Source of the DNA: Martinezella tropici | GTDB lineage: Bacteria; Pseudomonadota; Alphaproteobacteria; Rhizobiales; Rhizobiaceae | Reading direction: 5' to 3' | Length of the DNA stretch: 64,000 bases | Assembly (NCBI GenBank): GCA_000799755.1 | Contig: JUHI01000011.1 | Span: 62,001 to 126,000, forward strand | In this document: positions 1 through 64,000 of the stretch, piece after piece | How the letters are laid out: the number at the start of each line of letters is the position of its first letter | How positions within the stretch are numbered: position 1 is the first letter of the stretch | Notes under the pieces: model-generated | What the model was told of the DNA's origin: nothing | Seen by the model: the letters and a program-made list of their open reading frames with translations, nothing else | The model's database searches: none | Position numbers and translations under genes: made by a program

Positions 1-1073
1 TCTTTGCGACCGCCCTTAATCTGCTAATCGGTTTCGAGATGTTCGGCGTTCCCTATGTTCTGGGCGATCCGAGCGGCATCATCGTTCTCACAACCTATGT
101 CTACAAGCTCACGACGCTGTTCGGCGTGCCGACCTATCAGCTGATGGCCGTCGTCGTCGTTCTCCTCGTCCTGCTCACATTGCCGCTCGTCTGGTATCAG
201 CGCCGCCTGCTGCGCCATAGCCGCCGCTATGCCGCCCTCGGAGGCAAGGGGCCGCGAACGACCGTGATGCGGCTGGGGCCTACCGGCCAGATCATCTCTC
301 TGTCCTTCATCGGCTTCTGGCTCTTCGTCTCGGTTGTACTGCCGATCGGCGGCATCGTGCTGCGTGCCTTCGTCGATGCTTGGGGCCAGGGCGTCAATCC
401 GCTGGCGCATCTGACCGTCGCGCATTTCGCCACACTTCTGGAAGTGCCGACGCTTTTTCGTGGCATCGTCAACACGGTCGTTCTTTCGGTCGTGGGCGGG
501 GCGGCAGCCGTGGCGATCTATCTTGTGATCGGGCTTGCCGGACATCGCCACAGAGGCATGTCCAACACCGTGCTCGACTATATGGTACTACTGCCGCGCG
601 CCATGCCCAGCCTCATCATCGGTCTCGCCTTCTTCTGGCTGTTCCTGTTCGTACCCTTCCTCATTCCGCTGAGGACGACGCTGATCAGTCTATTCGCAGC
701 CTATGTCATCGTCGGCCTTTCCTATGGGTTGCGCCTTCTGCAGGGCACGCTTATCCAGGTCAGCCCCGAGCTGGAAGAAGCGGCGCGCACCACGGGGGCG
801 ACCATCGGTCGGAGCTGGCGCGACATCGTCATCCCGATCATCCGGCCGGGTCTCGTCGGCGCCTGGGCGCTCATCATGATCGTGTTCCTGCGCGACTACG
901 CCACCGGCATCTATCTGATGAGCGCCGGCACCGAGGTCATCGGTTCCCTTATGATGGCGCAGCTCCAGTCCGGCGCCATGGACACCATCGCTGCCCTCGC
1001 CTTTGTCAGCATCCTTCTTACCGGCGGCGGCCTTGCCCTCGCCCTTCGTCTCGGAGCCAAGATCCATGACTGA
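1..1073 (+). CDS. ABC transporter permease, iron/phosphonate type (5' end outside window)
   Basis: The reading frame is open from the first bases, so the start lies upstream of the window. About 357 C-terminal residues are visible. They hold the last part of one membrane module and a complete second one, as in the long two-module FbpB/ThiP-like permeases. The second module carries an EAA-type loop (ELEEAARTTGATIGRSW) that docks on the ATPase. The stop codon overlaps the start of the ATPase gene, so the two are translationally coupled. The protein would form the inner-membrane channel of an importer for ferric iron, a phosphonate or an organophosphate. The substrate cannot be told, because the binding protein that normally precedes it is not in view. 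Confidence 0.85.
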   Translation, partial: FATALNLLIGFEMFGVPYVLGDPSGIIVLTTYVYKLTTLFGVPTYQLMAVVVVLLVLLTLPLVWYQRRLLRHSRRYAALGGKGPRTTVMRLGPTGQIISLSFIGFWLFVSVVLPIGGIVLRAFVDAWGQGVNPLAHLTVAHFATLLEVPTLFRGIVNTVVLSVVGGAAAVAIYLVIGLAGHRHRGMSNTVLDYMVLLPRAMPSLIIGLAFFWLFLFVPFLIPLRTTLISLFAAYVIVGLSYGLRLLQGTLIQVSPELEEAARTTGATIGRSWRDIVIPIIRPGLVGAWALIMIVFLRDYATGIYLMSAGTEVIGSLMMAQLQSGAMDTIAALAFVSILLTGGGLALALRLGAKIHD

Positions 1074-2127
1074 TCTCATCGTTGAAAACGTGCATAAATA
1101 TCTCGGTGGCCTGCATATCCTTCAGGGCGCTTCGTTTACCGCCAATCGCGGATCGATCGTTTCGCTGCTCGGGGCATCCGGCAGCGGCAAAACGACCCTC
1201 TTGCGCTGCATTGCCGGTCTCGAGCAGCCCGAAGTTGGCCAGATCAAGATCGGCGGCTCGGTTGTTTTCGATGGTGACAAGCGGGTCACCGTCGCGCCCG
1301 AAAAACGCAATATCGGGCTGGTTTTCCAGTCCTATGCCTTGTGGCCGCACCGCTCTGTCGCGGAAAATGTCGCCTATGGCCTGAAGCTCAGGGGCGTCAA
1401 CAAGGCTGATGCGGAAAAGCGCGTCCTCGACACGCTCGGCAAGATCGGTCTCGGCCACCTTGCCGAACGCTATCCGGATCAGCTTTCCGGCGGCCAGCAG
1501 CAGCGCGTCGCCATCTGCCGCGCGCTCGTCTACGAGCCGAAGATCCTGCTCATGGACGAGCCCCTCTCCAATCTGGATGCGAAACTGCGCGAAGAAGCCC
1601 GCTACTGGATTCGCAAGCTCGTTCTCGATCTCGGCATTTGCGGCGTCCTTGTCACCCATGATCAGGCCGAAGCGTTGGCGGCTTCGGACAATATCCTGCT
1701 TCTGCGCAATGGAAAGGTTGCGCAGGAAGGCCCGCCGCAGGATATCTATTCGAAGCCTTCGAGCTTCTACGTCGCCGATTTTCTCGGTGCGAACAATGTT
1801 GCCGCAGGTCGCATCAAACGCGATGGCCCTGCAGCCAGCATCCATGGTAGCAACTGGCAGCTCGATGGCGTGATGATGGGGGATGGGGCGGAAAGCGAAG
1901 GCAAGGCCGTCATTCGCGTCGAACAGGTCGCTGTTCACGATCAGCCGGCACCGGGCCGCATCGAGATGCAGCTGGAGGCATGCCTGTTCCTCGGCGATCG
2001 CTGGGAGTATCGCCTGTCCTACGGCGATTTTAAAGCCAAGGCGTTTGGCCCGAAGCTGATGGCGGCGGGCACGGTTTGGACGGAGATCCCACGCGAGAGC
2101 GTCTGGCTCTATCCGGAAGCCGCCTAA
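1066..2127 (+). CDS. ABC transporter ATP-binding protein (FbpC/PotA-like)
   Basis: 353 residues. The start at 1066 is chosen because its ATG overlaps the permease stop (ATGACTGA) and the family consensus begins there; an in-frame start 63 bases upstream lies inside the permease. Walker A GASGSGKT lies near residues 36-43, the signature LSGGQQQRV near 141 and Walker B LLMDEP near 161. A C-terminal region of about 110 residues resembles the TOBE regulatory domain of iron/spermidine-type ATPases. It supplies energy for the upstream permease. A hairpin just downstream probably ends the transcript. Confidence 0.9.
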   Translation: MTDLIVENVHKYLGGLHILQGASFTANRGSIVSLLGASGSGKTTLLRCIAGLEQPEVGQIKIGGSVVFDGDKRVTVAPEKRNIGLVFQSYALWPHRSVAENVAYGLKLRGVNKADAEKRVLDTLGKIGLGHLAERYPDQLSGGQQQRVAICRALVYEPKILLMDEPLSNLDAKLREEARYWIRKLVLDLGICGVLVTHDQAEALAASDNILLLRNGKVAQEGPPQDIYSKPSSFYVADFLGANNVAAGRIKRDGPAASIHGSNWQLDGVMMGDGAESEGKAVIRVEQVAVHDQPAPGRIEMQLEACLFLGDRWEYRLSYGDFKAKAFGPKLMAAGTVWTEIPRESVWLYPEAA

Positions 2128-2137
2128 AAGCAATAGA

Positions 2138-2175
2138 AAAGCGGTTCGGAGCTCCGCGAAGAACCGAGCCGCTTT
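2138..2175 (+). terminator. Probable rho-independent terminator
   Basis: AAAGCGGTTCGG (2138-2149) can pair with CCGAGCCGCTTT (2164-2175) across a 14-base loop, with one G-U pair in 12. It lies 11 bases after the ATPase stop and before the response-regulator gene, which suggests that the transporter and the two-component genes are separate transcripts. No long T-run follows, so it could instead attenuate read-through. Confidence 0.5.
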
Positions 2176-2230
2176 GGAAAGGGAGGAACTTTGCGTCTGG
2201 AACCCATGAGGATCGGACAAGACGGTCGCC

Positions 2231-2902
2231 ATGCGCATCCTGCTCGTTGAAGATACGCAGGATGTCGGCGAGGCCATTTGCCGTCGTTTCCAGGCTGTCG
2301 GCCATACGGTCGATTGGCAGGTGAACGGCCGCGCAGCGGCCGAGATCCTGGCCTTCACGGACTATGATCTCGTCATCCTCGATGTCATGCTGCCCGAGCT
2401 CGACGGCTTCGAAATCCTGAAGGGTTTGAGACGTGCCCGCGTCACGACGCCGGTCCTTATGCTGACGGCACGCTCTGAGGTCGACGATCGCGTCGGTGCC
2501 CTCGACCTCGGCGCGGACGACTACCTTGTCAAGCCGTTCGACTTTCGCGAGCTTGAAGCGCGGGCCCGGGTGCTGCTACGAAGGCGCAGCGGCGACGCCA
2601 CCAACCTCGTCACCTGCGGCGACATCGTGCTCGATCGTACCAGCCGCTCGGTCAAAGTCGGCAAGCGTGAGGTTCAGTTGAAGCGCAGGGAGATGACGCT
2701 ACTGGAAATCTTTGCTTCCCGGCCCGGGCGCGTATTCAGCAAGCAGGAGCTGCTCGACCAGCTCTATGGGTTCGACGAGGCCGTCAGCGCCAATGCGATC
2801 GAGCTCTATGTGGGACGACTGCGCAAGAAGCTCGAGGGAGCGAAGGCCCGCATCGTCACGCTTCACGGCATCGGCTACCAGTTGGTCTCCGATGACGCTT
2901 GA
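2231..2902 (+). CDS. OmpR/PhoB-family response regulator (TctD/QseB-like)
   Basis: 223 residues. The N-terminal receiver domain has the acidic pocket, the phospho-acceptor Asp51 (LVILDVMLPELDG) and the conserved Lys101 (YLVKPFD). The C-terminal half is a winged-helix DNA-binding domain ending in the usual LHGIGYQL hairpin. It is the cytoplasmic output of the kinase encoded next, whose start codon lies inside its last codons (overlap 2892-2902). The closest architecture is the TctD/QseB group of carboxylate or nutrient regulators. The likely target is the adjacent transporter or the binding-protein gene of the same operon; this is inference from position. Confidence 0.92.
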   Translation: MRILLVEDTQDVGEAICRRFQAVGHTVDWQVNGRAAAEILAFTDYDLVILDVMLPELDGFEILKGLRRARVTTPVLMLTARSEVDDRVGALDLGADDYLVKPFDFRELEARARVLLRRRSGDATNLVTCGDIVLDRTSRSVKVGKREVQLKRREMTLLEIFASRPGRVFSKQELLDQLYGFDEAVSANAIELYVGRLRKKLEGAKARIVTLHGIGYQLVSDDA

Positions 2903-4283
2903 ACGCTCGCTCTTTGGCCGCCTGGCGGTCGTCATGTCGGTTCTCCTGACTGCCGGGGCAGCCGTGCTCATCACCGCAAGCTGGTATTCCGCCCGCACGG
3001 CGGCCGACGATGCTTATGATCGCGTGCTGGTCGGCGCAGCGCTCCAGATTGCCGATGGCCTGGCCGTCCAGGAAGGCGCCCTGATTGTCGATCTCAGGGC
3101 CTCGGCATTCGAAATGCTGGGGCTCGCCGACCGCGATCGCATCTTCTATCGCATCGTCGATCCCACAGGAAAGACGCTCACCGGCCACCGGGACCTGGAG
3201 ACGAACATCGACCTTGCCACCGTGCATCGAGAGCCGGTCTTGAGCTCCGGCCTCTATAAGGGGGAAGCGGTGCGGATCGCGGTCGTCGGGCGGGCGCTCT
3301 CGGACCCAGCCGCCTCGGGCTGGGCGCATGTGATCCTCGCCCAGACCGTAGAGGCGCGCCGGGGGCTGACGCATGAGCTGACGCTCGGCGCCGCGATCAC
3401 CATCGTCATCATGTGCTTCCTGGCGCTGGTTGTCATGATCCTCTCCATCCGTCAGGCGCTGCGGCCGGTCAATCAATTGGGCGGCGCGCTTCGGCGCAGA
3501 GATCCGCAGGATCTGACACCGCTTTCCGTATCGGTGCCGCGCGAGCTGCGACCCTTCGTCGGCTCTATCAATCATTTCATGGGCCGCCTCAACGAGCGTG
3601 TCGTGCTGCTGCAGCGCTTCATCGCGGATGCGGCACACCAGATACGGACGCCGCTCACTGCGCTCACGGCCCAGCTCGACCTATTGAACAGCGGCGAGCT
3701 CGATGAGACGGACAGGCAGCATCTCAGCCGCGTGCAGCAGCGCGCCGACGAGCTGGCGCGACTGACCAACCAGCTGCTGAGCCATGCCATGGTCATTCAT
3801 CGCGCCGAATCCGTGCAGCTGGAGCCCGTCGATCTCAACGAGATCGCACGGCGCGCCTTTCGCGTCGCGGTGCCGATCACCGTGGACCCCGATATCGTGG
3901 TATCCTTTGAGGAAGCGGATGCCGAACTTACAGTCCTCGGCGATCCCGTCAGCCTGCGCGAGGCGATCGTCAACGTCATTGACAATGCGCTGAGGCATGG
4001 CACCCTTTCCAGGCTCGAGGTGCGGGTGCGCGATGCCGGCCCCTTTGCTCATGTCGAGGTGGAGGACGACGGTCCGGGTATTCCATCGGAAGAATGGCCG
4101 CGCGTTACGCAGCGTTTTCAGACGTCAAAAGCCGGCGAAGGAAGTGCCGGACTTGGCTTTGCCATCGCCTCGGAGGTTGCGGCCGCGCATGGCGGCGCGC
4201 TGCAATTTCGCGCCAAGGGCGCGGATGCCCACGGCTTCACCGTCATTCTCGCTCTTCCGCGCATTCACAGGGAGGGAAAATGA
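2892..4283 (+). CDS. Two-component sensor histidine kinase (TctE/QseC-like)
   Basis: 463 residues. The ATG at 2892 is used because it overlaps the regulator stop and opens directly into a first membrane helix; longer frames run through the regulator gene. Layout: TM1 near 10-30, a periplasmic sensor loop of about 120 residues, TM2 near 165-190, then HAMP, HisKA with the phospho-acceptor His near 249 (ADAAHQIRTPLTAL), and HATPase_c with the N-box NVIDNALRHG and G-box DDGPGIP. The stop overlaps the next start by ATGA. The following binding protein suggests that the kinase senses a loaded periplasmic protein rather than free ligand; that is inference. Confidence 0.92.
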   Translation: MTLERSLFGRLAVVMSVLLTAGAAVLITASWYSARTAADDAYDRVLVGAALQIADGLAVQEGALIVDLRASAFEMLGLADRDRIFYRIVDPTGKTLTGHRDLETNIDLATVHREPVLSSGLYKGEAVRIAVVGRALSDPAASGWAHVILAQTVEARRGLTHELTLGAAITIVIMCFLALVVMILSIRQALRPVNQLGGALRRRDPQDLTPLSVSVPRELRPFVGSINHFMGRLNERVVLLQRFIADAAHQIRTPLTALTAQLDLLNSGELDETDRQHLSRVQQRADELARLTNQLLSHAMVIHRAESVQLEPVDLNEIARRAFRVAVPITVDPDIVVSFEEADAELTVLGDPVSLREAIVNVIDNALRHGTLSRLEVRVRDAGPFAHVEVEDDGPGIPSEEWPRVTQRFQTSKAGEGSAGLGFAIASEVAAAHGGALQFRAKGADAHGFTVILALPRIHREGK

Positions 4284-5383
4284 AATCTCGGCACCTCGTC
4301 GCCTTCTCGCTGGGCATTGCGGCTTTTGCCCTTGTGCCGACGCTCGCAACAGCCGTCGAAGGCACGACAAGGCTCTTCCCGGCGATCAGTAGCGAAGCGG
4401 CTCGCCTGTCGATCCATGGCGCGGCCGATCTTGAAGCCATGGCGCCATTGATCCGGGATTTTCAGGAGATGGCGCCGGATATTGCCATCGAGTATTCCGA
4501 CTATGTCACGAACGATCTGCATCAGAAGGCCAGTGCGGCCTGCGAGCAGAATACCCCCCTTGGCGATCTGTGGCTCTCCTCCTCACTCGACCAGTTGGTC
4601 AGCCTTGCCAATAATGGCTGTGCCTCGGCTTACAACTCATCGGAAACCGCCCAGGTGCCGAAATGGGCCAATTGGCGTGACGAGGTCTTCGGCTTCACCT
4701 TCGAACCGGCGGTCTTTGTCTACAACATGCGCTACGTGCCTGCTGGCGATGTGCCGCGCACCCGCGCCGAGCTTGCCGATCTCCTCAGGCGTCGGCTCGA
4801 TTATTATGAAAGGCGGGTGGGAACCTACGACATCAGGACCTCCGGGGTCGGCTACCTCCTTGCCTTCAGCGATGCGCGCCAGGCGACGGCGACCTATGGC
4901 CGCCTTCTCGAAAGCATGAGCCGCGCCGACGTGAAGGTCAGCTGCTGCACAGGGTCCATCCTGCAGGAGATTGCAAGCGGACGCCTCTATCTCGCCTACA
5001 ATATGATCGGGTCCTATTCCTACGCGGCGGCCAAGGCCAACCCCGACCTGAAGGTCGTCATTCCGCGCGACTATACACTGATCCTCAGCCGCGGCGTGCT
5101 GATACCGAAAACCTCGCAGCGACCGGACCTCGCCCGGCGCTTTCTCGATTATCTGCTCTCCAAGCGCGGTCAGGACGTGGCGCGCCGCAAGGCCTTCTTC
5201 TTTGCAGAAAAGGGCGATATTCCCGAAGGGGTCGACGGCCCACCGACCCTCGGCGAATTAAGTTTCGTCCAGCCGATCCGCATCGGCCCCGCATTGCTCG
5301 CCGCGCAAGACGAAGCGCAGCGGCGGCGCTTCATCGACGACTGGAGCCACTCGATGCTGAGCCAGCCGGCATCGTCACCCTGA
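4280..5383 (+). CDS. Periplasmic binding protein linked to the two-component system
   Basis: 367 residues. The start is set by GGGAGG plus ATGA overlap with the kinase stop. The first 25 residues form a signal peptide ending near LATA. The rest resembles type 2 periplasmic binding proteins of the iron/organophosphate class, and includes a CC pair (VKVSCCTGS) that could form a disulfide. The gene is coupled to a regulator-kinase pair rather than to a permease. This recalls PgtC of the phosphoglycerate system and other auxiliary sensor binding proteins. It may deliver ligand to the upstream permease/ATPase, act as a co-sensor, or both. Confidence 0.8.
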   Translation: MKSRHLVAFSLGIAAFALVPTLATAVEGTTRLFPAISSEAARLSIHGAADLEAMAPLIRDFQEMAPDIAIEYSDYVTNDLHQKASAACEQNTPLGDLWLSSSLDQLVSLANNGCASAYNSSETAQVPKWANWRDEVFGFTFEPAVFVYNMRYVPAGDVPRTRAELADLLRRRLDYYERRVGTYDIRTSGVGYLLAFSDARQATATYGRLLESMSRADVKVSCCTGSILQEIASGRLYLAYNMIGSYSYAAAKANPDLKVVIPRDYTLILSRGVLIPKTSQRPDLARRFLDYLLSKRGQDVARRKAFFFAEKGDIPEGVDGPPTLGELSFVQPIRIGPALLAAQDEAQRRRFIDDWSHSMLSQPASSP

Positions 5384-5485
5384 CCGTGGAGACGATGCCA
5401 TGCGCCTGCCCGCTCACGTAAATGATATCGGGCACCGTGCAAATTCCCGTTGAAGCGGGTCACGTTTGATTGTACCTGTCAGCCC

Positions 5486-5878
5486 ATGGGTAAAGCCTAT
5501 CGAATCGCACTGAGCAAGCTGCTCCTTCTTGTGCGGCTGGCGATCATCGTATCGCTGGCGGGCTATACGTTGTCCAATGCCAACGCAGCCATGCATGGCT
5601 CGGCATTTCCGGAATTCCGTGCCGAAAAGCTCGTGGATCATGGCGATCATCATGCCATGCAGACTGACGCCACCGGCAAGCATCACGACGATGCGTCCGG
5701 ATTGGCAAAGGCCAAGATCGCCAAGCAGGAATGCTGCAAGGATTTCTGTGTCGGCTTCGGTATTGTCTGCAACGGCTATGATGCCGGCGGCCCTGCCGTA
5801 TCCTCCATCCGCCAGTTCATCGACGATCGGCACGCGCCCGGCGAACGGCCCAATCTCGATCGCCCCCCGAATATCTGA
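5486..5878 (+). CDS. Exported Cys/His-rich protein heading the copper gene cluster
   Basis: 130 residues from the ATG at 5486; an earlier start at 5450 would add 12 residues with no recognisable signal features. The N-terminus has a basic start, a hydrophobic helix and an alanine-rich cleavage region (SNANAA). The mature part has His clusters (DHGDHH, KHHDD) and a Cys motif (KQECCKDFC, then VC), which suits binding of soft metal ions in the periplasm. I do not recognise a named family. Its place directly ahead of multicopper oxidase, cupredoxin and CusF-like genes makes a copper-related role likely. Confidence 0.65.
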   Translation: MGKAYRIALSKLLLLVRLAIIVSLAGYTLSNANAAMHGSAFPEFRAEKLVDHGDHHAMQTDATGKHHDDASGLAKAKIAKQECCKDFCVGFGIVCNGYDAGGPAVSSIRQFIDDRHAPGERPNLDRPPNI

Positions 5879-5971
5879 ATAGGTCCTACCCGCATGTGAC
5901 GGGTTCGCATGGCTTTTGCCGGAATTTTTCCCGCGAATGCCATTGGCAATCTCCTATTCGGATTTCTAAAG

Positions 5972-6199
5972 ATGAGACCTTCCATAATCGTGGTGGGGCT
6001 GCCCCTTTTCGTGGGCGGCTGCGCATCCACCTTCCCTCCTGACGTCGTCGCGTCATCGGATTTCGAACAGACGCATTCTGTCGTGCCTCTGCAATTCAGT
6101 TCCCCTGTCTCGGGTTATGTCCCGCGCATGCCGGTCGATCCAAGACCCTGGCGCCAGCAGAACGACCAGCAATCTCCGGCCAAGGGAGATGCGCAATGA
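5972..6199 (+). CDS. Small lipoprotein in the copper cluster
   Basis: 75 residues. The start at 5972 gives a short signal peptide ending in a lipobox (VGGC, Cys near residue 17); a longer frame from 5909 adds 21 residues without purpose. The mature protein is short, polar and proline-containing, with no domain that I recognise. Its stop overlaps the next start by ATGA, so it is coupled to the TolC-like lipoprotein. It may assist the outer-membrane component, but nothing in the sequence proves this. Confidence 0.65.
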   Translation: MRPSIIVVGLPLFVGGCASTFPPDVVASSDFEQTHSVVPLQFSSPVSGYVPRMPVDPRPWRQQNDQQSPAKGDAQ

Positions 6200-7638
6200 G
6201 TTCAATTCGCACGCTTGCGGTGGTCACCGCATTTCCAATTTTTCTCGGCGGCTGCGTCAGCGGCGCCAACTATGCCGGAAAGGAAGCCGGCTTTTCTACC
6301 GTGTCGACGACGACCCGATCCGTCATCGCAAAGGATGCCGTCTGGGTACAAAACCAGGAACAGGCCAAGGCACTGTCGGCGCGAACCAAAGCGCTTCTGT
6401 CCCGCGAGAAAGTCCTTGATGCCGAAACCGCGGTCCAGATCGCGCTCCTCAACAACAAGGGCCTTCAGGCTAGCTATGCCGATCTCGGAGATAGTGCTGC
6501 CGATGCGTGGCAGACGACCATGCTGCTCAATCCGACCGCCTCCGTCGGGTTGAATGGCATCGGCACGCCCGAGCTTGAAGCATTCCGGACGATCGAGGGC
6601 GCGCTCACGGCGAACATCCTGGCGCTGATGACCAAGAAGCGCGATGTCGCATTGGCCGATACGCGGTTCCGGCAGGCGCAACTCAATGCCGCGATCGAGA
6701 CGCTAAGTCTCGCTGCCGATGCGCGCCGCGCCTGGATCACCGCCGTTGCCGCCGACGAGAATGTGGCCGGACTGCAACGTGCGCAGGCGGCAGCGGATGC
6801 GGCATCGGAACTGGCGGAGAAGCTCGGGGAAACCGGAGCAATGGCGAAAGGTCCGCAGGCTCGCGAGCATGCGTTTTCCGCCGAACTCGCCGCAGAAACC
6901 GCCAAGGCGCGACTGACCGCCCGTCTCGCCAAGGAGGAGCTGACCCGACGGCTCGGACTTTGGGGTTCGGACATGAGCTACCGGCTGCCGAACCGCCTGC
7001 CGTCTTTGCCGAAAACGATAGCCAAACGCGACCGTATCGAGGCGGACGCCCTTGGGAATCGCATCGACCTGAAGGCTGCAAGGCTGGAACTTGCAGCCTC
7101 CGCACAATCCTACGGCCTGACGGAAGCGACCCGCTACGTCACGGATCTGGAGCTCATGACCGGTCTTGAGGCCGAGCGCAGCCGCGAGGATGGGACGAAG
7201 AAGGTCGAATTCGCGGGATCGGCTGAAATCGGCTTTGCCATTCCGATCTTCGACAGCGGCAAGGCACGCATGCGAAAGGCGGAACTCGCCTATATGCGCG
7301 CGGCCAACCGGCTGGCGGAAAAGGCCGTCAATGTGCGCTCGGAGGCACGATCGGCCTATGAGGCCTATCGCTCCAGCCTCGATATCGCGCGTCACTATCG
7401 CAACAATGTCGTGCCCCTGCGCACCAAGGTCGAGGAGCAATCGCTGCTCACCTACAACGGCATGATCACCAACACCTTCGAGCTGCTCACCGACACGCGC
7501 GAGAAGATCGACGCCCTCGTGCAGTCCGTCAACGCCAAACGCGACTTCTGGCTCGCCGAGGCCAATCTCGCACCCGCCATCTATGGCGGCGGCTCCTCCA
7601 GTGCCTCGGAAACCGCGGCCGCCGGCTCCGGTGAGTAG
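6196..7638 (+). CDS. TolC-family outer-membrane efflux lipoprotein
   Basis: 480 residues. The signal peptide ends in a lipobox (FLGGC), as in OprM/CusC-type channels. The body is rich in Ala, Leu and Glu in long amphipathic helices with two related halves, typical of the TolC trimeric channel-tunnel (OEP repeats). Conserved patches include VQIALLNNKGLQ and GFAIPIFDSGKARMRKAE. It would form an outer-membrane duct. No inner-membrane RND pump or fusion protein sits in this operon, so its partner must be elsewhere, or it serves the periplasmic copper proteins next to it in another way. Confidence 0.88.
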   Translation: MSSIRTLAVVTAFPIFLGGCVSGANYAGKEAGFSTVSTTTRSVIAKDAVWVQNQEQAKALSARTKALLSREKVLDAETAVQIALLNNKGLQASYADLGDSAADAWQTTMLLNPTASVGLNGIGTPELEAFRTIEGALTANILALMTKKRDVALADTRFRQAQLNAAIETLSLAADARRAWITAVAADENVAGLQRAQAAADAASELAEKLGETGAMAKGPQAREHAFSAELAAETAKARLTARLAKEELTRRLGLWGSDMSYRLPNRLPSLPKTIAKRDRIEADALGNRIDLKAARLELAASAQSYGLTEATRYVTDLELMTGLEAERSREDGTKKVEFAGSAEIGFAIPIFDSGKARMRKAELAYMRAANRLAEKAVNVRSEARSAYEAYRSSLDIARHYRNNVVPLRTKVEEQSLLTYNGMITNTFELLTDTREKIDALVQSVNAKRDFWLAEANLAPAIYGGGSSSASETAAAGSGE

Positions 7639-7651
7639 AAAGGATATTTCG

Positions 7652-8998
7652 ATGTTCAACAGAAGACAGTTCTTCGGCGCGGGCGCCGTCATGCTTGCGG
7701 CTGGCGCCTGGAGCAAGACGTCGGCCATGGGATTGCCCGAGGCACCCTCCATGGCCTCGGCCGACATGCAGCCGCCCGTTCAGCCATCATCAGGGCCGGA
7801 TTACCAGCCGGTCGTCACCCTCAACGGCTGGACCCTACCGCACCGAATGAACAATGGCGTCAAGGAATTCCATCTCGTCGCCGAGCCCGTCGAGCGCGAG
7901 ATGGCGAACGGCATGACGGCCTATCTCTGGGGCTACAATGGCCAGTCACCCGGCCCGACGATCGAAGCGGTAGAGGGCGATCGGGTGCGCATTTTCGTCA
8001 CCAACAAGCTGCCCGAGCACACGACCGTCCACTGGCACGGCATGATCCTGCCATCGGGCATGGACGGTGTCGGCGGTCTGTCACAGCCGCACATCCCCGT
8101 CGGCAAGACTTTTGTCTACGAGTTCGATCTCGTGAAGTCGGGGACCTTCATGTACCACCCGCATTCGGACGAGATGGTGCAGATGGCAATGGGCATGATG
8201 GGCTTCTTCGTCGTCCATCCGAAGGACCCGAAATTCATGCGGGTCGACCGCGACTTCGTCTTCCTCCTCAATGCCTACGACATCGATCCCGGCTCCTATG
8301 TGCCGCGCGTCATGGAAATGACCGACTTCAACATGTGGTGCTGGAACAGCCGCGTCTTTCCCGACATCACACCGCTCGTCGTCTCGAAGAACGATCGCGT
8401 GCGCGTGCGCGTCGGCAACCTGACGATGACCAACCATCCGATCCATATGCATGGCTACGACTTCGAGGTGACCTGCACCGACGGCGGCTGGGTGCGGCCC
8501 GAGGCGCGCTGGCCGGAAGTCAGCATCGACATCCCGGTCGGCGCCATGCGGGCCTATGAGTTCGATGCCAAGTATGAGGGCGACTGGGCGATCCATTGCC
8601 ACAAGTCGCATCACACGATGAACGCCATGGGACACGACATCCCGACCTTCATCGGCGCTGATAAGTCCAAACTCGCCGCCAAGATCCGGAAGCTTCAGCC
8701 CGACTATATGCCCATGGGCACCAAGGGCATGGCCGATATGGGCGAAATGGAAATGCCCATACCCGAAAACACCGTGCCGATGATGACTGGCTGGGGTCCG
8801 CACGGCCCCATCGAGATGGGTGGCATGTTCTCGGTCGTGAAAGTCCGCCAGGGCATCTCCGCGGACGATTACGCCGATCCCGGCTGGTACCAGAACCCAC
8901 CGGGAACGCAGGCCTTCGAATGGACCGGCGAGTTGCCGGATCAGGCGAGAGCCAAGAATGCGGAAACTCGCATTACCCCGAAGTCGAACAATCAATGA
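7652..8998 (+). CDS. CopA-type multicopper oxidase
   Basis: 448 residues. The start at 7652 follows the AAAGGA site at 7638-7643 and opens with a twin-arginine signal (NRRQFFGAGAVML), so it is exported folded. All copper-ligand motifs are visible: HWHG and HPHSD for the trinuclear centre, HPIHMHG, and the type 1/type 3 motif HCHKSHHTMNAM with Cys, His and axial Met. A Met-rich stretch near the C-terminus (MPMGTKGMADMGEMEM) resembles the Met-rich copper-binding regions of CopA/CueO/PcoA. Expected role: oxidation of Cu(I) in the periplasm, giving copper tolerance. Confidence 0.92.
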   Translation: MFNRRQFFGAGAVMLAAGAWSKTSAMGLPEAPSMASADMQPPVQPSSGPDYQPVVTLNGWTLPHRMNNGVKEFHLVAEPVEREMANGMTAYLWGYNGQSPGPTIEAVEGDRVRIFVTNKLPEHTTVHWHGMILPSGMDGVGGLSQPHIPVGKTFVYEFDLVKSGTFMYHPHSDEMVQMAMGMMGFFVVHPKDPKFMRVDRDFVFLLNAYDIDPGSYVPRVMEMTDFNMWCWNSRVFPDITPLVVSKNDRVRVRVGNLTMTNHPIHMHGYDFEVTCTDGGWVRPEARWPEVSIDIPVGAMRAYEFDAKYEGDWAIHCHKSHHTMNAMGHDIPTFIGADKSKLAAKIRKLQPDYMPMGTKGMADMGEMEMPIPENTVPMMTGWGPHGPIEMGGMFSVVKVRQGISADDYADPGWYQNPPGTQAFEWTGELPDQARAKNAETRITPKSNNQ

Positions 8999-9032
8999 TG
9001 CCCAAACATCCCCAACTGCAAAGGAACTCAAA

Positions 9033-9512
9033 GTGAAGCAACTCGTAATCGCAATGCTCATTGCAACCCTTGCCGGTCCCGCTTTTGCCTCCGGAAACCA
9101 TGCCGGCGGCCATGACGACAAACTCGCGGTCGGCGAACCCGGCGACAAGAGCAAAGTCACGCAGACGATCCGCGTGACCATGAAGGAAACCGAAGACGGC
9201 CGGATGCTGTTCCAACCGGCCGTCATGAAGGTGCGCAAGGGGCAGACCGTAAAGATCGTGCTCAACAATGCCGGCCAAACCGACCATGAATTCGTGCTCG
9301 ATCAGGAAGACAAGATCCTCGAGCACAAGGCTGTCATGGCGAAGTTCCCCGAGATGGAGCATGCCGACGCCAATTCGATCCGCCTTGCCGCGGGCGAATC
9401 CGGCGAGATCGTCTGGAAATTCACCAATGACGGTGACTTCAAATTCGCCTGCCTCATCCCCGGACACTACGAAGCGGGCATGCATGGCGACGTGTCTGTC
9501 ACTACCAAATGA
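9033..9512 (+). CDS. Periplasmic cupredoxin (blue copper protein)
   Basis: 159 residues from a GTG at 9033, chosen because AAGGAA lies 7 bases upstream and the frame then gives a normal signal peptide (cleavage near AFAS). The type 1 copper site is complete: His in TDHEFVLD, then Cys, His and Met in the order C-X4-H-X4-M (FACLIPGHYEAGM). A His-containing linker (GNHAGGHDD) precedes the domain. It probably shuttles electrons or copper between the oxidase upstream and the CusF-like protein downstream. Confidence 0.9.
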   Translation: MKQLVIAMLIATLAGPAFASGNHAGGHDDKLAVGEPGDKSKVTQTIRVTMKETEDGRMLFQPAVMKVRKGQTVKIVLNNAGQTDHEFVLDQEDKILEHKAVMAKFPEMEHADANSIRLAAGESGEIVWKFTNDGDFKFACLIPGHYEAGMHGDVSVTTK

Positions 9513-9538
9513 ACTCTTGAACATCTGGAGAAAGCAAC

Positions 9539-9823
9539 ATGAAAAATCTCGCTGGAATTGCCCTTGCAACTGCCCTGGCCATCGGCGCTGCCGCAAGCGC
9601 CCATGCGCAGGAATTCACCAAGGGCGTGATCAACAAGATCGATGCCAAGACGAACAAGGTCACGATCAAGCATGAGGAATTGAAGAACCTGGACATGCCG
9701 GCGATGACGATGGTGTTCCGCGTCGAAGATCCCGCCATCCGCGCCAAACTGAAGGAGGGCTCGGCAATCGAGTTCATCGCCGAGCGCGTGAACGGCAAGC
9801 TGACCGTTACGCAGATAAAGTAA
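9539..9823 (+). CDS. CusF-like periplasmic copper-binding protein
   Basis: 94 residues with a signal peptide cleaved near SAHAQ. The small beta-barrel carries the metal motif HEELKNLDMPAMTMVF. In E. coli CusF the ligands are one His and two Met, capped by a Trp. Here the His and both Met (MTM) are kept, but the capping Trp position is Met (MPAMTM rather than WPEMTM), giving a three-Met environment. The last gene of the copper operon, it is followed closely by a terminator. Likely a Cu(I) metallochaperone. Confidence 0.88.
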   Translation: MKNLAGIALATALAIGAAASAHAQEFTKGVINKIDAKTNKVTIKHEELKNLDMPAMTMVFRVEDPAIRAKLKEGSAIEFIAERVNGKLTVTQIK

Positions 9824-9834
9824 GCAAAAGCGGC

Positions 9835-9860
9835 GGTCGGGCTCCGAGCGGGGCCCGACC
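9835..9860 (+). terminator. Terminator of the copper operon
   Basis: GGTCGGGCTCC (9835-9845) pairs with GGGGCCCGACC (9850-9860) around a GAGC loop, 11 pairs with one G-U. It lies 11 bases after the CusF-like stop. The T-rich tail is weak (ATTTT some 10 bases later). Confidence 0.65.
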
Positions 9861-10110
9861 AAACGACGATTTTCGAGTTCTCGGATCCGCCGCTGATCAC
9901 GCCACGAATGGACATTCCCTTGCTTACTCGCGATTGCCGTCGTCGGTGTCCCATTTTTCGGCAAGGTCGGCCATCGACTCCCCTCGACTGCTAACTTCTC
10001 TCCTGCACTGTATTATTAGGTTTAGATTTTTTAGTTGATGCGAATCTTAACCCATGCTCTTTAGGCGAGCGATCCATCGGCTGGAAGTGCTGGTGAAGTT
10101 GGGGGGACCG
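9861..10110. other. Intergenic leader before the autotransporter
   Basis: About 250 bases without a convincing gene. The last part is AT-richer (around 10010-10050, with TATTATTAGG and TTTTTTAG) and is a reasonable place for the autotransporter promoter. A purine-rich GGGGGG at 10101-10106 serves as the ribosome binding site for the start at 10111. Confidence 0.4.
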
Positions 10111-12912
10111 ATGCGCCATATCACGAATCGAGGTTCGAAAACCGCTTCCGTCTCGCTCAAAGCAGCACTCGTCTTGGGAACGAGCCTCGTCGCGCCGGAG
10201 ATAGCCCAGGCTGCATGCAGCCGCTTCACGCCAGCAAGCGGCCAGACGGCGACCTGCGATGCGACATCGCCCAACCCGGTTACCACGGGCATCTATGGAG
10301 CGGCGGGAAGCTCCAACGTCACGATCGACATTCTCGGAGGCGCGATCGTCACCGTCACTCGCTCGCCGACCGCCAATGCCGGCGCTCGCGTCGCCGATTC
10401 CAGCACCATCGTCAACAATGGCAGCATCTCTCTCACCGGTTCCGGCAGTACTGGCACCAACCGCGGCGCGGGGCTGGTCGGCACCGGCAGCAATAACTCG
10501 ATCACCAACAACGGCTCGATCAGCAATACCGGCCAATACAATGACGGCATGGCTGCCGACGGCAGCGGCAACACCCTCATCAACAACGGCTCGATCACGA
10601 CGACGGGACCAAACGCCTATGGCATGACCGCGAGCTGGGGCCAGGTCGGCGGCGGCTTCCCGAACAACACCATCATCAACAACGGCTCGGTCGCAACAAG
10701 TGGCAGCAACGCACGCGCAGCATCAATCCTCGGCTCGAACGGTACAATCACCAACACGGGAACACTGACCACGAGCGGAAACAGCGCGCCGGCAGTCTAT
10801 ATCCAGGGCATCAACGGCCGTCTGGTGAACAGCGGCACCATTCACGCTAGCGGCGGCGCAGCTTCGGGCAGCCCGCCGTCGGACGGCGTGTTCTCCAATA
10901 CGGTCGGCTCGGGGTTCAATGCGACGATCATCAACCTTGCCGGCGGTCAGATCATCAGCGACCAGGGGCCCGCGATCCGCACGCTCAACGGCCAGACAGC
11001 CATCACCAATGCCGGCCTTCTGAGTGGTGGCAACGGCTTTGCCATCAGCGGCGGCAACGGCAATATTTCCCTGACCCTGCAAACCGGATCGAAAATGATC
11101 GGCACGGCCAATGGCGGCAACGGCAGCAACACCGTCACGCTACAGGGCGAAGGCGTGATCGATAACGCGTTCACCAATTTCCAGACGCTCTACATGACAG
11201 GCACAGACTGGACCTGGGCCGGCACCGGCGACTTTCGCGACAGCTTCATTCAGAACGGCACCTTTCAGCTGCAAACAAACCTGACAGGCAATGTGACGGT
11301 GTCGTCCGGCGCTAGCCTGCTTGCCGGCGGCGGCTTCAATCCCTCGATCACCCCCTATCCAGGCGGCCCGGCCATCACACTTACCAATTCAGGCGTGATC
11401 GACCTGACCAATGGCGGCTCTCAAACCACAAACAGCCTCACCGTCGCCGGCAATTATGTCGGCTCTGGCGGTAGCCTGCTCCTCAATACCGTACTTGGCG
11501 ACGATGCCTCCGCCTCCGACAAGCTGGTGATCAATGGCGGAACGGCGTCGGGTTCGACCGCCATCACCGTCAACAACATCGGTGGAGGCGGCGCGGCCAC
11601 CATGCTGAACGGCATCAATGTCGTCGAGGCGACCAACGGCGCCACCGCCAGCAGCAGCGCCTTTTCCCTGAACGGCCGGGTCGCGGCGGGCGCCTATGAA
11701 TACTACCTTTTCAAGGGTGGCGTCAGCGCGGGAACGAGCAACAACTGGTATCTGCGCTCGGCCTATGTCGCGCCCGTTCCGACGCCGACCGACCCTGACC
11801 CAGAAGGCCCCATTTTGACCCCGCCTCCGGGCGGAACCACGGAGATTCAGCCGCCGCTGGTGACTCCAGACAACCCGACGCCAACACCGCCCAATCCAGG
11901 CGCGACACCGATCTCTCCCGAGATCATGAATATCGGCGGCGTTGACGTGGAGGTCATCCCGCTGATCCGCCCCGAGGTCGCGACCTACACGGCTATCCCG
12001 CCGGCAGCTCAAGTCGCGACACTCGCCACGCTCGGAACGTTTCATGAGCGACGCGGGGAGCAAAGCGTGGTGACCTCGGGCAATGTTGCTTCCGCGGTCT
12101 GGGGACGAGGCTTCGGAGAGCATGTCGACCAGGGCTGGTCGGGCTCGGTATCGCCGTCGATCGACGGCTCGCTCTGGGGTCTGCAGACCGGCATCGACAT
12201 TCTTCGCCACGAGAGCGACAATGGCCATCGCGATATTGCGGGCCTGTTCTTCGGCTATGCCGATCTGCGCGCCGACGTGACGGGGCAGGCAGTCGGCTGG
12301 AACAATGTCAAAACCGGCAAGATCAATCTCGATGCCACAAGCGTCGGCGCCCATTGGACCCATATCGGCCCCACAGGCTGGTATCTCGATGGCGTGCTGA
12401 TGGGCACCTGGTTCGGCGGCGACGCCAACTCGATCGGCGGCACCGGGATCGATGTCGGCGGCAGCGGCTTCACCGCGTCTCTCGAAGGCGGTTATCCAAT
12501 CGCGCTCGGCGGTGAGTGGTCGCTGGAACCGCAGGCGCAGTTGATCTGGCAGGATATATCGCTCGACGACAAGCGTGATGCCTTCTCCGCCGTTTCCTTC
12601 GGTTCCGATACCAGCTGGACCGGGCGCGTCGGTGCCCGGCTGCAGGGCAATTTCCAAACATCGGCAGGTTTGCTTCAACCCTATCTGAAGACCGACATCT
12701 GGCATAATTTCGACAGTACGGACACGGTCCGCTTCGATTCAGATGCGATGAACACCTCAATGAAGGGTACCTCGATGCAGGTCGGCGGCGGCGTGGTCTA
12801 TGCCTTCAACACGTCGCTGAGTGCCTTTGCGACAGCCGACTACAGGTTCGACGTCAGCGGTGAGCATGAACGTGTGTTTCAGGGCAATGTCGGGCTGCGT
12901 GTGAAATGGTAG
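10111..12912 (+). CDS. Autotransporter with beta-helix passenger and outer-membrane barrel
   Basis: 933 residues from 10111, where GGGGGG precedes the ATG; the alternative at 10054 adds 19 residues in front of a clear signal peptide (cleavage near EIAQA). Residues of about 60-400 form an Asn/Gly/Ser/Thr-rich passenger with degenerate repeats of the type NNGSI-T-TG, expected to wind into a beta-helix on the cell surface. A Pro/Thr-rich linker (near 555-600) is followed by a C-terminal autotransporter barrel of about 260 residues ending in the aromatic signature LRVKW. Likely an adhesin or surface-structure protein; no protease triad is obvious. It is single and monocistronic. Confidence 0.88.
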   Translation: MRHITNRGSKTASVSLKAALVLGTSLVAPEIAQAACSRFTPASGQTATCDATSPNPVTTGIYGAAGSSNVTIDILGGAIVTVTRSPTANAGARVADSSTIVNNGSISLTGSGSTGTNRGAGLVGTGSNNSITNNGSISNTGQYNDGMAADGSGNTLINNGSITTTGPNAYGMTASWGQVGGGFPNNTIINNGSVATSGSNARAASILGSNGTITNTGTLTTSGNSAPAVYIQGINGRLVNSGTIHASGGAASGSPPSDGVFSNTVGSGFNATIINLAGGQIISDQGPAIRTLNGQTAITNAGLLSGGNGFAISGGNGNISLTLQTGSKMIGTANGGNGSNTVTLQGEGVIDNAFTNFQTLYMTGTDWTWAGTGDFRDSFIQNGTFQLQTNLTGNVTVSSGASLLAGGGFNPSITPYPGGPAITLTNSGVIDLTNGGSQTTNSLTVAGNYVGSGGSLLLNTVLGDDASASDKLVINGGTASGSTAITVNNIGGGGAATMLNGINVVEATNGATASSSAFSLNGRVAAGAYEYYLFKGGVSAGTSNNWYLRSAYVAPVPTPTDPDPEGPILTPPPGGTTEIQPPLVTPDNPTPTPPNPGATPISPEIMNIGGVDVEVIPLIRPEVATYTAIPPAAQVATLATLGTFHERRGEQSVVTSGNVASAVWGRGFGEHVDQGWSGSVSPSIDGSLWGLQTGIDILRHESDNGHRDIAGLFFGYADLRADVTGQAVGWNNVKTGKINLDATSVGAHWTHIGPTGWYLDGVLMGTWFGGDANSIGGTGIDVGGSGFTASLEGGYPIALGGEWSLEPQAQLIWQDISLDDKRDAFSAVSFGSDTSWTGRVGARLQGNFQTSAGLLQPYLKTDIWHNFDSTDTVRFDSDAMNTSMKGTSMQVGGGVVYAFNTSLSAFATADYRFDVSGEHERVFQGNVGLRVKW

Positions 12913-12921
12913 TTCGAGCAA

Positions 12922-12946
12922 GGCGCCTGGTTCCGGCCAGGGTGCC
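12922..12946 (+). terminator. Weak hairpin after the autotransporter gene
   Basis: CCTGG/CCAGG with outer GGC/GCC pairs around a short loop, 9 bases after the stop. There is an internal mismatch and no T-run, so this is only a candidate terminator. Confidence 0.35.
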
Positions 12947-13000
12947 GTGTGCCACGAGTGTCGGCAGCAAGCTCTTGCGTTGACTATGACGGCGGCGGGA

Positions 13001-13303
13001 TCAGAAGCTGGACACGCCCTTGGCCTTCAGCTTCGCCCTGGCAACCGTGACATAGAAATAGTTCTTCAGTTCGGCCAGGCACGCCTTCACATGGCCTTCG
13101 ACAACTATGCGGTCGCCGGTCCCAGGTGCAATTTTCTCATCATGCAGCCGCATCAATTCATCGATGTTCCGGTCGCAATTGGTCATGCGTTCCTGCAAGC
13201 CATCGGCCTTGCGCGGCGTGTCGATCGGCCATCCATAAAATGCGCCGCTGGCGAGCATCACCACGCATATGCCAGCTGCGACCATTTTTAGAATACGAAC
13301 CAT
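13001..13303 (-). CDS. Small exported protein of unknown function
   Basis: 100 residues. The second of two adjacent ATGs (13303) is preferred because GAGGA sits at the right distance. An N-terminal hydrophobic helix (ICVVMLASGAFYGW) acts as a signal or anchor. The rest is mostly helical and charged, with three Cys if the signal region is included (NCDRN, KACLA). It lies downstream of, and on the same strand as, the hybrid kinase, about 165 bases away, and may be read from the same transcript. I do not recognise the family. Confidence 0.6.
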   Translation of the reverse strand: MVRILKMVAAGICVVMLASGAFYGWPIDTPRKADGLQERMTNCDRNIDELMRLHDEKIAPGTGDRIVVEGHVKACLAELKNYFYVTVARAKLKAKGVSSF

Positions 13304-13467
13304 CATTCCTCGCGGGAGCCGGGGTAAAACTGCTAGTACCGGGCGGCTATGATAGCACAATCTGGGCAATTTAAGGGTTGGTGCTGTGCACCGACAGCTG
13401 CGGTGCGATCAGCTTGTGCGGATCGCAGCTCGGCAGACAAACTACTCTTTCAGCATCGATATTCGCT

Positions 13468-15249
13468 TCAGCTCGTCGTCGATCTTTCGCGACGGTCAGC
13501 CTGACAAACGGTACGCAGCTCGTCAATGGCCTGCTGCACCTGCTCGGCATCGACGGGCTTGTGGAGCAGGAGATGGCCGCTTTCGGTGACCTGCTTCAGG
13601 CGAGCCGGCGACGTGTCTCCGGTCAAGATGATAGCTGGCAGGCGGCCCCCTGCATGGATGCGCATCTCCTCGATCGCTTCGAGACCAGTCGTGCCGGCCT
13701 CCAGCCGGTAGTCTGTGATGATGATGTCGATCCGTGCGGCGCCATCCCGCGATGCTTCATCACGGGCGCGGCGGGCCTCGGCCGCCGAGCGTCCGGCATA
13801 GACGCGGTGGCCAAGGGTGTTCAACAACAGGCTGATTGCATCGAGCGCATCGCGCTCGTCGTCGATCACCGCCACGCCGAGCGCGCCATCAGATGCGCTT
13901 TCTCTACCGGCGACGCCGAACTTGCGACTGTCCGGAGCGGCGATCGGAACCATCAGGGCGAACATCGAACCCTTCCCTTGCTTGGATACAAGCCTGAGCG
14001 GATGATCGAGCAGGCCCGCGCTTCGTCGGACGATCGCAAGGCCGAGGCCAAGTCCCTGTGTTCGGTCGCGCGCCGGATTGTGCAACTGCACGAACTCCTC
14101 GAATATCAGCTTCTGCTGATCGGTGGGAATGCCCGTACCGGTATCCCAGATCTGGATCTCGACCGACGTGCCGCGTCGGCGGCAACCAAGGAGGACGCGG
14201 CCCTTTTCCGTATAAAGCAGCGCATTGGAAATCAGATTATCGAGTATTCGCTTGAGCAAGACGGGATCGCTGTCGACCCAGAGGCTACTGTCGACGACAC
14301 GCCATTCGATGCCGCGGCTGGCAGCGGCACCGGCGAATTCGTCTTCAAGCCCGGAAAAGAGCCTTGCCAGCGAGATCGGCTCTCTTGCGACAGTGACCAC
14401 GCCGGCATCGAGCCGGGAAATATCGAGTAGCCTGTTCAGGAGGTCACTGAGATTGCCGACGATCGATTTCGCCTTGTCTGCAAGTTCGCGCGCAGCTTGG
14501 GATGCGACATTGCCGCGCTGCCCGAGAATGCCGAGCGTAGAAATGAGGAGGCTGAGCGCATGGGTCGGCTGGCGCAGGTCGTGGCTTGCCGCGGCAAGAA
14601 AGCGTGTTTTCGCGCGATCGGCCGTCTGCGCGCGATCACGTTCCTCCTGCAGACTAACGACCAGCTCCTCATTGCGCAGGCGCAGCGCCACCGTTTCCCG
14701 GAGCATGCCGTATGTGATGCGGCAATAATAGATATTGATGACGACCAGGGAGGCCAGCAGAAACAGGAAAGCCCCGGATATCGCGCTATCGTTGAGAATG
14801 CATTTCAGGGCAATCGGTATGACCGTGATGATGATCGAGCCGACAAGCGCCGGCGGAAAGGCCGATAGAGACGGCACCGTGCCGCAGACGAGTCCGGTCA
14901 GCACGATCACGGTAAAGGAAAGCACGACCGGGTTTTCTGGCAGGAAACCGACCCAGCCGACCGTCCCCCAAAGAAGCCCCGATACCCAGGAGAAGGCCGC
15001 GGCGAGCCACGCCCACAGCATGAAGGTTTCCGGCTTACGCCCGCTGCCGAAGAATCGGCGGGAGGCAAGAACGCGGGAGGCCGTCAGAAGATAGAGCGCA
15101 CCAAGCCAGCCGAGAAGCCAGGTCAGCGAAACGACCTCACGCAGAATGTAGACAGCCGCCGAAGAGGTGACGATGTTCGAAATGACCACGCCATAGGAAT
15201 TGCGATACAACAGCTCGACGAGTGCCTGGCGTACCTTGTCGTCCTGCAT
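13468..15249 (-). CDS. Membrane hybrid histidine kinase with C-terminal receiver
   Basis: 593 residues. The N-terminal 180 residues hold five or six membrane helices without a large periplasmic loop. A short coiled linker (near 185-210) leads to HisKA with His223 (FLAAASHDLRQPTHALSLL), a HATPase_c domain (NLISNALLYT, WDTGTGIP, GLGLGLAIV) and a receiver domain with Asp513 (IIITDYRL). The SHDLRQP H-box is characteristic of hybrid kinases paired with NarL/FixJ-type regulators. The divergent regulator at 15369 is the obvious partner. With no periplasmic sensor domain, the signal is probably membrane-related or cytoplasmic. Confidence 0.9.
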   Translation of the reverse strand: MQDDKVRQALVELLYRNSYGVVISNIVTSSAAVYILREVVSLTWLLGWLGALYLLTASRVLASRRFFGSGRKPETFMLWAWLAAAFSWVSGLLWGTVGWVGFLPENPVVLSFTVIVLTGLVCGTVPSLSAFPPALVGSIIITVIPIALKCILNDSAISGAFLFLLASLVVINIYYCRITYGMLRETVALRLRNEELVVSLQEERDRAQTADRAKTRFLAAASHDLRQPTHALSLLISTLGILGQRGNVASQAARELADKAKSIVGNLSDLLNRLLDISRLDAGVVTVAREPISLARLFSGLEDEFAGAAASRGIEWRVVDSSLWVDSDPVLLKRILDNLISNALLYTEKGRVLLGCRRRGTSVEIQIWDTGTGIPTDQQKLIFEEFVQLHNPARDRTQGLGLGLAIVRRSAGLLDHPLRLVSKQGKGSMFALMVPIAAPDSRKFGVAGRESASDGALGVAVIDDERDALDAISLLLNTLGHRVYAGRSAAEARRARDEASRDGAARIDIIITDYRLEAGTTGLEAIEEMRIHAGGRLPAIILTGDTSPARLKQVTESGHLLLHKPVDAEQVQQAIDELRTVCQADRRERSTTS

Positions 15250-15368
15250 GAATACCTTCCGGTTGTCGGTTGAGCCGGCGTCATCGGCCGGGTTGATTTA
15301 TCGGTAACCTGTCTCACATAGATTGCAGACTATAGATTCGTTACCATACACCCACAGGTCGCATACGC

Positions 15369-16028
15369 ATGAATCGCCCGCTGACTGTCATCATCGCCGA
15401 CGACCATGCCATCGTCCGCGAGGGATTGAAGCTCCTGATCTCCGCCATGACGGACGTTTCCATCCTTGCGGAGGCGGCCAACGGCGAAGCGCTGCTCGAT
15501 ATCGTGCGCGACACGCGCGCAGACCTCCTGACCCTCGATCTCGGCATGCCCGGTGTCGCCGGAATCCAGTTCATCGCCGAAATCCGGACGCTGGCGCCCC
15601 GCATGCGCATCCTGGTGCTGACGGCGAATGTCGAACCGCGCACGGTACGAGCCGCGCTGGAGGCCGGCGCTAACGGCTACCTCACCAAGGACGGCGATCC
15701 CGAGGAACTCGACCAGGCGATCGCGGCCTTGAAAAGCGGCAGGACCTATCTGGCGAAATCGATCCGGTTCGCGGTTGAGCGGCCGGAGCGGCCGGGCAAG
15801 GTGCCAGTCACGGGAGAAATCGTTTCGCCCATTCCCCTGACGCTGCGGGAGCGCCAGATCCTGCTTCTGTCGGCGCAGGGCCTGACGGCGAAGCTCATGG
15901 CGGAGCGGCTCGGCATCAGTCCGCTGACGGCCCGCAAGCATCGGGAAAACCTGATGCGCAAGCTTAGTCTTCACAGCACTGCCGAAGTGACGGCCTATGC
16001 GGTCCGGCTTGGATTGCCGGTTGGCTGA
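15369..16028 (+). CDS. NarL/FixJ-family response regulator
   Basis: 219 residues. The receiver domain has Asp57 (LLTLDLGMPG) and Lys in YLTKDG. The C-terminal LuxR-type helix-turn-helix has the usual LTLRERQILLLSAQGLTAKLMAERLGIS pattern, seen here as LTLRERQ followed by AERLGIS. It is transcribed divergently from the hybrid kinase across a 119-base region that must hold both promoters. It is probably phosphorylated by that kinase; its target genes are not evident here. Confidence 0.92.
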   Translation: MNRPLTVIIADDHAIVREGLKLLISAMTDVSILAEAANGEALLDIVRDTRADLLTLDLGMPGVAGIQFIAEIRTLAPRMRILVLTANVEPRTVRAALEAGANGYLTKDGDPEELDQAIAALKSGRTYLAKSIRFAVERPERPGKVPVTGEIVSPIPLTLRERQILLLSAQGLTAKLMAERLGISPLTARKHRENLMRKLSLHSTAEVTAYAVRLGLPVG

Positions 16029-16116
16029 AGCATGCATCCACGCCTCCTGAAATCGCTGCATGCGAGGATTCGCGTGCCATTCGGCGCAGAATAGGCGATC
16101 CCACCTCCATGCCGAA

Positions 16117-16134
16117 ATACGACAGGCGTCGTAT
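16117..16134. promoter_or_regulatory. Perfect 7-bp inverted repeat upstream of the LysE-type gene
   Basis: ATACGAC (16117-16123), AGGC, GTCGTAT (16128-16134). It lies about 115 bases before the LysE-type start, in a 220-base intergenic stretch, where a dimeric regulator could bind. The binding protein is unknown. Confidence 0.35.
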
Positions 16135-16248
16135 ATGAGGCAGCACGTATAAGGCGTAGCTCTCCCGGCGAGCGACAGCCCATCGGGAATCTGCCGCTCC
16201 GGGTCGCTCCAGTGGGGAGAGCAACCTCGAAAGAGTGGAGGATACGCC

Positions 16249-16866
16249 GTGATCTCATTCGAACACTGGACGTCGTTCGTCCTTGCGACACTTGTCTTTG
16301 CCTGCATGCCGGGTCCGGCCATCATCTACATGACCGCCCAGACATTAGCACATGGCAGTCGTGAGGGATTGAAGGCAGCGCTCGGGGTCCATCTTGGATG
16401 CTATGTTCACATTGCCGCCGCAACGATCGGCCTTGCGGCTCTGCTCGAACAGGCGCCGTCGGTCTACGCGGTCATGAAGCTTGCCGGTGCCGCCTATCTG
16501 GTCTGGCTGGGGGTTACGATGTTCCTCGGCTGGCGCGAGCATGGCAGCGAAACCGCCGACTTAAAGCCTGGCGTCCTGCGCGACAGCATCATCGTCGAGA
16601 TTCTCAATCCGAAGACCGCGCTGTTCTTCGTGACGTTCCTGCCGCAATTCGTCGATCCCGCCGCCGCGATGCCCGTCTGGGCCCAGTTCCTTGTCCTTGG
16701 CACGGTCGTCAACATCATTTTCTCTATGGCCGACGTCAGCGCCGTCGGCCTTGCCTCGCTGACACTCGGGCGGTTTGCCCGCGGCAACCGAGGCAAGCTG
16801 GTTCCGCGGACTTGCGGCTCTCTCCTGATCGCCCTCGGCGTCATCCTCGTGCAGCGGCATGGCTGA
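16249..16866 (+). CDS. LysE/RhtB-family amino-acid exporter
   Basis: 205 residues from a GTG at 16249 preceded by GGAGG. Six hydrophobic helices and the family start MPGPAIIYMTAQTLAHG fit RhtB/LysE translocators, which export amino acids such as threonine, homoserine lactone or leucine. Other conserved stretches are GVHLGCYVH, AAYLVWLG and LNPKTALFFVTFLPQF. It is a single gene, facing the RND operon end to end with a shared hairpin between. The substrate is not predictable. Confidence 0.9.
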   Translation: MISFEHWTSFVLATLVFACMPGPAIIYMTAQTLAHGSREGLKAALGVHLGCYVHIAAATIGLAALLEQAPSVYAVMKLAGAAYLVWLGVTMFLGWREHGSETADLKPGVLRDSIIVEILNPKTALFFVTFLPQFVDPAAAMPVWAQFLVLGTVVNIIFSMADVSAVGLASLTLGRFARGNRGKLVPRTCGSLLIALGVILVQRHG

Positions 16867-16892
16867 CGCGAACCGAACCGGAGAAAGAAACA

Positions 16893-16928
16893 TGCCTGCC
16901 TTGAGCCTTGCGGCATCATGGGCAGGCA
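16893..16928. terminator. Bidirectional terminator between the LysE-type gene and the RND operon
   Basis: TGCCTGCC (16893-16900) and GGCAGGCA (16921-16928) enclose an inner partial stem (TGAGCC/GGCATCA). It lies between two convergent genes. Confidence 0.55.
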
Positions 16929-16968
16929 CGCTTCAGCCCGATCGCAACGGCCTCAACCGCCGGCTCAC

Positions 16969-19900
16969 TCAATGTGCGGGAGCCGGCTCCGTCTCGGTTT
17001 CGGACGCATCCTTCTTGTGATGATCGGCTGCGAGCAGCATGTAGACCGCCGGCACGACGAAGAGCGTAAAGAGCGTGCCGATGGCAAGCCCGGTCGCGAT
17101 CACCAGGCCCATGTTGAAGCGGGCGGCGGCACCGGCACCGGTTGCGAGAATGAGCGGCACGACGCCCAGCACCATGGCGCCCGTCGTCATCAGGATCGGA
17201 CGCAAGCGGATGCCGCAGGCGCCTTCGATCGCCTCGCGCTTGGTTTTCCCCTCGGCCTGCAAGGTGTTCGCCACTTCGACGATCAGGATGCCGTGCTTGC
17301 TGATCAGTCCCATCAGCGTCACCAGGCCGACCTGGGTATAGATGTTCATCGTCGCGCCGCCGATGCCGAGGCTAATGAAGGCAAGCGCGCCTGCGATCGA
17401 CATCGGCACGGAGACGAGGATGATGAACGGGTCTCGGAAGCTGTTGAACTGTGCCGAAAGCGCCAGGAAGACGATAATCAGAGCAAGCGCGAACGTGGTC
17501 GCCATGCCGCTCGTTTCCTGCACGTATTGACGCGACTGTCCGCCGTAATCGACCGAATAGCCCTGGGGCAATGTCCGGGCCGCGATCGATTTGAGGGTAT
17601 TCAGCGCATCGCCGACGGCAACGCCCGGCGCCGGCACGCCGGAGATGGTGGCCGAGTTCAATTGCTGGAAGTGCGCGACCGAACGCGGCGTGGCCTCAAG
17701 CGTCGCGGTCGCAATCGCCGAGAGGGGTATCTTGCTGCCGTTCACGTTCGCGATCGGATAATTCATGATCTGATCGATGGTCTGCCGCGAGCGCTGTTCC
17801 ACCTGCGGGATGACTTGATACGAGCGATTGTCGATACTGAAATAGTTGACGTAGCCACCGCCCAGCATGGAGGCGAGCGCCGAACCGACATTGTTCATGG
17901 ACAGACCGAGAGCAGAGGCCTTGCTGCGGTCGATCTTGATCGAGTATTGCGGATTATCGACGTAGAGATCCTTTGTGATGAAGATAAACTGGCCGGATTT
18001 CTGCGCTTCCTGCAAGAAGGTGTTCGACACTTCGTTGAGCTGTTCGAAACCGCTGGTGCTGCCGATGGCGAATTGGACCGGCAGACCGCTGGCGCCAGGC
18101 AGCGGCGGTATCTGGAAGACCACGGCCTGTCCACCGGCGATCTTTGCCAGGTCGGCCTGCACCAGGGGCTGCAGCTGATCCGCAGTTCTCGTCCGCTGGT
18201 CCCAGGGCTTCAGCACCATGCCCTCGAAGGAGGTACCCGGCACCTCGACCTGCAGGGTCTTGTCGGTTTCGGGGAAACTGTGGAAGATCTTGGTGACCTG
18301 GTCGGAACTGAGCAGCTTTTGCTGAAGCGTTGCGTTGGGCGGGTTCGTCACCTGTGCCGCGAGGAAGCCTTGGTCTTCATTGGGCGCCAGTTCGGTCTTG
18401 GCGCTAGTGTAGAGGAAATAGATGCTACCGAGCACGATCACGGCAAAGACCAACGCCACCGGTATAGTGTTCAGGCTGCCGTGCAGCATGCGCACATAGG
18501 GCCGATGGATTTCCGAGAAGCGACGATCGATGAAATCGGAGATCCGCTCCTCCCAACCGCTGCGATCGATGAGATGCGGTTTCAGGATGCGCGAGCACAT
18601 CATCGGCGTCAGCGTCAACGCAATGATCATGGACACGGTGACGGCGCCGACCAGCGTGAACGCAAATTCGGTAAACAAGGCGCCCGTCAGGCCACCCTGG
18701 AAGCCGATCGGCACGTAGACGGCAATCAGCACGACCGTCATGGCGAGGATCGGCCCGACCAGTTCATGTGCAGCATCGAGCGCCGCCCTCATGGGCGTCG
18801 CGCCCTCTTCTATATGACGGTTGACGTTCTCCACCACGATGATGGCATCGTCGACGACGAGACCGATCGCCAGCACCAGGGCAAGCAGTGTCAGAAGATT
18901 GATCGAGAAGCCGAAGATCAGCATCATCGCGAAGGTGCCGACCAGCGATAGCGGTATGGCGACGACCGGAATGGCGACCGATCGCGGTGAGCCCAGAAAG
19001 GCGAAGACCACGAAAATAACGATCACCAGCGCTTCGACAAGGCTCTTCACGACCTCATCGATCGACGTAGTCACGAAGGTGCTGGAATCATAGACGATGT
19101 AGCCCTCAAGCCCTTGCGGCAACTGCTCCTGGATGCCTGGAAACACCGCACGCACGCCGGCGATCACATCGAGCAGGTTGGCGGTTGGCGCGATCTGAAT
19201 CCCCATGAACACGCCGTCCTGTCCGTCGAAGCCGATCTGGACATCGGGATTTTGAGATCCGAGCGCAACGGTCGCGACATCCTTCAGCCGCACGATCGAG
19301 CTGCCGATCTGCTTGACCACCATCTCATTGAACTCGTCCGCAGAATGCAGGTCGGTCTGCGCCGTCAGCACCGTCTGTGTCATCTGGCCGCGCGTCGTGC
19401 CGATGCCGGAAATGTAGTTGTTGGTCGAAAGCGCGGTATACACGTCACCGGCGGTCAACCCATAGGCAGCAAGCTTGTCCGGCTGCAACCAGGCTCTCAA
19501 CGCAAAGGTTCGCGCACCGAGGATTTCGGCTGTCTGAACGCCATTGACCGCCTGCAATTTAGGCTGAACGACGCGCGTCAGGTAGTCGGTAATCTGGTTG
19601 CTGGCGAGAACATCGCTGCGGAAGCCGATGTACATTGCGTCGATCGACTGGCCGATGGAGACCGTCATGATCGGCTGCTGCGTACCTGTCGGCAGCTGAT
19701 TGAGAACGGAGGACACCTTGGCGTTGATTTCGGTCATCGCCGAATCGGCGCTGTAGTTGAGCCGAAGGTTGACGGTGATGGTCGACGTGCCGCTGGTGCT
19801 CGTCGAGGTCATATAATCGATACCATTGGCCTGGGCGATCGCGTTTTCGAGCGGCGTCGTGATGAAGCCGGCGATAACGTCAGGTGCCGCACCCGGATAG

Positions 19901-20049
19901 GTGGTCGTCACGGTGACGACCGCGTTCTGCGTCTGCGGATACTGGCGCACGGTGAGCGAGCGGAACGACTGGTAGCCGATGACGATAATCAACGCGCTGA
20001 CCACGAGAGCGAGCACAGGGCGCTTGATGAAGATATCGGTGATATTCAT
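16969..20049 (-). CDS. RND multidrug efflux transporter, inner-membrane pump (HAE1 family)
   Basis: 1026 residues. The ATG at 20049 follows GAGG at proper spacing; a GTG two codons earlier is possible. The standard RND layout is present: TM1 (FIKRPVLALVVSALIIVIGY), a large periplasmic loop, TM2-TM6, a second loop and TM7-TM12. TM4 has the proton-relay pair in GLVVDDAIIVVENV. The sequence resembles the MexI/MdtB-type drug pumps rather than the metal-pumping HME group, so it is not the missing pump of the copper operon. It follows the fusion-protein gene by 9 bases. No TolC-type gene is in this operon, so it must borrow one. Confidence 0.93.
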   Translation of the reverse strand: MNITDIFIKRPVLALVVSALIIVIGYQSFRSLTVRQYPQTQNAVVTVTTTYPGAAPDVIAGFITTPLENAIAQANGIDYMTSTSTSGTSTITVNLRLNYSADSAMTEINAKVSSVLNQLPTGTQQPIMTVSIGQSIDAMYIGFRSDVLASNQITDYLTRVVQPKLQAVNGVQTAEILGARTFALRAWLQPDKLAAYGLTAGDVYTALSTNNYISGIGTTRGQMTQTVLTAQTDLHSADEFNEMVVKQIGSSIVRLKDVATVALGSQNPDVQIGFDGQDGVFMGIQIAPTANLLDVIAGVRAVFPGIQEQLPQGLEGYIVYDSSTFVTTSIDEVVKSLVEALVIVIFVVFAFLGSPRSVAIPVVAIPLSLVGTFAMMLIFGFSINLLTLLALVLAIGLVVDDAIIVVENVNRHIEEGATPMRAALDAAHELVGPILAMTVVLIAVYVPIGFQGGLTGALFTEFAFTLVGAVTVSMIIALTLTPMMCSRILKPHLIDRSGWEERISDFIDRRFSEIHRPYVRMLHGSLNTIPVALVFAVIVLGSIYFLYTSAKTELAPNEDQGFLAAQVTNPPNATLQQKLLSSDQVTKIFHSFPETDKTLQVEVPGTSFEGMVLKPWDQRTRTADQLQPLVQADLAKIAGGQAVVFQIPPLPGASGLPVQFAIGSTSGFEQLNEVSNTFLQEAQKSGQFIFITKDLYVDNPQYSIKIDRSKASALGLSMNNVGSALASMLGGGYVNYFSIDNRSYQVIPQVEQRSRQTIDQIMNYPIANVNGSKIPLSAIATATLEATPRSVAHFQQLNSATISGVPAPGVAVGDALNTLKSIAARTLPQGYSVDYGGQSRQYVQETSGMATTFALALIIVFLALSAQFNSFRDPFIILVSVPMSIAGALAFISLGIGGATMNIYTQVGLVTLMGLISKHGILIVEVANTLQAEGKTKREAIEGACGIRLRPILMTTGAMVLGVVPLILATGAGAAARFNMGLVIATGLAIGTLFTLFVVPAVYMLLAADHHKKDASETETEPAPAH

Positions 20050-20058
20050 CGTCACACC

Positions 20059-21192
20059 TCAGTTCGGGTTTGCCGGGTTCGCGTTGGGATCGTTCGACGG
20101 CTGCACCGCGTTGTTGATGATGACAGGCGTGCCGTTGTTGAGTTTCAGCTGGCCGGACGTCACCACCACTTCGCCCGCGTTGAGGCCCTTCGTCACCGAG
20201 ATTTGGTCGCCGCGGGCCTGCCCTGTGCTGACGAATTTCTGATTGGCGACGAGCTGCGGCTTTCCATCCGCCCCATTACCCTTGTCGGTTATGACATAGA
20301 CGACATTGCCATAGGGGTTGATGGTAACGGCGGCCTGCGGCAGGGAGATATATTCCTTCGGTTCACCGACCACGACCGTTATGTTGCCGAACATCCCGGG
20401 TAGCAGCTTGCGGTCGGTATTTGGGAAGGTCGCGCGTATGGTCAGATTGCGGCTTTGAGTATCGACGAGCGGGCTGATGGCGGTGATCTTACCCTCGAAG
20501 CTCTGGCTTCCGTAGGTATCGACCGTCGCTGTTACCGCCTGCCCGACTTTCAATTGCGAGAGAGCCTGCTGTGGCAGCGAAAAATCGAACTGGATCGGAT
20601 CGAGCGACTGCAAGGTGACGACAGCGGTCCCCGCCGGCAGATACTGGCCGAGGCTCACCAGCCGGATGCCGAGATGCCCGTCGAAAGGCGCACGAATCGA
20701 GTATTGATCGATCAATGCCTGTTGTGAAGCAACCTGCGCCTGCGCGGCCTTCCAGTTCGCCAGATCGCTGTCGACCTGGCTTTGCGCAATCGTGTTCGCC
20801 TTGATCAGCTTGGAGTCGCGATCATAGGCAATTTGCGCGTTCGCCATCGTCGCCTTGTACTGGTCGAGCGTCGCGATCTGCTGATCGGCAAGCAGCTGCA
20901 CGATGAGATCGCCTTTCTTGACGTCCTGGCCATCCTGGAAACCGATCGTCTGTACGATCCCCGAGACCTGTGCCGAAAGACTGGCGCCCTCAACCGCATT
21001 GAAGCTGCCGATCGATTGCAGCGTCGTCTGCCACGGGCTCGCCGCCGCGGTAATCGTCGACACCGTCTGCGGTGGCGACTTGAGGTTAGCCAGATAAGCC
21101 GCAATCATGCGGTTCTTGAATGCCTGGAAGCCGAAGATCCCGCCAAGGATCAGGCCTATGACGATCAGCATGATGATCATGCGTTTTATCAT
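20059..21192 (-). CDS. RND efflux membrane fusion protein (HlyD/MexA family)
   Basis: 377 residues. One N-terminal membrane anchor (MIIMLIVIGLILGGIFGF) is followed by a biotinyl-lipoyl half motif, a coiled-coil hairpin near 100-160, and beta-barrel domains with the typical IRAPFDGHLGIRLVSLGQYL segment. The tail is Asn/Pro-rich. It links the RND pump encoded next to an outer-membrane channel. No local regulator gene is adjacent; the promoter should lie in the 480-base region upstream. Confidence 0.93.
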   Translation of the reverse strand: MIKRMIIMLIVIGLILGGIFGFQAFKNRMIAAYLANLKSPPQTVSTITAAASPWQTTLQSIGSFNAVEGASLSAQVSGIVQTIGFQDGQDVKKGDLIVQLLADQQIATLDQYKATMANAQIAYDRDSKLIKANTIAQSQVDSDLANWKAAQAQVASQQALIDQYSIRAPFDGHLGIRLVSLGQYLPAGTAVVTLQSLDPIQFDFSLPQQALSQLKVGQAVTATVDTYGSQSFEGKITAISPLVDTQSRNLTIRATFPNTDRKLLPGMFGNITVVVGEPKEYISLPQAAVTINPYGNVVYVITDKGNGADGKPQLVANQKFVSTGQARGDQISVTKGLNAGEVVVTSGQLKLNNGTPVIINNAVQPSNDPNANPANPN

Positions 21193-21675
21193 GAGTGGTC
21201 ACTCTACTCTTCGCTAACAGGTCGATAGGAGTTGTTATGATGTGGGTGCCGCCGGATCTCATGGCAACCCTTCGGCACCACAGGGGCCACACGCATAGCC
21301 TGGCTTACAGGCGGCAGATGCGCAGTAACCGATCATCGACAGAATTGGTAAGATTAAACGGGTAAACTGCCGGCGCAGAAAATTCATCGCCGAATAGCGT
21401 TCCGCGTTCATTGAAGGCGGTCTCAAGTTGCAATGAATGGAACTGGCGGCGTTCCGTGCGGCCATCCTATGCAAACCTCACCAGTCAAACGCCATTGGAC
21501 TGCCTCAATTTTGATCGAGCATAAGTTGTTATTGCTCGATCGACAACAGCCGATTTTCCATGCCTAGTTCATATTTAATAGAGTCTTGAACAAAAGCAAT
21601 GAGGGCACCACTGCGACAGATATGCTCAATTAGCATAGCCAGAGCATTGGCTAACTCGATAGCAAAGCACATCTC
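21193..21675. other. Intergenic region upstream of the RND operon
   Basis: About 480 bases, AT-richer than the flanks near 21500-21600. It should contain the RND promoter. On the minus strand, 21259-21387 encodes 42 residues starting MNFLRRQF, followed by a hydrophobic stretch, which may be a decayed signal peptide (see findings). A short inverted repeat TATGCT/AGCATA occurs at 21621-21637. Confidence 0.35.
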
Positions 21676-22149
21676 TCAACCGCGTCGAGCGGCTTCTATC
21701 GCTGCAACGTCGATCTTCTGCATCGTCATCATCGCATCGAAAGCACGCTTTGCCGGATCGCCACCCGCGCGAAGCGCTTCCATCAGAATGCGCGGTGTAA
21801 TCTGCCAGGACACGCCCCATTTGTCCTTGCACCAACCGCACTCGCTTTCCTGACCGCCATTGCCGACGATGGCGTTCCAATAGCGATCGGTTTCCTGCTG
21901 ATCTTCGGTGTAGATCTGAAATGAAAAGGCTTCATCGTGTTTGAACGCCGGACCGCCGTTCAGGCCAACGCAGGCAACCCCCGCAACGGTAAACTCGACG
22001 ACCAGCACATCTCCCTGCTTGCCCTCGGGATAGTGCCCAGGCGCTCTTATGACGGCGTTGACAGCGCTGTCTGGAAAGGTCTGGGCATAGAAATTGGCCG
22101 CCGCTTCGGCATCCTTATCATACCAGAGGCAAATCGCGTTCTTTGCCAT
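21676..22149 (-). CDS. VOC-family protein (PhnB/3-demethylubiquinone methyltransferase-like fold)
   Basis: 157 residues. It begins with the typical ICLWYDKDAEAAANFYAQTFP and contains QIYTEDQQETDRYWNAI and CGWCKDKWGVSWQITPR, the pattern of PhnB-like members of the vicinal oxygen chelate superfamily. Most members of this subgroup have no proven reaction, although some are annotated as 3-demethylubiquinone-9 methyltransferase domains. It is monocistronic. Confidence 0.88.
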   Translation of the reverse strand: MAKNAICLWYDKDAEAAANFYAQTFPDSAVNAVIRAPGHYPEGKQGDVLVVEFTVAGVACVGLNGGPAFKHDEAFSFQIYTEDQQETDRYWNAIVGNGGQESECGWCKDKWGVSWQITPRILMEALRAGGDPAKRAFDAMMTMQKIDVAAIEAARRG

Positions 22150-22378
22150 CGCTTTGGTCCTTTCGCGCTCCGTTTTCTCTCTTCTTTCACAAGATAGGCG
22201 CAGGATTGCACTTCTCCACCCCCGGCGGCATCATTTCGCAAAGGCATGATCGCATCGGCACCGGGCGTCCGAGATCCGGCTGGTCAACAAGGCTTTACCT
22301 GGATCAGGCCGAAGCAGATTATGGCTGACCCTGAAAACGGACTTCTTTACGAGCTACAACATACGATTGGAGCACACG

Positions 22379-22924
22379 ATGCTGATCAACATAAGCGGAT
22401 GGCCGGGCGTTGGTAAGCTGACGACCGGGCGCGAATTGCGCGCGATCATGGGCGGCAGGCTCCTCGACAACCACACGATCTTGAATGTGGGATATGCTTT
22501 GGCCGAGGGCGGAACTTCTGAATATTATGAGCTGGTCCGCGCCGTCAGATCTGCGGCCTTCACGACGATTCTAAAACTGCCCTCGACCCTGCCCGTCATC
22601 TTGACGAGCGTCGTTGCCCGTGGAGGAACAAGCGGCTTTCTCGAGGAAAATTGGCAGGCGATCATTGATCTGGCGCGAGCGCGAAACTGCCCGCTCTTTT
22701 CCGTTACCCTGATGTGCTCTCCCGCCGAGAATACTCGTCGCATCGTCAGTGAAGATCGCGGCAACCGTGGAAAAAGCCGAAAAGCAGAAATTCTAGATCG
22801 GCTCGTTGCCGAGCGTTCGCTTTTCGACGATGGGGCAACGCATCGGACGACCATCGACAATACGAATTCCTCTGCCCAGGAAACGGCGCAACATATTCAA
22901 GATTGGATTGAGACTTTTTCATAA
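22379..22924 (+). CDS. P-loop kinase-like ATPase (AAA_33 / shikimate-kinase fold)
   Basis: 181 residues from the ATG at 22379, placed 6 bases after GGAG; an in-frame TTG at 22367 is less likely. Walker A is GWPGVGKLT at residues 7-15. A LID-like arginine segment (RIVSEDRGNRGKSRKAE) follows near residues 120-136. The size and layout match small nucleoside or sugar kinases and aminoglycoside-modifying-like P-loop enzymes, but no substrate motif is recognisable. Single gene. Confidence 0.75.
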   Translation: MLINISGWPGVGKLTTGRELRAIMGGRLLDNHTILNVGYALAEGGTSEYYELVRAVRSAAFTTILKLPSTLPVILTSVVARGGTSGFLEENWQAIIDLARARNCPLFSVTLMCSPAENTRRIVSEDRGNRGKSRKAEILDRLVAERSLFDDGATHRTTIDNTNSSAQETAQHIQDWIETFS

Positions 22925-23052
22925 GGCTCATAGGTTGTAGACCACTACATGCCGACGAGCGAACTCGGCCCGCATGCGCCGGCAACCGCACCGGAGGATG
23001 GAGGGCGGTCCGCATGACGAATGAGCCGAAGTGAAGCGCGAAGGTTACTCCC

Positions 23053-23745
23053 ATGGTTTTCTGGATAGCAAATGTGGCCGGATTGATCATCGCCTATCTC
23101 ATCGGTTCCACACCCACGGGCTACCTCGTGGGGAAGCTGCTTGCGGGGATCGATATCCGCGAACACGGCTCCAAATCCACCGGAGCGACGAACGTGTTGC
23201 GTACCTTGGGCAAATGGCCGGCGCTGGCGGTTCTTACGATCGATTTGCTGAAAGGTGCCGTAGCGATCATCTTTGCTCGCTGGTTCTATCCCTGGCTCCC
23301 TGCATTGCCATCGATCACGGCGCCGACAGGGTTTGATCTGCAAGTCTGGGGAGAGTGGGTCACTTGCCTGACCGGGCTTGCCGTGTTGTTAGGACATGGG
23401 CGTTCGATTTGGCTGCGCTTTACCGGCGGCAAGTCTGCGGCAACAGGACTGGGCGTCCTGCTGGCACTATCCTGGCCGATCGGCTTGGGTGCGGCCGCAA
23501 TCTTCGGCATCGTCCTGGCAACGTCCAGAATTGTTTCCTTGAGCTCAATGCTTGCCGCATTGGCGGCAATGGCTCTCGTCCTCGCTCTGGAGCAACCATT
23601 GCCCTATCGGTTGTTGGTAATAGCAGGCGGCGTCTATGTCATCGCGCGCCACCGCGCCAATATTCAGCGGCTGCTGTCCGGACAGGAACCGCGTTTGGGG
23701 CAAAGCGTCCCAAAACCCAAGGCGCCCTTCGATATCTCAGCATAG
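23053..23745 (+). CDS. plsY: Glycerol-3-phosphate acyltransferase PlsY
   Basis: 230 residues, an integral membrane enzyme that transfers acyl groups from acyl-phosphate to glycerol 3-phosphate, the first step of phospholipid synthesis. Three PlsY motifs are present: GSTPTGYLVGK, HGSKSTGATNVLR, and GHGRSIWLRFTGGKSAATGLG. It is somewhat longer than typical (about 200 residues) in the loop after motif 2. It stands alone here, not next to the housekeeping genes usually near plsY, so it may be a second copy; this cannot be tested from the window. Confidence 0.93.
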   Translation: MVFWIANVAGLIIAYLIGSTPTGYLVGKLLAGIDIREHGSKSTGATNVLRTLGKWPALAVLTIDLLKGAVAIIFARWFYPWLPALPSITAPTGFDLQVWGEWVTCLTGLAVLLGHGRSIWLRFTGGKSAATGLGVLLALSWPIGLGAAAIFGIVLATSRIVSLSSMLAALAAMALVLALEQPLPYRLLVIAGGVYVIARHRANIQRLLSGQEPRLGQSVPKPKAPFDISA

Positions 23746-23795
23746 AGGTCGACGACCTCTTCGGCCATACCTGAAATCTTCATTGGCAGAATCAC

Positions 23796-24323
23796 ATGAA
23801 GAACCTCGGATCTCAGATCGAAACACCGCGCCTGTTACTGCGCCCCTCACGCCTGTCGGATATCCCCGCTCTGTTCGAATTCCTTGGGGATAAGGAGGCC
23901 ATGTGCTACACCCATGTGGACGAGACAATCGCCGCCTGTCGCCGCAGAATTGCCGCTTACGAATGGCGGCGTCGACGCGACGGATATGCGCCATGGACTG
24001 TTGTCAGAAGGGATGACGCAAAAATAATCGGCTGGGGCGGCTTGTACGACGATCCGTTTGAACCGGGCTGGGGCTGCGAAATCGGATACTTTTTCCGTCG
24101 GGACACCTGGGGACGCGGATATGCATCGGAGCTGGTCGCGGCAGCTCTACATCGGGCCGACAATGGGCTACAGCTTCGGGAAGTCCGGGCATTTGCCCAT
24201 CTCGAAAATGCCGGCTCCAGGAAGATCTTGGAAGCGGCAGGCTTTGGGATCGTTCGCTTCGTTCCTGAGATGAACCGACTGCTCTTTTCCAGATCTCGTC
24301 CCGAGAACGGTACGACCCTTTAA
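23796..24323 (+). CDS. GNAT-family N-acetyltransferase (RimJ/RimL-like)
   Basis: 175 residues. It opens with ETPRLLLRPSRLSDIPALFEF and carries the GNAT strand/P-loop region GCEIGYFFRRDTWGRGYASE, then the LENAGSRKILEAAGF segment typical of RimJ/RimL/SpeG-type acetyltransferases. The substrate may be a protein amino-terminus or a small amine. It follows plsY by 50 bases on the same strand and may be cotranscribed. A strong hairpin follows. Confidence 0.88.
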   Translation: MKNLGSQIETPRLLLRPSRLSDIPALFEFLGDKEAMCYTHVDETIAACRRRIAAYEWRRRRDGYAPWTVVRRDDAKIIGWGGLYDDPFEPGWGCEIGYFFRRDTWGRGYASELVAAALHRADNGLQLREVRAFAHLENAGSRKILEAAGFGIVRFVPEMNRLLFSRSRPENGTTL

Positions 24324-24364
24324 AGGCGCATGGCAGACGCAGCGGTGTCGAGCCCAGAAGAATC

Positions 24365-24394
24365 CACGACCCGCAACACGCGTTGCGGGTCGTG
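24365..24394. terminator. Bidirectional terminator between convergent genes
   Basis: CACGACCCGCAAC (24365-24377) and GTTGCGGGTCGTG (24382-24394) form a perfect 13-bp stem with loop ACGC. It lies between the GNAT gene and the convergent His-rich gene. Confidence 0.75.
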
Positions 24395-24432
24395 TGCGAT
24401 TTACCGCTTGCACGCCTTCGGCGAGAGCAAGC

Positions 24433-24801
24433 CTAATGGCGGTCGTGACCGTGGCCGTGGCCGTGACCGTGGCTATGACTAGACGGCGTGGCTGATGACG
24501 TGAACAGGCCAACATTGCCGTCGCCAGATGCGGTGGGGTCAAGCAATGCATCGACTCGATTGAGATCACCCTCGCATTGTCCCTCCTGCCGATTGCGATG
24601 GGCGTCGACCGCAGCAGAATAAAGTCCCATGGCCTCGCTCTTTGGTTGACCCATCGGAGCAACACGCAACTCCGTTCCGGTCAGTTGAAGACTTTCCGCG
24701 CAGCTTAGCGCAGCGAAGCTCGGAGCGGATGACGTCACAAGAGCGGCAAAGCTTGCCCCCAAGATGGCGAACACGATCGTCGGTTTGGGCATTTTCAACA
24801 T
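24433..24801 (-). CDS. Exported protein with His-Gly-rich C-terminal tail
   Basis: 122 residues. The ATG at 24801 is chosen because GGAGG lies 5 bases upstream; longer in-frame starts reach back to 25047 without signal-peptide character. A signal peptide (cleaved near SFA) precedes a mature region with two Cys (LSCAES, QCEGD). The tail is SHSHGHGHGHGHDRH, encoded by a short tandem CAC-GGC repeat. Such tails bind Ni, Zn, Co or Cu. The body resembles small secreted rhizobial proteins of unknown function. Upstream there is an FNR-like box (24925-24938). Confidence 0.65.
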   Translation of the reverse strand: MLKMPKPTIVFAILGASFAALVTSSAPSFAALSCAESLQLTGTELRVAPMGQPKSEAMGLYSAAVDAHRNRQEGQCEGDLNRVDALLDPTASGDGNVGLFTSSATPSSHSHGHGHGHGHDRH

Positions 24802-24924
24802 TGCAACCTCCATCAGGAGCAATTGCCGGTTCTGCCGAACAGGCGGATTTTGAGTTTGCGAAAGCACGGCGATCTTGAGGAGCGCCGACATGTTGCAGTC
24901 TGAGCCGCTTCGCATCTCCCCGAT

Positions 24925-24938
24925 ATGATCTGGATCAA
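24925..24938. promoter_or_regulatory. FNR/FixK-like box
   Basis: On the minus strand the sequence is TTGATCCAGATCAT, one mismatch from the TTGAT-N4-ATCAA consensus of FNR/FixK-type regulators. It lies about 125 bases before the start of the His-rich gene. Chance matches of this quality are possible. Confidence 0.4.
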
Positions 24939-25215
24939 TGCGTTCAACCCCACAGCTGTGCAGACCCCAGCGAAGATTACTTTCGATTGAGTTTTCCGCC
25001 GACCGTCCCAAAAGCCATGATTGGCCACCAAAGCCATAATCCGTCACCTCGTGTTACCATCGATGACGAGGCAGCCGCCGGCTTAACTCCTTATTCTCCA
25101 TAGAAATTTCATCTAGCTGATTATCTGGGCGAGACCCGGAGAGACGCGATCAGCCTCTCATATCGGCCGGCTATTTTCTCCGCACTCGCCTGCCGCAGCG
25201 CCAGCGTTGAACGAA

Positions 25216-25255
25216 TATCACGACTGTTTCACTAAGAAGTGCTCAGCTCGTGATA
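25216..25255. other. Long imperfect stem-loop in intergenic DNA
   Basis: TATCACGA (25216-25223) pairs with TCGTGATA (25248-25255). Inside, CTG pairs with CAG and CACT with AGTG around an AAGA loop. It may be an RNA hairpin, the end of a small RNA or a protein-binding site. No adjacent gene end explains it as a terminator. Confidence 0.45.
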
Positions 25256-25444
25256 CCACCGACCTTCCATGCGGAAACTTCTAATTCATTGTAACATTTG
25301 AGGAAATATTCAAATCACCCCGGGAAAGCACACATCTTCTCTCACCGATCATTAATTCGAGTTAAGTTTTCGAAGACTGCTCTCCATTATAATATTCTCG
25401 GCAAGGGAGGGGGTATCGATCTCAAACCCTGAAGGCATCTTTTT

Positions 25445-26197
25445 ATGCCGCATGATCTGCTTGTGCTTAATGGCAAATTGAGCCGCCCTTCCAGCTCGAC
25501 AAGCCGGAATGTGCATCTTTCACCCTTTCATATGCCAGGCTTTTCTCTGGGCAAGGAAGCGCTGAATGCACTTGTCACCCGCAAGCGCATCTACATGAAG
25601 GGATGCGATATTATTCATGAGGACAGACAGGCTAGAAGTGCCTATTTGATCTATACTGGTTGGGCATGTTCCTATCGACTCCTGCGTAATGGAACCAGAC
25701 AGATTATCAACTTCCATGTTCAGGGCGATCTTCTGGGTGCGCGGCGGCTTCTATCTCCAGATTGCGATGACAATCTCAGCGCGATAACGTGTGTCGAAGT
25801 CGGAGAGATAGACATTGATAACCTTTTAGCGGCATTCTTTTCCGACAACCATCTGGCCATGTCCATTCTGTGGTCCACATTTCGTGACGAATCTATAGTG
25901 ACACAGCACCTGGTCGATATCGGGCGACTCAGGCCGATCAACAGGACTGCTCACTTCTTTCTCGAGCTTGGTGCCAGATTGAATCTTGCGGGTGTCGGCA
26001 CAGGAACGACCTATCAATGTCCGTTAACGCAGTCGTTGATTGCCGATGCGCTAGGTCTGACCACCGTCCACTTTAATCGCGTTCTCAGACAATTGCGCGA
26101 GTTGAACACCATGATATTTCATGAAGGACAGGTCGAACTTCTCGATAGCGCAAGGCTGGAACGCCTAGCCGATTTCGACTCATCCTATCTGCGATAA
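25445..26197 (+). CDS. Crp/Fnr-family transcriptional regulator
   Basis: 250 residues. An N-terminal cyclic-nucleotide-binding-like domain (near 35-150) is followed by a Crp-type winged helix with recognition helix LTQSLIADALGLTTVHFNRVLRQL, here split as LTQSLIADALG and TTVHFNRVLRQL. The N-terminal Cys cluster of FNR is absent, so it does not sense oxygen by a 4Fe-4S centre. The group is close to the rhizobial Crp/Fnr-like proteins that carry the TVHFNRV motif. It has a long leader region. Target genes are unknown. Confidence 0.88.
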   Translation: MPHDLLVLNGKLSRPSSSTSRNVHLSPFHMPGFSLGKEALNALVTRKRIYMKGCDIIHEDRQARSAYLIYTGWACSYRLLRNGTRQIINFHVQGDLLGARRLLSPDCDDNLSAITCVEVGEIDIDNLLAAFFSDNHLAMSILWSTFRDESIVTQHLVDIGRLRPINRTAHFFLELGARLNLAGVGTGTTYQCPLTQSLIADALGLTTVHFNRVLRQLRELNTMIFHEGQVELLDSARLERLADFDSSYLR

Positions 26198-26286
26198 TCG
26201 ATACCGGAATGCCGCCTGTAACCATCGCTTGCTGAGACATGAGCTTGGTGGTCGCGCAGTAAGCAGGCGGCTCTGCCCGGCGTCGG

Positions 26287-27189
26287 CTAGACTTTCCCGA
26301 GCTTTCGATAGTGTATCCCGTTTGCCGCGAATTGCTCCCGAAGCCATTTTGCCGCCGGGCCTGACGAGCGTTGCTTGTGCCAGACAAGCTCGAGCGCGAC
26401 TGGATGCGCACCTTCGTCGAATTGCAGCACCGGCGTTGCCAGGTTAGGGGCGAGCGGCGAGTTTTCGAGAATGTGGGCTGGGATCAGCGCCCATCCGATC
26501 CCCTGCTGCAGAATCTGTAAAATGACCCAATGGCTTTCAACCCACCACACTTCCGCGGCGACGCGCAAACGGTGGGTTTCCATGCCGTCGCTCCGCTTCG
26601 TCACCATGATCTGTCGATGACGTTTTAGCTCCTCCCAGGTGACGGGGAACTGTGCCAGAGGATGGTTGCGGCCGCAGACCAGGATGAGAGGAACCCAGCC
26701 GATCGTATGAAAGCCGAGCGTGGGCGGGAGATTCTCTTGCCGCCACATCACGCCGAGATCGGCCTTGCCGTCCAGAACCAGCCCCACGACATCCTTGGTC
26801 GGGGGAAACCGCAGCTCCAGCTCGACATGCGGGAAGCGATCGGCAAAGGCGGCAAACAGCGCACCGGTCGACGACTCGGGATACAGTTCGTCGATCGCAA
26901 CGACAAGCCGCGTCTCGACATGTTCCTCGAAGCTCCTTGCGATGCCGATCAGATGTTCGCGGCGGTCTAGAAGCAGCTTCGCCTCCGGCAGCAGCCGTCG
27001 CCCCGCCGCTGTTAATGTCGGGTTTCTTGTCGCCCTGCTGAAGAGCTTAACGCCGAGATCGTCCTCCAGCGTCGAGACGAGCAAGCTTACCGCCGACTGC
27101 GCCTTGCGCAGGTGTCGGGCCGCGGCTGAAAACGAGCCTGCTTCGACGGCGGTTACGAAAGCCTCCAATTGCTCAAGTGAAACAGTCAT
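26287..27189 (-). CDS. LysR-family transcriptional regulator
   Basis: 300 residues. The N-terminal helix-turn-helix (SLEQLEAFVTAVEAGSFSAA, then HLRKAQSAVSLLVSTLE) is followed by a LysR substrate-binding domain. It is divergent from the PACE-family exporter gene with 84 bases between. This arrangement is the same as AceR-AceI of Acinetobacter, where the LysR protein activates the exporter. It probably senses the exported cation or biocide. Confidence 0.9.
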   Translation of the reverse strand: MTVSLEQLEAFVTAVEAGSFSAAARHLRKAQSAVSLLVSTLEDDLGVKLFSRATRNPTLTAAGRRLLPEAKLLLDRREHLIGIARSFEEHVETRLVVAIDELYPESSTGALFAAFADRFPHVELELRFPPTKDVVGLVLDGKADLGVMWRQENLPPTLGFHTIGWVPLILVCGRNHPLAQFPVTWEELKRHRQIMVTKRSDGMETHRLRVAAEVWWVESHWVILQILQQGIGWALIPAHILENSPLAPNLATPVLQFDEGAHPVALELVWHKQRSSGPAAKWLREQFAANGIHYRKLGKV

Positions 27190-27273
27190 CCATCAGAAAT
27201 CCAGATAGTAGCTAACTTTACCTATGAGAAATATCATATAGAAGCACCATCATCAACAACAGAGGATTTTGAA

Positions 27274-27708
27274 ATGCGTAGCTTCAAAGACCGCGTCCGA
27301 CATGCGGTCATGTTCGAACTCATCGGCTTGGCGATCTTTACGCCCGGCGCCGCTTTGTTGTTCGATCAGCCCGTTGAACATATGGGGATTGTCGGCATCA
27401 TCTCCGCCACGGCGGCGACGGTGTGGAATTTCATCTATAATCTCGGCTTCGACCGGGCGATGATGCGCATCAGGGGCAGCGTGCAGAAGACCATCCCGAT
27501 CCGGATCGCCCACACGGCCTTGTTCGAGGCAGGCCTGATCATCGTGCTCATTCCCTTCATCGCCTGGTATCTGGGGATCAGCCTGATGGCGGCGCTGGCA
27601 ATGGATATTGCGATCGTGGCCTTTTACCTGGTCTATGCCTTTTTCTTCAACATCGCTTATGACCGCGTGTTTCCCATTGGAATGCAGCCGATGCCGCAGG
27701 CGTCGTGA
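27274..27708 (+). CDS. PACE-family efflux transporter
   Basis: 144 residues with four membrane helices in two tandem bacterial transmembrane pair domains. The hallmark motifs are RVRHAVMFELIGLAIFTPGA at the start of repeat 1 and HTALFEAGLIIVLIPFIAWYLG in repeat 2, plus the WNFIYNLGFDR and FFNIAYDRVFP loop ends. PACE proteins export chlorhexidine, acriflavine or short polyamines by proton antiport. The divergent LysR gene is its likely regulator. Confidence 0.9.
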   Translation: MRSFKDRVRHAVMFELIGLAIFTPGAALLFDQPVEHMGIVGIISATAATVWNFIYNLGFDRAMMRIRGSVQKTIPIRIAHTALFEAGLIIVLIPFIAWYLGISLMAALAMDIAIVAFYLVYAFFFNIAYDRVFPIGMQPMPQAS

Positions 27709-27733
27709 GACGCCATCTCCCGCGATGACCGGG

Positions 27734-27760
27734 GATGACGCGCTTTGCTAGCGCGTCGTC
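27734..27760. terminator. Hairpin at the convergent end of the PACE and SDR genes
   Basis: GATGACGCGC (27734-27743) pairs with GCGCGTCGTC (27751-27760), 10 pairs with one G-U. The second arm lies in the last codons of the SDR gene. Confidence 0.5.
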
Positions 27761-28503
27761 CAACCGCCATCCAGAACGAGGTTGGCCCCCGCCATGAAGC
27801 TCGATTCTTCACTGGCGAGGAAAAGCGCGGCGTCCGCACACTCGTCCGGCGTGCCCAGACGGTTCAGCACCATGCGCTGCTCGAAACTGCGGCGCATCCG
27901 TTCGGGATCGTCGCTTGCCAGGAACACCTCCTCCAGCAACTTTGTCGAGACCGGTCCGGGGCAAAGACAATTGACGCGTATGCCTTCGGGTCCGTGATCG
28001 ATCGCCATAGCTTTGCTCAACATGACAACGCCACCCTTGGAGGCGCAATAAGCCGCCACGTTCGCCTCTCCGACCAGACCCAATTCGGAGGCGACATTGA
28101 CGATGACCCCGCCCGATGGCCGCATCGCTGGGATCGCCGCCTTCGAGCACAAGAAGACGCCCTTGAGGTTGACCCTCATCAGCCGATCCCACTCGTCCTC
28201 GGTCGTCGTTGTCACAGGCTTGTAGAATTCGATACCGGCATTGTTGACGAGAATGTCGATCCGTCCATGTTCTGCAACGACGGCGTCGACCATGCTTTTG
28301 ACATCGCGCTCGGACCCGACATCAGTTTTGATGAAACGGGCTTCATTTGCGCCTATCGCAGAAAGCGAAGCTGCTTCCTCTGCTGCATTGCCGATATCTG
28401 CAATGGTCACATGAGCGCCTTCGCGCGTGAACTTCCTGGCGATGGCAAAGCCTATCCCCCTTTGCCCGCCGGTGACGACGGCGACCTTATCCCGCAATCT
28501 CAT
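27748..28503 (-). CDS. Short-chain dehydrogenase/reductase
   Basis: 251 residues with the classical SDR layout: cofactor motif TGGQRGIG near residues 12-19, DIGN, the NNAG strand, a catalytic Ser in the VASELG region and YCASKGG for the Tyr-Lys pair. It probably reduces or oxidises a small alcohol or ketone with NAD(P). It is divergent from a second SDR across 266 bases; the two may share regulation, but the sequence gives no substrate. Confidence 0.9.
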   Translation of the reverse strand: MRLRDKVAVVTGGQRGIGFAIARKFTREGAHVTIADIGNAAEEAASLSAIGANEARFIKTDVGSERDVKSMVDAVVAEHGRIDILVNNAGIEFYKPVTTTTEDEWDRLMRVNLKGVFLCSKAAIPAMRPSGGVIVNVASELGLVGEANVAAYCASKGGVVMLSKAMAIDHGPEGIRVNCLCPGPVSTKLLEEVFLASDDPERMRRSFEQRMVLNRLGTPDECADAALFLASEESSFMAGANLVLDGGWTTR

Positions 28504-28769
28504 CAGAATACTCCCAAATGCAGCATAGATGACACGGTGCTAACATGATGGGACAATACCCCTCAAGGAGATGATGACGGGTGGAAGTTGGGGGTGCGGG
28601 TGTATCGACGGCTGTTCTGAGCGACAGCTCCCCCGGTTCAGATCTGTCTGCCGCCTAAATTGCCGAAGAAATAAGGGATCGGCATCGACGCGGGAAAGAC
28701 GGGACGATAGATTCGACGCATTTTCCGCGATAGTCTCTTGCAGTGGAACACGGTAATCCGAGGGAACAG

Positions 28770-29537
28770 ATGACGGACAGGCTCAAAGGTAAGATTGCCA
28801 TCATTTCAGGCGGCGCCACCGGCATGGGAGGTGCCGCGTCGCGTCTGTTTGCCGCCGAAGGGGCAACAGTCGCGATCATCGACAGAAACGGCGATGCGGC
28901 GGCGCAGACCGTGCGTGAAATTCGCGATGCCGGTGGTACCGCCGATCATTGGGTTGCTGATGTCTCGGACGAAGCAGCCGTCAACGCCGCAGTGAAGGAT
29001 ATCGAGGGCCGTTTCGGTGCCGTGACCGTCCTTTTCAATCACGCCGGCACCATCGTCATCAAGCCGTTTCTCGAAACGACGCTGGAGGAATGGGAATGGC
29101 TGCATGGCGTCAACGTGCGCTCGATGTTCCTGATGACCAAGGCCGTGCTGCCGGGCATGATCACCGCCGGCGGCGGCTCCATCGTCTGCACCTCGTCGAT
29201 CTCAGCAGTCGCCGCAACCCCGATGGAGGTGCTCTACGACACCACGAAAGGGGCGGTGCATATGTTTGCTCGCGCGATCGCCGTCGAGTTCCGCGATCGC
29301 AATATCCGCTGCAACGCCGTCTGCCCCGGCTTCATCCGCACACCGCACGGGCTGCGCGAGGTGGCCGAATTGCAAGCTCTTGGCGTCGACGTCTCCGATG
29401 CGGCGATCGCGGCACAGCAGGGCCGGATCGGCGAGCCCGAGGATGTGGCCCGCGCGGCCCTCTATCTTGCGTCTGACGAATCCAACTTCGTCAACGGCAT
29501 CCATCTCTTCGTCGACAATGGCTTCACCGCCATCTGA
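28770..29537 (+). CDS. Short-chain dehydrogenase/reductase
   Basis: 255 residues from the ATG at 28770, which follows GAGGGAA; a GTG at 28743 would add nine residues. The cofactor motif is SGGATGMGGA (TGxxxGxG variant), the usual NNAG is NHAG (LFNHAGT), and the active site Tyr-Lys is YDTTKGA after a Ser-rich strand CTSSIS. It ends in VDNGFTAI, a common SDR tail. The ROK gene follows on the same strand after 123 bases. It could work on a sugar or polyol given the neighbouring locus; this is only positional. Confidence 0.9.
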   Translation: MTDRLKGKIAIISGGATGMGGAASRLFAAEGATVAIIDRNGDAAAQTVREIRDAGGTADHWVADVSDEAAVNAAVKDIEGRFGAVTVLFNHAGTIVIKPFLETTLEEWEWLHGVNVRSMFLMTKAVLPGMITAGGGSIVCTSSISAVAATPMEVLYDTTKGAVHMFARAIAVEFRDRNIRCNAVCPGFIRTPHGLREVAELQALGVDVSDAAIAAQQGRIGEPEDVARAALYLASDESNFVNGIHLFVDNGFTAI

Positions 29538-29660
29538 TCGGAATGCAACAGCGCGCACTTATCCGAGCAAAGCGATATTTTTCAATGGGATATGGCTGTT
29601 AATTTCGCAACACCGATGGTAAGGGAGCTTTACAAATAATTTCATCGCCCCGGGTGTCCT

Positions 29661-30872
29661 TTGAGTACAGCTTGGCAACAGACCGGAATTGACGCGCCAC
29701 CGCTGACGGAAAGCGCGCGGGCGGTACTGCGAACGATTGCGAGCAGTGGACCTGCGACAAGACCACAATTGAGCGCGGCGCTCATGTTTTCCAAGCCCAC
29801 CATGTCGGCAGCCGTCAGCGAGCTTGAGCGGTACGACCTGCTTGCACCGGCCGGCATCAATCGCGGCTCGGTCGGACGAACCTCAGTCACATACGGGCTC
29901 GGCCAAAAGGCAGGCTTCGTCATCGGTGTCGATTGCGGCACGACCCATATCAACGCGGTCGCGCGAGGCCTCGACGGTGCGACTCTCGCAACCGCAGAAT
30001 TGCCACTCATCGACAAATCCGCCGATGAACGGTTCCTGCTGATCGAAGACGTCGTCGCCCGATTGTTTTCTGAGTTCGAGGCGCGGTCGGCACCATTACG
30101 CGCAATCGCGATCGCCCTGCCCAACATCATCTCCGCATCGCTGGAAAGGTTGTCGGGGCGAGAGACGCTGATACCCGTACTGGAGCGGCTGCGGGCCGCC
30201 TATGGCGCACCGGCATTGCTTGAAAACAACGTCAATTGCGCGGCCCTTGCCGAGTATCACGAAGGCTCGGCAAAACAGTATTCCTTTACGATCTACATGC
30301 AGATCGGGGTGAAGACCGGCATGGGCATCGTCTTGGATGGCCGGCTTTTCCGCGGTTTCAAGGGCGGCGCGGGCGAAATCGGCCACCTGCCCTTTCCATG
30401 GTCGGAGCACGAGCGACCGAAATGGCAGCAGGTGGAAACTTATATGGGCTCCGCGGCCCTTCTCGAGCGTGCAGCTGGAAGATGGTCCGAAAATGAGGGC
30501 GCGCCACCAAAGAGCGCCAGCGAACTCTTTGCCCGCACCCACCAATCCGCGACAGCACGTGCCATTGTCGAGCAACATGCCCGCGATATCGGCAACCTCG
30601 CAGCGGCCTGCGTCAGCGTGCTCGATCCGCAGTTGATCGTGCTTGGCGGCGGCGTCGGACAGAACCCGCAATTGCTGCCCGGCGTGAGGAGCGTCGTGAA
30701 CGAATTGTGCTGGCCGGTGGAAGTGGTCAATGGCCAGCTGTCGAACCAGGCGACGGTCCTTGGTGCCGTTCGCCTCGCCATCGACTTTGCCATGGCGAGA
30801 CTTCTGGGCGAAGAAGGCAAGACTGCCTTCCTCTATCCGACCGCACTGACTGCGGATCAGCTCGGTAACTGA
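29661..30872 (+). CDS. ROK-family transcriptional regulator
   Basis: 403 residues from a TTG at 29661; no better start exists before the helix-turn-helix. An N-terminal winged helix (ASSGPATRPQLSAALMFSKP) is followed by a ROK sugar-kinase-like domain with the ATP-binding start VIGVDCGTTHINAV and GGAGEIGHL. The usual zinc CxCGxxGC motif after it is missing: the region reads PFPWSEHERPKWQQVETYMG, so this member lacks the structural zinc site. It faces the SIS-kinase-ABC operon tail to tail, and probably represses it by binding the palindrome at 35526-35544. Confidence 0.85.
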   Translation: MSTAWQQTGIDAPPLTESARAVLRTIASSGPATRPQLSAALMFSKPTMSAAVSELERYDLLAPAGINRGSVGRTSVTYGLGQKAGFVIGVDCGTTHINAVARGLDGATLATAELPLIDKSADERFLLIEDVVARLFSEFEARSAPLRAIAIALPNIISASLERLSGRETLIPVLERLRAAYGAPALLENNVNCAALAEYHEGSAKQYSFTIYMQIGVKTGMGIVLDGRLFRGFKGGAGEIGHLPFPWSEHERPKWQQVETYMGSAALLERAAGRWSENEGAPPKSASELFARTHQSATARAIVEQHARDIGNLAAACVSVLDPQLIVLGGGVGQNPQLLPGVRSVVNELCWPVEVVNGQLSNQATVLGAVRLAIDFAMARLLGEEGKTAFLYPTALTADQLGN

Positions 30873-30879
30873 GGAAGGC

Positions 30880-31887
30880 TCAGATATCGCGCTTGGTATC
30901 GGTCTGGCGGTAGCGGAATTCGCAGACCGGCAGACCCGCATCCTCCGAAAGAGTCGCAATCAGCAACTGTGCCGGAATGGCCTGCAAAATGGCATCGCCA
31001 ATGCCTTCCGAGAAGGCCGGCACATGAATGACGACGAGATTATCGCCATCCGCGATATCGGTCCGCGCAGTGACGAGAACCGACGGAATGCCGAAACCGG
31101 CCAGATCTTGCGCCAGCTTGACCTCACGGCCATTGCCGAAGAGCAGGACGCCGCTACCCCTGTCGTTCGGCTCCATCGGTCCATGCAGGAAGTTCAGCGT
31201 ATCCCAATCCTGGGCAGCGACGCGAGCTGCTTCGCGTATCAGGAGCGCCGCGTAGCCGGCGGTGCCGAGAGCAGTGCCTGCACCCACGCAATCAATCGAC
31301 TTTTTTCCGGCGAGAAGCTTGGCTGCCTTATCGGCCTGAGCACGCGTCTGCTTCAGCACAATCTCTGCGCGTCCCGAAATCTGTCCCCAGTTCGTCCCCG
31401 ACGAGCGCCCGGCCTTATCGATGAGCAGGGCCGCGCTCAGCAGGGACCCAAGATAGCTCGTCGTATTCGGGCCGCTGTCGACGCCGCTCTCGGTTGCGAT
31501 CATATGCCTGACGACGCGCGAGATCGGTGTGCCGTCCGCCTTGGCGATACCATAGGAATGAGCGGTTGGCCGAAGTTCCATCGCGCGCGCTGGTTCTTCG
31601 CTGCGGCCGGAAGCCGAAAAGGCGATATAAGCCTCGCCGGCATCGACTGACGCATCATAGAGATCGGTGCCAGGCAAGGCGAAGGCGCGAAGGCCCTGAG
31701 CGCGCATCTGCGCCGCGGCAACGACAGCTGCATACAGGCTGGCGCCGATGCCAACGAGAACCGTCGGCCCGCGCCTCACCGGCTCAAGATCGAGCATTTC
31801 CAGCCGCTTAGAGACGGCGTTGAAGCAGGTGTCGAGGGCAGCAGGCTGCAATGCGATCGCTTCGCGGAAGGGCACTCTGTCTGTCAT
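30880..31887 (-). CDS. SIS-domain sugar-phosphate protein (AgaS/GlmS-isomerase-like)
   Basis: 335 residues. Three ATGs are close together; 31887 is taken because GGAA is 6 bases upstream. Two SIS domains are present: VLVGIGASLYAAVVAA near 45-60 with FSASGRSEEPARA, and DCVGAGTALGTAGYAALL in the second. Proteins of this kind bind phosphosugars and catalyse aldose-ketose isomerisation or amino-sugar deamination (AgaS, FrlB). Last gene of the operon with a BadF-type kinase and an ABC importer, it probably acts on the phosphorylated amino sugar. Confidence 0.82.
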   Translation of the reverse strand: MTDRVPFREAIALQPAALDTCFNAVSKRLEMLDLEPVRRGPTVLVGIGASLYAAVVAAAQMRAQGLRAFALPGTDLYDASVDAGEAYIAFSASGRSEEPARAMELRPTAHSYGIAKADGTPISRVVRHMIATESGVDSGPNTTSYLGSLLSAALLIDKAGRSSGTNWGQISGRAEIVLKQTRAQADKAAKLLAGKKSIDCVGAGTALGTAGYAALLIREAARVAAQDWDTLNFLHGPMEPNDRGSGVLLFGNGREVKLAQDLAGFGIPSVLVTARTDIADGDNLVVIHVPAFSEGIGDAILQAIPAQLLIATLSEDAGLPVCEFRYRQTDTKRDI

Positions 31888-31913
31888 GGTCATTTCCATA
31901 TGTTCGAAGGAGG

Positions 31914-31937
31914 GGCGGCCGAGCAATCGCGGCCGCC
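31914..31937 (-). other. Hairpin after the amino-acid-type binding-protein gene
   Basis: GGCGGCCG (31914-31921) and CGGCCGCC (31930-31937) form an 8-bp stem 16 bases downstream of the binding-protein stop and before the SIS gene. It probably stabilises the upstream mRNA or attenuates transcription. Confidence 0.55.
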
Positions 31938-31953
31938 GGAGGACAGGCGGATC

Positions 31954-32841
31954 TCAGTCCAGTTTCATGTAGTCGGCAAAGCGCGCGGCATCGTTGATGG
32001 TGACCTTGTCGAGCTTGTTCTCGCCAAGGCCCCATTTTTCGAAGATCTTGGCATAGGAGCCGTCGTCGATCATCGACTGCATGGCGGCAGCCAGCGCGTC
32101 GCGCAGCTGCGGATCATCCTTGCCGACGAGCATTGCCTGGTAGCCGACCGCATATTGGGCGCCGGTCACAAGCTCCAGCTTCTTGTTGCCTGGCGGCTGA
32201 TGCTGGAGGCTGTAGGCCGCAACACCCGTCGTATCCATGGAAAGGTCGACACGGCCGCTCTGCAGGGCGATCTTGATCTGATCGTTCGACGGGAACTGCA
32301 TGACATTGAGCGGCTTGTCTGCCGGGCAAAGCGTCTTCTGCTTGTCGAGGAGCTGAAGCGGGATCGAACCCTGGACCGCGCCGGCATTGAGGCCGCAAGC
32401 GTCCTTCAGCTTGTGGACACCCTTCGGATTGCCCTCAAGCACGATGATGCTGGTGCCTTCAAGCATATAGTTGACGACATCTACGATCTTTTCGCGTTCG
32501 GCGAAATCGCCGAACGCGGACATGCCCATGTCGAAACGGCCTGCTTGGATGCCCGGAATGATGCTGGCGAATTGTGCCGGCACATCGGTAAACTTCACGC
32601 CAAGCCGGGTGCCCATCTCATCGCGCAACTCGCGTTCGAGGCCGATGATCGTCTTATTGTCTTCGCCGTAGAAATCGTAAGGCGGCGTCTGCGGCTCGGT
32701 GCCGACCTTGATCTCGCCGGATGACTGGATCTTTTCGGGCAGCATGGCGTGCAGCTTCTGGTCGACACCAGCCGCCCAAGCGGTGGAGCTTGCGAGCAAG
32801 GCTGCCGCGAACATGATGGTGAATCTGGTCTTCCCTGTCAT
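31954..32841 (-). CDS. Periplasmic binding protein of a polar amino-acid-type ABC transporter
   Basis: 295 residues from 32841, where GGGG lies 7 bases upstream; the ATG two codons earlier is possible. The signal peptide is cleaved near STAWA. The mature part has the SBP_bac_3 pattern, with EIKVGTEPQTPPYDFYGEDN at the start and GMSAFGDFAEREKIVDVVNY in the middle. This family usually binds amino acids. The kinase and SIS neighbours suggest an amino sugar or sugar-amino-acid ligand here (inference). Confidence 0.9.
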   Translation of the reverse strand: MTGKTRFTIMFAAALLASSTAWAAGVDQKLHAMLPEKIQSSGEIKVGTEPQTPPYDFYGEDNKTIIGLERELRDEMGTRLGVKFTDVPAQFASIIPGIQAGRFDMGMSAFGDFAEREKIVDVVNYMLEGTSIIVLEGNPKGVHKLKDACGLNAGAVQGSIPLQLLDKQKTLCPADKPLNVMQFPSNDQIKIALQSGRVDLSMDTTGVAAYSLQHQPPGNKKLELVTGAQYAVGYQAMLVGKDDPQLRDALAAAMQSMIDDGSYAKIFEKWGLGENKLDKVTINDAARFADYMKLD

Positions 32842-32908
32842 TGTCATTCCCCTTTTTTGCTGGTGCACGTGAAGGACGTGCGGCCTCATTCGGGTGCCTG
32901 CCTGCCAG

Positions 32909-33697
32909 TCAGTGCATCCGTCTCAAAAACGCCTGGGTTCTTTCTTGCTTGGGATTGTCGAGCACTTCGCGCGCCGGCCCTTCCTCCACCACGACACCCC
33001 GATCCATGAACACGATCCGGTCGGCGACCTCGCGGGCGAAGGAGAGCTCATGTGTCACCACGATCATCGTCATGCCGTCGGCTGCGAGCTTGCGCATGAC
33101 ATTCAGCACCTCGCCGACAAGTTCGGGATCGAGGGCGGATGTGGGCTCGTCGAACAGCATGAGTTTCGGGTTCATGGCCAGCGCCCGGGCGATCGCCACG
33201 CGTTGTTGCTGACCGCCGGAGAGCTGATAGGGATAGGCGCTGCCGCGGCCCTCGAGATCCACCATCTTCAAAAGCTCGCGCGCGCGTGCGACGGCTTCGT
33301 CACGCGATTTTCCGCGATTGAGGACCGGGGGCTGCGAAATATTCGTCAGCACGTCCTGATGGGCAAAGAGATTGAAGCGCTGAAACACCATACCGATATC
33401 GCGGCGCTGCACAGCAAGCTCCTTGCCGCTCATCTCGTGCAAGGTATCGCCGCGCTCGTGATAACCGATCAACTGGCCGTCGACGAGAATCCGGCCAGCC
33501 GTCATCCGCTCCAGATGATTGATGCATCTGAGGAAGGTGGACTTCCCACTTCCCGATGGGCCGAGCAGGCAGACGACCTCGCCCTTGCCGACGGTGAGAT
33601 TGATGCCCTTCAGCACCTCGAGCGAGCCGAAGGATTTGTGGACGTCGATCGCCTCGACGATAGGCTTTGCTGCCGACGCTATCATCGAAGTATTCAT
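32909..33697 (-). CDS. ATP-binding protein of a polar amino-acid-type ABC transporter
   Basis: 262 residues. Walker [10 protein letters not shown] near 45-53, signature [15 protein letters not shown], and Walker [14 protein letters not shown] are all intact, in the GlnQ/HisP arrangement. The stop of the permease overlaps its start (33694-33697). It energises the transporter with the binding protein at 31954. Confidence 0.93.
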
Positions 33698-34560
33698 CCG
33701 TTTCTCCCCTCGGCGCGCATGAGGCGCAGCGCGCCTTGCAGAAGCCCGGGCGCCTGGTTGGTGGATTTTCCAAGCCGGCTTTCAATGACGAGTTGGATGG
33801 CGGACGCAACGGTGGTCATCACGAGGTACCAGATGCTGGCGACAATCAGCAGCTCGATGATCAGGAAGTTCCGGGCGTAGATATTCTGCGCACGCGTCAG
33901 CAGATCTTGAGCCGCCACGACGGAGACGAGCGAGGTCGTCTTCAGCATCGAGATCGTCTGGTTGCCGATCGGCGGGATGATGACTCGCAGCGCCTGGGGA
34001 AAGATGATGCGCAGCATGGATTGAACCGGCGTGTAGCCGAGTGCCTTGGCTGCCTCCTGCTGACCGTTGTCGACGGCGAGCAAACCGCCACGAATGATTT
34101 CCGCCATATAGGCCGCCTCGTTGAGGCTGAGAGCGAGAAGGGCTGCAACAAAAGCCGTGACGATCGAATTGGTGTCGATATGGATGGAGCCGATATCGAT
34201 GCTTGGAATAAAAAGCTGGATGTTAAACCAGAAGATGATCTGGACGAGCAGCGGCGTGCCGCGGAAGAACCAGATATAGAGGCTTGCAAAGCCGGACAGC
34301 ACCGGATTGGACGCAAGCCGCATCGTGGCAAGGATGGCGCCGGCGACAACGCTGATGACCATCGACAAAATGGTGAACAGGATCGTCAGCCTGATCCCAT
34401 CCAGGATCGTATCGTCGAGGATATATTGCGGTACGGCCGACCAGTTGATGTGGCGGCTTGTCCCGACCATGAAGACAAGCAGCGCAACGACCGCGATCAA
34501 AAGGGCCGCGATCACGCGCTGTCCCCAGTTTCGAGCGGGAATGATCTTCTTTGAGGTCAT
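33694..34560 (-). CDS. Permease of a polar amino-acid-type ABC transporter
   Basis: 288 residues from the ATG at 34560, which follows GGAGAG; a TTG four codons upstream is less likely. An N-terminal helix is followed by the HisM/GlnP core with [12 protein letters not shown] and the EAA loop ([22 protein letters not shown]). Only one permease gene is present, so it probably works as a homodimer. It overlaps the kinase stop by ATGA. Confidence 0.92.
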
Positions 34561-35510
34561 GCGGCTCTCCAATCACCGGCCGTTCTCAATTCACCGTCGA
34601 TATGCGGCAGGGGCAGTGTCGCCGGCAGGTCGCCGAGGCTCAGCTTGCGCGCCAACACCATCGCCCCGGCCACGGGCGGTTCGTCGAGAAGGGTCAGCGT
34701 GAGATCCGGAAGGCGTTCATTGAGGGCAGATTTGAAGGCCGCAAGAAGCCGCGGCTGGCGGGCAATGACGCCGCCGCCGGTCACGACATCGCCGCGCGGC
34801 GCTCCGCGCTGGATCAATTGCGCTGTGAGCACGGCAAGCGAGGCACCCGCCTCAGTGATGACCTTATCCGCATGGCGCGAACCTGCCTCGGCTGCCTCGA
34901 ACACCAGCGGTGCGAGCCGGCCTATGCCGGCTGCCGATCCGATTTCGCCGAGCGCACGGCCGATCTCGATCGGCGAGGAGACGGCAAGAGCTGCCATGAC
35001 GCTGCGGCCGAGCGGATCGAGCGCCTCGCCCTGGTCGAGCGCAAAGCGAATGGTACGCGCCGCTTCCCGCACCAGGCCGCTGGCACTTCCCTCGTCGCCG
35101 AGATACCAACCCCAGCCGCCCGATGCGATCATCCGGCGCGCAGCATCGCGCGAGACTGCAATCGAACCGGTGCCGCTTATGACGGAAATACCGCTCGTCT
35201 TACCCGCTGCCGGTAACAGCAATTCGGAATCGTTGAGGACCAGAACCGTGCCGCGCAAATGCCGGGCAAGTCTTGCCTGCAAGGCAAGCCGATCATCGTC
35301 GCTATCGCATCCGTGCGCGCCGATCACGATAATCTCAGGCATTGTATCGGCCGTTGCGACAAGCAGCGAAACGAGCGCCTGCGCGTCGGCATCGTGATCG
35401 ATACGCGCCCGCCATTCGGCTGTGTGCACGATCCGCTCACCGACCATCTTGCCGCGGGCCTCAACGACGAACTGTGTCTTGGTTCCACCAATATCTATGC
35501 CAGCAATCAT
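34557..35510 (-). CDS. BadF/BadG-type sugar kinase (N-acetylglucosamine kinase-like)
   Basis: 317 residues, first gene of the operon. The actin-fold phosphate motif AGIDIGGTKTQF is at the N-terminus, VISGTGSIAVSR is the phosphate-2 segment, and GGWGWYLGDEGSASGLV is the motif typical of eukaryotic-type N-acetylglucosamine kinases (NagK) and glucosamine kinases. It would phosphorylate the imported amino sugar; the SIS protein at the operon end would act next. The start lies 16 bases from a 19-bp palindrome. Confidence 0.88.
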   Translation of the reverse strand: MIAGIDIGGTKTQFVVEARGKMVGERIVHTAEWRARIDHDADAQALVSLLVATADTMPEIIVIGAHGCDSDDDRLALQARLARHLRGTVLVLNDSELLLPAAGKTSGISVISGTGSIAVSRDAARRMIASGGWGWYLGDEGSASGLVREAARTIRFALDQGEALDPLGRSVMAALAVSSPIEIGRALGEIGSAAGIGRLAPLVFEAAEAGSRHADKVITEAGASLAVLTAQLIQRGAPRGDVVTGGGVIARQPRLLAAFKSALNERLPDLTLTLLDEPPVAGAMVLARKLSLGDLPATLPLPHIDGELRTAGDWRAA

Positions 35511-35525
35511 GTGCCCTATCCATTT

Positions 35526-35544
35526 ATTAGGTAACTTACCTAAT
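35526..35544. promoter_or_regulatory. 19-bp palindromic operator upstream of the kinase operon
   Basis: ATTAGGTAACTTACCTAAT is a perfect palindrome, 9-bp arms around one base. It ends 16 bases before the first gene of the amino-sugar operon, where a repressor would block transcription or initiation. The ROK regulator at 29661 is the nearest candidate; a GntR-type protein encoded elsewhere is also possible. Confidence 0.6.
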
Positions 35545-35685
35545 TATAAAGGCCACGCAAGAGCTATTTTCTCTATGCCGCGTTCTTGCGGCTCTGAACG
35601 TGATTGCCGGAGAGCGTAGCCGCCGATGGGAAGATATGAATTTGGAGGCAAATCCGCCGTTGAGCGCCAGACCTCAGAACCAAGA

Positions 35686-35705
35686 AGCCCGCCATCAGGC
35701 GGGCT
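35686..35705 (-). terminator. Terminator of the GH172 operon
   Basis: On the minus strand AGCCCGCC, TGAT, GGCGGGCT forms a perfect 8-bp stem followed by TCTTGGTTCT. It starts 48 bases downstream of the GH172 stop. Confidence 0.75.
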
Positions 35706-35753
35706 CCGACGGGAAACTCCAACGCGTGTCAGACTTGCTGCCTCAAGCAGGCC

Positions 35754-36950
35754 TCATCCTCTCGCCTTCTTGACGGCGATCTTCATTTCCTTGAACGGCC
35801 GGCGAAAGGTCGGCACGCGCTCCGCAACCTCGGGGAATGCACCGAATGGCTTGTGCGGCTCGGCCTGGTACCAGAAGGCGACCGAGGAAATATCGTCGGA
35901 ACGACGGTTGGCATGGCCGTGTTCGATCGTCACGCGAATGTGCTTCTGGAAGATCGCCGGGTCCTCGATGTGCCAGCGGTACAGCGTCACCGGCTCGGTC
36001 CAGTTCGGACCACCCGCCGAGATGATGCCGTGATAGGGGCCACTGTATTCCTGGGTCGGACACCATGCGGTATTGAAATAGTCCTCCGTGCCGGTGCCGT
36101 GCAGCGTCGGCGGCCAGGCATCGTTGGCGCCGGGTGCGGATTCCAGGCGGGGATCGATAAGCGCCGCCTTCGGACCGATGCGCGGATCGGGCTTGCGCAC
36201 GGTATCCGGCACGCAAAGCCCCTGTTCGCCATCGATGAAGATCATGTCATCGCCTTCGCCGTACCAGTCCCAGACATCGGAGCGGCGGCGCGAATAGACG
36301 CTATAGAGAACGCCGACATAGTGGCCGCGGCCCTCGGCCTCGAGGATCGTATAGTTTTCCTTGCCGTCGACATTCTCGCCGCCGAAAAGATATTCCTCGT
36401 TGGTAAGACCCGCGTCGTTCATGCCTTCCGGACGCGATTGGCGATATTGCGCGTGGAAACGGCCCATGCCCTGTTCGAGGGTCTGGTGCAGTTCGAGATC
36501 GACATAGTAGTAGAAGAGCAGGTCGTGCTCGGCCTCGTTCGTCACCGTCAGCTTCATGTGCGAGCCGAATGGCATAGGGAAATAGCAGTTGAACGCCTTG
36601 CCGTCCTCCGGACTCGCCTGCATCGGCAGGCTGGCGTAGTTTGCGGTGCGGCCGTGGCCCATGCCGAAGAAATCGCCGATTGGCACCTCGATGCTCGGCT
36701 CATCTTCTCCGTCCCAGTAAGCGCGCAACACGATCTTACGCAGGAAGTTATCGCTTTCGCAGGCAAGCGTCGCCCAGATATGAGTGATGATGCCGGCGCC
36801 CGAATGCTCGGCAATGATCTCGGTCTTGCCCGGTTCGATATGGAAGCGGTCGTCATTGCCGCCGGTGCGGTCGTAACTCGAGAAGCGCCGCGTTTTTGCT
36901 TCGCGCAGCTTGGCAAGCCCGCGCAAGGGTGAAAGGCCGAGATTACTCAT
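35754..36950 (-). CDS. GH172 (DUF2961) glycoside hydrolase-like enzyme
   Basis: 398 residues. The N-terminal RRFSSYDRTGGNDDRF and the following GIITHIWATLA, RAYWDGEDEPSIEVPIGDFF and HGTGTEDYFNTAWC segments match DUF2961 proteins. Characterised members of glycoside hydrolase family 172 act on fructofuranosides (including difructose dianhydride formation) and on arabinofuranosides. There is no signal peptide, so it works in the cytoplasm on an imported oligosaccharide. It is the last gene of the operon with the CUT1 transporter. Confidence 0.88.
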   Translation of the reverse strand: MSNLGLSPLRGLAKLREAKTRRFSSYDRTGGNDDRFHIEPGKTEIIAEHSGAGIITHIWATLACESDNFLRKIVLRAYWDGEDEPSIEVPIGDFFGMGHGRTANYASLPMQASPEDGKAFNCYFPMPFGSHMKLTVTNEAEHDLLFYYYVDLELHQTLEQGMGRFHAQYRQSRPEGMNDAGLTNEEYLFGGENVDGKENYTILEAEGRGHYVGVLYSVYSRRRSDVWDWYGEGDDMIFIDGEQGLCVPDTVRKPDPRIGPKAALIDPRLESAPGANDAWPPTLHGTGTEDYFNTAWCPTQEYSGPYHGIISAGGPNWTEPVTLYRWHIEDPAIFQKHIRVTIEHGHANRRSDDISSVAFWYQAEPHKPFGAFPEVAERVPTFRRPFKEMKIAVKKARG

Positions 36951-36978
36951 GGAAGTCTCCTGTCTTGAATGAAGACGG

Positions 36979-37827
36979 CTATTTCAGACCGCTGATCTTC
37001 AGCGAATCCATGATCTGCCGCTGGAAAATCACGAAGAGAACGAGGGTGGGGATGGCGACGATGGTGGAGGCGGCCATCATGTAGTTCCAAGACGCCGAAT
37101 ATTGGCTTTTGAAGTTGGCGATGCCGACCTGCACCATCCAGAGGTTCGGATTGGAGGTGATAGTGAGCGGCCAAAGGAAGGAATTCCAGTTGGCGAGAAA
37201 GAACAGGATGGCGAGCGCCGACATCATCGGCCGACTCAAGGGCAGGATGATGCTCCAGTAGATACGCCAGTAGCCGGCGCCATCGATAACGGCGGCCTCC
37301 TCGATCTCACGCGGCAGCGAAAGATAATATTGTCGCAGCAGGAAGATGCCGAAGGCATTGAAGATCGCCGGCACGATCAGACCCGTATAGGAGTTGATCA
37401 TGCCCATCGCCTTGACGATGATGAAGAGCGGCACGATGACGACGGGCAGTGAGACAAGAAAAGTGGAGAATATCGCCAGAAAGATGATCTCGCGTCCAGG
37501 AAAGCGCAACCGCGCCAATGCGTAGCCGGCCATTGTGTGGAAGAAAAGCGCCACGATCGTCACCGTCGCCGACACGAAGAAGCTATTGAGCATGTAGCGG
37601 ATGAAGGGCACGCCCGTCAGCGCATAGATGAAATTGTCGAATGTTGGTGATTCCGGTATCAGCGACGACGAGAAGGATTCAGCTGCCGGCTTGAAGGCGA
37701 TCGATACCATCCAGAGCAAGGGGAAAAGCGTCATCAACGCCAGCATGCCGGCAATCAGCATCCACAGGCAACGCACCATCGTTACCTGCGATCGCGAAAA
37801 GTAGGCGTTGGAAGCATTATTCCGCAT
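36979..37827 (-). CDS. Carbohydrate ABC permease (MalG/CUT1 type)
   Basis: 282 residues from 37827; its ATG overlaps the end of the MalF-type gene by 11 bases, with a GGAGG some 11 bases before. Six membrane helices and the EAA motif (EIEEAAVIDGAGYWRIYWSI) identify the second CUT1 permease. It pairs with the upstream MalF-type permease to import a di- or oligosaccharide. Confidence 0.92.
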   Translation of the reverse strand: MRNNASNAYFSRSQVTMVRCLWMLIAGMLALMTLFPLLWMVSIAFKPAAESFSSSLIPESPTFDNFIYALTGVPFIRYMLNSFFVSATVTIVALFFHTMAGYALARLRFPGREIIFLAIFSTFLVSLPVVIVPLFIIVKAMGMINSYTGLIVPAIFNAFGIFLLRQYYLSLPREIEEAAVIDGAGYWRIYWSIILPLSRPMMSALAILFFLANWNSFLWPLTITSNPNLWMVQVGIANFKSQYSASWNYMMAASTIVAIPTLVLFVIFQRQIMDSLKISGLK

Positions 37828-38761
37828 GATCGAAACGTCCTCCGCGCGTGACGGCAAAGAAAATTGCGGTGACGATCATCAGCGCGACGACCAGGATCGA
37901 TGACATCGCGGCTGCGTAGCCGAAAGCACCGAAGGAGAAGGCTTGTTGGTAGATGTAGACGATCAGTACCGACGTCGAATTGGCGGGGCCGCCTTTGGTC
38001 ATGACATAGATGATATCGAAAGCCTGCGCGCCGGCAACGGCAGCTACCATCGATACCATGAGAACGAAGAAGCTTGTCGGCTTCAGAAGCGGCAGCGTGA
38101 CGTATCGAAAGCGCTTGATAGGTCCTGCGCCGTCAATCATCGCCGCCTCGTAATATTCCTTTGGAATATCCTGCAGGCCACCCAGGAAGATCAGCATATA
38201 GAAGCCCATCAGGAACCAGACGCTGACGAGGACGACGGTGATCAATGCAAAGTTCGGATCTCCGAGGAAGGAAATCGAGGGAAGACCGAGACCGGCCATG
38301 GCTTGGCTGACGACGCCGATCTTGTCGATGACCATGAATTGCCAGACAAGGGCGACGACAACGAGGCTCACCATGTTCGGAGCGAAAAACATCGAGCGCA
38401 TGATCGCGTTGAAGCGATTGGTCTGCTGCACGAGAAGCGCCAGACCCAGGCCAGTCACATAAAGCGAAGGCACGAGCATGACGGCGTAGAGAGCAGTTAC
38501 TCTTGCGCCCTTCCAGAACAACGGATCATGCCAGATGCGGATATAGTTCTTGGCACCGACGAAATTGTAACCGCCAAAGCCGTTGACCTCGTAGACGCTC
38601 AGCACGAGCGACAGAAGCATCGGTACGCCGAGAAAAACGAAAAGGCCGAGCACATCGGGCAATACGAAGAGATAGCCCGCAATCCATTCGCGATGCCGGG
38701 CGGAAAGGCCCTTCCGGGTGCTGTTTGCACCGCTTGTCGTCACATCAGCAATTGTCGTCAT
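37817..38761 (-). CDS. Carbohydrate ABC permease (MalF/CUT1 type)
   Basis: 314 residues. The cytoplasmic N-terminus (RHREWIAGYLFVLPDVLGLF) leads to six helices with the EAA loop EYYEAAMIDGAGPIKRFRYV. It overlaps the MalG-type gene. The operon lacks its own ATPase gene, so it must share a multi-use MsmK/UgpC-like ATPase encoded elsewhere, as many CUT1 systems do. Confidence 0.92.
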   Translation of the reverse strand: MTTIADVTTSGANSTRKGLSARHREWIAGYLFVLPDVLGLFVFLGVPMLLSLVLSVYEVNGFGGYNFVGAKNYIRIWHDPLFWKGARVTALYAVMLVPSLYVTGLGLALLVQQTNRFNAIMRSMFFAPNMVSLVVVALVWQFMVIDKIGVVSQAMAGLGLPSISFLGDPNFALITVVLVSVWFLMGFYMLIFLGGLQDIPKEYYEAAMIDGAGPIKRFRYVTLPLLKPTSFFVLMVSMVAAVAGAQAFDIIYVMTKGGPANSTSVLIVYIYQQAFSFGAFGYAAAMSSILVVALMIVTAIFFAVTRGGRFDHAE

Positions 38762-38783
38762 GATCTCGTCCCGAAAAGAGAGA

Positions 38784-38814
38784 CGGCCGCCAGAGCTGGC
38801 TACTGCAGCGGCCG
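38784..38814 (-). other. Hairpin after the CUT1 binding-protein gene
   Basis: CGGCCGCCAG pairs with CTG-GCGGCCG (38784-38814; two-base bulge). It begins 10 bases after the binding-protein stop and precedes the permease genes, a position where such hairpins raise binding-protein output over permease output. Confidence 0.5.
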
Positions 38815-38824
38815 GCGGTTCTTC

Positions 38825-40177
38825 CTAGAGAATGGGTGCGCCACTATAGGACGAAAGGAACGCGTCGAGCTGCTGCGAGGCCGATGTCGCCGTCGCTTGC
38901 GGGTCGGCACCGCCGAGTTGGGCCTGCTGGATGGCATCGGAAATGATCTTGTAGACCTCCGGCGGCAGGCGCGGCTCGCCACGCGCTCCAGGATAGACGT
39001 CTGTGGCAAACTTGCCGATCATGCCGGTTTTGAAGGCTTCGCCGCCAGCGGCAAGCGCACTTTCGCGCGGCGGCATGTCCGATTTGCCCTTGGTGCACCA
39101 GTCAGCGACGCGCTGGACGGAGCCTTTATCCTTCGAGGCCAGCGCCCAGGCGCAGAATTGTGCCGCCGCATCCGGGTTCTTCCCCTTGGCATTGGCGACG
39201 AAGGCCCAGCCGCCGCCAACGGTCACATATTTGCCGTTTGGCGGCGTCGGCAGGCGAAAGACTCCATATTCGAAATCCTTGGCGTTGCTCTGCAATTGCG
39301 AGATGCCCCAGATGCCGACATTCTGGATGGCGCAATAGCCCGAGGCGAGGTTGGCAACCGTGTCGTTCGCACCACTTCCCATGACCTGGCGCGGCGCCAC
39401 ACCGGAATTGATGGCATCCTGCCAGAACTTCAAAGCCTGAACCGCGGCGGGTGAATCGAAGGCGCTCTTGCCGTCTTTGGTCTGGAATTCGCCGCCGCCC
39501 TGCCAAAAGAAGGGATACCAGGTGAAGTTCTGATAGTAGCCCGGCTGGGTCTCAAACAGCACGCCGAAGCGCTTCGGCGTCGTGAGCTTCTTGGCGAGCT
39601 CCAGCAAATCGTCCCACGTCTTCGGAACGTCGTTCTCGTTCAGCTTCGCCTCTTCGAAGGCCTTGACCGAATAGTACATCGCCATCGGCTCGACTTCCAT
39701 CGGGATGCCATAGATCTTGCCGTCGACCATCCGGCTCGCGATGACGCTCTCCGGAAAATCTTCCTTCGCATCGATGTGAGGCGTCAGATCCTGCAGGACG
39801 CCGCCGTTGTAGTAGCGCAGGAAGTCGCCGGGCGAGATCAGAAAGATGTCCGGCCCTTCGCCCGAGGCAAAGGCCGTCGCAAGCTTCGGCCCGTTGATGT
39901 ATTCGGCGTTCGGGACATATTCCAGTTCCACCTTCTGCGGGTGGCTGTCATTCCAGGCGGCAACGGCTTTTTCGAACCAGTCGACCTGGCTTGGCACCGT
40001 GCCGCCTGGCGCGTAGAATTGCCAGAATTTCAGCGGTGCGCCCTGCGCCCGCACGGCCATGCGCGATACATAGGGAAAACCGCTCAATCCGGCAGCAGCA
40101 CCGGCGGCAATGATTGCCCCGCCCTTGAGTACGCTCCGACGGGTTGCAGCGGTGATGAGCTTGTCCTTACCAGTCAT
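38825..40177 (-). CDS. Carbohydrate-binding protein of a CUT1 ABC transporter
   Basis: 450 residues. A twin-arginine-like signal (TRRSVLKGGAIIAAG) is followed by the SBP_bac_1 fold, with LKFWQFYAPGG at the mature start. The size and tail (SASQQLDAFLSSY) are normal for periplasmic oligosaccharide-binding proteins. The neighbouring GH172 enzyme suggests a fructose- or arabinose-containing oligosaccharide (inference). Confidence 0.92.
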   Translation of the reverse strand: MTGKDKLITAATRRSVLKGGAIIAAGAAAGLSGFPYVSRMAVRAQGAPLKFWQFYAPGGTVPSQVDWFEKAVAAWNDSHPQKVELEYVPNAEYINGPKLATAFASGEGPDIFLISPGDFLRYYNGGVLQDLTPHIDAKEDFPESVIASRMVDGKIYGIPMEVEPMAMYYSVKAFEEAKLNENDVPKTWDDLLELAKKLTTPKRFGVLFETQPGYYQNFTWYPFFWQGGGEFQTKDGKSAFDSPAAVQALKFWQDAINSGVAPRQVMGSGANDTVANLASGYCAIQNVGIWGISQLQSNAKDFEYGVFRLPTPPNGKYVTVGGGWAFVANAKGKNPDAAAQFCAWALASKDKGSVQRVADWCTKGKSDMPPRESALAAGGEAFKTGMIGKFATDVYPGARGEPRLPPEVYKIISDAIQQAQLGGADPQATATSASQQLDAFLSSYSGAPIL

Positions 40178-40199
40178 GACTTCCTCCCTCTTTGCTTTG

Positions 40200-40227
40200 C
40201 CGTCACCACACTCCTCCCGGGTGACGG
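40200..40227. other. Hairpin between the LacI gene and the binding-protein gene
   Basis: CCGTCACC (40200-40207) and GGTGACGG (40220-40227) form an 8-bp stem in the 59-base gap. No T-run follows in either direction, so it may be a processing or attenuation site within the operon. Confidence 0.4.
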
Positions 40228-40236
40228 AGCCTCATT

Positions 40237-41241
40237 TCATGCGGTATCGTAAGCGTGGAGATTGCAGGGGATCACCTCCGAGCGTGCCGGTCCCGTATAG
40301 GCGCCCGAAAGCCTCTCCAGCAGCATTTCAGTTGCGCGATGAGCAAGCAGCGACGGCGTATTGCCGACCCTCGTAATGCGTGGCCTGACATATTCGAGCT
40401 GCGGCTGATCGCCGAAGACGGCAATGCCGATATCCTTGGGAACGCTGATACCGCGATCGAAGAACCCCGCGAGCGCGCCGGCCGCCATCAGGTAGTTTCC
40501 GAAGAAAATCACTGAGGGTAGGTTGTCGCCATGGTTCGTCAAAAGCCAATCGACGGCCTCCTCCCCCGAGGGGCCGAGATAGCTTCCTTCTCGGCGCAAC
40601 TCGTCAATCGGCTCGACCCCGTTGTCGCGCAGACCCTGTTCGAAGCCGGCAGCACGCGCCATGGCTTCGGCAAAGAAGGACGGCCCGGTCAGGTGCGCGA
40701 TCCGGCGATGGCCCTTCTTGGCAAGATAGGCTCCCATCTGATGACCTCCGCCGAAATCGTCGATCTTGACGCTATCGACCGCCTTGTTCGGCAGGTCGCC
40801 GATGAACACTGTGGGAAGATCGATTTCGAGCAACGTGTCATGCATGCCATGCAGCGCGAAATCCCCGACGATGAGGCCGTCGATGCGCCGACTGCGGATC
40901 TGGCGGAGATAATGCTGCCCGTGTTCCTGTGAATGGCCACCCGGGACATCGGTGTTGAAGACCAAAAGATCGACCCCGATCGCCTCGAGATCGGACTGCG
41001 CCGCCTGCACCATTTCCGGGTAGAAGGGGTTGCGAATATCCGGGATCAGCATGGCAACGAGATTGGTACGGCCAGTCCTGAGGCTTTGAGCGAGCGGGTT
41101 CGGAACATAGCCAAGCTCGGCGATCGCCTCATGGACGCGCTTGCGCAAGTCCGCCGACACGCGGTCGGCGTGATTGAGCACATGCGACACAGTGGTCGGC
41201 GACACTCCGGCACGCTTGGCAACTTTTGCGATTGTGGTCAT
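40237..41241 (-). CDS. LacI-family repressor of the GH172/CUT1 operon
   Basis: 334 residues. The N-terminal helix-turn-helix is TTIAKVAKRAGVSPTTVSHVL with the hinge region ELGYVPNPLAQSLRTG, followed by a periplasmic-binding-like sensor domain. It is the first gene of the five-gene operon on this strand, so a repressor acting at its promoter would control itself and the transporter together. Two LacI-type operators sit 20-57 bases upstream of its start. Confidence 0.92.
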   Translation of the reverse strand: MTTIAKVAKRAGVSPTTVSHVLNHADRVSADLRKRVHEAIAELGYVPNPLAQSLRTGRTNLVAMLIPDIRNPFYPEMVQAAQSDLEAIGVDLLVFNTDVPGGHSQEHGQHYLRQIRSRRIDGLIVGDFALHGMHDTLLEIDLPTVFIGDLPNKAVDSVKIDDFGGGHQMGAYLAKKGHRRIAHLTGPSFFAEAMARAAGFEQGLRDNGVEPIDELRREGSYLGPSGEEAVDWLLTNHGDNLPSVIFFGNYLMAAGALAGFFDRGISVPKDIGIAVFGDQPQLEYVRPRITRVGNTPSLLAHRATEMLLERLSGAYTGPARSEVIPCNLHAYDTA

Positions 41242-41260
41242 AGGATCAGGCTACGGCATT

Positions 41261-41298
41261 GTAAATCGATTTGCAAATGCTTTTGCAAATCGATTTAC
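41261..41298. promoter_or_regulatory. Double LacI operator, perfect 17-bp inverted repeat
   Basis: GTAAATCGATTTGCAAA (41261-41277), TGCT, TTTGCAAATCGATTTAC (41282-41298). Each arm contains the self-complementary core AAATCGATTT with a central CG, matching the LacI-family operator pattern TG-N-AAA-N-CG-N-TTT. So two operators lie back to back, with their core centres 21 bp apart, that is two helical turns. They precede the LacI gene and thus the operon. Confidence 0.75.
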
Positions 41299-41446
41299 TT
41301 GTCCATTTTCTAGCTCTGTCAACACATAATTCCTGCGCTCGCGCACTACCCGCCCTTGTCGTATCAACCAACTGATCCAAATAGAGATTGCCGCCTGTTT
41401 CCTTCAGGTGCCGGCGGCCAATGCCACCACCCGATCGCATCACGCA

Positions 41447-42037
41447 ATGAACCAATCGGCTATCAGCAAAGCGAACAAGGCACTCTATACGCGGATCATC
41501 GCCGGTCTCGGCGGCCTTCTCGCGGGCGCGCTATCGCTCGGGCTCTCGATCTATGAAACCCGCACGGGAACGGAGGTGGCACAGGTCAAACCCGGCAAGC
41601 CCGTCGATGCCGGTCAGTGGATGGTGACCCTCAATTCCAGCGGCATCGCCACCGAGACACCGGACGGACGACGCGTTCCCGATGGCAAGAAGGCGCTAAC
41701 GCTCGATTTGACACTTGAAAACATGACGGCGGAAAGCTCGAACTTGTATCGCGATGCGCTGAAGCTCGAAAATGTCGCAAACCCTCCGGTTCCACAATTC
41801 TATCTCGTCCGGGACAGTGATTTGCTTTGGGACCTTCAGCCGATGATGCCGGAAAAAGTGAAGGTCGTCTGGCAATTGCCAGCAACACAGGCGCTTCCCA
41901 AAGCACTGAGCGTTGTGATCGTCGGGACCACCTATAAGCCCAAGGACAATCTCTATGCCGCGCCGGGCTGGTTCAACCCGAGTGACGTCGCGCGCATCAG
42001 CCTGCCGCTTTCAGTGAGCCAGGGAGCCGGTCCTTGA
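41447..42037 (+). CDS. Unknown membrane-anchored protein with beta-rich domain
   Basis: 196 residues from the ATG at 41447; an upstream GTG at 41408 would add 13 residues. A single N-terminal helix (IIAGLGGLLAGALSLGLSIY) anchors it, followed by about 150 residues of strand-rich sequence (GQWMVTLNSS, KALTLDLTLENMT, LWDLQPMMPEKVKVVWQLP). The pattern resembles Ig-like domains such as DUF4352, judged by eye. The stop overlaps the next start (TTGA). First of three similar coupled genes. Function unknown. Confidence 0.65.
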   Translation: MNQSAISKANKALYTRIIAGLGGLLAGALSLGLSIYETRTGTEVAQVKPGKPVDAGQWMVTLNSSGIATETPDGRRVPDGKKALTLDLTLENMTAESSNLYRDALKLENVANPPVPQFYLVRDSDLLWDLQPMMPEKVKVVWQLPATQALPKALSVVIVGTTYKPKDNLYAAPGWFNPSDVARISLPLSVSQGAGP

Positions 42038-42597
42038 TACGGCTTCTGCTTTCCCTGTTGTTCGGCGGCGTGACCGCTCTGCTTTTGGCTTTTCTGCAAT
42101 CGACGACCCCGAGCTATGCGATCCTGACTGGCCCCATCGAAACCGCCGGGCTGCAGAAGGACACCGTGTCGAGCAGGACGTTCAGCGTCAAGGTCGCCAA
42201 GGTTCTGCGCACAAAGACGATCGCATTTGCCCCTTATGGCAAGTCGATCGAGCGGCAGACCGAAGGGGTCTGGCTCATCGTCAGTGTCGAGCTGCAGTCG
42301 AATTATGACACTATGACCATTCAGGCCGCGGCAATTGAGGGCGCGTCCGGTCGCCTTTACCGTCAAAGCCATCGCGCCGACGGCGCTCCGCGCCTCATGC
42401 CATCCAAGGATTTGCAGCCAGGCCTACCGACGACGGGCATCTTCATCTTCGAACTGCCGGAAGGCGAAACCAGCGACATGACGCTGGTGCTTTCCAGACA
42501 GCCCTCCCCTCAACTGGACTCGGAAATTCGTGTCAAGCTCGACGGCGCAAGCGTCGAGACACGTGACCGCGTGGAGATCGGTGCCAATGGCGTCTAG
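42034..42597 (+). CDS. Unknown membrane-anchored protein with beta-rich domain
   Basis: 187 residues from a TTG that overlaps the previous stop. An N-terminal helix (LLLSLLFGGVTALLLAFL) is followed by a domain with the strand pattern SRTFSVKVAKVLR, EGVWLIVSVELQS and TGIFIFELPEG, the last being the closing strand seen in DUF4352-like proteins. It overlaps the next gene by 11 bases. Function unknown; same architecture as its two neighbours. Confidence 0.65.
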   Translation: MIRLLLSLLFGGVTALLLAFLQSTTPSYAILTGPIETAGLQKDTVSSRTFSVKVAKVLRTKTIAFAPYGKSIERQTEGVWLIVSVELQSNYDTMTIQAAAIEGASGRLYRQSHRADGAPRLMPSKDLQPGLPTTGIFIFELPEGETSDMTLVLSRQPSPQLDSEIRVKLDGASVETRDRVEIGANGV

Positions 42598-43159
42598 GCG
42601 GGAAAGACGGTTCTGGTGGGCATCCCTGGCAAGCCTGCCCGTCCTGCTGGCGGCCAATTACGCCATTGATGCATGGCGCAATGCCGAAGATTACGTCGGG
42701 CGAAACGAGTTGCGCGTCAGTGGCAGCGTCGATGGACAGACCTATGCCAAGGCGTCCTGGACACTCAACCAGGCAAGATTGATCGGCGATGGACGTGACG
42801 GGAAAATCACCTTTCCCGGTCAGATGCGCCTGGTCGTGGTCAGGCTGGCGGCAAAGGCCGAAGACGATGTCGGGCAATCCTGGACACAATGCAGTCTCAC
42901 CCTGACGGACCCGAAGGGGCGGCGCTGGCAGCCCCTCAACTTCATTCTTTCCAACGATCTCAGCCGCGACCTCGATCCGAAGGCTACCCCCATAGACGGC
43001 TGCGATGCCATATCCCGCCAGCCGCCGGCCAAGGGTGCAAGCACAATCATGGAGGAGAAATTCGTCGTGCCGGCCGATGCGGTTCCCTCCTTATCCGCAC
43101 AGCTGAGTTTCGCCTCGACAAGGCCGGACGCCATATCCTTCCCACTGCGGCTGAACTGA
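42587..43159 (+). CDS. Unknown membrane-anchored protein with beta-rich domain
   Basis: 190 residues; the ATG at 42587 lies inside the end of the previous gene. A basic start (ASRRERR) and one helix (FWWASLASLPVLLAANYAI) give a type II membrane anchor. The outer domain has the strands LRVSGSVDGQ, GQMRLVVVRLAAKA, CSLTLTDPKG and EEKFVVPADAV, and two Cys that could pair. It is the third member of the set and converges with the polytopic protein at 43201. Confidence 0.65.
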   Translation: MASRRERRFWWASLASLPVLLAANYAIDAWRNAEDYVGRNELRVSGSVDGQTYAKASWTLNQARLIGDGRDGKITFPGQMRLVVVRLAAKAEDDVGQSWTQCSLTLTDPKGRRWQPLNFILSNDLSRDLDPKATPIDGCDAISRQPPAKGASTIMEEKFVVPADAVPSLSAQLSFASTRPDAISFPLRLN

Positions 43160-43200
43160 AGCCAAGGAAGTCCCGGAGAGATGCTGACGGACGCCAGACG

Positions 43201-44508
43201 TCAGTCCACGCCGCGGCGCCATTGCCGTCCCTGCGCGAAACCGATTTCCAGAGCCGCGGCCAGCAGGCATATCTTGATCGGCATCACGAGGACGCCGTCG
43301 CCCGGCGCACTGGGACTGCCTAGGAAAAGCGATATTGCCTGGGCAAGCATGTGCCATAGAGGCAGATCGTGGACGCCGATCAGCCTCGATGTGCCGTACC
43401 AGGCCCAGGCTGCGCCCCAATCCAGCAGCCGGTATAGTAGAATGACCGCCAGCAGCAGCCCAAGACCGGACCCCAGGGTGAGGCCGACGCCTTCGGCCAA
43501 GGCACGGTAGCGTTTCGCCGTCCCCGCGATGAAATGCGAAACGAAGTCGCGGATCGCCTTCGGCAGCGACTGCCAGCGAGAGACCGCGCGCGCCAGCCGA
43601 CCTTCCGTCAGCGGGCGTTCGCCATTGATGTCATAGCCATAGACCAAGGCGGCAAGCGTCAACCAGACGACCGGGTAAAGAGCATAGAGGAACAGGCCAC
43701 GCATTTGCCTGGAAAGGGAAAGGGAAGCGTCCTCCGCCGTCGGCGGAAAGAGGGTTGCCGCCGCCGCATTGCCAACCGGATTGAGAAAGCCGAAGAAATG
43801 CCCGACCGTTTCGGGAAGCTTGGCGATCCAGGAACGGATGTCGCCTTGCCAAGTCGAAATGACGAAGAGACCGATGAATGCCCAGTTCGCCTCGCAAACG
43901 ACGATGATAACAGCCCAAATGGGCGCTTTCGATCGCGTATGCATGAATTTGGCGAAACGCCTGACCACCCAAGCGACGGCGACCGATACGAGGAGCCAGG
44001 CGCTACTGCCGAATTTCAAGGGATTATAGTCCTCGCCGAACAGCATCAGGTCGAGCGACAGCCTGGAATAGTCCCTGACCGTATCACCGAGAAACCCCCA
44101 GGCGGCGTAATAGGCGAAGAACGGCACAAGCGTCAGCGCGAGGATCGATGTGAAGCTTGGCGCCACGGAACCGGCGGTGGCATCGATTTCCGGCCGGGCA
44201 GCCGCAGCGCGCGAGGCGGCATCAAGCGACGGCAATCCGGGCCGCACGGTCTCGAACAATGCGACGATGATGACGAGTTTCAGGAGTACGACGAGAGCGA
44301 GGGTGGAAAGTCCCGCAAAGGCATTTAGCCGGCCGATCATGACGGCAAGTTCGTTAAGAAGCGAATTGCCGATCAGCCCCAGGAGCCACAGCGCCATTAG
44401 CTGTGGCCAGAAACGCCACAGCAGTTGCAGGGTGAGTGATGGCAGCCGGAACAGGAACCGGATCGGCGGCGGGTTGGTGTCCTGGGAGAGAACCGTCATG
44501 GTGCGCAT
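43201..44508 (-). CDS. Unknown polytopic membrane protein
   Basis: 435 residues from 44508; starts at 44580 or 44499 are also open, and no ribosome site is decisive. About eight to ten hydrophobic helices are visible, for example LMALWLLGLIGNSLLNELAV, STLALVVLLKLVIIVALFET, LALTLVPFFAYYAAWGF and GSGLGLLLAVILLYRLLDW. No transporter or enzyme signature is recognised. It faces the three anchored-protein genes tail to tail, 41 bases apart, which may mean a shared function. Confidence 0.65.
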   Translation of the reverse strand: MRTMTVLSQDTNPPPIRFLFRLPSLTLQLLWRFWPQLMALWLLGLIGNSLLNELAVMIGRLNAFAGLSTLALVVLLKLVIIVALFETVRPGLPSLDAASRAAAARPEIDATAGSVAPSFTSILALTLVPFFAYYAAWGFLGDTVRDYSRLSLDLMLFGEDYNPLKFGSSAWLLVSVAVAWVVRRFAKFMHTRSKAPIWAVIIVVCEANWAFIGLFVISTWQGDIRSWIAKLPETVGHFFGFLNPVGNAAAATLFPPTAEDASLSLSRQMRGLFLYALYPVVWLTLAALVYGYDINGERPLTEGRLARAVSRWQSLPKAIRDFVSHFIAGTAKRYRALAEGVGLTLGSGLGLLLAVILLYRLLDWGAAWAWYGTSRLIGVHDLPLWHMLAQAISLFLGSPSAPGDGVLVMPIKICLLAAALEIGFAQGRQWRRGVD

Positions 44509-44799
44509 AGTAGCAATCGAACCATCGATCGCCAAGATGTCGCTACAAGCCGGCAAGCGGACGGGATATCCCGTGGTCATTCAATCCACCGGCCTTGTGA
44601 TCGAGCACTCGCGCTGGCCCCAGTCATGCGAGCATTCAGCTGGGGAATCTTCACAATCATAGATTACATGTCTGCGAATGATTTGCATGTGCATTCGCAC
44701 CTGCGACATTGAAGTCAAATATATGTAATATCAAGATAATTTTAGCACGATTCTGCACGCCTCCTGGTTGACGCCGGAGCAAGGAGTCACTAGATCCGA

Positions 44800-44920
44800 C
44801 CGGTATCGGGGAGTAGCCACCGCCCATCGGGCGGGAACGTTTCAACAGGCTCGTGCCATCGCACGTGGGACGTTCAGCCGGTCCGTCGGCTCGGCAAGAC
44901 CGTGGCAGATCCCGCCTGGT
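44800..44920 (+). promoter_or_regulatory. yybP-ykoY-type manganese riboswitch
   Basis: The leader has both hallmark segments of this class: GGGGAGTAGCCAC (near 44808-44820) and, after variable stems, GGCAAGACCGTGGC (near 44893-44906). GCCAC and GTGGC can close the stem, and GGTATCGGGGAG precedes it. It ends about 50 bases before mntP. This class binds Mn2+ and turns on expression of manganese exporters. Exact ends need covariance-model scoring. Confidence 0.75.
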
Positions 44921-44969
44921 TCGGACAGGGCGGAGGATGCCCGGTTTGCGCGTCCGCGAGGCTTTTCAA

Positions 44970-45533
44970 ATGTCGTTCTTTGCAATCATCGTCCTGGCAT
45001 TCAGCATGTCGATGGATGCCTTCGCCGTGTCGGTCGGTCGTGGCGCGGCCATGGGCCGCCCTCGCCTTTCCGAAACGATCAGAACCGGTGTCGTCTTCGG
45101 CGTCGTCGAGGCAATTACCCCCGTCATCGGCTGGGGTGCTGGCGTGGCTGCCGCCAACTTCGTCAGTGCGGTCGACCATTGGATCGCATTCAGCCTGCTC
45201 GCGGCCGTCGGCGCCAATATGCTCCATGCCGCCATCCGCAACAGGCCGGAGGAGAAGGAGGTGCGCCCCACCATGTCATTTGCGGTGCTGATGGCAACCG
45301 CAATCGGAACGAGCCTCGACGCCATGGCTGTCGGCGTGTCATTGGCATTTCTGCAGGTCAACATTCTTGTCATCGCCACGGCGATCGGCGCCGCGACATT
45401 CCTGATGTCATCGGGTGGCATGCTGGTCGGGCGACTGATCGGGGAGCGCTTCGGCAGGATTGCCGAAGGAGTTGCAGGCGTTGCCCTGATCGGGCTTGGC
45501 GGCTCGATCCTCTACGAGCACCTGCTGGCCTGA
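44970..45533 (+). CDS. mntP: Manganese efflux pump MntP
   Basis: 187 residues from 44970, 8 bases after GAGG; an in-frame start at 44853 would run through the riboswitch. Six helices in two repeats carry the family motifs [15 protein letters not shown] and [20 protein letters not shown], each with the conserved Asp needed for Mn2+ export. It protects against manganese overload. Control by the upstream riboswitch is the expected arrangement. Confidence 0.92.
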
Positions 45534-45570
45534 CGAAGCAAGGCGCAGCAAAGGAACGGCAGCGGGACCA

Positions 45571-46713
45571 TCAGGTTTTCCGCGCCTTGCGCCCCGCCTT
45601 GACGCCGCCAGGCGGGGCAACGGAGGCACGCTTGACCAGCGAGCATTCGAGTTTGGTGATCTGATAGCGTCGCTCGCGCGGCAGGACTGCCGTTTCGAGA
45701 TGCTCGATCGCCCATTGGCCCATGGCCATGTGCGGCAGGATCGAGGTCGTCAAGGGCGGCACAAGATGGCGGCAGATGTCTTCGTCGTCGTAGCCCATGA
45801 CCGACATGTCCTCCGGTATGTGGAGCCCAGCTTCCTTCAGCGCTTCGTAGCAACCGATGGCGGTGCGGTCGTTCTGGCAGAAGATTGCGGTCGGACGCTC
45901 GGGAAGCGAAAGCAGCTTCATGGTGCCGGAATAGCCGGCGCTCGCCGACCAATCGCCTTCTATGACAAGTTCGGGATCGAATGGAATGTCGGCCGTTGCC
46001 AGCGCCCGGCGATAGCCGGTCAGCCGATCCTGAGCCGCCTGCATCCATGGTTCGCCGGTGATTGTCGCGATCCGATGATGGCCGTGCGAGATCAGATGCC
46101 GGGTCGCAGTCTGGCCGCCGGCTATCTCGCTTGGAACAACGGCGGGAAAGGCATAATCGGACGTGTAGCAATTCAGAAGAACGATCGGGATATTGAGATC
46201 GTAGAGATAGTCCGGCGCCTCCACCTCGCGGGTGAATATCGTCATGTAGATGAGCGCCGAGATGCCGCTGCTGCTGAGCGCCTTGATCGCTCTCGGTTCC
46301 ATGACGGGATCGCTCATGGTCTGCGCGACGAGCAGGACGTTTCCAGCGTTCCACGACGCCTGGCGCGCGCCCTCGATCGCAACGACGGCCTCCGGGCTCG
46401 TCGCGAGCTGGTCGACAGCAAAACCGATGATGCCATCTAGCTTCGAAGGCGAGAGGAGCGCGGGCGGCGTGGCAAGCACCGGCGCGACATAGCCGAGCTG
46501 ACGGGCGGCCTCGATCACCTTCTCGCGGGTCTGCTGGGACAGGCGCATGCCGGGCGTATTGTTGAGGACGAAGGATACTGCGCTCTGTGAACATCCTGCC
46601 GCCTTGGCAATGTCGGTCATCGTGACCCTGCTGCCGGGACGGCGGCCGTTTCGTCTTGATAGCCCGCTGTCGTCGGCCAGCTGATCGCCATTTGCGGCCG
46701 ATATTTTTTTCAT
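45571..46713 (-). CDS. LacI-family regulator of the ribose-type ABC operon
   Basis: 380 residues. A 30-residue basic N-terminal extension precedes the helix-turn-helix VTMTDIAKAAGCSQSAVSFVL; a start at 46620 would remove it. The sensor domain is of the ribose/galactose-binding type. It is divergent from the binding-protein gene at 47084, across about 370 bases holding a candidate operator (46941-46956). Confidence 0.9.
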   Translation of the reverse strand: MKKISAANGDQLADDSGLSRRNGRRPGSRVTMTDIAKAAGCSQSAVSFVLNNTPGMRLSQQTREKVIEAARQLGYVAPVLATPPALLSPSKLDGIIGFAVDQLATSPEAVVAIEGARQASWNAGNVLLVAQTMSDPVMEPRAIKALSSSGISALIYMTIFTREVEAPDYLYDLNIPIVLLNCYTSDYAFPAVVPSEIAGGQTATRHLISHGHHRIATITGEPWMQAAQDRLTGYRRALATADIPFDPELVIEGDWSASAGYSGTMKLLSLPERPTAIFCQNDRTAIGCYEALKEAGLHIPEDMSVMGYDDEDICRHLVPPLTTSILPHMAMGQWAIEHLETAVLPRERRYQITKLECSLVKRASVAPPGGVKAGRKARKT

Positions 46714-47083
46714 AACTCTGTCTTATCTCCCGTAAAGCGAAACCGGCGGCAATCCCCATCGCCGTCTCCGCGCGCTAATATTTATTATCATCATTTGAGC
46801 GATCTCGGCAACCACCACGGATGTGAATGCAATCTCTGCCAGCACTTTCGAGCCCAAGAATGCTGATAATTGAAGTAACTAGCGAGAATCACAGCATTCC
46901 GAAGCTTCGCCCCCACGAAATTGTATTACTAATTCTATTTACTAATCGAAATTAGTCGTATACCGTCGCGATCGTGGCTGGACGTGCCGTATCTCGCTTG
47001 ACGAGAACCCTAGGAGGGGGTGTCGGAGCGGTCTGCCGCGAGTTGCAACTAGACCCCGATAGCGGGTCTATGGGAGGATGATC
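46714..47083. other. Divergent promoter region of the CUT2 operon
   Basis: 370 bases without a gene. The AT-rich part around 46920-46960 holds the inverted repeat described below. The plus-strand leader (46960-47070) has CTAGACCCCGATAGCGGGTCTA, a hairpin-like element at 47050-47070, directly before the GGGAGG ribosome site. Confidence 0.4.
46941..46956. promoter_or_regulatory. Candidate LacI operator
   Basis: ACTAAT (46941-46946), CGAA, ATTAGT (46951-46956): a near-palindrome with central CG, as is usual for LacI-family sites. It lies between the divergent LacI gene and the ABC operon, 128 bases before the binding-protein start. Confidence 0.5.
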
Positions 47084-48040
47084 ATGAAGTACCTAACACG
47101 GGGCGCTGCCGCCTTTGCGGCAGGGCTGATGCTGAGCTATGCGACGGCGACCTACGCCGCCGACAAGCCGACACTCGCATTTGTGGTCAACGGCGCATCC
47201 GACTTCTGGAAGGCGGCCGAAGCCGGCGTCAAGAAGGCCCAGGCGGAGCTGCCGGACTTCAATATGGAGCTGAAATATCCCGAACAGTCGTCGGTCGCAA
47301 TCCAGCAGCGACTGATGGAAGACCTGGTCTCAGCCGGCGTCAAAGGCATCATGGTCTCTGCTGTCGACCCCAAGACCTCGACGGACGGGCTGAACAAGAT
47401 CGGCTCGGAAACCGCGCTGTTCACCACCGATAGCGATGCACCGGATACCAACCGCGTCGCCTATATCGGCTCCTCGAACGTCGATGCCGGCAAACAGGCC
47501 GCCGAAATCGCCAAGAAAGCCATGCCGAACGGGGGCAAGTGCATCGGCTTCGTGGGGCTTTTGGGCGCCGACAATGCCAAGGAGCGTATCCAGGGCATGA
47601 AGGACGGCATAGCCGGCACCAAGATCGAACTGGTCGACGTCCGCGGCGACGATATCGATCAGACAAGAGCAAAGAAGAACGTCGAAGACGCGCTTGTCGC
47701 AAGTCCCGACGTGACCTGCATGGTCGGCTTCTACTCCTATAACACGCCACGTATCTACGAAGCTCTGCGCGAAGCCGGCAAGCTCGGCCAGATCACCGTC
47801 GTCGGCTTCGATGATGATCCGATCACGCTCGGCGGCGTCAAGGAAGGAACCATTGCCGGTACCGTCGTGCAGCAGCCCTATCTCTGGGCCTATCAGGGCA
47901 TGAAGCTGATGGCCGCCTATCTGAAGGGCGACAAATCGGGAATTCCAGCCAACAAGCTGATCATCATCCCGACGAAGATCATCGGCAAGGATGATGTCGA
48001 CGCCTACGCGGCTAACCTGAAGGCTATGGCCGGCAACTAA
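47084..48040 (+). CDS. Sugar-binding protein of a CUT2 ABC transporter
   Basis: 318 residues from the second ATG (47084), 6 bases after GGGAGG. The signal peptide is cleaved near TYAA. The mature domain starts PTLAFVVNGASDFWKAAEAG and contains GVKGIMVSAVDPK and VVGFDDDPITLGGV, the Peripla_BP_4 (RbsB-like) pattern. It binds a monosaccharide or polyol; the exact ligand is unknown. Confidence 0.92.
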   Translation: MKYLTRGAAAFAAGLMLSYATATYAADKPTLAFVVNGASDFWKAAEAGVKKAQAELPDFNMELKYPEQSSVAIQQRLMEDLVSAGVKGIMVSAVDPKTSTDGLNKIGSETALFTTDSDAPDTNRVAYIGSSNVDAGKQAAEIAKKAMPNGGKCIGFVGLLGADNAKERIQGMKDGIAGTKIELVDVRGDDIDQTRAKKNVEDALVASPDVTCMVGFYSYNTPRIYEALREAGKLGQITVVGFDDDPITLGGVKEGTIAGTVVQQPYLWAYQGMKLMAAYLKGDKSGIPANKLIIIPTKIIGKDDVDAYAANLKAMAGN

Positions 48041-48051
48041 GGCCAGCCCGC

Positions 48052-48082
48052 AGCAGCGCCGGTTGCGAGGATCGGCGCTGCT
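48052..48082 (+). other. Hairpin after the CUT2 binding-protein gene
   Basis: AGCAGCGCCG (48052-48061) and CGGCGCTGCT (48073-48082) form a perfect 10-bp stem 12 bases after the stop and before the ATPase gene. No T-run follows, so mRNA stabilisation or partial termination is likely. Confidence 0.6.
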
Positions 48083-48145
48083 CGAATGCAATTGCTCACG
48101 TCGCCGCGGCCTTCGAGGCCTCATCGCACAGGCATGATATTCGTT

Positions 48146-49687
48146 ATGAACCAACGCTCGGACACATCGCTATCGACTGAGGCCGCAGCGCCCTTTCTCA
48201 GCCTTTCGGGAATCGGCAAGACCTATCCCGGCGTCGTGGCGCTCGACAATTTCTCGATGGAGGTCAACCCCGGCGAGGTGATCGGTCTCGTCGGCGAGAA
48301 CGGCGCTGGCAAATCGACGCTCATGAAGATCCTTGGCGGTGTCGTCAAACCGGATCGTGGCAACATTCGGCTCGACGGTGCCGAGCATGCGGCGTTCACC
48401 GTCGAAAGCAGCATCGCCTCGGGGATCGCCTTTGTCCATCAGGAGCTGAATCTGTTCGAGAATCTCGATGTCGCCGCCAATATCTTCCTTGGCCGCGAAC
48501 CGCTGCGCGGCGGCGCGCTGAAGCTGGTCGACCGCGCCCGTCTGCGCGAAATGGTCGCCCCTCTTTTGAAGCGTGTCGGTGCCAATTTCTCGCCGGATAC
48601 CCCGGTGGCGTCGCTATCGCTTGCCCAGCAGCAGATGGTCGAAATCGCCAAGGCATTATCCATCAACGCCCGGCTCGTCATTCTCGACGAGCCAACCTCT
48701 AGCCTGCCGCTTGCCGAAACCGAAAAGCTGCTGGCCGTCATATCCTCGCTGAAAGCCGACGGCATCAGCGTCATCTTCATCTCGCACCGCCTGCATGAGG
48801 TCGAGCGCGTCGCAGATCGCGTCATCGTCCTGCGTGACGGTACGCTCGTCGGAACATTGCCGAAGGATGCGATCGACCACGACCGAATGGTGAAGCTGAT
48901 GATCGGTCGAGCGCTGGCTGCGCGATCCGTGGAAGCGGCGCATCCGCCGGGAGACGTCGCACTCAAGATTACCGCGGTTCGAACCGCCGCCTATCCAACA
49001 CAGCCTGTCAGCCTCGACATTCGCTATGGCGAAATCCTTGGCCTTGCCGGTCTCGTCGGCTCGGGGCGGACGGAGCTTGCCCGCGTTCTCTTCGGCGTCG
49101 ACCATAGCTACGGCGGCGGCATCAGCCTTGGTGGCCAGGAGCTGAAACTGCGATCGGCGAGAGACGCCGTCGCCAACGGCATTTTTCTGGTGCCGGAGGA
49201 CCGCAAGCTGAACGGCATTCTGCTCGACCTGCCGATTTCGCAAAACATATCCCTGCCCAACCTTCCGGCCTTCGCGCGGCGCTCCATGGTATCGCCGGAG
49301 CGGGAAAATGCCATCGCGGAAACACAACGCAGACAGCTCGCCATCAAGACGCCGTCGGTCTCGACTCGCACGGGCACGCTTTCGGGGGGCAATCAGCAGA
49401 AGGTCGTGCTCGCCAAATGGCTGGCGATGCATCCGAAGGTGTTGATCTTCGACGAGCCCACACGCGGCATCGATATCGGTGCGAAGAGCGAAATCTACAG
49501 CCTCATGCGCAAGCTTGCCGATGCAGGCGTCGCGATCTTGATGATATCGAGCGACATGGAGGAGGTAATCGGCGTCTCTGACCGTATCGCCGTCATGCAT
49601 GAGGGTCGGATCTCCGGCATTCTCGACAAGGATCAGTTCAGTCAGGAAAACGTGCTTTTGCTGGCCGTCGGCAAGAGATTACACTAG
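48146..49687 (+). CDS. Double ATP-binding protein of a CUT2 ABC transporter (RbsA-like)
   Basis: 513 residues from 48146; a start at 48134 is also open. There are two ATPase domains: the first with Walker A GENGAGKSTLMKIL, signature LSLAQQQMVEIAKAL and ILDEPTSSL; the second with the altered Walker A GLVGSGRTELARVL, LSGGNQQKVVLAKWL and IFDEPTRGIDIGAK. This asymmetric pair is usual for RbsA/MglA. It energises the permease encoded next. Confidence 0.93.
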   Translation: MNQRSDTSLSTEAAAPFLSLSGIGKTYPGVVALDNFSMEVNPGEVIGLVGENGAGKSTLMKILGGVVKPDRGNIRLDGAEHAAFTVESSIASGIAFVHQELNLFENLDVAANIFLGREPLRGGALKLVDRARLREMVAPLLKRVGANFSPDTPVASLSLAQQQMVEIAKALSINARLVILDEPTSSLPLAETEKLLAVISSLKADGISVIFISHRLHEVERVADRVIVLRDGTLVGTLPKDAIDHDRMVKLMIGRALAARSVEAAHPPGDVALKITAVRTAAYPTQPVSLDIRYGEILGLAGLVGSGRTELARVLFGVDHSYGGGISLGGQELKLRSARDAVANGIFLVPEDRKLNGILLDLPISQNISLPNLPAFARRSMVSPERENAIAETQRRQLAIKTPSVSTRTGTLSGGNQQKVVLAKWLAMHPKVLIFDEPTRGIDIGAKSEIYSLMRKLADAGVAILMISSDMEEVIGVSDRIAVMHEGRISGILDKDQFSQENVLLLAVGKRLH

Positions 49688-49812
49688 GGCAGTTCAGTTC
49701 TTCGCGGACAGCTGAACCACTCTATCTCATTGTTCTTACGCAATTACAGGAAAGCCGCTGTGCACTTTCCAGGAATTGCTCAAACGGCTGCGGCCAATGG
49801 GAATTGATATCG

Positions 49813-50820
49813 ATGAGTAAGAAAGATCTTGGCCTGCTTCTCTTGATCATCGTCGTCGGCATTGTCGTGACGATCATCAATCCGCGCTTCCTTTTGCCGA
49901 TCAACCTCGCCAATACGTCAAATCTCATCGGTCTTTTCGGAATACTGTCGATCGGCCAGGCCTTCGTCATCATTACCGGCGGTATCGAGCTGTCCGTTGG
50001 TTCGCTCGTTGCCCTACTCGGCGTGCTGTTCATCGATTTCATCGCCGTCCAGAACATGCCCTGGGCGATCGCACTGCCGCTGATCTTGGTCCTTGGCGGC
50101 GTACTTGGCGCAGTCCATGGCTGGTTGATTACGCGGCTCAATCTTCAGCCTTTCGTCGTCACACTCTGCGGCCTGCTGATCTATCGGGGCGCGGCGCGCT
50201 TTTATACCGCCGACGGTACGGCAGGCTTTGCCTTCGGACAGAATTTCCCGGCCCTTGAATTTTTGACCGCCGGCCGTTTCTACGGTGTGCCGAACACCTT
50301 CATCGCACTTGTGATCATTGCTGCCGTCATGTGGATCGTCCTGCATCGCTCCGTCTACGGCCGCTATCTCTATGCGATCGGCAAGAATGAGGAAGCAGCG
50401 AAATATTCCGGCATCCGCACCACGAAGATGGTGACGGTCGCCTACATCATCTGCGGCGTGCTGACGGCGCTTTCGGCAATCTATTTCGCCATGTACACGC
50501 GCTCGATCTCGCCGGCGAGCCACGGTCAGTTCTATGAACTCTATGCGATTGCCGCAGCTGTCCTCGGCGGCTTTTCGCTGCGCGGCGGCGAAGGTTCCCT
50601 GATCGGCGTCGTGCTCGGCACGATCCTGCTGCAGGAGCTGCAGAACCTCGTCAATCTGCTCGGCATCCCCTCCTCGCTGAACTTCGCCGTCATGGGCGGC
50701 GTCATCCTGCTCGGCGTTCTGATCGATCAGCAATGGAGCGCGATCCGGGCTCAACGACGGCTGGTATCGGCTGCACGCCAAGCGGAGACGCGCCAGCCCG
50801 CCGAACAGCCGCAGTCGTGA
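49813..50820 (+). CDS. Permease of a CUT2 ABC transporter (RbsC-like)
   Basis: 335 residues from the ATG at 49813; the TTG three codons before is unlikely. It has about nine or ten helices, with the BPD_transp_2 signatures GGIELSVGSLVALLGV, VYGRYLYAIGKNEEAAKYSG and AVLGGFSLRGGEGSLIGVVLG. Third gene of the operon. A strong terminator follows. Confidence 0.92.
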   Translation: MSKKDLGLLLLIIVVGIVVTIINPRFLLPINLANTSNLIGLFGILSIGQAFVIITGGIELSVGSLVALLGVLFIDFIAVQNMPWAIALPLILVLGGVLGAVHGWLITRLNLQPFVVTLCGLLIYRGAARFYTADGTAGFAFGQNFPALEFLTAGRFYGVPNTFIALVIIAAVMWIVLHRSVYGRYLYAIGKNEEAAKYSGIRTTKMVTVAYIICGVLTALSAIYFAMYTRSISPASHGQFYELYAIAAAVLGGFSLRGGEGSLIGVVLGTILLQELQNLVNLLGIPSSLNFAVMGGVILLGVLIDQQWSAIRAQRRLVSAARQAETRQPAEQPQS

Positions 50821-50856
50821 TGTCGAAGCAAGCCGGAACCGACCGCCAAATAGATT

Positions 50857-50884
50857 GTCAGGCGGCATAAAAATGCCGCCTGAC
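50857..50884 (+). terminator. Terminator of the CUT2 operon
   Basis: GTCAGGCGGCAT (50857-50868) and ATGCCGCCTGAC (50873-50884) form a perfect 12-bp stem with an AAAA loop, 37 bases after the permease stop. Confidence 0.75.
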
Positions 50885-51269
50885 TGGTGGCCAATCGATG
50901 ATATTTCAAAGGGATGCATATCGCTCCGATGCGATCAAAGGTAACGTCGCCCGGGACCGGCCTGCCGAAATAATTTCAAATTTCTATGGACAGTTCCTGT
51001 CTATCACCCTAAAACCCGTGCCTAGAAGTCGAGGCATAAATCGATCCTGCGCCTGTCGGGAGAGTTTATTTCTCTTATGCTTTTTCGCCGTCTTTCGCGC
51101 CTTTTTGGCCTGTCGATCGACAAAACGATACTTCCGTTTGCCGGCTCAGTGATCGTCGAATCGGGAACTTGAAGACAGCGTTCTGATCTGTGGATTTCAG
51201 CTGTCGTCACCGAAGAATAATTAAAACAAGGAGCATGCCTGGACTATCGAGTCGCAGGCCTAGGATTTT
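50885..51269. other. Intergenic region before the betaine transporter
   Basis: About 385 bases without a supported gene. It should hold the promoter of the betaine operon. No clear operator is visible. Confidence 0.35.
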
Positions 51270-52502
51270 ATGACATTTGCAACTGAAAATGACGCGCCGG
51301 TCCATCCGGCTTCGACCAAAATCAGTCTCAAGAACATTTACAAGATCTTCGGCGAACGCCCTTCAAGGGCCATGGATCTGATCCGCGCCGGCAAGTCGAA
51401 ATCGGAAATTCACGCCACGACCGGCTGTTCGGTTGGGGTCAACAATGCAAGCTTCGACATCAAGGCCGGCGAGATCTTCGTCATCATGGGCCTTTCAGGA
51501 TCGGGCAAATCCACCCTGCTTCGTCTGCTCAACCGGCTGATCGAACCGACCGCCGGCTCCATCGAAATCGACGGCAAGGATATCACCCGCATGCCGCGCC
51601 GGGAGCTTATCGCGCTGCGCCGACGCGAAATCAGCATGGTCTTCCAGTCTTTCGCACTACTGCCGAACCGCTCGGTGTTGAACAATGTCGCTTTCGGTCT
51701 CGAAGTGGCCGGCATCGGCGAAGCGGAGCGCAGCCAAAGGGCCATGGCGGCGCTTGAGGCCGTCAGCCTCGACGGCTATGCCAACAGCCATCCCGATCAG
51801 CTGTCCGGCGGCATGAAGCAGCGCGTCGGCCTGGCGCGCGCGCTTGCCAACGAGCCGACCGTCCTGCTGATGGACGAGGCCTTTTCGGCGCTTGATCCGC
51901 TGATCCGCACGGAGATGCAGGACGAGCTCGTGCGCCTGCAGGCGCAGCACAGCCGAACGATCGTCTTCGTCAGTCACGATATTGACGAAGCGATGCGGAT
52001 CGGCGATCGCATCTGCATCATGCAGAACGGCAATGTCATCCAGGTGGGCACGCCCGACGAGATCGTCATGAGCCCCGCCAACGACTATGTCCGCTCCTTC
52101 TTCCGCAATGTCGATGTTTCCCAGGTGTTCAGGGCCGGTGACGTCGCGCGCAAGACCCAGGTGACGATCATCGAGCGCCAGGGTGTTTCGGCTGCGGCCG
52201 CGCTGGAGCGGATGAAAAACTTCGACCGGGAATATGCAATCATTCTCGGCCGCGACAAGACCTATCACGGCATGGTCAGCCATGCGTCGCTTGTCGAAAA
52301 TCTAAGGGCAAATGCTGCCGATCCCTACCGCAGCGCCTTTCTTCCCGAAATAGAGCCCATACCCGCCGCCGAGCCGCTTTCCGGCGTTCTCGGCAAGGTC
52401 GCGGCCAGCCCTTGGCCCGTGCCAGTCGTCGATGACGGCAATCGCTATCTCGGCTCCATCAGCAAATCGGCGCTGCTCGAAACGCTCGACCGCGCCAGCT
52501 GA
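51270..52502 (+). CDS. Glycine betaine/choline ABC transporter ATP-binding protein (ProV/ChoV-like)
   Basis: 410 residues. A typical ProV start (KISLKNIYKIFGERPSRAMD) leads to Walker A GLSGSGKST, signature LSGGMKQRVGLARAL and Walker B LLMDEAFSALDP. The C-terminal third is a degenerate CBS-type region that senses ionic strength in this family. It energises uptake of osmoprotectants or of choline as carbon and nitrogen source, with the next two genes. Confidence 0.93.
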   Translation: MTFATENDAPVHPASTKISLKNIYKIFGERPSRAMDLIRAGKSKSEIHATTGCSVGVNNASFDIKAGEIFVIMGLSGSGKSTLLRLLNRLIEPTAGSIEIDGKDITRMPRRELIALRRREISMVFQSFALLPNRSVLNNVAFGLEVAGIGEAERSQRAMAALEAVSLDGYANSHPDQLSGGMKQRVGLARALANEPTVLLMDEAFSALDPLIRTEMQDELVRLQAQHSRTIVFVSHDIDEAMRIGDRICIMQNGNVIQVGTPDEIVMSPANDYVRSFFRNVDVSQVFRAGDVARKTQVTIIERQGVSAAAALERMKNFDREYAIILGRDKTYHGMVSHASLVENLRANAADPYRSAFLPEIEPIPAAEPLSGVLGKVAASPWPVPVVDDGNRYLGSISKSALLETLDRAS

Positions 52503-52526
52503 CCTCAAATCAAATCGGAAAATCCC

Positions 52527-53408
52527 ATGACCTTCGATATCGGCGACGGCATCGACAGTGCCGTCAATTACATTCTCGACAATTTTTCGCCCGCGCTCGA
52601 CACCATTGCCGCAATCATCGGCTTCGTTACCGGCTCCATCCAGAGCGCATTGGTCGCAATACCGATGCCGGTCGGCATTGCCATCTTTATCTTCCTGTCC
52701 CTATGGCGGGTCGGATTTGCCTTTGCCGTCTTCACCGGCGTCTCGCTTTTCCTGGTCAATCACATGGGCCTGTGGGGCGCGATGATGGAGACACTGTCGC
52801 TCGTGATTGCCTCCACGCTCATGGCAATGATCCTCGGCCTGCCGCTCGGCATCGCCATGGCAAGCCGCAATGCGATCGCCGCCGCAGTTCGCCCGATCCT
52901 CGACCTGATGCAGACGATGCCTGCCTTCGTCTATCTGATCCCGGCTGCCATGTTCTTCGGTCTCGGCGCCGTGCCGGGCGCGATCGCGACGGTGATCTTC
53001 TCGATGCCGCCAGTGGTGCGCCTGACCAATCTCGGCATTCGCCAGGTCCATCCCGAATTCGTCGAGGCCGGCAATGCCTTCGGCTGCACGTCGGCGCAGC
53101 TGCTGTTCAAGGTGCAGCTGCCGAACGCCATGCCGTCAATCATGGCCGGCATCAATCAGACGATCATGCTGTCGCTCTCCATGGTCGTCATCGCCTCGAT
53201 GATCGGCGCGGGTGGCATTGGCAACACGGTCCTGACGGGCATCCAGCGTCTCGATGTCGGCACCGGCTTCGAAGGAGGACTGGCAGTCGTCATCCTTGCC
53301 GTCATTCTCGACCGTATTACCCAGAGCCTTGGCTCCCGCCGGCTCACCCTGCTGCAATCGCTCTTCCGAAGGAGTGAAAGCGAGCCCCTGGTGACGGCTA
53401 CGGCCTGA
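52527..53408 (+). CDS. Glycine betaine/choline ABC transporter permease (ProW/ChoW-like)
   Basis: 293 residues with an N-terminal amphipathic segment and about six helices. The core DLMQTMPAFVYLIPAAMFFG and the EAA-type loop (EFVEAGNAFGCTSAQLLFKV) are characteristic of ProW. It starts 24 bases after the ATPase gene. Confidence 0.93.
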   Translation: MTFDIGDGIDSAVNYILDNFSPALDTIAAIIGFVTGSIQSALVAIPMPVGIAIFIFLSLWRVGFAFAVFTGVSLFLVNHMGLWGAMMETLSLVIASTLMAMILGLPLGIAMASRNAIAAAVRPILDLMQTMPAFVYLIPAAMFFGLGAVPGAIATVIFSMPPVVRLTNLGIRQVHPEFVEAGNAFGCTSAQLLFKVQLPNAMPSIMAGINQTIMLSLSMVVIASMIGAGGIGNTVLTGIQRLDVGTGFEGGLAVVILAVILDRITQSLGSRRLTLLQSLFRRSESEPLVTATA

Positions 53409-53475
53409 ACTTTTCACCTGAGAGCAAGGCGGCCTCTGCCGCCAACTGCGACCCTTCCAGAAAGGAGCAACAACC

Positions 53476-54348
53476 ATGTTCAAGATACTCGCAACATTGG
53501 GTCTTGCCGCCACGCTTTGCAGCGGTATGACCGCAGCCGCAATGGCGGAAGATAGCAAGCCGGTGAAGATCGGCTGGGCCGCCTGGTCAGACGCCGAGTT
53601 CGTCACGAAGCTCGCCGCCAAGTTGATCACGGACAAGTTTGGCCAAAAGGTTGAATTGGTGCAGACCGATGTCGCGCCACTTTACCAGGGCGTAAGCCGC
53701 GGCAATCTCGACGCCATGATGATGGCCTGGCTGCCACAGACACATGCCGACTACTACGCCAAGGTCAAGAACCGAGTGGAGACGCTCGGCACGGTCTATG
53801 ACGGTGCAAAGCTTGGCTGGGTGGTGCCTGCCTATATTCCGCAAGACCAGATCGGCTCGATCGAAGATCTGAAAAAACCGGAGATCCAGGAAAAGCTGTC
53901 CGGCACCGTGCAGGGTATCGATCCCGGCGCCGGTCTGACACGCCTTTCCGAGAAGGCGCTCAAGGACTATGGCCTCGACAAATACAAGCTTCAGGTCTCG
54001 AGCGAAGCGGGCATGCTGACCACGGTCGACCGCGACATGCGCAGCGAGAAATGGTTTGTGGCCACGTCCTGGAGCCCGCACTGGATGTTCGGCAAATACA
54101 AGCTTCGCTACATTGCCGATCCGAAGAAATCGCTTGGCGAGGCGGAGCACGTGGATGTGCTCGCCAGGAAAGGCTTCGCAAGTGAGAACCCGAAGGTTGC
54201 CGGTTTCCTGTCACGCATGAAGTTGCCGATCTCCGACCTGGAGGCAGCAATGTTTGATGCGCAGACGACCTCCTACGATCAGGCAGTCGACAAGTACATC
54301 AAGGACCATCCCGAACAGGTAAGGGCCTGGGTCGGCAACGAAGGCTGA
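53476..54348 (+). CDS. Glycine betaine/choline-binding protein (ProX/ChoX-like)
   Basis: 290 residues with a signal peptide cleaved near AAMAE. It is an OpuAC-type domain with several Trp/Tyr residues suited to a cage for quaternary ammonium (IGWAAWSDAE, MMAWLPQTHADYY, ATSWSPHWMF). In rhizobial ChoX a similar aromatic box binds choline. It is the last gene of the operon. Confidence 0.92.
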   Translation: MFKILATLGLAATLCSGMTAAAMAEDSKPVKIGWAAWSDAEFVTKLAAKLITDKFGQKVELVQTDVAPLYQGVSRGNLDAMMMAWLPQTHADYYAKVKNRVETLGTVYDGAKLGWVVPAYIPQDQIGSIEDLKKPEIQEKLSGTVQGIDPGAGLTRLSEKALKDYGLDKYKLQVSSEAGMLTTVDRDMRSEKWFVATSWSPHWMFGKYKLRYIADPKKSLGEAEHVDVLARKGFASENPKVAGFLSRMKLPISDLEAAMFDAQTTSYDQAVDKYIKDHPEQVRAWVGNEG

Positions 54349-54361
54349 CATCGCCATTGCA

Positions 54362-54384
54362 GCCTCGCCGCGTCGCGGCGGGGC
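54362..54384 (+). terminator. Terminator after the betaine operon
   Basis: GCCTCGCCGC (54362-54371) and GCGGCGGGGC (54375-54384) form a 10-bp stem with one G-U, followed by TTCCTTCCC. It lies between the binding-protein gene and the XRE gene. Confidence 0.7.
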
Positions 54385-54410
54385 TTCCTTCCCACATCGA
54401 GGTGACATGA

Positions 54411-54704
54411 ATGTGCAATCAGACCCCAGACTGGACGCTTGCAGCCGACGACACGCTCGGAGGTCGCATGTCACTGGCGCGCGATGCCTGCGGGCTCTCC
54501 GCAGAGGATGCCGCTTTGCTGGTAGCCGTATCGAAGCAGATGTGGCTAGCCTGGGAAAATGACCGAGACGAGCCCGATCCGGCCTACCTTGAGGAGATTG
54601 CGGACTCGCTTCATATCAGCCTGGCCTGGCTTTTGAGCGGTCGAGGCATCGGCCCAATCTGGAGGAACAGCGAACCATCCGTCGCAATGTCCGAAACTCT
54701 CTAA
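54411..54704 (+). CDS. Small XRE-family helix-turn-helix protein
   Basis: 97 residues; GAGG lies 8 bases before the ATG. Residues of about 20-75 form a Cro/C1-type domain (MSLARDACGLSAEDAALLVAV, split by the turn, then SKQMWLAWENDRDEPDPAYL and ADSLHISLAWLLSG). It has no ligand domain. It follows the betaine operon behind a terminator and may regulate it or the opposite operon. Confidence 0.8.
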   Translation: MCNQTPDWTLAADDTLGGRMSLARDACGLSAEDAALLVAVSKQMWLAWENDRDEPDPAYLEEIADSLHISLAWLLSGRGIGPIWRNSEPSVAMSETL

Positions 54705-54709
54705 TGCAG

Positions 54710-54749
54710 GCGGTGGGCGCAGCTGAGCTCTTTCAAGCGGGCCCACCGC
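54710..54749. terminator. Possible convergent terminator
   Basis: GCGGTGGGC (54710-54718) and GCCCACCGC (54741-54749) form a 9-bp stem over a 22-base loop, spanning the end of the GMC oxidoreductase gene and the space after the XRE gene. Confidence 0.4.
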
Positions 54750-56490
54750 TTCGCGCGCCGTGACCGGTGTCGCGAACAGGCTGCCGTTTCAGACCGTCGG
54801 CGATTTTCTCGGCAATCATGATCGTCGGCACATTCGTGTTCGCACAGGGGATGGTCGGCATGAGCGATGCATCGCAGACGTAGAGGCTCTCAAGGCCCCT
54901 CACCTTTCCTCTGCTGTCGGTGACCGCCAGCCTGTCGCTGGCCGCACCCATGCGGCACGTGCCGGATGGGTGCCATACACCCCCGACGATCTCGGCAATA
55001 TAGGCCTCGAGATCGGCACGGTTGCCCGCCAGTCGTTTCGGATCGTCGTAATTCGACAGCATGAAGGGAAAAACCCTTTCACGCAGACTGCCGATCGCGT
55101 CGAGCCCAACGGCGCCAATGGCGGTGATGACCGCTCCCAGTCTGGAAGGTTTTGAAAAGCGCTTGCCGATCTCCGACATGCCGCCGGCATAGACGCCTGA
55201 CACGACGGCGCCAAGACTTGGATCGGAGGTCAATCGCACCGCACGCTCGAAAGCATCGGCAAGGCGCACGAGATCGCGGCGATCGGAAAGCATGCGAAAG
55301 TCGATGCGGGGCGGTCCGTCTGGTGCAGCCGGGTCCAGAAGCAGCTGGCCACGCGAGTAGGACTTGTTGACCCAGAAGAAGACTGAACCGAGCTGGCGTC
55401 CCACGGAATGCCACGCGGCGCGTGTCACGAAATTCATGTGCATGTCGCCTTCGGGACAACCCTCAAGACCGGACGAAAAGCGGTAGCCGATCGGGATGTG
55501 ATAGTCGGGCACACCCTTTTGCCGGGCCGAGGGTTTAAGATAAGGGACAAGGCCGGCGGAGGGATGCTCCATCAGGTTCTGCCCGATGCCGGGCAGATCG
55601 CAGACGACATTGATGCCGCAATCGACGAGGTGGGTCGCCGGCCCGACGCCCGAGCGCATGAGGATAGCAGGTGTTGCCAGCGCGCCGGACGACAGGACGA
55701 CCCGAGCCGCCGAGAGTGCCTCGCGCACGTTGCCGCGCACCGCGACCACACCTGTCGCCCGACCTGCCTCGATGAGAATGCGTGAGACAGTCGTCTCCGT
55801 GCGAATTTCCAGGTTCGGTCGCCTGCGGACATCCGGCGTCAAATAGGCCCATGCCGTGCTGACACGCCTGGCCCTTTCATCCATGTTGACCGCCATTTCG
55901 AAAACGCCCTCCTGCCAGGCGCCGTTCTGGTCCGGCAGGAAGGGAATTCCCCTCGTTTCGCAGATTGCCAGCATCGCCCGGGTGAACGGCGTCCAGAGCA
56001 CCTCGCCTCGCCGGCGGATCGGGAACGGGCCGGTCTTTCCATGAAGCTCGTTGTCGATGTCGAGATCACGTTCGAGCTTTTTGAAATAGAGGAGGCATTC
56101 GGCCCATGACCAGCCTTCGACACCCATCTCGCCCCATTCATCATAATCGTGAGGCCCACCACGATTGGCACCTATACCGTTGATCGCCGAGCCGCCGCCA
56201 AGCACCTTGGCCTGCTCATAGCGGGCCGCCTTCGCCTCGGGTCGGTTCGAGCCGGTATAGGGAAACGATGCCTTCAGCCCCGACCAGGTATATGTCGGAT
56301 TGGAATAAGCGACACCGGGATAGGGATTGGCGAGATCCGGAAATTGCTCCGGCGTCGGAGCATCGATGCCGGCCTCCAGCAGGATCACGCGAACGGAAGG
56401 ATCTTCGGTCAATCGTGACGCGAGAACGCAACCTGCGGAACCGCCGCCGACGATAATGTAGTCCACGCAATTGGTAGTCACTGCATTCAT
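54733..56490 (-). CDS. GMC oxidoreductase (choline dehydrogenase-like)
   Basis: 585 residues from the ATG at 56490, preceded by AGGA; the frame stays open to 56727, but that part lacks homology features. The FAD-binding start is DYIIVGGGSAGCVLASRL; GMC signatures GGGSAINGIGANRGGP and SSGALATPAILMRSGVG follow. The C-terminal HPSGTCRMG holds the catalytic His. It oxidises a primary alcohol to an aldehyde. With the aldehyde dehydrogenase gene upstream in the same operon it could complete alcohol-to-acid oxidation. It is not a confident BetA, since the operon imports a sugar-like ligand. Confidence 0.9.
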   Translation of the reverse strand: MNAVTTNCVDYIIVGGGSAGCVLASRLTEDPSVRVILLEAGIDAPTPEQFPDLANPYPGVAYSNPTYTWSGLKASFPYTGSNRPEAKAARYEQAKVLGGGSAINGIGANRGGPHDYDEWGEMGVEGWSWAECLLYFKKLERDLDIDNELHGKTGPFPIRRRGEVLWTPFTRAMLAICETRGIPFLPDQNGAWQEGVFEMAVNMDERARRVSTAWAYLTPDVRRRPNLEIRTETTVSRILIEAGRATGVVAVRGNVREALSAARVVLSSGALATPAILMRSGVGPATHLVDCGINVVCDLPGIGQNLMEHPSAGLVPYLKPSARQKGVPDYHIPIGYRFSSGLEGCPEGDMHMNFVTRAAWHSVGRQLGSVFFWVNKSYSRGQLLLDPAAPDGPPRIDFRMLSDRRDLVRLADAFERAVRLTSDPSLGAVVSGVYAGGMSEIGKRFSKPSRLGAVITAIGAVGLDAIGSLRERVFPFMLSNYDDPKRLAGNRADLEAYIAEIVGGVWHPSGTCRMGAASDRLAVTDSRGKVRGLESLYVCDASLMPTIPCANTNVPTIMIAEKIADGLKRQPVRDTGHGARSGGPA

Positions 56491-56749
56491 GGCGATAATT
56501 CCTGGATGGCCGGAGAAGGTTGAATTGAATGGCACCCGCCTCAGAGTGCCATTCCAGCAAAGCGATTGATGGCTGCTCGGTCGTGCTTCGGCGGCTGACA
56601 AGGCCCGCGCAACCGACCGGCGGTTCCCACAGCCTTTGCGAATGGCAGCTTTCGGCCACCGAGGCAGCGTCCCCTGCTTATCCCATGCCGGTTGGTGGCC
56701 ATCGATGCTCCCTCGTCCTGATGCCAAGCCAATGTTTGGCGGAACCTTT
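56491..56749. other. Gap between the GMC and aldehyde dehydrogenase genes
   Basis: 259 bases with no supported gene. The open frame extending the GMC gene upstream into it is rich in Arg and lacks domain signatures. It may hold an internal promoter. Confidence 0.3.
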
Positions 56750-58276
56750 TTATCGGGTGATGTCGATTGTCATCGTTTTGAGGTCACACATCTCGACAAG
56801 AGTATGCCGACCGCCGGTGCGGCCAAGGCCACTTTCCGTGCCTGCAGCACCGCCGGCAGGGATATGCGGCTCCCAATAGCAACTCTTCTCGTTGACGTTG
56901 ACGATGCCGCAGCGCAGGCTTTCGGTATAGAAGAACGCCTTCTTGATCGAGTTGGTGAAGACGGAGGCGTTCAGCCCGTAGGGGCTGGAAGCCGCAAGCT
57001 CAAGCGCCTCTTCGTCCGTCTCGAAGGTCAGGACAGGCGCAACCGGTCCGAAGGACTCCTCGCGATTGAGCAGACTGTCCCGTGTCAGGCCGGTCACGAC
57101 GGTGGGTTCGAAGTAAAGATTGGTCGGCAGGCCGGCGGCGATATTGCCGCCCTTGACGATGCTTGCCTTGCGCTCAGCCGCATCGGCCATATGGCTCAGC
57201 ATCTTGTCGAGCGCCGTCGCATTGTTGATCGGGCCCATCGTCGTTGCCGGATCGAAGGGATCGCCCATGCGGACTTTTTCCGCGGCCTTTATCAGCCCTT
57301 CGACGAAACGGTCGTGAACAGACTTGTGCACCAGGACCCGTTCGGTCGCCGTGCAGATCTGACCGGCATTGGCGAAGCAGCCGGCGCCGACAAGCTCGGC
57401 GGCCATGTCGACATCGGCATCGGCAAGCACGATCGTTGGACCATTGCCGCCCATTTCAAGCAGCAGCGGCTTGCCGGCACCACGCCGGGCGATCGTTGCA
57501 CCGGTGGCCGAGCTGCCAGTGAAGCCGACGGCGTGAGTACCGGGATGGATAACCGCCTCGTCACCGACTTCAGCGCCGTCGCCAAGCACAAGGTTGATGT
57601 ATCCATCGGGCAAGCCAGCCTCGATCATGCATTCCATGAGCGCCACGGCAATCAGCGAGGTCGTCGGCGCGGGCACCCAGACGACCGTATTGCCTGTCGC
57701 GATCGCCGGACCGAGATAGTAGAGGCAAGGCAGACCCAGCGGGAAGTTCCAGGGCGTGATGATCGCAAGCACGCCTTTCGGCTGCAAGAAGCTGAAGGCG
57801 CGCTTGTTGGCATCGGCGACGGGGAACGCGGCCGTTTCGAGCCACTTCATCTGCTCCGCAGCATTGCGAAAGCCGAGCGACGCGGCACCGACCTCAGCCT
57901 TGGCCTCCGTGTGAAAGGGCTTGCCCTGTTCGAGGCAGAGAAGACGCGCCAGTTCGTCGGTGCGGCGGTCTATCGCGTCGGCGATGTTCATGCAAAGTGC
58001 GGCACGCTGGAAGACACCCATTTTCCGCAGGCTCTCGCGCGAGGCATCGGCGGCCGCCACGGCACGGCCAACATCATCACGCGTCGACAAAGCGAGGTAG
58101 CCGAGCTCTTCGCCGGTCGACGGGCTGTCGATGCGAAGATATTTGCCCGAGCTGCCCGGAACCCATTTAGAGCCGATGCGGTTCGTGCCGATCCGCAGCC
58201 CTTCCGTCGGCTGTGCGACGATCGGCATGCCGCGCAGATGGGGGCCGTTGATCGAAGATCTAAATTGGACCGTCAT
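56750..58276 (-). CDS. NAD(P)-dependent aldehyde dehydrogenase
   Basis: 508 residues. The active-site features are intact: ITPWNFPLGLP, GFTGSSATGATIARRGA, the general-base Glu in LLEMGGNGP and the nucleophile Cys in ANAGQICTATERV. It resembles succinate-semialdehyde, betaine-aldehyde and lactaldehyde dehydrogenases. Its ATG overlaps the creatininase-family stop by four bases. It probably oxidises the aldehyde made by the GMC enzyme. Confidence 0.92.
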   Translation of the reverse strand: MTVQFRSSINGPHLRGMPIVAQPTEGLRIGTNRIGSKWVPGSSGKYLRIDSPSTGEELGYLALSTRDDVGRAVAAADASRESLRKMGVFQRAALCMNIADAIDRRTDELARLLCLEQGKPFHTEAKAEVGAASLGFRNAAEQMKWLETAAFPVADANKRAFSFLQPKGVLAIITPWNFPLGLPCLYYLGPAIATGNTVVWVPAPTTSLIAVALMECMIEAGLPDGYINLVLGDGAEVGDEAVIHPGTHAVGFTGSSATGATIARRGAGKPLLLEMGGNGPTIVLADADVDMAAELVGAGCFANAGQICTATERVLVHKSVHDRFVEGLIKAAEKVRMGDPFDPATTMGPINNATALDKMLSHMADAAERKASIVKGGNIAAGLPTNLYFEPTVVTGLTRDSLLNREESFGPVAPVLTFETDEEALELAASSPYGLNASVFTNSIKKAFFYTESLRCGIVNVNEKSCYWEPHIPAGGAAGTESGLGRTGGRHTLVEMCDLKTMTIDITR

Positions 58277-59082
58277 GCGATGCTCCTTTGACCATATTCA
58301 GACTGAATTTTGAGAATGGTTTGACGGCTGCGCCGTACAGCTTCGACGAAGAGCTGCTCGCCGGCTTCCGCCGATGCCTCCGACGGCGTGCCGATGACGC
58401 CGTTTTCGCGGATCGCCTCAAACGGCCGCCAGACGCTGACCGCAGGGCCGGCATAAAGATGCGGGTCGGGCCAGGACGGCGGCGTCGCACCATCCGGGAT
58501 CAGGTTCTGTCGGACGCTTGCCGGCAAAACATGCATCATCAGGGAGGTCTCAAGCGCACAGGCGTGCCCGGTGCCACCGGCGTGATCGGGCAGCACCCTC
58601 GCTGCGACATCCGCGATGAGATCGAAATAGGAAAAGCCTGCGGAAACGACGCCCTGAGATCCAAGCGTGGTGATTGCCACCTGGATCGCCGCGCGATTGC
58701 CGCCGTGACCATTGATGATGACAGGCAGAAAGCCGTCCTGCCACAAGCAGCTGCAGAGATCGACGAGAACCGCAATGAAGGTCTGCGGGCTGAGGCTCAT
58801 CGTGCCGGCAAAGGCGCGGTGATGGGCCGACGACCCGTAGGCAAAGGGCTCGCAGACGCGAATGCCGTTCTCGCCCGCAGCCGCAGCGGCAGCAACTGCG
58901 GATGCAAGCCAGATATCGAGGCCCATCGGCAGATGAGGACCGTGCTGCTCAACAGCGCCCGTCGGAAGCAACGCAATGGGTCTCTTCTCGCCGTTGCCGG
59001 CAAGCCGGGCTGCGTCCTCGGTCGTCATCCACGCGAAGGCCGATGATCCACGGACGACGAAATTGGTATCACGGCTGATCAT
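58273..59082 (-). CDS. Creatininase-family amidohydrolase
   Basis: 269 residues from 59082, ATGA-coupled to the permease; longer frames run into the permease gene. The metal-binding motifs are LLPTGAVEQHGPHLPMGLDI (Glu, His, Asp), NGHGGN and TGHACALETSLMMH. Family members hydrolyse cyclic amides, N-formyl or lactam rings, and in some inositol pathways cyclic ketones. Here, between a permease and an aldehyde dehydrogenase, it probably opens a ring or removes an acyl group from the imported compound. Confidence 0.88.
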   Translation of the reverse strand: MISRDTNFVVRGSSAFAWMTTEDAARLAGNGEKRPIALLPTGAVEQHGPHLPMGLDIWLASAVAAAAAAGENGIRVCEPFAYGSSAHHRAFAGTMSLSPQTFIAVLVDLCSCLWQDGFLPVIINGHGGNRAAIQVAITTLGSQGVVSAGFSYFDLIADVAARVLPDHAGGTGHACALETSLMMHVLPASVRQNLIPDGATPPSWPDPHLYAGPAVSVWRPFEAIRENGVIGTPSEASAEAGEQLFVEAVRRSRQTILKIQSEYGQRSIA

Positions 59083-60053
59083 CGCACTGGCTCCAACAAT
59101 CGGGCCTTGGCGTAGGTCATCGACGTATCCGCCAGAAGCGCGGCCATGATGATCGCGCCCTTGTAGAAATCGAGGCTCGACGGATCGGTCCCGAAAATCC
59201 GCAGCGCGGTCGTCAGAAGGCTGACGATCAGGGCGCCGACCACCGTGCCCCAGACGGTGCCGCGTCCGCCAAAGATGCTCGTCCCGCCAAGCACGGCCGC
59301 AGCAATCGCATCGAGCAGCAGGGAGGTGCCGCCGATGTTCGGCGTGACGACCGGCACGCGGCTGATCATCACCACTGACGTCAGGAAAACGAAGATACCG
59401 GATGCGCCATAGACAAGAATCGTGTGCCGCTTGACCGGTATGCCGGCAAGCTCGGCTGCGCTCGCATCCGAGCCGAGCGCATAAGTGCGCAGGCCAAACC
59501 GGGTCATGCGCATCAGGACTGCCGCTGCAAGAATGATGATCAGCGTTGCGAAAATGATGTTCGGTAAGCCGAAGGAACGGGTGATGCCGACGAAGCGAAG
59601 GACCGGATCTTTCAGCATCAGGACGCCCTTCGAGGCGACCGCCAGGGTCGCGCCCTGCAGCACCACCATGGTCGCAAGCGTCGTCACGAAGGGTGGGATC
59701 TTCAGAAGCGCGATGATAGCGCCATTGACCAGCCCGACGATCAGCATGATCGCAAGTCCAATCGCCAGTGCCGCCCAAAGACCCGTTCCTGCATCAATCA
59801 GGCTCGCGATCAGGACGGCGCAAAACGCGACACCCACACCCGCTGCCAAGTCGATGCCACCGGTCAGCAGGACGATAAGGGCGCCGAGCGCGAGAACGGC
59901 AATCGGCGTTGCCTGCGAAACGATGTTGATCAAGCTCTGGCCAGCGATCACACGGGGATCGATCGCCGAGAAGACGATCACCAGGATCACGAGCAGGATC
60001 AGCGGCGAAAGGTCGAGAACTCGCCTGAGGAGGATATTGCGTGAGGAAATCAT
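59079..60053 (-). CDS. Permease of a CUT2 ABC transporter (RbsC-like)
   Basis: 324 residues with nine or ten helices and the signatures GGIDLAAGVGVAFCAV, RTYALGSDASAAELAGI and AVLGGTSIFGGRGTVWGTVVG. It is a second permease, to pair with the permease half of the fusion protein. The start follows a GGAAAGGATTGAG stretch, where the last stop of the alternate-frame tail lies just one base away. Confidence 0.92.
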   Translation of the reverse strand: MISSRNILLRRVLDLSPLILLVILVIVFSAIDPRVIAGQSLINIVSQATPIAVLALGALIVLLTGGIDLAAGVGVAFCAVLIASLIDAGTGLWAALAIGLAIMLIVGLVNGAIIALLKIPPFVTTLATMVVLQGATLAVASKGVLMLKDPVLRFVGITRSFGLPNIIFATLIIILAAAVLMRMTRFGLRTYALGSDASAAELAGIPVKRHTILVYGASGIFVFLTSVVMISRVPVVTPNIGGTSLLLDAIAAAVLGGTSIFGGRGTVWGTVVGALIVSLLTTALRIFGTDPSSLDFYKGAIIMAALLADTSMTYAKARLLEPVR

Positions 60054-60054
60054 C

Positions 60055-60186
60055 TCAATCCTTCCTTTCCACGGTGAAGACGGTCTGATGGTAGGCCAGG
60101 TTCATCGCGCATTTGCTCCAAGAGGGACATTTGCCGCCGTAGCAGAAAGTGTGCGTGCCGGTGATATGCTTGCCGTTCGCGACGCC
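60055..60186 (-). other. Alternate-frame, coding-like tail of the fusion gene
   Basis: In the -1 frame relative to the fusion gene, 43 codons from 60186 to the TGA at 60057-60055 read GVANGKHITG, then HTFCYGGKCPSWSKC and AMNLAYHQTVFTVERKD. Codon use is strongly G/C-ending, like the neighbours, whereas the annotated frame here uses ATA, TCA, GCA and ACA. No start codon lies in this frame nearby. A one-base deletion or shift near 60180-60200 would join it to the ATPase. Confidence 0.55.
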
Positions 60187-62672
60187 TCGCCGAAAGCCAG
60201 AGCCATGACCTCTTCCTCGGTTGCGCCGCGCGGCAGTTCGCCAACGGAACGACCCTCGCGCATGACGACGATCCGGTCCGCGACCCCCAGCACTTCCGGC
60301 AATTCGCTCGATACCATCAGGATCGCCGCACCCTTTTGCTTCAGCCCTGCAATCAGGTGATGCAGATCGGACTTTGCGCCAACGTCGACACCCCGTGTCG
60401 GCTCGTCGAGCAGGATGATCCGTGGTCTGGTGGCGAGCCATTTGCCGATGACGACCTTCTGCTGGTTGCCGCCGGAAAGCTCGAGCGTCATCTTGCCCGG
60501 CTGCGCTGGCCGAACGCCGAGCGAGGCGATGAGCTCGCGCGCCAGGGCACCGATCTTGCGCATCGGCAGAATGCCAAAGCGGCTGTTGCCCCTGATCCAG
60601 GCGAGCGAGAGGTTGTCACGGATCGACATAGGCCCGACGAAGCCCTCCAGGTGCCGGTCTTCGGGAACATAGACGATGCCGGCCCTGTTCGCGGCCTTGA
60701 TGCTGCCGCCGGCCTGCCGTTCCCCGAAGACGTCGATACTGCCGGCATGCAGTGTCTCCAGGCCGGCGATCAGGCGAAGCACTTCGGACCGACCGCTGCC
60801 CATCAGTCCGGCAAGCGCGACGATCTCGCCACAGCGCACGGAAAGCGAAGCGGATGTCAGCAGCCTGCCGTTTGAAACATCCTTCACTTCGATTGCCGTT
60901 GCTCCGATCTCGGCTGCGAGATGCGGGAAGATGTCATCGACCTCGCGACCGACCATCATGGAGACGATCTCCACCTCCGTGGTTTCTACCGTCTTGCGCT
61001 CGCCGATGAACTTGCCGTCGCGCAGGACGACGACGCGATCGCATTGGGTGAAGATCTCCTCCATCTTGTGCGAGATGTAGAGAATTCCGGCGCCACGGGC
61101 GCGCAGCCTGGCGATCAGCGAATAGAGTTGGTCGCGCTCACGGTTGGAGAGTGCGCTCGTCGGTTCGTCCATGACCATGAACCATGCATCGGACAACACG
61201 GCACGGGCGATCTCGACCATTTGCCGGCGACCGACCGACAGCGCGCGCAACTCGATGTCGACATCGATGTCGAGCGAAAGTTCTTCGAGGATCGCCTTGG
61301 CTTCGCGGCGCATTCTGCGACGGTCGAGCAGGCCGAATGCATTGCGTGGCTCACGCCCGACGAACATGTTTTCAGCGACGGTAAGATCGGGGGAAAGGCT
61401 GAAGTGCTGATGGATGACGCTGATGCCCTTTGCATCATTGGGGGAACTGAAGCTCACCGGCATGCCGTCTATGACCAGCTGGCCTTCGTCGGGCCGGTAG
61501 ACGCCGGAGATGCATTTTACCAACGTGGATTTGCCCGCACCGTTTTCACCGGCAAGCGCCACGACTTCACCGGATGAAACCGTGAAGGACACACCGTCGA
61601 GCGCCTTGACGCCCGGGAAGATCTTGCCGATCCCGACCAGCGAGATCGAATGCGCCGCATCGTCTGCCGCCACCGCGCTTGTCGCCGGGGCGACCGATAT
61701 CGTTCGACGGCGTGCCGAACGAACGAGGCCCCTAATCGCTTCTGGCTGGCTGGAGAGAACGGCAACGAGGATGAGCGCACCGGTGACATAGTAGATGATG
61801 ATCTGCGGAACCTGCAGAAAGGACAGCCCGGTATTGATGACGCCGAGCAGCAGCGCGCCAACGGCCGTTCCCCAGATCGAGCCTTGACCACCCGACAGCT
61901 TTGTTCCGCCGATGATAGCGGCGGTGATGGCGGTGAACTCGAGACCCGTCCCGGCCAATGGCTGGGCCGAGCCGAGACGGCCGACGGTCAGGATCGCGCC
62001 CAATCCTGCCGTTGCGCCGGAGATGAGGTAGACGGAGATGCGAACCAGGTTCACCGGCACCATGGAGACGCGCGCGGCTTCGGCGTTGCCGCCGATCGCG
62101 TAGATCCAGCGTCCGTAGACCGTTCGCCGCAGCACGAACCACCACAGGCAAAGCACGATCGCTGCGATAATGACCGATACCGGGATCAGACCAAAGGTGG
62201 CGCGGCCGGCATAGAGGATGATCGGATCGGTGATTTCGAGGCTGGAGGCATGCGAAAGGCTGAGCGACAATCCGCGCGCAAATGCCATGGTGGCAAGCGT
62301 CGCAATGAAGGGCGAGATGCCGCCGAAGCCGATTAGCAAGCCATTGAGCAGGCCGATCGCAGCCCCGCTGGCGATGGCGGCAAGTAATGTCGCAGTTGCC
62401 GAGCCCGTCGCCGAAAACACGAGGCCGGCAGCCACGCCGGCAAAGGCGAGTGCGCTGCCGATCGAAATGTCTATGCCGCGGGCGATGATGACCGCCGTCA
62501 TGGCGAATGCCGCCAAGGCTATGACCGCACTTTGCTGCGTGATACTGACGAAATTGCCTGCCGTCAGGAAGCGGGGATCGATCCAGCCGAACACGGCGAT
62601 GGCGATCGCCAGAACGACAATCAACACCGGTTCGTTACGGCGGAAGAAGGATGTGATCGGGGACTGGGACAT
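60102..62672 (-). CDS. Fused CUT2 permease and double ATPase
   Basis: 856 residues from 62672 (AGAGGG upstream). Residues of about 1-320 are an RbsC-like permease (RGIDISIGSALAFAGVA, TVYGRWIYAIGGNAEAARVS, GGTKLSGGQGSIWGTAVG). After a linker near 320-350 come two RbsA-type ATPase domains: first with GENGAGKSTLVKCI and VMDEPTSALS, second with the altered GLMGSGRSEVLRLI, LSGGNQQKVVIGKWL and LLDEPTRGVDVGAK. RbsC and RbsA are normally separate proteins. The last 30 residues lie in a frame with poor codon use (see the alternate-frame tail). Confidence 0.9.
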   Translation of the reverse strand: MSQSPITSFFRRNEPVLIVVLAIAIAVFGWIDPRFLTAGNFVSITQQSAVIALAAFAMTAVIIARGIDISIGSALAFAGVAAGLVFSATGSATATLLAAIASGAAIGLLNGLLIGFGGISPFIATLATMAFARGLSLSLSHASSLEITDPIILYAGRATFGLIPVSVIIAAIVLCLWWFVLRRTVYGRWIYAIGGNAEAARVSMVPVNLVRISVYLISGATAGLGAILTVGRLGSAQPLAGTGLEFTAITAAIIGGTKLSGGQGSIWGTAVGALLLGVINTGLSFLQVPQIIIYYVTGALILVAVLSSQPEAIRGLVRSARRRTISVAPATSAVAADDAAHSISLVGIGKIFPGVKALDGVSFTVSSGEVVALAGENGAGKSTLVKCISGVYRPDEGQLVIDGMPVSFSSPNDAKGISVIHQHFSLSPDLTVAENMFVGREPRNAFGLLDRRRMRREAKAILEELSLDIDVDIELRALSVGRRQMVEIARAVLSDAWFMVMDEPTSALSNRERDQLYSLIARLRARGAGILYISHKMEEIFTQCDRVVVLRDGKFIGERKTVETTEVEIVSMMVGREVDDIFPHLAAEIGATAIEVKDVSNGRLLTSASLSVRCGEIVALAGLMGSGRSEVLRLIAGLETLHAGSIDVFGERQAGGSIKAANRAGIVYVPEDRHLEGFVGPMSIRDNLSLAWIRGNSRFGILPMRKIGALARELIASLGVRPAQPGKMTLELSGGNQQKVVIGKWLATRPRIILLDEPTRGVDVGAKSDLHHLIAGLKQKGAAILMVSSELPEVLGVADRIVVMREGRSVGELPRGATEEEVMALAFGEASRTASISPARTLSATAANVPLGANAR

Positions 62673-62739
62673 CGTGCCCTCTCTCGAACAATGGGTTCCT
62701 GACACGCAGCAACAGGATTGCGGGGCGTGCTGCAAATGA

Positions 62740-62769
62740 GGCCGGCGGCAGGACGAGCCGCCACCGGCC
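62740..62769 (-). other. Hairpin after the CUT2 binding-protein gene
   Basis: GGCCGG-CGGC and GCCG-CCA-CCGGCC form a stem with one bulge (62740-62769), starting 10 bases after the binding-protein stop, between it and the fusion gene. Confidence 0.5.
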
Positions 62770-62778
62770 GGGAGCCGG

Positions 62779-63798
62779 TTATTTGCCGACCGTCATTTGC
62801 GAAGCGGAAACCTTCGGGCCGAGCTGTTCGGTATAGTTCTTGGCCTCGACGGCTTCCTTGTCCGTATTGATGTGGTCGAAGGTCAGGCCGGCCGCCTTCA
62901 GTTTCTCTGCCGTTGCGTCGGAGCTCACGAAGTAGGTCGGCATGTAGAGATCTTTCGGCAGTTTCTCGCCATTGGCAAGACGTGCAGCCACCGCGACATT
63001 CCAATAGCCGACACGATAGGCGCCGGTGAGCACGTCAACCACCATCTTGCCGCTGTCGATCAGCTCCTTCATCTCGGCGTCACCGTCATAGCCGCCATAG
63101 ATGAGGTTCGAGCCCATGCTGCTTGCAACGGAATCGGCCGCCAGGCAGAGGCTGTCGGAGATGCAGGCAACGGCCTTCAGATCAGGATAGGTCGTCAGCC
63201 AGGTCTGGGCGGCATTGGTTGCCTTGGCTGCATCCCAGCCGGTCGGCTCGACGCCAACGATCTTGATGTCCGGAAACTCCTTCTTTATCGTATCGACAAA
63301 GCCCTTTTCGCGGGTGTCGGACACGAAATTGCCGCGGGAGCCGACAAGCAGAGCGATTTCGCCTTTGCCATCCAGGGACTTGCCGATAGCGCGGGCGACC
63401 ATGGCCATATTGTCGTAGTCCGGATAAAGCGTCGAATAGTTTTCACCCGCCTCGACCTTGTTGCCCATGGTGATGACCGGAATGCCGGCCGCTTCGGCCT
63501 TCTTGATCGCAGGGATGACGGCATTCTTATCGATCGGGTCGATCAGGATGGCGCTGACGTGCTGGTTGACGAAATTCTCGATGATGCCGACCTGCTTTTC
63601 CAGGCTGCCTTCGGCGCTCTGCCAGGTGGATTTGACGCCGTAGTCCTTCGCGGCAACGTCGCCGGCCTCCTTCATGCGGACGTAAAACGAGTTTTGTAGA
63701 TCGATCGCGGCAACGCCGAGGACCTTTTCGGCCGCCAGCGACGGTGTGGCAAGCGCAAGTGCAATAAGGGCGATGGATACCTTCAAAATAATACGCAT
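62779..63798 (-). CDS. Sugar-binding protein of a CUT2 ABC transporter
   Basis: 339 residues. The signal peptide is cleaved near SLAAE. The Peripla_BP_4 fold starts LGVAAIDLQNSFYVRMKEAG and contains HVSAILIDPIDKNAVIPAI and VKSTWQSAEGSLEKQ. It is first of the six-gene operon running to 54733. The catabolic genes suggest an alcohol-bearing ligand (polyol, amino alcohol or cyclitol), not a simple pentose; this is inference. Confidence 0.92.
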   Translation of the reverse strand: MRIILKVSIALIALALATPSLAAEKVLGVAAIDLQNSFYVRMKEAGDVAAKDYGVKSTWQSAEGSLEKQVGIIENFVNQHVSAILIDPIDKNAVIPAIKKAEAAGIPVITMGNKVEAGENYSTLYPDYDNMAMVARAIGKSLDGKGEIALLVGSRGNFVSDTREKGFVDTIKKEFPDIKIVGVEPTGWDAAKATNAAQTWLTTYPDLKAVACISDSLCLAADSVASSMGSNLIYGGYDGDAEMKELIDSGKMVVDVLTGAYRVGYWNVAVAARLANGEKLPKDLYMPTYFVSSDATAEKLKAAGLTFDHINTDKEAVEAKNYTEQLGPKVSASQMTVGK

Positions 63799-64000
63799 TT
63801 TTGTTCTCCTCTGCCATCAGCAGTTTTTGATGGGTGGCATTTGGGCGTTTTCCGCCTCTTCTCACTCTTGACCGACATCCCGCCGTAATGGTCGGCGATA
63901 TCGGTAATTGCCCGCCGCTTGGAAGCGGCGGCACAGTTTTCGATCAGTTCGACAAGCCGTCAGTGCCCGCACCGCAGACAAGGCCCGCAACTCTCTCCCC
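63799..64000. other. Promoter-side region of the last operon, cut by the window end
   Basis: About 200 bases upstream of the binding-protein start. It includes GAGGAGAAC before the ATG (minus strand) as the ribosome site. No operator or regulator gene is visible before the window ends. Confidence 0.4.

Follow-up and report, generated by a model that had tools for sequence, protein, structure and literature searches.

What function joins three small anchored proteins to a large membrane protein encoded against them on the opposite strand? The question is raised by a locus of Martinezella tropici lying in a stretch of 64,000 nucleotides (the window; assembly GCA_000799755.1, contig JUHI01000011.1, positions 62,001 to 126,000). 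Gene A (41447–42037, 196 aa), gene B (42034–42597, 187 aa) and gene C (42587–43159, 190 aa) are consecutive on the plus strand; the TTG start of B overlaps the stop of A by 4 bases, and B and C overlap by 11 bases. Gene D (43201–44499, minus strand, ~432 aa), which encodes a polytopic inner-membrane protein, converges with C across a stop-to-stop gap of 41 bases. Translations read by eye contain an N-terminal hydrophobic stretch at residues ~15–36 of A, 3–22 of B and 8–26 of C. This layout agrees with the initial annotation, which had described three genes overlapping end to end, each with one N-terminal helix, and a large membrane protein converging on them at 41 bases. Compared with six close relatives (five in the case of C), dN/dS was 0.08–0.28 for A and 0.09–0.17 for B, C and D. 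All four genes are under purifying selection, and the low ratios indicate that they are genes and not chance frames.

The start of D was previously placed at 44508, giving 435 aa; this is probably wrong, and 44499 is the likely start. A promoter-like site on the minus strand, TTGGCG-N17-TACTAT at 44535–44507, overlaps the 44508 codon, and the same site, exact or slightly changed, lies 36 (once 35) bases before the 44499 start at 13 loci of the close group including the window. A site at this distance from the ATG at 44499 would leave the D message almost leaderless. The pattern occurred anywhere near D at 16 of 89 loci (shuffled mean 1.4, maximum 6) and near A at 0 of 87 loci (shuffled mean 1.2), but it was first noticed in an alignment of the upstream regions and counted afterwards, so that the count does not test it independently. 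Control of the set by the general stress response or by a TTGAC-type promoter was considered and rejected, as the corresponding sites were not enriched in front of A or D.

Among the loci retrieved with D as the only query, 78 of 80 named ones (the best 80 of 218 D relatives) carried all four genes, and the two misses were cut by a contig end. The full set was also present at 10 of 10 plasmid loci read, from 40 plasmid records, and the 21 genome loci with short flanks contained B in 21, C in 21 and A in 19, the remaining two ending before A. Presence was matched across genomes: among 151 family genomes, the 10 that held D were also the 10 that held C, and D occurred in 14 of 397 genomes, all within the 15 with B; because these searches scored only some first-look candidates, absences are not absolute. 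Three gene orders were found among 85 loci, with A, B and C converging on D in 75, D>A>B>C in nine and A>B>C>D in one; a Shinella plasmid locus has D>A>B>C. The gaps computed for convergent loci with A on the plus strand (L011–L014, L018–L020) are 3 bases too large. The initial annotation had named gene-order conservation as a check, and the neighbourhood proved to be conserved beyond what that check required. The identity matrices of the four proteins correlated with r of 0.93–0.96 over 77 loci, although shared ancestry alone also yields a high r. The opposite strands in the window would suit a chance juxtaposition, in which an operon of small anchored proteins happens to adjoin an unrelated membrane gene, but the recurrence of the full set in three orders, its presence at the plasmid loci and the matched presence in genomes refute this explanation, which we regard as extremely improbable.

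Completeness of the set, its three orders and its matched presence indicate one functional unit. We lean slightly towards reading this unit as a single inner-membrane module in which D would be the core and A–C periplasmic subunits, where we infer both the complex and its task. The proteins might instead serve one pathway with no stable complex, A–C and D acting at different steps of the same envelope task and neither being useful alone. In the commonest, convergent order the two parts are transcribed separately, and the promoter-like site of D in the window's close group suggests that A–C and D may be expressed apart. Tight packing in every order is, however, more usual for subunits, as is overlap of D with A or C where they share a strand: in the co-directional locus L092, from a metagenome-assembled genome (MAG), C and D share a 4-base ATGA overlap, and an ATG of A lies within D, 8 bases from its end, in L078, L102 and L108 (by the script's start) and in L079 and L080 (junction read). 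We therefore consider a pathway of separate parts rather unlikely.

The surroundings of the set were compared at 30 of 90 loci (frames of at least 110 aa, clusters in at least 4 loci, best 40 clusters). Every cluster found in at least 8 loci was one of the four genes or, by coordinates, a frame antisense to or overlapping them, and a larger conserved operon was rejected on this ground. An ABC ATPase family was the commonest true flanking family (7 of 30 loci), followed by another family in 6 loci and a gene run common to four Mesorhizobium loci. In the window the neighbours are sugar-transport genes. The set is present in Rhizobiales, Paracoccus, MAGs of Reyranella and some Burkholderiales, well-known nitrogen-fixing symbionts among them, although the MAG loci L050, L055 and L092 may be misbinned. 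Both chromosomes and plasmids carry it, in several lineages and with varied neighbours. In a midpoint-rooted tree of D with several unsure long branches, three beta-proteobacterial rows formed a supported group (100/97) among the alpha-proteobacterial ones. Since the four genes travel together through soil- and plant-associated bacteria, their products very probably work jointly at the cell surface.

Patchy presence in the family genomes, changing neighbours and the 40 plasmid records, among which an Agrobacterium plasmid typed as conjugative has the set beside tra genes, would also fit a dispensable, plasmid-spread defence or immunity cassette that shields the envelope from phages, bacteriocins or competitors. 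Occasional broken copies point the same way: C is split into two frames in L094, A in L097 and B in L123. Elsewhere A is perhaps frameshifted (L127), and B and C lie ~600 bases apart in L067. The purifying selection on all four genes argues against such a cassette, and PADLOC gave no credible match for the set, the best being D against a two-helix effector model at E 0.032. In seven annotated plasmid regions no defence gene was named among the products read; the products of the set itself are given as "hypothetical protein" (all four in six records, two listed in one). A defence role is thus very unlikely. A phage origin was rejected as well, D being unmatched among 50,697 phage records.

Turning to the proteins, A, B and C had been taken for three similar anchored proteins and diverged paralogs. 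For A and B this holds, as the two are related by hhalign (E 8e-5). For C, kinship was not convincing: the hhalign probability between A and C was 15.9 and fell to 2.0 on adding sequences, so that A–C kinship was rejected, and that between B and C was 0.4 and then 0.3. The protein of B, in which the N-terminal helix is followed by a conserved TPxY and then the outer domain, matched Pfam DUF4352 (PF11611) at E 0.0082 and 16.9 bits, below the curated cut-off of 25.9 bits; four of 21 B homologues matched (best E 0.0021), a Shinella B scored 18.2 bits, and the Pfam search gave no DUF4352 match for A. A protein at locus L128 is a genuine member of the family (DUF4352 E 8.3e-13). It was matched by A at E 6.6e-6 and by B at E 2.1e-9 (E-values computed over the frames of a single 14-kb locus), and by B at E 5.5e-8 in a genome-wide search. 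The hhalign probability of A with the genuine DUF4352 protein was 91, and hhalign scores against the L128 protein were 44.7 for A and 43.4 for B, compared to shuffled maxima of 18.8 and 22.5; C was undetected (17.0 vs shuffled 17.4). A and B, judged by these sequence comparisons, are related but diverged, and both carry an outer domain of DUF4352 type. The DUF4352 family has a beta-sandwich fold, and by this match the outer domains of A and B would be strand-rich, as the initial annotation described those of all three proteins. Among 61 genomes searched around the window's, DUF4352 scored above its cut-off in none and at E below 0.001 in one. The distant B match of G234 shares its contig with genes that look foreign when their frames are read; we treated it as contamination, and it served solely to bridge to DUF4352.

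Two cysteines lie in the outer domain of C, and each is retained in 86 of 87 sequences. Family libraries gave no match for the window's C protein and weak, scattered matches among 21 C members, and no solved relative of C was found by sequence search. For B, the sole sequence match to a solved structure was ApaG at E 0.82.

An alignment-averaged hydropathy profile suggests that D crosses the membrane with ~8 helices and has both termini inside; some peaks are split in the raw script output, and the predicted helices helped in arriving at the count of 8. An arginine (R346) and a glutamate (E407) in predicted helices are invariant in 67 of 67 sequences. D matched no Pfam family, and a PDB sequence search found no solved relative. 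Two candidate families, each covering part of the chain, were judged to be matches of membrane composition and rejected: MASE4 (E 0.0011 in one of 21) and Abhydrolase_9_N (best E 0.0017 in 11 of 61; the window's D scored 14.9 bits vs a cut-off of 27). Profile comparison gave no internal repeats, an apparent H3/H4 match arising where the two compared pieces overlap. Charged residues conserved inside the ~8 helices, the sugar-transport genes adjoining the set in the window and the ABC ATPase family near it elsewhere could all be expected if D were an ordinary solute transporter with A–C as periplasmic regulators or substrate handlers. Yet no transporter family matched D, the neighbours are not conserved, and the fold closest to D, that of CTL/SLC44, is argued in PMC13160678 to be ill-suited to transport, although its authors do not exclude such a role. 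We find a transporter role improbable.

That fold came from comparing two D models of moderate quality (pLDDT 72 and 76), which are not independent, as they are of one protein with overlapping alignments. By VIA-align, model 1 matched SLC44 structures with Z of 10.2 (228 residues, 5.3 Å) and 9.7 (240 residues, 5.8 Å; next row 6.9), and model 2 with Z of 10.7 (248 residues, 6.2 Å) and 10.3 (224 residues, 4.7 Å; next 7.7). CTL1 and PNS1 were the only matches at Z of 8 or more with both models, where a Z near 10 is, by the tool's own note, also reachable by unrelated helical bundles. Foldseek with the D models gave nothing significant (best E ~1), and the 17 Pfam families matched by 61 D members (E up to 1) included no choline transporter-like (SLC44) family. 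The resemblance of the modelled D to the eukaryotic CTL/SLC44 fold is a lead, not proof.

Returning to the inner-membrane module, a set so tightly kept has a function, and we can outline how it might act. A, B and C would be made in fixed order from their overlapping genes. The membrane core would be D, a CTL/SLC44-type protein shaped like a bowl with its opening on the periplasmic side; around or over it would stand the outer domains, DUF4352-type in A and B and perhaps disulfide-stapled in C. Most speculatively, the bowl of D might bind a lipid-like or other envelope ligand, which the outer domains would pass on or sense. The set itself contains no ATPase or other obvious energy source. The initial annotation suggested that the set had not been described before, and the family libraries are consistent with this, as is the open-access literature, where a few search terms found no description of the four genes. 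The module is now defined well enough for deletion and purification.

Among known systems, DUF4352 (PF11611) proteins resemble A and B in that both match a genuine member, and B weakly matches the Pfam model. They differ in that A and B fall below the Pfam cut-off and are here two diverged copies encoded with C and a polytopic partner. D may belong to the same broad fold group as CysZ, since CysZ is reported as a structural neighbour of PNS1 (DALI Z 9.7; PMC13160678). The model searches with D listed no CysZ entry among the structures compared, and none of 61 D members matched the CysZ/EI24 family in Pfam. The matches to human CTL1 and yeast PNS1 span nearly all of D, with little over half of it (224–248 residues) aligned at 4.7–6.2 Å, and the helices of D allow an arrangement in four pairs separated by short helices, comparable to M3–M10 of CTL1/PNS1 (PMC13160678). 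CTL1 and PNS1 have ten helices with M1/M2 at the edge, and PNS1 is without an outer domain (same source). In contrast, D has ~8 predicted helices and no M1/M2 pair, and neither the PDB sequence search nor Pfam on the 61 D members found sequence kinship. Any outer domain here would come from the chains of A–C, not from a loop of the same chain as in CTL1. It is conceivable, though we hold it only tentatively and think it fairly unlikely, that D represents the CTL/SLC44 fold class in bacteria and that the outer domain, part of a single chain in CTL1, is here contributed by A–C as chains of their own. If so, the module would offer, in bacteria amenable to genetics, a counterpart to a family of eukaryotic membrane proteins whose function is disputed, and confirmation of the CTL-like fold of D would provide a bacterial system for asking what that fold does.

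Genes A (41447-42037, 196 aa), B (42034-42597, 187 aa, TTG start) and C (42587-43159, 190 aa) lie on the plus strand, with A overlapping B and B overlapping C, and a single N-terminal hydrophobic stretch was seen by eye in each product. Gene D converges on them from the minus strand, its stop 41 bases past the stop of C, and encodes ~8 hydrophobic stretches; both ends of the protein were placed inside by loop charge (average over 61 sequences). Apart from the start of D, coordinates and translations agree with the initial annotation, which had described three consecutive genes with overlapping ends, each encoding one N-terminal helix, and a membrane protein converging 41 bases off. The dN/dS of A was 0.08-0.28 against six close relatives and that of B, C and D was 0.09-0.17 (six relatives; five for C), and these values identify A-D as genuine genes. 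Translation of D most likely begins at 44499. A promoter-like TTGGCG-N17-TACTAT overlaps the upstream ATG at 44508, and the site, exact or slightly altered, lies 36 (once 35) bases before the codon at 44499 in 13 loci of the group close to the window, a count that is a non-independent test since the motif was first noticed in the alignment and counted later. This spacing and the overlap with the upstream ATG led us to place the start at 44499. On the flank of A, a palindrome-like AAATCGATTTGCAAATGCTTTTGCAAATCGATTT (41263-41296) lies between a LacI-type regulator gene (40240-41241, minus strand) and A. It is also present upstream of A in three close loci (L032, L034 and L035) and nearly so in L036, and it looks like a candidate operator of the adjoining regulator.

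Genes A-D form one unit. A search of species genomes with D only yielded 218 relatives, and in the best 80 of these 218, profiles of A, B and C placed all three beside D in 78 loci. A-C are missing from L040 and L083 because the contig stops 144 bases beyond D in the first and immediately at D in the second. The full set was present in 10/10 loci taken with larger flanks (one is the window, and at least four are shared with the 80). Among 21 loci with short flanks, B and C were each found in all 21; A was found in 19, and the sequence of the remaining two stops before reaching it. D matched 40 plasmid records, and all 10 plasmid loci read out of these 40 contained the four genes. A gene is in two pieces in a few loci (C in L094, A in L097, B in plasmid locus L123), and A is perhaps frameshifted on another plasmid (L127). 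The split of B into two frames (L123, 9741-10427) is on pSymA of Sinorhizobium medicae ml29; in S. medicae WSM419 (L122) B is one frame. In a Mesorhizobium locus (L067), B and C are ~600 bases apart without the usual overlap, likely reflecting an insertion between them.

The neighborhood, whose conservation the initial annotation had set as a check, is conserved, with an order that varies. ABC converges on D in 75 of the 85 loci whose coordinates were clean; in nine the order is D>A>B>C, all on the same strand, and in one it is A>B>C>D. A Shinella plasmid also carries D>A>B>C. The A/B overlap is 4 bases in 70 of the 85 loci and 1 base in 13. Where all four genes share a strand, the coupling reaches D. 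An ATGA overlap joins C and D in a metagenome-assembled genome (L092), and an ATG of A falls within D, 8 bases before its end, in L078, L102 and L108 (script-assigned start) and in L079 and L080 (junction read; the script chose an earlier start). Since the set has been reoriented but was not found split, operon inertia can hardly account for its cohesion.

The distribution is patchy, and the genes agree in it: of 151 family genomes, 10 carry D, and C is present in exactly these 10. D was found in 6 of 398 genomes of the phylum sample and in 14 of 397 of the order. All 14 of the latter also have B, and the one additional genome with a B match is G234; there the match is to a distant DUF4352 protein, encoded on a contig that looks foreign by eye. 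Pairwise identities of the four proteins correlate at 0.93-0.96 (77 loci), which fits joint travel of the four genes, but shared ancestry alone would also give high values, and the comparison covered only these four proteins. In the D tree (midpoint root), the sequences of Achromobacter and Bordetella cluster, with support, with one from Burkholderiales, and the position of this cluster among alpha-proteobacterial sequences suggests transfer. The neighbors of the set vary, with sugar transport and an MntP-like gene in the window, inositol genes in Paracoccus, tra genes on a plasmid of Agrobacterium classed as conjugative and insertion sequences in S. meliloti; the commonest gene family outside the set, an ABC ATPase, occurred in 7 of the 30 loci compared (out of 90). 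In the window, the MntP-like manganese exporter gene adjoining D (44970-45533) scored 198.8 bits against an NCBIfam cut-off of 214. Past D (45571-50820) come another LacI-type regulator and the binding protein, ATPase and permease of a ribose-type sugar ABC transporter; past A there is also a sugar ABC set, whose binding protein is of the maltose type. One alternative is that the set is a defence cassette; none of the window's four proteins gave a credible PADLOC match. Alternatively, A-D may serve a shared pathway without contact among them. The best-supported reading is a single cytoplasmic-membrane complex, in which D would be the core and the outer domains of A, B and C would be displayed on the periplasmic side; the unit itself is observed, and we infer the contact, ligand and task.

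None of the four proteins exceeded a curated Pfam or NCBIfam cut-off, and D stays, as first annotated, a membrane protein of unassigned family. The proposal that A, B and C are diverged paralogs held for A and B, and the comparisons of C did not bear it out. A profile comparison related A to B with probability 62 and E 8e-5 (57 and 1e-4 in a second run), and B matched Pfam DUF4352 at E 0.0082, below the curated cut-off. Both matched a genuine DUF4352 protein among the frames of one locus (A, E 6.6e-6; B, E 2.1e-9), B did so genome-wide (E 5.5e-8), and hhalign against this protein gave 91 for A and 90 for B, with far lower shuffled scores. The DUF4352 protein is encoded at 6679-7251 of L128, the G234 locus, on a contig that resembles a contaminant of different lineage. 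For C, hhalign gave 0.6 against this protein, with a score within the shuffled range, 15.9 and then 2.0 against A, and <1 against B both times; the run of motifs that C appears by eye to share with A and B is insufficient as evidence. The outer domain of C contains a pair of cysteines, and each of them is kept in 86 of 87 sequences, consistent with a periplasmic disulfide.

Two AlphaFold models of D, from 21 and 61 sequences (pLDDT 72 and 76) and not independent of each other, gave nothing significant in Foldseek. When the Foldseek candidates (741 and 916 chains) were run through VIA-align, Z of at least 8 was reached with model 1 only by CTL1 (10.2 and 9.7; next row 6.9) and with model 2 only by PNS1 (10.7) and CTL1 (10.3; next row 7.7), values that, by the tool's own note, helical proteins can reach without kinship. 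The SLC44 matches cover nearly the whole span of D but align 224-248 residues at 4.7-6.2 A. Sequence searches of D gave no match to SLC44, and no internal repeat was visible in D. With the helical-protein caveat and the shared origin of the models, this makes the resemblance of modelled D to the SLC44 fold a lead. R346 and E407 (alignment numbering), in predicted helices of D, are invariant in 67/67 sequences, and at position 192 (E192) all 67 carry either E or D. A recent paper on CTL1 and PNS1 (PMC13160678) describes them as bowl-like and open outward, with four helix pairs, short helices between these and two edge helices, and as weakly resembling CysZ; helices 1-8 of D would correspond to their M3-M10. 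Its authors argue there against a transport role for these proteins, without excluding one. As a further alternative, D may be a plain transporter with A-C as helpers. Hydrolysis-driven active transport is unlikely because the set contains no ATPase, unless a partner is encoded elsewhere. No description of the four-gene set was found in the literature searched on DUF4352 and on SLC44/CysZ in bacteria. To our knowledge, no known system joins proteins of the A-C type with D, and we therefore regard the set as new in kind, though A and B are close to an established domain family, and the fold of D may be close to a known one.
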